Shown in pieces: positions 1 to 20,593 of a DNA stretch of 20,593 nucleotides; the stretch's first letter is position 1, and the number at the start of each line of letters is the position of its first letter. Under the pieces are notes generated by a model. It did no database searches, was not told the origin of the DNA, and saw nothing but the letters and a program-made list of their open reading frames with translations. The stretch is taken from the NCBI GenBank assembly GCA_019096195.1, contig JAGTXK010000096.1, positions 1-20,593 of the forward strand, read 5' to 3'. Both the position numbers and the translations under genes were made by a program. Source of the stretch: Boletus sp. NGJ. Its lineage: Eukaryota; Basidiomycota; Agaricomycetes; Boletales; Boletaceae.

Positions 1-99
1 GGAGAGGGGAATTCCCAAGAGCTATTTGGAATTCCTAACAGCTTTGGAGAATTCCCACAAAGAACAACTAATAATCATCCATGAGAAAACACAAAAAGG
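1..99. other. GGAATTCC-rich stretch at left edge
   Basis: Within the first 60 bases the palindromic core GAATTCC occurs three times (near 9-16, 29-36 and 50-56), spaced about 20 bases apart. No coding signal is seen. A similar cluster lies at 6966-7038. The stretch ends at the AAAGG target duplication of the first solo LTR (95-99). It could be the subterminal part of an older element, but its left side is cut by the window edge. Confidence 0.4.
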
Positions 100-364
100 T
101 GTTACGCCAGGTAACAATGTGATACGTTCCTGTATAATCAACCCTGTTTGATTATAGGACTAGCAGGACTTGAGGGGAAAATACCTCCAGAGGCCCAATG
201 ATTCCTCTGACTGGGGACCGCTGCTAGCTTTACATAGAGTCCTGTCATTACCTCTACGACCAATGGTAGAGTCTTGGATTTACCAATGGTGGCATGGTCC
301 TTCGAGAAGGAAAGGCAGACTGGATGCAGAGGCCAGAGACCTAGTGCCTTTCACAGACTAGTCT

Positions 365-470
365 TCTGGGCTTACACAGCCTAGTGCCAGTGGCAGAGTC
401 CTGGGCTTATACAAGTTGCCAGTGGTGGAGTCCTGGGCTTACTGGGTCAGTGGCAGAGTCCTGACCGATG
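365..470 (+). repeat. Minisatellite inside LTR copy A
   Basis: The unit is close to GTGGCRGAGTCCTGGGCTTA and occurs three times in tandem with short variable linkers; a more distant GGTAGAGTCTTGGATTT unit lies upstream. Copy B has about one unit at the equivalent place (near 2675-2697) and copy C about three (near 3910-4005). The number of units accounts for part of the length difference between the three LTRs. Confidence 0.7.
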
Positions 471-704
471 ACGACCAACTCTAGTTGGTCGTTGGAGTTG
501 CCAAAGCTTTAGAAGCCTGTAACAGCAACGACAGCACACAAGTGCAAAGTGATGAGAAGGATGATCACAAGCACGAGGGCAATCACCTTCAGAGCATGGG
601 GAAGGCTTCTGAGGTGAAGTGGAACCTTTAGCGGGAGAAGCTTGGTAGATTACATGAGAAGGAGTGTAGATCTAGGTTAGAGTTACATGAAGGGCCCGCG
701 TCCC

Positions 705-735
705 TATTTATAGGCCTTGCCCATCTAGGGCAGGC
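705..735 (+). promoter_or_regulatory. Putative LTR core promoter: TATA box plus hairpin
   Basis: TATTTATA at 705-712 is followed at once by an imperfect inverted repeat, GCCTTGCCC / GGGCAGGC with an ATCTA loop (713-735). The same arrangement is kept in copy B (2936-2966) and copy C (4248-4278, TATA box TTTATATA). Conservation of box and stem in copies that differ elsewhere suggests the transcription start region (U3/R border) of the LTR. The assignment is by position and sequence only. Confidence 0.45.
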
Positions 736-1117
736 TTCATAATGAATATAGTAATCGCTAGTCGCAGATGAGAGATTACTATAAATGGATCAAGGCATGA
801 GTCTGAATGGGGAAAGTAGGAATACTAGGCTATGTACGAGAGAGCACAGCCGAGGAGGCAATGTCTATGATCGGATCAAGAAGGAAGAAGGCATATATCA
901 GATGAAATAGGGGAGGTGATGTCTATACCAAATGGGTAGCTTCCTGAAAAGGGAGTTATGAGTAACTTCCTAGAAAGAAGGTTCCGGATGGGGCGATGCC
1001 TGAGTCGGTGTCGCGGGGGAATCCCTGGTCCAAGTCAAAGAATAGATCATCCCATAGTCCTACAGGAGGTGAAGGAAGGGGAAAAGATGTACCCTCTTCA
1101 GTAACCATAACAAAAGG

Positions 1118-1965
1118 TAACAGTCATCATCACACATGCAATAGGACTGCATCTCAACAAGGACAAGATAGCACTATTCTCATTATTATTCACAGAAGGA
1201 GAATTACATTGGCATCTAACAAAACTTAGTCATAGTATGAGTTATAATAGTGATGTCTAGTAGATTCAGATAAATCATCATATTCACCAGCACTACCCAC
1301 ATCAACATATTGGGCACAAGATGGGCCTGCAACAGAAGAAGCATCTTGCAGTACATGGCTTCATCTTTGATATGAATGTGAATGAGAACGATACATTGCC
1401 TGTGAAGTGGGTGGTCTGGCAGGAGCTTGGTGCCATAGAGGATCAAGGTGGTGGGAATGAACCAAAGGTGCCTTAGTTGGAGGAATCTGACAAGTAGAAT
1501 GTGGAGGTTGAAAAGAGCTACTAGATGGAAGGAGACTTATAAGGTGATCAGTAATAATAAGTCAGAAAACACACTTACACTGGACAAGTGGTCTTATTGT
1601 AGCTGGTATCATAACATCAGGACTTACAAATCAAAAAATAGAGTTAAGATCTCACTCTATGTTTCTAAAGCCCTCAGATTGATAGTAGTTATTACCCACA
1701 GAGTGCTCAGCTTATCTAAACAGGTCTAAGTTGTCATCATATATATGAGATGACCACTAACTGTTGCAGTGGCATATGACAATGAAACCTCTTATCTACA
1801 CAGATACCAGGTTGTCTAGAGAACCATCAGTTGTGCATATGTAAAAAGTATCATAACCACTTACACCTGTCAATGAGCATGCTTTGTGTGTAATTCCTAT
1901 AGAAAAATGAACATTAAAAGATGGAGGAGAGATCACACAACATATCTTAGATTGTGCCTCTAGCT
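1118..1965 (-). other. Unassigned stretch with a Pro/Ser/His-rich minus-strand frame
   Basis: This lies between LTR copy A and the recognisable pieces of the minus-strand gene at 1966-4833. On the minus strand a frame is open from about 1570 down to a TGA at 1361. It encodes a stretch rich in Pro, Ser, His and Gln (motifs such as SSSSFQPPHS, ARPPTSQAMY and RSHSHSY). Such low-complexity tails are common in fungal proteins, and this one could be the C-terminal part of the same gene. The link across 1570-1965, which is full of stops in every minus frame I followed, is not shown. No homolog is recognised. Confidence 0.25.
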
Positions 1966-2392
1966 TTATATGGGGTGCTCCAGAACAGACTCCTTTTCAT
2001 CATGGTGATGCTTGCATGATTGTACATGAGATTTTGAAGAATGGATGGGAAGAGGTTCCATTTGATCATGGCAAGGCTGTTTGACTTTATCCTTAGCTTT
2101 CTTATGAGTCACAAAAGCAGTATCTTCCTGTGACAACACTAATGATGGCAAGGAGGACTGCCTTGAGTTTGGCTCAGTAGGAATGCTAACTTTATGAGGT
2201 ACATCCCAGAGGAACTTGCTGGACTGCCTAAGGATGCAAAGTGGTTGAGACTCTATATCTGTGATCAACAGTATAGTGAACATTCTTGGATCAATTTTCT
2301 CCACCCAATTACATCATTCTATAATATAAAGTGAGCAACAGGTTAAACAAGCAAATTAAAAAATAAAACAGACCTGGTACCCATATACCAAC

Positions 2393-3343
2393 TGTTACAC
2401 TGGGTAACAATGTGACATGTTCCTATATAATCCCTGTTGGATTATAGGACTAGCAGGACTTGAGGGGAAAATACCTCCAGAGGCCCAAGGTTTCCTCTGA
2501 CTGGGGACCAACTGCTAGCTTTACGTAGAGTCCTGTCATTACCTCTATGACCAATGACGGAGTCTTGGATTTACCACGGTGGCGCAATCCTCCAAGAAGG
2601 AAGGGCAGACCAGAATGCGGAGGCCAGAGATTAGTGCCTTCCCTGGACTAACTCTACTGGGCTTACACGGCCTAGTGCCAGTGGCGGAGTCCTGACTGAT
2701 ATGGGCCAACCTCTTGTTGGTGTTGAAGTTGCTGAAGCTTTAGAAGCAGGTAACAGCAATGACAGCACACAAGTGTGAAGTGATAAGAAGGATGATCATG
2801 AGCATGAGGGTGATCACCTCCAGAGCGTGGAGAAGGCTTCTGAGGTGAAGTGGAACCTTTAGCGGGAGAAGCTTGGTAGATTACATGAGAAGGAGTGTAG
2901 ATCTAGGTTAGAGTTACATGAAGGGCCCGTGTCCCTATTTATAGGCCTTGCCCATCTAGGGCAGGCTTCATGATGAATATAGTAATTGTAAGTTACAGAC
3001 GAAAGATTACTATAAAAGGATCAAGGCATAAGTCTGAATGGGGAAGGTAGGAGTACTAGGCTGTGTACGAGAGAACACAGCTGGGGAGGCAATGTCTATG
3101 ATCAGATCAAGAAGAAAGAAGGCATATATCAAATGAGATAAGGGAGGCAGTGTCCATATCAAACAGGTAGCTTTCTGAAAAGGGAGTTACGAGTAACTTC
3201 CTAGAAAGGAGGTTCTGGATGGAGCAATGCCTGAGTTGGTGTCACTGGGGAATCCCTGGTCTGAGTTGAAGAATAGGTCGTCCCATAGTCCTACAGGGGG
3301 TGAGGGAAGGGGAAAAGATGTACCCCCTTCGGTAACTGTAACA
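2393..3343 (+). repeat. Solo LTR, copy B (951 bp)
   Basis: Same family as copy A: it starts TGTTACACTGGGTAACAATG and ends TCGGTAACTGTAACA. It has a perfect 5-bp duplication, CCAAC, at 2388-2392 and 3344-3348. TATA box and hairpin lie at 2936-2966. It is the shortest copy, with about one minisatellite unit. It lies in the minus-strand gene that spans 1966-4833, close to a predicted exon end. No retrotransposon coding region adjoins it, so it is a solo LTR formed by LTR-LTR recombination. Confidence 0.92.
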
Positions 3344-3641
3344 CCAACTGACACCTCTACATCAGGAACCATTAGTTGAGAATGTTTGTTCTTCACATTA
3401 GCAATTCTTCTTCTGCCAGCATTAGGTACAATGTGGCATGTATGGTGGCTTGGTGAGTGTTGCTTAAGGTAAGGGTCAATGACTGCAATGAGTTCATCAA
3501 CCTTTGCATCATGGGACACCAATATGGGCAGGGCAGCAACCCCAGCAGGCTGGTTAGTGATGGTTAATTTGTAGCAATACAAGAGATCATTGAATGATTG
3601 CCATGGAATATTCTTGCCATCTGTGCAACCAAACTCCTCTG

Positions 3642-4624
3642 TGTTACACTGGGTAACAATGTGACAGGTTTCCATATAATCAACCCTGTTTGATTATAGG
3701 ACTAGCAGAACTTGAGGGGAAAATATCTCCAGAGGCCCAATGATTCCTCTGACTGGGGACTGCTGCTAGCTTTGTGTAGAGTGTCCTGGTTGCCTCTATG
3801 ACCAATGGCGAAGTCTTGGATTTACCTACAGTGGCACAATCCTCCGAGAAGGAAGGGTAGACTGGATGCGGATGCCAGAAACTAGATCTCTGGGCTTACA
3901 CAGCCTAGTGCCAGTGGCGGAGTCCCGGGCTTGTAGGGTCAGTGGTGGAGTCCTGACCAATATAGGTCAACCTCTGTTGACAAAGGCCGGTGGTGGAGTC
4001 CTGGGCTTGCATGGACCAACCTCTGTTGGTCGTTGAAGTTGCCAAAGCTTTAGAAGTGGGTTCAGATGGCAACAAGGCCACACAAGTGCGCAGTGACGAG
4101 GAAGACGATCACTAGCACAAGGGCGATCACCTCCAGAGTGGGAGCAAGGCTTCTGAGGTGAAGTGGAACCAGTAGTGGGAGAAGCTGGTAGATTACACGG
4201 GAAGGAGTGTAGATCTAGGTTAGAGTTACATGAAGGGCCAGCGTCCCTTTATATAGGCCATGCCCATCTAGGGCAGGCTTCGTATCATATATGGTAATCA
4301 TAAGTCGCAGACTAAAGATTACCATAAAGGATCTAGGCATCAGTCAAATGGAGGTTTGGAATACTAGGCTGTGTGTGAGAGAACACAGTCAGGGAGGCAA
4401 TGTCTATGATCGGATCAGAAAGAGGTGAAAGGCATGTATCAGTAAAATAGAAAGGCGGTGTCCAAGCCAAACAGGTAACTTCCTAGAAAGGGAGTTCCGA
4501 ATGGAGTGATGCCTGAGTTGGTGTCACAGGGGAATCCCTGGTCTGAGTTGAAGAACAAGTTGTCCCATAGTCCTACGGGGGTGAAGAGAGAGGAAAAGAT
4601 GTACCCCCTTCTGTAACCGTAACA
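3642..4624 (+). repeat. Solo LTR, copy C (983 bp)
   Basis: The left end TGTTACACTGGGTAACAATG is identical to that of copy B, and it ends CTGTAACCGTAACA. The 5-bp duplication is CTCTG at 3637-3641 and 4625-4629. TATA box TTTATATA at 4248-4255 and hairpin at 4256-4278. Read on the minus strand, the duplication is CAGAG. It contains the AG of a predicted splice acceptor in the split gene, so the insertion landed exactly at an intron-exon border. About three minisatellite units are present near 3910-4005. Confidence 0.92.
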
Positions 4625-4626
4625 CT

Positions 4627-4673
4627 CTGTGCTGTGTGAATATCATGATAAGAAATGTATGAGAAAAACATAC
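4627..4673 (-). other. Predicted intron next to LTR copy C
   Basis: On the minus strand the sequence starts GTATGTTTTTC, carries a possible branch region TTATCAT and ends CACACAGCACAG, 47 nt in all. Removing it restores the frame between the upstream piece (...MMGRKL) and the downstream piece (EFGCTDGKN...), once the LTR is also removed. Both features together support a real spliced gene here. Confidence 0.5.
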
Positions 4674-4833
4674 TGAGTTTTCTACCCATCATTAATGGCA
4701 CGATACATTGATTCCAATCACAGAACCCCTCAGTTGGACCATGGTCTAATTCATTGTTGGTGTTTAATTTGTTACCCTCCATGTTTGCATGAATATCAAA
4801 CTCAGAGATTGGAAACATTTGCAGATGGGTCAA

Positions 4834-5169
4834 TCCTCTTATATCCGAACAACTCCATTAGAAACAAGAAATGAAGAACATTGTGGACATACTTGACAAC
4901 CATTGTGACATAGTCTAACCGCTTAGCCAGCTAGAGTTCATGGCTATTGATTAACTCCCTGACAAAGGAGTGGGCATGTCAAGTTGTTTATCACCCTCAG
5001 AAGTGTGTTGGTTTTGACCTCTTAGATGGAGAAGGATGTGAGTGTTTGTGAAGTTTCCTGAAACCCCTCATCTCTGTGCTTCGTGTATCTGGGGTAAGTT
5101 TGATTATTGTCTCAAGGTCTTCTTGACCACTAATTAATGTCCCTTTGCAGTTTCATCAATAGCTTTTTG
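4834..5169. other. Stretch with no recognised gene
   Basis: No long open frame, RNA gene or repeat was recognised between the minus-strand gene piece and the KDZ fragment. It would be the place for the 5' end of the minus-strand gene and for the lost upstream exons of the transposase, but neither can be traced in it. Confidence 0.4.
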
Positions 5170-6895
5170 TGCTTGACTCTCAGGTTCACCACCTGCATGT
5201 CAAGTCTCTTGTATATTTTGATGATTGGTTGCACCAGTGGTGGATGCATTGTCAGAAGAAAATGGAGCTTCTGAGACACTTGCATTACTGGAGATTGAGG
5301 AATCTGTCCTTCAAGATCAATGGGCAGCCTAGGTTGCTCATCAAACAGCACCTCTAGTTTGTACATTGTTCTTACACTCTTTTGTCATATATTCTTGTCT
5401 AACTGTATGTTATTGTCTGTGCTGCAGGACAGGCAAAGAACAATGTTGATGAGGAGATAACCAGGATTCTTGCACTAGAGAAGACCTTAGAGCATCAACA
5501 GATCATTACCAATGATCTGGAGCACCAGCTTGCCATGGACAACAGTGGCGATGTTATTGACTTAAACATTTGCCTCATTGAAGCAAGATGCAAGCTGTTG
5601 ATAACTGCTGCTCTTGTTAAAAAGTGCTGGGTGGCTTTAGGTGTATCTGATCATGCCAATCTTGCTGCACTCAAGTACAATGTATATTTACAGGTAAGTG
5701 TAAGTAAATTGCAAATCACATAGGGACTAATTGGGTTTGGATGCCAGGTATGTATGAATGCTCATGGATTAAAAACTCACATATGGAAGTGGCTTCATCA
5801 ATGCAAGTTTGAGCTTAAACAATTGGAGCGTGCCTACTACACCATAGTGAATGGTATGTCTGTACTATTCACCTTTGGATACTGAAGCTTAATGTGCTCT
5901 TCATGATGTAGAGAACTAAAGGCAGGACAATGTTCAAGCAGCTATCAAGTGATGCAAACCAACCATCCTCGAGCTTGTCAGCAATTATAATACTTTTTGC
6001 AAATAGCTGTCAACACTCATTGATGGTGGCACAGCACCTTCTGGGGCAGTTGTCCCTCCTAGTATATTTTGTGAGGGTATATTTCAACTGGATGTTGATG
6101 ATGACATATGGCAAGACATAGATTTTGATGATGCCATTACTGATCCCCCACTTTGGCTTGCTGATGAAAACATGCATATTGGTATTCACCATCTACTAGA
6201 ACATGACCAGTGTGTGGAGGAAGAAGCTAGAGTTTGCCTTGAACATTATATTCTTCAGAAGAGTGGAACAATCTCTAGGAAGCAAAAGATAAAGCAGGTG
6301 AGTTATTTACTGCTTTTAATGTCTTAAGAATATTCTTATATCTAGCATGTTTTAGATGTGGATAAACTATATCAGTTAGATTTGCATGAGATTGAATTTT
6401 GTAGGCTATGTGTCCAGTAGGAGATACAAGTTCATCACATACCTTGTGCTTGGACTATGCCAGATAGCTGGGGGCCCTAAAGTATTACTCTTGGCCACAC
6501 TGCACTTGCCATGCATCAACCACAGAGTGCCCATGGTAAGTACAAGCTTCTAATTGTTATTGGACTATATGCTCAGTATACTCCTGTTGGATAGTTTCTC
6601 ATTATACAGAAGTAAAGTTTTTTGCCTGTGAGGTTGATGGTTTATGCTCATTTTGTTGCAAAATACCAGCCTAGTGTGGATGAAGTGGGAGAAAGAGAGT
6701 TGATTGAGGAGGAGGAGGAGGAGGGAGAGAGAGGAGGAAATGATGAATTGATGGCAGAAGCTGAGGATGCTGCATTAGCCTATGAGTATCAACTTGATGG
6801 GCAAGATGATGACAGATGATAATGTGTTTTCTGAGTCCCCTAGTATCATAGATGATGATGTTTGTACTCCACCCTCTAAGAGGCTGAAAATCTGA
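5170..6895 (+). pseudogene. KDZ-family transposase, C-terminal exons only (broken)
   Basis: Several exons on the plus strand read as the tail of a Kyakuja-Dileera-Zisupton (KDZ, CxC-type) transposase, known from basidiomycete transposons. Diagnostic pieces are a coiled-coil part (EEITRILALEKTLEHQQ), KYNVYLQVCMNAHGLKTHIW, FELKQLERAYYTIVN, KPTILELVSNYNTFCK, the acidic block IFQLDVDDDIWQDIDFDD, then PPLWLADEN and LLEHDQCVEEEARV. The proposed introns are 5357-5432, 5694-5747, 5854-5911, 6298-6404 and 6536-6609, all GT-AG, and they keep the frame. The last exon is acidic (a Glu-rich run near 6700-6735) and seems to end in a basic TPPSKRLKI at 6895. Stops interrupt it at IK*CKPT and FCK*LST (CGA and CAG changed to TGA and TAG) and also near 5335 and 5917. 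The RNase-H-like catalytic core that would precede this is absent, so the fragment cannot transpose DNA by itself. Confidence 0.75.
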
Positions 6896-7548
6896 ACATA
6901 CTTTGCTTTTCATCTAGTCTTGTCATTGCAATTCTTTATTCCTAGCTCCATCTTTAGCAGCATTTGGGAATTTCCTCTGCCATGTCTAGTAATCATAGGA
7001 AATTCCCATCTTCACATCTAGTAATCATGGGGAATTCCTGCCTCCCCCAGCCTCATCCAATTCAACAGTCAAGCTACCCCATTTCATAGCATATGCTTTG
7101 AGAATAAAACCTTGTTTCTCAATAACTTTTGCTATCTTGTACTGTAAGTAATTCCAATCTCATTAAATTCAATAGTCAAGTTGTCTCATTTCATAGTATA
7201 TGCTTTGCAGAGGATAGAAATTTATTCTTTAGTAACCTGGCCTTATTTTCTCTACTGTGGAGAACAATCACCAGATCTCTCCTCAGTCCTATAAAAGGCT
7301 TTTTATCTTGATTTCAAATGAATAATTGACCTCTTTTTTAGTATAAGAAATTCCTTCAAGTTCTAAATCATGATTAAATAGCATATATTACATTTGAAAT
7401 AAAGCACAGCAGGACCCCTAATACCCTGTTTATATGGAAATTCCCTGATCCTAGGCATCTCATAGGTCCAACCCTCTAGTGGGAGAGATGGATCTATAAG
7501 GTACCTCTGGAAGGGTGACTGAAGTGTTTGAACTATCTCATCTCAACA
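6896..7548. other. Spacer between KDZ fragment and NUP192 relic
   Basis: AT-rich sequence without a credible gene. It holds the short GGAATTCC tandem repeat at 6966-7038 and further GAAATTCC-type words near 7347 and 7437. A partly repeated passage (AATTCAA.AGTCAAG followed by CCCATTTCATAGCATATGCTTTG) occurs at 7060-7100 and again, diverged, at 7164-7205. The last 100-200 bases could contain the old NUP192 promoter, but no clear promoter motif is visible. Confidence 0.4.
6966..7038. repeat. 32-bp tandem repeat with GGAATTCC cores
   Basis: Two units of 32 bp (6966-6997 and 6998-7029) share the tail TCTAGTAATCAT(A/G) and begin with GGGAATTTCC and GGAAATTCCC. A third partial unit, GGGAATTCC, is at 7030-7038. 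The core is palindromic. The same core recurs at the left edge of the window (9-56). The repeat starts about 70 bp after the KDZ stop codon, as subterminal repeats of a DNA transposon might. Confidence 0.55.
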
Positions 7549-7714
7549 ATGGATTTCATCACCACACTCAGGTCCATCCTGGCCACAACACTCACCACAC
7601 ATGGGTATGGCAAGCAACACCTTTTTAACAGCCTCATCCTACACAAGTCTCATCTCTGTGACCTCTGGGATGTTGGCCAGCCCTCACCCCAGAAACAGCA
7701 CAAACTTCACTCTG

Positions 7715-7767
7715 GTCCATATTCATCCCTTTCTGCATCTCTGTGTTTGACACTCACATTTGTGCAG
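7715..7767 (+). other. Intron 1 of the NUP192 relic
   Basis: A 53-bp GT...AG interval (GTCCATATTC...TTTGTGCAG). Splicing joins HSG to KIMVNG in frame. Its presence argues that the copy arose by DNA duplication or is the decayed original locus, not by reverse transcription of mRNA. Confidence 0.65.
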
Positions 7768-7829
7768 GAAAGATCATGGTCAATGGCAGATCTCTCACAG
7801 TTAACGCCAACTTTGTGCACCAGGCCATA

Positions 7830-7857
7830 CAGTTATCCACCGCTGTTTGTGCCACCA
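7830..7857 (+). repeat. Left terminal inverted repeat of the pogo-like element
   Basis: CAGTTATCCACC..., pairing with 10754-10781 with about four mismatches over 28 positions, counted by eye. It overlaps the subterminal motif that follows directly. Confidence 0.75.
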
Positions 7858-8125
7858 CCATTATTTGCACCAACACACAAAAGCAAGCCAACTTTGCTCG
7901 ACTCTCCATTGCAAATGTCACTAGATAATATATATTGTATATAGCATGCTAAATACTAAGAAACAGGTTCATAATTATGTTTGGATCTTGACCAATATGA
8001 TGTTTTCATGTGAAATTTAGAGTAATTCACTCACTCTGAGACCAGATGAATTTTCATGTCATTGAGTTATCAACAAACAAATAAAGGTAATGAAAAGTGT
8101 ATATCTATGACCTGAATATCAGTTA

Positions 8126-10518
8126 TTGCCACTATGTTGTTGTGCCATGAACAAGCTGGTGAAGCATATTCTACACACCATCTTATCTCAGTGCCACATA
8201 AAGATAACATCCAAAAACAGAATGTGTGGAATGATAGGGTCATGTCATTGTTTGAAAATTCTGCTCATTGCATTTGGGCAGAAGTGGTGGGTTGTGCTCA
8301 TTCAAAGACTAAAAAGAAATGTTTACAGGCCAGCAAGCATGAAGAGGCTATAGTAGAAGCAGTTGAGATATTACAAGAACAAAGATCAAAACCCAAAGTA
8401 ATTCAAGAGAGCATTCGGAAGATTTGCAACACTGTTGAAAAAAAATGGCAGGCCAAGCCTGGCTATAAGGATGTTAGGGTCAGTTGAGATACTGTGCAAT
8501 GACAGATAGATGGAGGGCACACCCGACAACAAAGTAGTATGAAAACAAAGTCCTGGTTATTAGAACAAGAAGAAGAACAGATTGTCAAGTTCTGTCTTGA
8601 GTATACATCACAAGGTTTCCCTCTCAGACATCACTCCTTGAAGCACCATGTTGACAGCATACTATATGCACAAAGTGCTGAGAATTTTCCAGCATCAGGA
8701 GTCAGAAAGCACTGGACAGACCGTTTCATTGGGTGTCATCATATCCAATTGGGTCAATTTTGAAGTTCTGCTTTGAATACCACACACAGTCAGACTATCA
8801 ATGAGCACACACACAAAGCATGATTCAATTTACTGGGAAGCACTATGAAGGAGCAGGATATTGCAGAAGATTGCCTATGGGCCACAGATGAAACAGGATT
8901 TCAACCTGGCTGTGGTTAGACACAACATGTTATCAGAGCAGCTAACAAAAAGACACAGTATCAGCAATGTGATGGAAACTGTGAAAATATTACTGTGATG
9001 GTGATGATATGTGCAGATGGAGATGAAATCTGATCAGCCATAATCTACAAGGGAAAAGGCTTTTCGACCATATGGCATTAAGGAAATGAGCTAAAGGCAT
9101 CATAAGTGACATGTTAGCACAGTCCACATCTAATATCAACATACAATAGTATTGCTCATTCTGATAAGGGCTGGACAGATAAGGTTATTGGTCGTCTTTG
9201 AATTGAAGATTTTGAACAAAAAACCCATAGCAAGACCAATGGACACACACGAATGCTTTTTGTTGATGGACACAACTCCCACCACACACAGGATTTTTTA
9301 GACTATGCAAGGAATCACAACATTCACATACTTTGCTATCCAGCTCATGCAACATACATTTATCAAGGTCTTGATGTCATGGTCTTTGGACCACTCAAAG
9401 AATATTGGTCACAGGAGCTGGATGCATTTCAAAGCCAAACAAGACAAAAAATAATGAAAACAAACTTTATTTCAGTCTACCTACGAGCCCATTGATGAGT
9501 GCTCACCCCAGAAACCATCCGCATAGCATTTTGGATCACTGGAGTCTGGCCATTCAATCCAGAGGTGATCGCATCAGATAAAATGGCTCCAAGTCTTGAA
9601 ATGTCAGTGGTCAGACATCTACCCATTACACAACCTAGCCCTATTCAGGCACTTGTCTTAGTAATGTGTATGTGAGTGATGTAATTCAGTAACAACCTAC
9701 TGATCATGTCTTTCATAGCTGCCAGAACCTCATCAGGTCTGAATGCTATTGCTAATGATGCACATAATGCACTTGCACAATCATCAGCATCATTCCTTGT
9801 CCAGCCATCACTGATTACTGTAGACAATCAGCTCCTAGTGTTTACACCACTTCAAATCTCACCCACTCGTAAATGAAGACATGAGCTCCTAGAATGTGAG
9901 CCAGAAGATAGCATAGAGAAGGCTTACCAAGATGCATTGCATGAATTCTATGACTGTGAGGCCTGGCTGAAAACATAAGTGACTGGTTTGCATGCAGCGG
10001 GTGTTCTAAACGGAATCTACTGTAATCATCTGCACAGTCAGCTAGCAGCACAAGAAGAAAAGGAACACAATGCAAAGAAGAAGAAAGGGAAATTGATGGG
10101 GGATGGCTTACCAAAGTATTTGACAGGCGATGAATTTTACCAGCGAGTCATTGATTATGACAAGGTGGCTGAGAAGGAAGAATTGGCAAAAGACAAGCAC
10201 TGAAAAACAAAAGAAACACACAATAAGGAAAGGGTGGAATGGAAAAATGCAGAGAAAGGTCGACTTAAGAGAAACTGGACTTATTGGGAGGAGTACAGGA
10301 AAGAGCTGGCAGTTTGGGAGGATGAAAGGGATCTGGTGAAGCAAGAGAACAGACAGACTCAATGGAAATGACCAGTTTTGACAGGAATTGAGTCCGCACC
10401 ATGGAAAGTTGGGGGAAAGGGTCAGGACATTGCTGGTGGAAGTGGAGATAAGAGTGGCAACAATGTGTCTGATGGTGTGTCAGGTGAAGACAACAGTGGG
10501 AGTGCAGCAGATGATTGA
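8126..10518 (+). pseudogene. Fot/pogo-like DDE transposase, broken
   Basis: Domains in order: a psq-like helix-turn-helix (EEAIVEAVEILQEQ, near 8340-8490), a CENP-B-type DNA-binding region (EEEEQIVKFCLEYTSQGFPL, KHWTDRFIGCHH, 8560-8730), then the DDE catalytic core. The three acidic residues are visible in WATDETGF (about 8880-8900), LFVDGHNSHH (about 9255-9285) and YQGLDVMVFG (about 9363-9390). I count 35 residues between the second and third, the Fot-type spacing (DD35D). Further core motifs are KKTQYQQCDGN, IYKGKGFSTIW, DKGWTDKVIG, CYPAHATYI and WPFNPEVIASDKMAPSLE. A C-terminal charged coiled-coil part follows (LMGDGLPKYLTGDEFYQRVI, 10094-10150) and ends near 10518. Many in-frame stops (for example after GCG, WH, KAS, GRL and RAH) and frameshifts make it inactive. 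An extra 44 bp at 9106-9149 (GTGACATG...CAATAG) may be an intron. Confidence 0.82.
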
Positions 10519-10753
10519 TACTGGAGATTATGGGCCAAACATAATCATGATGTTGATATTTCATTTTTGGCCTGGTGCAAATAGTGGTGGATGCACAATA
10601 AGAGCTCAAACTTGCATTTCACAATCACAACTGCACAACACTCTTGATGAACTCGATTTTCTACAGAGACAATGTTTAGATATATACAATAAATATTACA
10701 ACTTCTGGTCTACTATAAGTATTGTTGTTGTGATGTATGAGCTCAGACAAATT

Positions 10754-10781
10754 CGGTGGTGCAAACAGTGGTGGATGACTG
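10754..10781 (-). repeat. Right terminal inverted repeat of the pogo-like element
   Basis: Read on the minus strand it begins CAGTCATCCACCACTGTTTG and matches 7830-7857. It is bordered by TA at 10782-10783. Confidence 0.75.
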
Positions 10782-12271
10782 TATTCCTCATATAGCAATT
10801 CAAAAGTACATTGCCAGCATACACCATGCTATCATGGCCAATAACCCAAACATCATCCCCATCAACTTGATCAAGGCAGCCATTGTCGAGTTCCACCTGT
10901 GCAGATGCCATCTTGTCAATTGCTTGTGTTACCTCTTTGAGGCCACCACACTCACACAACTGCCAGACCTGTTGTGGCTCCATCTCCATCTTGAGGTGTT
11001 TGTCAGGCAAGAGCTTGTCCCTGTGACAAAGTCAGCTGGCATAGATGCCTCTCTTGCATTCTGTATCTTCAAGAAGATCCAGTCCCTCAGTACAGCCTTT
11101 ACATATGCCCAAACAGCAAGACAAAACATGCAGAGCAACACCATTTCCCCATCCAGTTCATGTATGTAAAATCTACTCCCCAGCCTTGCCCTTCTACTCA
11201 TGCCATTCAAGATTCATTCCCCTCTTTGGGTTACAACATTCTAAATGCCCACTGCAACTTGCTCAAGTATGAATGACAGTATCTATCCATGCTCTACTAC
11301 TAGAGTACTTCTTCCTGAACAAGGTACAATGTTCAATAGACTGGCTTGTGCTTAATTCAAATGATCCCATGATGTTCTACATTCTCACTGCCACCCTTGC
11401 TGCATTTGACCCAGCAGACCCCTCACTCCTTCCTCAGCAAAGTCTGCAAAAGCCTCACCCTCAACAAGGACACCATCACATATATAAAGCAACAGCTTGC
11501 ACCCACTACAAACTGGAAAGAACCTGGCTTAAAGGCAACCATATTGCTCAAGTGGATGCTCTTCATGACAGAGACCAGATATCACAACCCCTCCTTGGAG
11601 AACCAAGAAGGTTTCAAAACAAACTTGAATCTCAGATATAGAATGTCATCCAAGGTGATGCATTTACATACCTCACTGCCACCCTCATTCAGCTCCAGAA
11701 ATGCATGTACACCTTATCTATGAGCTCGTTCACACCACATATGCTAGCACTAAACTGCACAAGATCAAGCAGAGGCGAGAAGATGTGCTTGCAAGCGTCT
11801 GCACAGATCAGTCTAGGATGTTTAGGTCTGCCACCCCTCTCAGTGGTGAAAGTGAAAGTCAATCTGCACCATGGAACAATGTCACTGTGCTCTAGTATGC
11901 ACTCATCAGCATCCTCTACATGTCCCTCCTATTTGAACATGTGCTACAGTTCTGTGGTGCAACTCCCCTTGACAAGACATATGCTCTGTCATATATGAAG
12001 ACCATGGAAATATCTATGGGCAAACTGCCATTGTTCTTGCAATGGGCTGTGTGGTCTACTCAAGTTCATGACATGAATTTAACAATGGCACTATATGATA
12101 TACTTTCAGATCTCTGCAAAGGGCTAGCAATGTAGTGAGCTTGCATACAACTTCCTCACTCAAGGTGATGGGGAATTGATCCCAGGTAGCAGTCTACCAA
12201 GTTCAACTGGTTTGTTTAACATCAGTCCCTTAATATCATGGTCTATGATCTTTGCCCTTCTTGAGTCCTAG

Positions 12272-12546
12272 GTGTTATGATATGAATAATTTCAAACTTT
12301 TGAATCACATTCTGTAACAACTCTGCATTGTACTTATTTTCTAACCAAGTCATGTGACTGTGCACATGACTGTGGGAACAATCACATAATATGGTCTAGC
12401 CTTATGATGTCATATAACATCATACCTCATGTGATCCATGACTCTTTAATTTCTGCTCTTCTCACATAGCCTCTATAATATCTGTCTTACCATATGTAGT
12501 AAATTAGTACACACACAGCATGGTCTGTGCACCAATCCTGTACATA
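12272..12546. other. Stretch with no recognised gene
   Basis: AT-rich, stop-rich sequence between the last NUP192-like codons and the mariner element. It may be decayed NUP192 sequence, but I could not align any part of it to that protein. Confidence 0.4.
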
Positions 12547-12548
12547 TA

Positions 12549-12764
12549 CAGTGGCTCAAAAAACTGTCTGCATGTTTGGTCATTTTTCACTAAACACATT
12601 ATTCCCCAATAACCCCTAACCCTTACCCTAACATAGAGGTGCATGAAATAAAGCACTGACCCTTGGCTTTCTATTCATCAAGGTTTTAGGACATATGAAT
12701 AAGAATTGATGAACTGGCAGCCATTTCAAAACAATGACTCATTCGGACAGTTTTTTGACTCTAA
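12549..12764 (+). repeat. Left 216-bp terminal inverted repeat of the mariner element
   Basis: It pairs with 13934-14149. Each arm is itself bounded by an inverted pair: the outer edge reads GCTCAAAAAACTGTC and the inner edge GGACAGTTTTTTGACTC. Inside is a telomere-like passage, CCCCTAACCCTTACCCTAAC (12608-12627). Confidence 0.9.
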
Positions 12765-12940
12765 GTTTTGATTACATATATTGGACCCTAGCATGGTGTA
12801 ATATGATTACATACATTTGATAAGGCTTCTATTATGTCACCATTATGTAACTGAGTGTCAGACAACATATATAAATCCCATCATTCCATGTTTATTTTCC
12901 CACCATCACCATAAAATCCATTTCCATCTCTCAAAAAAAC

Positions 12941-13919
12941 AATATTATCTCTCTCTCCTCTCATGGGCTTTCCTCTAGGAAAATCTCTGCCCAAACTGGC
13001 CTAGGGAAGTCTACAGTATGCCAAGTGCTTTATAAACTCCAGCCAGAGAAGACTAGACTTCTTGGTGGCTGTCCTTCCAAGCTTACCTCTACCAACAAAA
13101 GAGCTATTGTTCAGCAAATTATTACTGGAAAGGCCAGGAATGCTGTTCATGCTGCCCAATACATGAATACCATTATATTGATACCCCTGTCTGTCCTCAG
13201 ACTGTTAGAAATACTCTCAAGGAAGCCTCCTTAAAGGCTGTGGTAAAGAAGAAAAAGCCACTGCTTTCTAGTGGTTACAAGAAAAGAAGATTAGCCTTTG
13301 CTCTCAAGTACCAGCATTGGACTGTGGAGGACTAGAAGAGAGTTATATGGTCAGATGAGACCAAGATCAATAGGATTGGGTCAGATGGGCAAGAGTATGT
13401 GTGGAAAAAGAAAGGAGAGGGGCTAATTGCTAGAGAGGTCCAAGGCACAGTCAAGTTTGGAGGAGGTTCACTGATGGCATAGGGTGGAATAGAGTGGGGA
13501 TTTTGAGTGAGGTGGAGGGGAGAATGGATGTTGAACAGTATGTGGCCATATTGGAGCAGGGGTTGCTGCAAAGCATGGAGGAATCTGGGATTCCAGAAGA
13601 TGACATTATCTTTCAACAAGATAATGATCCCAAGCATACCTCTAAAAGAGCCTAAAGATGGTTTGAAGAGCAAGGAATCAAGCTTCTGGACTGGCCTGCA
13701 CAATCTCCAGACCTTAATCCCATTGAACATACTTGGAATCACCTCAAGAGATGCCTCTCAGATTATGAAAATGCTTCTACAGGTGTTCATCAATTGTGGG
13801 AAAGAGTAGTGGAGCAGTGGGGAAAGATTGATGAGGAACAGTGTCAGAAATGGATAGAAAGTATGCCTAGAAGGATTGAAGCAGTTATCAAGGCCAAAGG
13901 AGCTCATACCAAGTACTAG
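12941..13919 (+). pseudogene. Tc1/mariner transposase (DD34E), broken
   Basis: Reads as a Tc1-type transposase of roughly 320 residues. The N-terminal helix-turn-helix shows HGLSSRKISAQTGLGKSTV (12962-13018), then GGCPSKLTSTNKRAIVQQI and CPQTVRNTLKEA. The catalytic core has the first Asp in WSDETKINRIG (about 13350), the second in FQQDNDPKHTSKRA (about 13610-13650) and Glu in SPDLNPIEHTW (about 13710-13735), with 34 residues between second Asp and Glu. The C-terminus ends GAHTKY with a TAG at 13917-13919. Defects: a frameshift near 13170, a stop at 13333-13335 and another in LMA*GG (both TGG to TAG), a frameshift near 13495, and a stop in RA*RW. All three catalytic residues are still encoded. 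The true start codon is not clear; 12941 is the first base of the readable frame. Confidence 0.87.
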
Positions 13920-13933
13920 ATACCTAGATAAAT

Positions 13934-14149
13934 TTAGAGTCAAAAAACTGTTCAAATGAGTCATTGTTTTGAAATGGCTGCCAGTTCATTGATTCTTATT
14001 CATATGTCTTAAAACCTTAATGGATAGAAAGCCAAGGGTCAGTGCTTTATTTCATACACCTATATGTTAGGGTAAGGATTAGGGGTTATTGGGGAATAAT
14101 GTGTTTAGTGAAAAATGACCAAACATGCGGACAGTTTTTTGAGCCACTG
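13934..14149 (-). repeat. Right 216-bp terminal inverted repeat of the mariner element
   Basis: Inverse of 12549-12764. It has the same outer (GAGCCACTG) and inner (TTAGAGTCAAAAAACTG) borders and the same telomere-like passage near 14071-14090 on the minus strand. Confidence 0.9.
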
Positions 14150-14151
14150 TA

Positions 14152-14936
14152 CAAAGTAGACCTTTGATGACTGGAAACCCCAGTCTAATCCACTTATATT
14201 CTTCCTCCAACAACTCATTGCCTTGACCACTCTGGTCATTGTAGGGTTGGGAATAGTATGAATGCGACTCTCCACCTTATTTATTAAGCTAGGATTTGTG
14301 TAACCTGCAAAGCAGCCGAGCCTTGTGGTGTGATGCTGTGAACAGTTCATAACACTTGGATTAGACTATTATACACAATGCTTGGACTCCAGAGCTAAGG
14401 AGATATCGTATATGTGGACCTAGCATTTAAGGAACATTTGCAGTCTTCACCACTTGACAGTGATAAGTATAGTACTCGCTGAAATACTAGTTATATACAC
14501 TTGTCCAGTGTCATAAATATAGATAAAGTTGCTGCCAGGCATAGTGCACTAGCCCCCTTTCTCAAGTGGATGCTGACTTGAGTGTATATTGGTTTCTATG
14601 ATAGTGGACCCAGGTTCTTGTGATCACCCATAATGTCACAACTAACAAGGGTAGTATTCCCTTATGCTGTAGCCAGGTGGATCTGGCTCCCCCCATCAAA
14701 ACTTTTTACAACCTCTACTTCAACTTGTATGTAGGTACCCCAGAGCCCAGTTGTAAGATACTGGGCAGTAAGGTACTGAAAGAAAACTGACCAAGGAAGA
14801 CCTATATGGCAAACTCAGACAAGAAGAGACCTCTATGTCCTTCATCAGCATTTTGTGTTATATCACATTGCTATTCATTGATCCTACCTCCTACCTCACT
14901 TTCTTTTTAAATCCATAACCAAGTATGTCCTGAGTG
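14152..14936. other. Stretch with no recognised gene
   Basis: Lies between the mariner element and the gypsy-like gag. Frames on both strands are short and stop-filled. It could hold the leader and LTR of the gypsy-like element, yet no TG...CA repeat, primer-binding site or TATA box could be defended. A small minus-strand frame at 14105-14350 runs into the mariner inverted repeat and is therefore not a gene. Confidence 0.4.
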
Positions 14937-15729
14937 GACTTAGATGATCTTGTCACAAGACTTGCCAATCTCACCCTCAAGTGAGATAAGAATAACATCA
15001 CCAAGAAAATCGCTGACCCTAGAAAATGGAATGGCAATCATGTAACCTTCCATAGCTAGTGAGTCAAGCTGTGCTTATGGATTGATGCGCAAAAATGGAA
15101 ATCCAACAAGATCCTAGTGATAGCTATGCTATTGTGCCTCAAAGAGAAGGCAGAAGGGTTTGGTCAGCTCATGATGGAGTATTATCTTGAGTAAGAAGAC
15201 ATAAGGGATGTAGATGAACATGGGAACCCCACTGCCCCCAAAGGAGAGAGCACATGGCCCACATGAAAAAAGATGCAAGAAGGAATCCATGCACACTTCT
15301 GCATTAATACGCTAGCACACAAATCCTTAAAGAAGCTAGAGGCTCTTAAGAAGAACAGGCACCTGATTGACCAGTTTTGACAGAAGTTTGAGATACTTTG
15401 CAAGGAGTCTATGATTGATGATCACCATGCTCTTGTACTCATCAAAAAGACCATAGACTTCAAAATCTACAAGAGATCTTGCTTGAACAACCCTGTGAGA
15501 ACTTATGACTACAAAGATCTGGTGATAACGTACAAGGTTATAGGAAGGGCATTCAAATAGATGCAGACAGAATGCAGCCCTTCAATTCCAGCTTCACAAT
15601 TTCCCCCCTGTTCTCACTATCCTCCTCCACATGGGCAACCCCCACAATATAATCATCTGCAGTTCACAGCTGTGGGAACACAACCGGGCAGAGGTGCTCC
15701 AATGGAGATCAACACCCAGCAGGCTGGAC
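14937..15729 (+). pseudogene. gag: Ty3/gypsy-like gag fragment, interrupted by the copia element
   Basis: One frame, read through stops, gives DLDDLVTRLANLTLK, KKIADPRKWNGNHVTF, VKLCLWIDAQKWKSNKILV, LCLKEKAEGFGQLMMEYY, LKKLEALKKNRHLIDQF and YKDLVITYKVIGRAFK. A Pro/Gln-rich linker and a GRGAPMEIN motif follow. This order (capsid helices, then a linker ending in PM[DE]I) matches gag proteins of basidiomycete Ty3/gypsy elements. Gag forms the particle in which reverse transcription takes place. Stops occur after LTLK, FHS (two), YYLE, WPT, QF and AFK; most are explained by one C-to-T or G-to-A change. The frame reaches the copia LTR at 15730. The zinc knuckle and pol that should follow would lie on the other side of the copia element, beyond the window. 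Confidence 0.62.
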
Positions 15730-16071
15730 TGTCAAAAGACACAAGGACGTGTTTTTGAGAGCTAGACAAAGTAACTCAGCGAACACGAAAGTGTAAGAGC
15801 ACTAATATTAATACCTAGACAAAGTAATGAGGTACTTATAAGCATGAAACAATGTGAGTCTAGCTGGTCAACATACCTCAGCAAACATGAAAGTGTGAGA
15901 GTGCTGAGGAGAGATGTCAACTGGGCGACATGTGTGCTAGTGCTACAAGATTACATAACATGATAAATGTGATAAGATGAGTGCACAAAGGTGCTACAAG
16001 ATTCCAAGTGCAAGATAGTGCAAGATATGGAGCAGCTAAATGAATAAGATAAGATAAATAAGTTCAACACA
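15730..16071 (-). repeat. 3' LTR of the copia element (about 342 bp)
   Basis: On the minus strand it begins TGTGTTGAAC (or TGTTGAAC, two bases later), directly after the polypurine tract, and ends TTTTGACA at 15730, where the gag frame of the host element stops being recognisable. Internal repeats: CAGCGAACACGAAAGTGTAA and CAGCAAACATGAAAGTGTGA on the plus strand (near 15778 and 15879), and GTGCTACAAGATT twice (near 15940 and 15991). The exact left end is inferred from TG...CA ends only, because the second LTR is not available for comparison. Confidence 0.7.
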
Positions 16072-16080
16072 CCCCCTTTA
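16072..16080 (-). other. Polypurine tract overlapping the pol stop codon
   Basis: TAAAGGGGG on the minus strand, immediately 5' of the LTR start. It would prime plus-strand DNA synthesis. Its first three bases are the TAA that ends the readable pol frame (SLAAS*). Confidence 0.7.
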
Positions 16081-19000
16081 GGAGGCTGCTAAACTGAGAG
16101 CTGTGAAAAGCTTGGAGAAAGCAGGCCTCTATAGAGGTTTTGTGAGAATATCTGCTATGTTTTTGTATGTAGGTAACCAGATTAAATGAAATATGCTATT
16201 GTTGACATGTTCCCAAATGAAGTGATATTGAATGTTGATATGCTTTGTGCATTGATGGAACTTTGCTGCTGTGAAGAGTGCAATGGCTCCAGTGTTGTCA
16301 AGAAAAACCTTAATTGGGATCTGAAGTGGAAGTGAGAGTTTGGTGAAGAGGGACTTGAGCCAGAGGCCCTTCTGGATGATGTGGGTGATCGCCATGTATT
16401 CCATCTCAGTGGAGGACAAAGCTACCATTGTTTGTTTCTTAGACATGTGCGAGATTAGTCCACCTGCATAAAACCAGGCATAGCCTGATACAGAGCAACG
16501 TCCGGCCTTGTTTGCCCAGCTTGCATCTGCATATACATAAAGCTCGGGGGTTTCTGTTTCAGCACCACAGTGAAGATGGTGGTTGAGCATTCCTGCCAGG
16601 TAACGAAGCACTCTCTTCCTGGCTGCAAGTGACAAGGTGAGGAATCGGTGTTGAATTGTGCAAGCGAGTTGACTATGTATGTGATGTCAGGTCATGTGTT
16701 GATGAAGAGGTATACTGTATGAGTTCCCTGATTAGTTTAAGGTAGGACGAGTGAATGTTTGCGACTTCTGGGTAGGAGGTTGTGGAATCTCCAAAAGGAG
16801 CCTTAGGGTCAGCAGGAAGGCAGACGGGATTGCAATTGGACAGTCCATACTCCTGGAGCAAAAAGGTGATGTACTCGCCCTGGTGCATCTACAGTTGACA
16901 ACTTTTCCTTTCTCATTCAAACTGTATTTTGACACTGGCCCTAAGTCCTTAATCCTGAACTTCTCTGTAATTCTCCTTTTTACCCTCTCAAGAAAGGAGT
17001 GCGAGTTTGAGACTCCCATTCCATCATCAATATCATCCAATTAGACATTTGACCTTCATAGGTGAGGTGCTGAGTGCAAGGTTAGTAACACTGGTGGTGA
17101 GATCATCCTCACTGTCATAATAAAACAACATGTGGTCTGACTCAGTGTGAACAAACCCCAGGTCCGACATTACAGTACAGACCTGCTCATACCATTCAAG
17201 TGCTGATTGCTTTAGTCCATAGATAGAGTGTAGCATGAGCCACACAGACTTCCTTCAATCACCTTGCTCAAATCCCTTTAGTTGATGCATGTAGATATCT
17301 TCCTTGAGAATGCCCCATAGGAATGCCCTTTTTGCATTAAAGGTGTCAATTTCCAAGTCGTGTTGACAACTGAGTGCAGCAAGTAAACAGATAGTTGCTG
17401 GTTTGATAACTGGAGTGAATATAACACCATAGTCGATCCCTGGGACTTGCCAGAAGCCTTGAGCGACAAGTCGTGCCTTGTATACTGAGCCTCCTTTGTT
17501 GTCATTCTTAAACTCAAGAACCCAGTGGCATCCTATTGCTTTGCGACCTTCTAGTAGCTCTGTGATCTTGTATACATTTATGTCTTTTATGGTCTATAGC
17601 TCTGTCTTCATCACCATGAGCCATAGTTCATGGTCAGGTCGCAGCATGGCCTCCTCGTGTATAGCTGGTGGGATGGACATGTCATAGTCTGGTGTGGAGG
17701 GATCTCAACGCTTGTCACTTCTAATGGCAATATGAGCTTGCTCGCCTATAGCAATGTCTGCTGTGATGTCTGTGATGTCATTGTTCAATTCAATGGCTCC
17801 CAGGGAGTCAGTATCCATGGCCTTGTTGTCTGTCACCCCCTCTGATGAAGCAGGGTGGCCTAAATCGTCCAACCACACCCCCTGAGTCGTGACAAGCGCA
17901 TGCTGATCACAAAGCACATCCAGACAGGCCTTGACAGCTGCATGCTCTTCAGCATAGGCTTTACCAGCTTCAGTCATGTACTGTGTGTGACTGGACTTGC
18001 GAAGGGGGTTAGGAGGTGGTAGCACCATAGCAGGAGGGGGGAGGATGGACACAGCAGGTGTTCTAGGCACCATGACCATATCTGTTGAAGAGGTGGATGT
18101 GGGAAGGGGGGGGGAGGGCAGCACAGGCTCATCCCTGTCCTCATCAAAAATGATGTCGCGTACAACAAAGAAGGCATCACTGGAGGTGTCATGTAGGCAA
18201 TAGCCCTTCACCCCCTCTGGATAGCCTATGAAGAGTGCCTGACATGACCTTGGTCCAAACTTATTCTGCATCTCAGTGGAGATATATGCCCAACATCACG
18301 ATCTGAACATGCAAAGGTGGGACAAGTCATGTTTCTTGTTGTTAACCATCTCATAGGGTGTCTTTCCAGGTGGGAGGACTGTGAACTCAGTACAGTTCCA
18401 TAGGTAGGCAGCAGTAAGGACAGCCTTACCCCAAAGGGTCAGGGGTAGACCAGCAGCCTTGAGCATAGCGAGAGAACAGCCCTCAAGGGTCCATATTGTC
18501 CATTTGGCTTTATCAGTTTGTTAATGAGCATAAGGTGCTGCCAGCTGTCTCTTAATCCCAGCATCCTTTGGTGCTTTTGTAAACTCCACACTCAGAAATT
18601 CCCCACCATTGTTGGAACGAAATGCCTTCACCCTACACTCTGCATGATTCTCCCACAAGCTCTTGACGATTTGCCATGCATCCAATGCTTGGTCCTTGGT
18701 AGCAAGCAGTTGAACATTGATGACATGCATGTGATCATCCAGGAAGATAATGAAGTAAAGCTTTGCATGTGGGGTTCAAATAGGAAATGGTCCATAGAAA
18801 TCAGAGTGGATCAGATCCAGCATATTTGCCATGTGCAGGGTCTTAGATGGGGGATAGGGTTTGCGAGAGTGCTTGACCATGATGCATGCTTCACATTGAG
18901 AAAGTGGCTTGGAATGGTCTATGCTTATGCCAGTTGCAACTAATGGTAAGCACTTTACTGACTTGCCCCCCTAGGTGACCCATCCTAGTGTGTCATAGGT

Positions 19001-20496
19001 CTAAGCTCACTGCAGTTTTGGCAACCATGGAGATCTCCCATACCATTGGTGCTTGCAAGAGGAGCTCGCTGGAGTGAATGAAGTGTAGCTCCACATGACA
19101 GAGATTCCCCATCAAGGGGAGGTCATCCAGAGCTTCACCATGATAGGAAAGTTGACACCAAGCTGACGTCCCACTGTGCGACCCTTTGAACTCATAGTCC
19201 CAGCCTTTCTCCAACATGTGCCCAACCGAAAGAAGGTTGGTGAGCATGTCCGGAGTGTGGAGGCAGTCATGCAATGTGACCCAGTACTTCTCTCCTCTGA
19301 GGATAAGATCTGTGACATGCCAGTGGCACATAACATACCATGGTTGGCAGTCTGGACACCCAGGTAGTCCTCTGTCTGGAAGTCCACGGAGTACTCCCTG
19401 TTGATAACAAGGTGAGATGTCATACCCAAGTCAAGTAGAATGGAGACAAAGTCATCAGAGAGTTCAGTAATTGTAGCACAGGACAATTCACACTGGTATT
19501 CGCTGGTAGAAGGGTTCTGGGGAGTTGATGAGGGTGAATCAGAAGAGGTTGCCATGGCCACCACTGCAGTCTCAGGCTTCTGACTCTTGTTGTGAATCCA
19601 TGCAGGGGCTTTGTTCTCCATACCACTGCCAGGCCAATAGCAGTGAGCGATATCATGGTTGTCAACGCGTGGAAGGCTAGTGTATAATGCATTGGTACAT
19701 TTCACCCCTTTAGGATTGTTGCGATGCATCCAGAATCCAGTGACAGGATTTGTTTTGATGTTCCCCCCCATATCTTATACAACTGTGACATTGGCATATT
19801 CTAACCCTGGTCCCACTAATTTTCTCCTCCAACAATAGTGTTTGCCTTTTCCGTGAACAATTTGACAACAGCATTGAAAGTCAGAGTCAAGGGAGTGGTG
19901 GTGCTCATGGTAGAGGTGGAGAAGCTAGACATACAGTTCATAGTGAACTCCTTAAAAATCTGCCATTCAATGCCATCTAGGAGACCTTGGAGCAAGTCGA
20001 AGATTGATTCATAGTCGGAGTAGATGATTCCCATTTGAATAAACCTATGATGTGTATCCTCAAAGACCCCGAGATATCAAGATGCGTTATTGGTGTCTTT
20101 GAGTTTTTCTGAGCATATTCAAGCATGAAGCTTATACTGGGAAAGTAGGTCATTTTGAGAGTAGCATTCAGATAGGATATTCCATTGTTCACATGCTGTC
20201 TGGCTTTCATTGAGTTGGTTTGCGACAACAGAGGAAATTTTTCAGTCAATCAGTGCCTTGGCTTGTGCATTCTTTACCAACCAGTCAAGGATCTTTTCCT
20301 TTTCCTCATCAGTAACAGCAGTTGGGTTTGCTGGTATTGGCTTATTAATGGTGAACTCTGCGAAATCGATCGGATCTGTGCCATTACTACAGTGGTTCCA
20401 GAGACATTCACCCTTAAGGGCAAATGTCATCTGACAATGCCACTGTGTGTAGTTCTCAGCCCCCATAAGTTCACAAATGTGGTTGTATTTCCCCAT
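16078..20496 (-). pseudogene. gag-pol: Copia gag-pol polyprotein, decayed
   Basis: Starts MGKYNHICELMGAENYTQWH (ATG at 20496) with a copia-type Gag (NPTAVTDEEKEKILDWLVKN). A damaged zinc knuckle follows (KCTN...HDIAHC, second Cys replaced by Tyr, near 19640-19700). The protease motif is LLDLGMTSHLV (about 19440-19405); the usual DSG is DLG. The pre-integrase and integrase follow: LHDCLHTPDMLTNLLSVG (about 19280), CEACIMVKHS (about 18890), first catalytic Asp in LIHSDFYGPF (about 18800). The second Asp is Asn in FRSNNGGEF (about 18610) and the Glu is Lys in TDKAKWTIWT (about 18500). Reverse transcriptase: SIYGLKQSALEWYEQV (about 17220-17175), with the YVDD box reduced to DIDDGMG next to a frameshift (about 17040). 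RNase H: YADASWA, SSTEMEY, LDNTGAI (16540-16300), ending NIADILTKPL, a premature TAG at 16129-16131 and a later TAA at 16078-16080. Many frameshifts and stops; it cannot make an active enzyme. Confidence 0.88.
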
Positions 20497-20571
20497 GGTT
20501 ATTTCCGCAGTCCTGAGTGAGCGCTCTGAGTCTAAATTTCAATGATTAGGATTCTGCCTAGTTAGAACCCG

Positions 20572-20583
20572 GGGCTCATAACC
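20572..20583 (-). other. Primer-binding site matching the anticodon arm of initiator tRNA-Met
   Basis: The minus strand reads GGTTATGAGCCC about 75 bases upstream of the gag ATG. The plus strand, GGGCTCATAACC, equals the anticodon stem-loop of eukaryotic initiator tRNA-Met (anticodon CAU). Drosophila copia is primed by a 5'-half fragment of this tRNA cut in the anticodon arm, and its binding site reads GGTTATGGGCCC. The match and position support the same priming mode here. The exact LTR edge lies beyond or within the last ten bases of the window. Confidence 0.72.
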
Positions 20584-20593
20584 TAATCAAGCT

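Follow-up and report, generated by a model that had tools for sequence, protein, structure and literature searches.

Our results strongly support a model in which contig C36 of Boletus sp. NGJ carries a duplicated pseudogene of the nuclear pore gene NUP192, very probably a DNA copy made with its introns, decayed by CpG loss, stop codons and indels, and cut by transposons. The window, the whole stretch of DNA that was analysed, is the entire contig (20,593 bp). The relic, which like every window feature below lies on the forward strand, spans positions 7527–12272 and covers about the first 600 codons, or one third, of the gene, broken by stops and frameshifts. A first-pass annotation had proposed a relic of roughly this length at 7549–12271, and both the identification and the interval, to within about 22 bases, are borne out by BLASTN. 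When the window was compared with the NUP192 region of contig C38 of the same genome, three collinear blocks were found (E from 3e-89 to 0), at 7527–7829 (83.8% identity), 10802–11731 (80.2%) and 11736–12272 (80.4%), with an identity of 82% over all aligned bases (1450/1768). Homology begins 22 bases upstream of the ATG at 7549 and ends at 12272, which corresponds to roughly codon 600 in the intact gene; between these limits, the segment 7830–10781 is an inserted DNA transposon and not NUP192. Such homology is far beyond chance. At the protein level, none of seven relic peptide pieces scored above the cut-off in Pfam (one chance-level match, E=0.11), the stitched pieces had no Pfam match, and one piece searched alone had no match in the PDB. 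The stitched pieces did match one PDB chain, 6lk8_A (a Nup205), weakly but collinearly (E=0.0011). A scan of IMG/VR, which may omit the window's own genome, gave no confirmed relative.

NUP192 is essential in yeast, and an intact copy had accordingly been predicted elsewhere in the genome. One such gene is present on C38 (PF11894, E=2.7e-170), with an uninterrupted stretch of 1502 aa, further exons also located, and Nup205/Nup192 as its best relatives among solved structures. We infer that this gene performs the NUP192 role and that the C36 relic is not expressed. The genome had been expected to hold one full gene and one fragment; both were found, but so was a second fragment, on contig C20, which was the sole match in a copy search with C38:102621–112000, downstream of the intact gene. 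With the upstream region, C38:92000–100692, the nearest match stops more than 1.8 kb short of the ATG.

Alignment to the parent allows the relic to be followed exon by exon. The first 22 bases (7527–7548) are homologous, by BLASTN and alignment, to the DNA 5'-adjacent to the intact ATG (C38:100693–100713). Exon 1 (7549–7714) aligns to C38:100714–100879 and is followed by intron 1 (7715–7767; C38:100880–100932), which keeps its GT...AG ends. The 5' part of exon 2 (7768–7829) aligns to C38:100933–100994, and its 3' part (10784–11161), the first 18 or so bases of which are poorly aligned, to parent sequence up to C38:101382. Intron 2, at about 11162–11211, aligns to C38:101383–101435, and exon 3 (11212–12272) runs to about codon 600 with stops and frameshifting indels, among them the loss of about 112 bases near 11735. 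Intron 1 is thus kept as the first-pass annotation described, but it was not the only one, since a second intron is also retained. The conclusion drawn there, that intron retention points to duplication of DNA, is supported, as both introns align to introns of the parent. The same observation refutes a retrocopy (processed pseudogene) made via mRNA, for which nothing more speaks than a relic start near the 5' end of the gene, and to which we give almost no credence.

The coding parts contain six stop-creating substitutions at non-CpG sites and indels of 13, 1, 4, about 112 and 1 bases, together with a 3-base insertion that keeps the frame. The decay has also left a clear mark in the loss of CpG. 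Of 153 CpGs in the matching part of the parent, 3 are kept in the relic, 75 have become CA, 51 TG and 6 TA, giving 132/153 in these three classes, while 11 show other changes and 7 are deleted. The CpG observed/expected ratio is 0.06–0.07 in the relic and 0.80–1.29 in 1-kb steps across C38:95000–112000. These features also bear on whether the locus might be a working but diverged NUP192, an allele carried by the other nucleus, or an artefact of assembly. A contig of only 20,593 bp with largely repeat or transposase matches is what such readings would have in their favour; what speaks against them is a coding part that carries stops and frameshifts and is interrupted by 3 kb of inserted DNA, and a sequencing artefact would not convert CpG specifically to CA or TG, so that we regard these readings as very improbable.

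Because the relic can be read base by base against a known parent, CpG decay can be separated from ordinary divergence. By context, C-to-T (or G-to-A) changes affect 139/292 CpG, 34/235 CpA, 30/226 CpC and 18/227 CpT sites. Resolved by strand, they affect 44/90 TCG, 43/79 GCG, 32/64 ACG and 20/59 CCG sites, only the last of which is lower. Outside CpG, divergence is 166/1472, with 82 C-to-T plus G-to-A changes and 43 reverse transitions. CpG-driven decay therefore ages a copy in appearance, total difference being 18% and that outside CpG 11%. The pattern fits deamination of methylated CpG, with CpG methylation as the presumed cause. The genome contains C-5 DNA methyltransferase domains (PF00145, five matches), one of them at a locus with a BAH domain; two of the five contain stops when read without introns, so that some of the methyltransferase loci may be broken. 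Basidiomycete repeats are described as decaying by C-to-T change with a CpG signature (PMC4352252), and Pleurotus transposons as carrying CG methylation (PMC5974365). The relic resembles these cases in its CpG-concentrated transitions and in the methyltransferase domains of its genome; it differs from them in being a low-copy host-gene fragment within a transposon island and not a transposon itself. The known parent sequence lets CpG loss be read per base on DNA that is not a transposon. The work on basidiomycete repeats also describes ascomycete RIP, the C-to-T mutation of duplicated DNA (PMC4352252). C-to-T change in duplicated DNA is shared with RIP, whereas the main target in the C36 relic is CpG and not CpA. 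RIP of the ascomycete type does not fit, as its CpA preference is absent and CpG is the context most often changed in both the C36 and C20 relics.

The window contains several transposons in and around the relic. The contig is short, and much of it resembles repeats or transposases. Within exon 2 lies a Tc5/pogo-like DNA transposon (7830–10781) with inverted ends (CAGTYATCCACC...) and a duplicated TA target, whose transposase frame is interrupted by stops (PF03184 DDE_1, E=1.9e-9; PF03221 HTH_Tnp_Tc5, E=3.9e-5). Other copies, 90–93% identical, end at about the same places (for example, C38:17850–21995), and its TA target is uninterrupted in the intact gene, which therefore represents the empty site. 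The left edge of the relic is cut by a probable KDZ transposon remnant (4968–7526) with the terminus GAGGGTGACTGAAGTG. Its PF18758 match (4968–5093, E=9.4e-5) is marginal, at 26.4 bits (27.1 with its neighbours) for a cut-off of 26.6. The same terminus occurs at C109:517691–518169, with a strong KDZ match (C109:520511–521152) some 2.3 kb away, and among 14 other loci the end corresponds to 7526 in 13 and lies 2 bases earlier in one. The right edge is cut by a retrotransposon LTR (12273–14354; TGTTATGA...TTCATAACA). Among the matches listed, 37 of 39 other copies begin within 5 bases of the equivalent of 12273; of 13 copies compared, all matched in both the first and the second half, and 5 reached internal sequence. 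Nested in the LTR is a Tc1/mariner-type element (12549–14149) with inverted ends of about 222 bp, TA on both sides and a DDE_3 domain (PF13358, E=3.4e-8).

The first-pass annotation had suggested that a neighbouring transposon captured the gene fragment. A mobile element would then have taken part of NUP192 and brought it here, in the manner of Pack-type elements or Helitrons, and the relic is indeed flanked by transposons on both sides. However, the KDZ end at 7526 and the LTR start at 12273 leave the relic just outside each element, the Tc5/pogo-like element sits within it, at one TA dinucleotide that is still unbroken in the intact gene, and nowhere in the window was the relic seen bracketed by the two termini of a single element. 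Searches as DNA or protein, which covered 7527–7830 and 11397–12272 of the relic, matched only the intact gene. Capture therefore seems highly unlikely, although a larger element reaching past the contig could enclose the relic. Transposons cut the relic, and none is seen carrying it. They cut both of its edges, and their far ends are not reached within the contig, which leaves the duplication only partly delimited.

In the duplicated-pseudogene model, all or much of NUP192 would have been duplicated at the DNA level with its introns. The copy would then have lost function, with nearly all CpG turning to TpG or CpA and with stops and frameshifting indels accumulating. A Tc5/pogo-like element would have entered the copy, a KDZ element would have landed 22 bases 5' of the ATG, and at about codon 600 the copy would have received an LTR retrotransposon, itself entered later by the Tc1/mariner element; beyond the nesting, this order of events is our reconstruction. 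Duplicated (non-processed) pseudogenes with nested transposons are alike in their introns, stops, frameshifts, intact parent and insertions in and around the copy. The relic is of the same kind, except that here transposon ends set both edges and the original size is lost. It is an ordinary but well-preserved example of a duplicated gene dying and being cut up, and a well-resolved case of this happening to the duplicate of a yeast-essential gene within a fungal transposon island. Our literature search found no paper treating Nup192 together with a pseudogene.

The second relic, on C20, derives from a later stretch of the gene (C38:103036 to about 103833), does not overlap the C36 relic and is collinear with it along the gene. 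It keeps 0/69 CpGs, with C-to-T changes at 68/129 CpG and 28/88 CpA sites, and lies in an island that is poor in CpG and also contains sequences related to the KDZ, solo-LTR and Tc1-type elements of the window. A single LTR insertion common to the two contigs was ruled out, since the target duplications differ (CCTGG and CCAAC). The two relics may be pieces of one former second NUP192, split by transposon insertion and rearrangement, an extension of the duplicated-pseudogene model that we hold to be plausible at somewhat under even odds. Their non-overlapping, collinear arrangement, near-total CpG loss and related transposon neighbours argue for it, as do their similar ratios of nonsynonymous to synonymous change (N/S) at non-CpG sites (0.445 for C36 and 0.406 for C20). 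On the other side, non-CpG divergence is slightly unequal (166/1472 and 90/613, p=0.034), C-to-T change at CpA is more frequent in the C20 relic, the parent stretch between the two (C38:102621–103035) has no match elsewhere in the genome, and no join between C20 and C36 is observed.

Finally, the N/S values hint at a period of function. Pooled over both relics, N/S is 0.427 (bootstrap 95% 0.335–0.542), and a value of at least 0.5 would be expected of a copy dead from birth, assuming equal branches. As the observed ratio falls below this, the copy may have had a functional period before dying, which is a hint, not proof, and is compatible with its being dead now. Introns differ at 9/89 non-CpG sites, few in number and lower than the silent rate of 0.196 would suggest. 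All of these comparisons are between relic and C38 gene, so that changes are unpolarised. A fuller scenario, in which there were once two working NUP192 genes, the second being selected for part of its life and then dead, stripped of all but a few CpGs and broken up by transposons so as to leave two or more islands (C36 and C20), is speculative and in our judgement rather unlikely. If it were true, the death of the second gene would be datable from CpG loss relative to silent-site divergence.

The window carries a genuine relic of NUP192, as the first-pass annotation had proposed. Positions 7527-12272 align with C38:100693-102620, within the contig that holds the intact gene, in three blocks of 80-84% identity (1450 of 1768 aligned bases identical), beginning 22 bases 5' of the ATG and ending at about codon 600. 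In this alignment both introns are retained, which rules out a retrocopy origin. Frameshifting indels (13, 1, 4, about 112 and 1 bases) and six stop-making substitutions at non-CpG sites disrupt the reading frame, and there is one in-frame 3-base insertion. The relic is ordinary in kind, and unusually legible.

The genome searched comprises 32.8 Mb in 141 contigs, the window being the complete contig C36 (20,593 bp). Apart from its self-match, a 108-residue relic peptide found a single other place, at about 101,654 on C38, where the frame stays open for 1,528 residues. The C38 gene is an intact NUP192, as the first-pass annotation correctly predicted for the genome: it matches PF11894 across a 1502-residue open stretch (E=2.7e-170) and has Nup205 and Nup192 as its best solved relatives. 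The spliced gene model hits a stop at 105,946 and the family search sees a further exon, and the final residues of the model are unreliable. That search gave six matches: four on C38 within 100,932-106,391, one to a stop-containing relic on C20, and one weak, sub-cut-off match at C73:869976-870506. It missed the window's own relic and is therefore insensitive to such pieces. Upstream of the intact gene, C38:92607-96459 is 87% identical over 3.9 kb to C31:125287-129206.

Transposons interrupt and truncate the relic. To its left, the sequence through 7526 belongs to a repeat family. Of the 14 other loci examined, 13 stop matching at the base equivalent to 7526 and the remaining one at 7524; NUP192 follows the repeat's end at none of the 14, among which four pairs have a flank common to each pair. 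A KDZ transposase match at 4968-5093 is marginal (E=9.4e-5); about 2.3 kb from another copy of the left terminus, on C109, lies a strong KDZ match. To the right, an LTR (TGTTATGA...TTCATAACA) begins at 12273; it has at least 39 other copies (40 of the 290 candidates scored), 37 of 39 starting no more than 5 bases from that point. This LTR is split by a Tc1/mariner-type element (12549-14149); all 13 copies compared match both LTR parts, and five extend into internal sequence. Inside the relic lies a Tc5/pogo-like element (7830-10781; DDE_1, E=1.9e-9; HTH_Tnp_Tc5, E=3.9e-5) with inverted ends and a flanking TA on each side; copies on C38 and C82 terminate at roughly the same positions, and its empty TA site is present in the intact gene. 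Since element ends coincide with the relic's edges and the intact gene keeps the empty TA, the transposons cut the relic rather than visibly carry it. No sign of a transposon carrying the relic was found within the window, and the earlier suggestion of capture by a neighbouring transposon is unsupported. The contig shows the far end of neither flanking element, and the extent of the original duplication is therefore not readable from the assembly. The names KDZ, Tc1 and methyltransferase are based on Pfam matches; the designations as solo LTR, Copia-like or pogo are partly tentative. The set of transposons would fit a basidiomycete, the group assumed in the first-pass annotation. Three related solo-LTR-like repeats of ~1 kb each (100-1112, 2393-3343 and 3642-4624) have perfect 5-bp target duplications (AAAGG, CCAAC and CTCTG, respectively). 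After the LTR, 14600-20520 holds the remains of what we take to be a gag-like frame (+) and, towards the contig end, a broken, presumably Copia-like polyprotein on the minus strand.

Decay of the relic is concentrated at CpG. With the intact gene taken as parent, only 3 of 153 matching CpGs are kept; 75 are now CA, 51 TG and 6 TA, 11 show other changes and 7 are deleted. Non-CpG differences affect 166 of 1472 positions. By context, C>T changes number 139/292 at CpG, 34/235 at CpA, 30/226 at CpC and 18/227 at CpT; the preceding base had little effect at CpG, CCG being lower. Around the intact gene, CpG observed/expected is 0.80-1.29 in 1-kb steps. Over 376 half-kilobase pieces, taken around transposons and genes of interest and not as a random sample, the ratio is bimodal: it falls below 0.1 in 101 pieces and has its other mode near 1. 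Five PF00145 matches are spread over four loci (C45 twice, C102 and C22), two of the five containing stops when read without introns; a BAH domain adjoins one C45 match (E=2.9e-10), and a sub-threshold BAH match lies beside that on C22 (E=0.004). Masc2-like DNMT1 has been linked to CpG-type decay in basidiomycetes (PMC4352252), and transposon methylation in Pleurotus has been found to be mostly CG (PMC5974365); we infer that methylation probably caused the CpG loss here.

CpG is also absent from some multi-copy transposons of this genome. Each of 12 measured KDZ terminal stretches (14 loci, two too short) contains none, with about 10-16 expected, and a Tc1-type element at C20:275984-277565 has 0 against 69 expected, its last ~563 bases being 98-99% identical to at least 18 other places. 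These transposons seem to have been without CpG by the time they spread, as though suited to a host that methylates CpG; for the Tc1-type element the count covers the C20 copy.

The second relic, C20:277564-278316, is a decayed copy of a later gene part, 73% identical to C38:103036-103833, with a profile match extending to 278496. It sits in another CpG-poor island among relatives of the window's transposons and keeps 0 of 69 parent CpGs (5 deleted). The two relics do not overlap, and they differ in non-CpG divergence (90/613 on C20 vs 166/1472 in the window; Fisher p=0.034); a single origin is plausible but unproven. C>T at CpA is more frequent in the C20 relic (28/88) than in the window relic (34/235), an excess that could stem from RIP-like activity or from ancestral CpGs lost in parallel. 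Related solo LTRs lie at C20:~275040 and at window 2393. They entered the same KDZ-associated sequence independently, at points some 15 bases from each other, and their target duplications differ (CCTGG on C20, CCAAC in the window).

Finally, the copy may once have been functional. Outside CpG, amino-acid-changing substitutions run at 0.445 times the silent rate in the window relic and at 0.406 times in that on C20; pooled, the ratio is 0.427 (bootstrap 95% 0.335-0.542), and also 0.427 without possible ancestral CpG sites. A copy dead from birth, with equal branches, would give at least 0.5, a value reached in 10-12% of bootstraps; the lower ratio is therefore a hint, not a demonstration, of an earlier functional phase. 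The relic introns differ at 9 of 89 non-CpG sites, below the silent rate of 0.196, and this low divergence would argue against a simple neutral picture.
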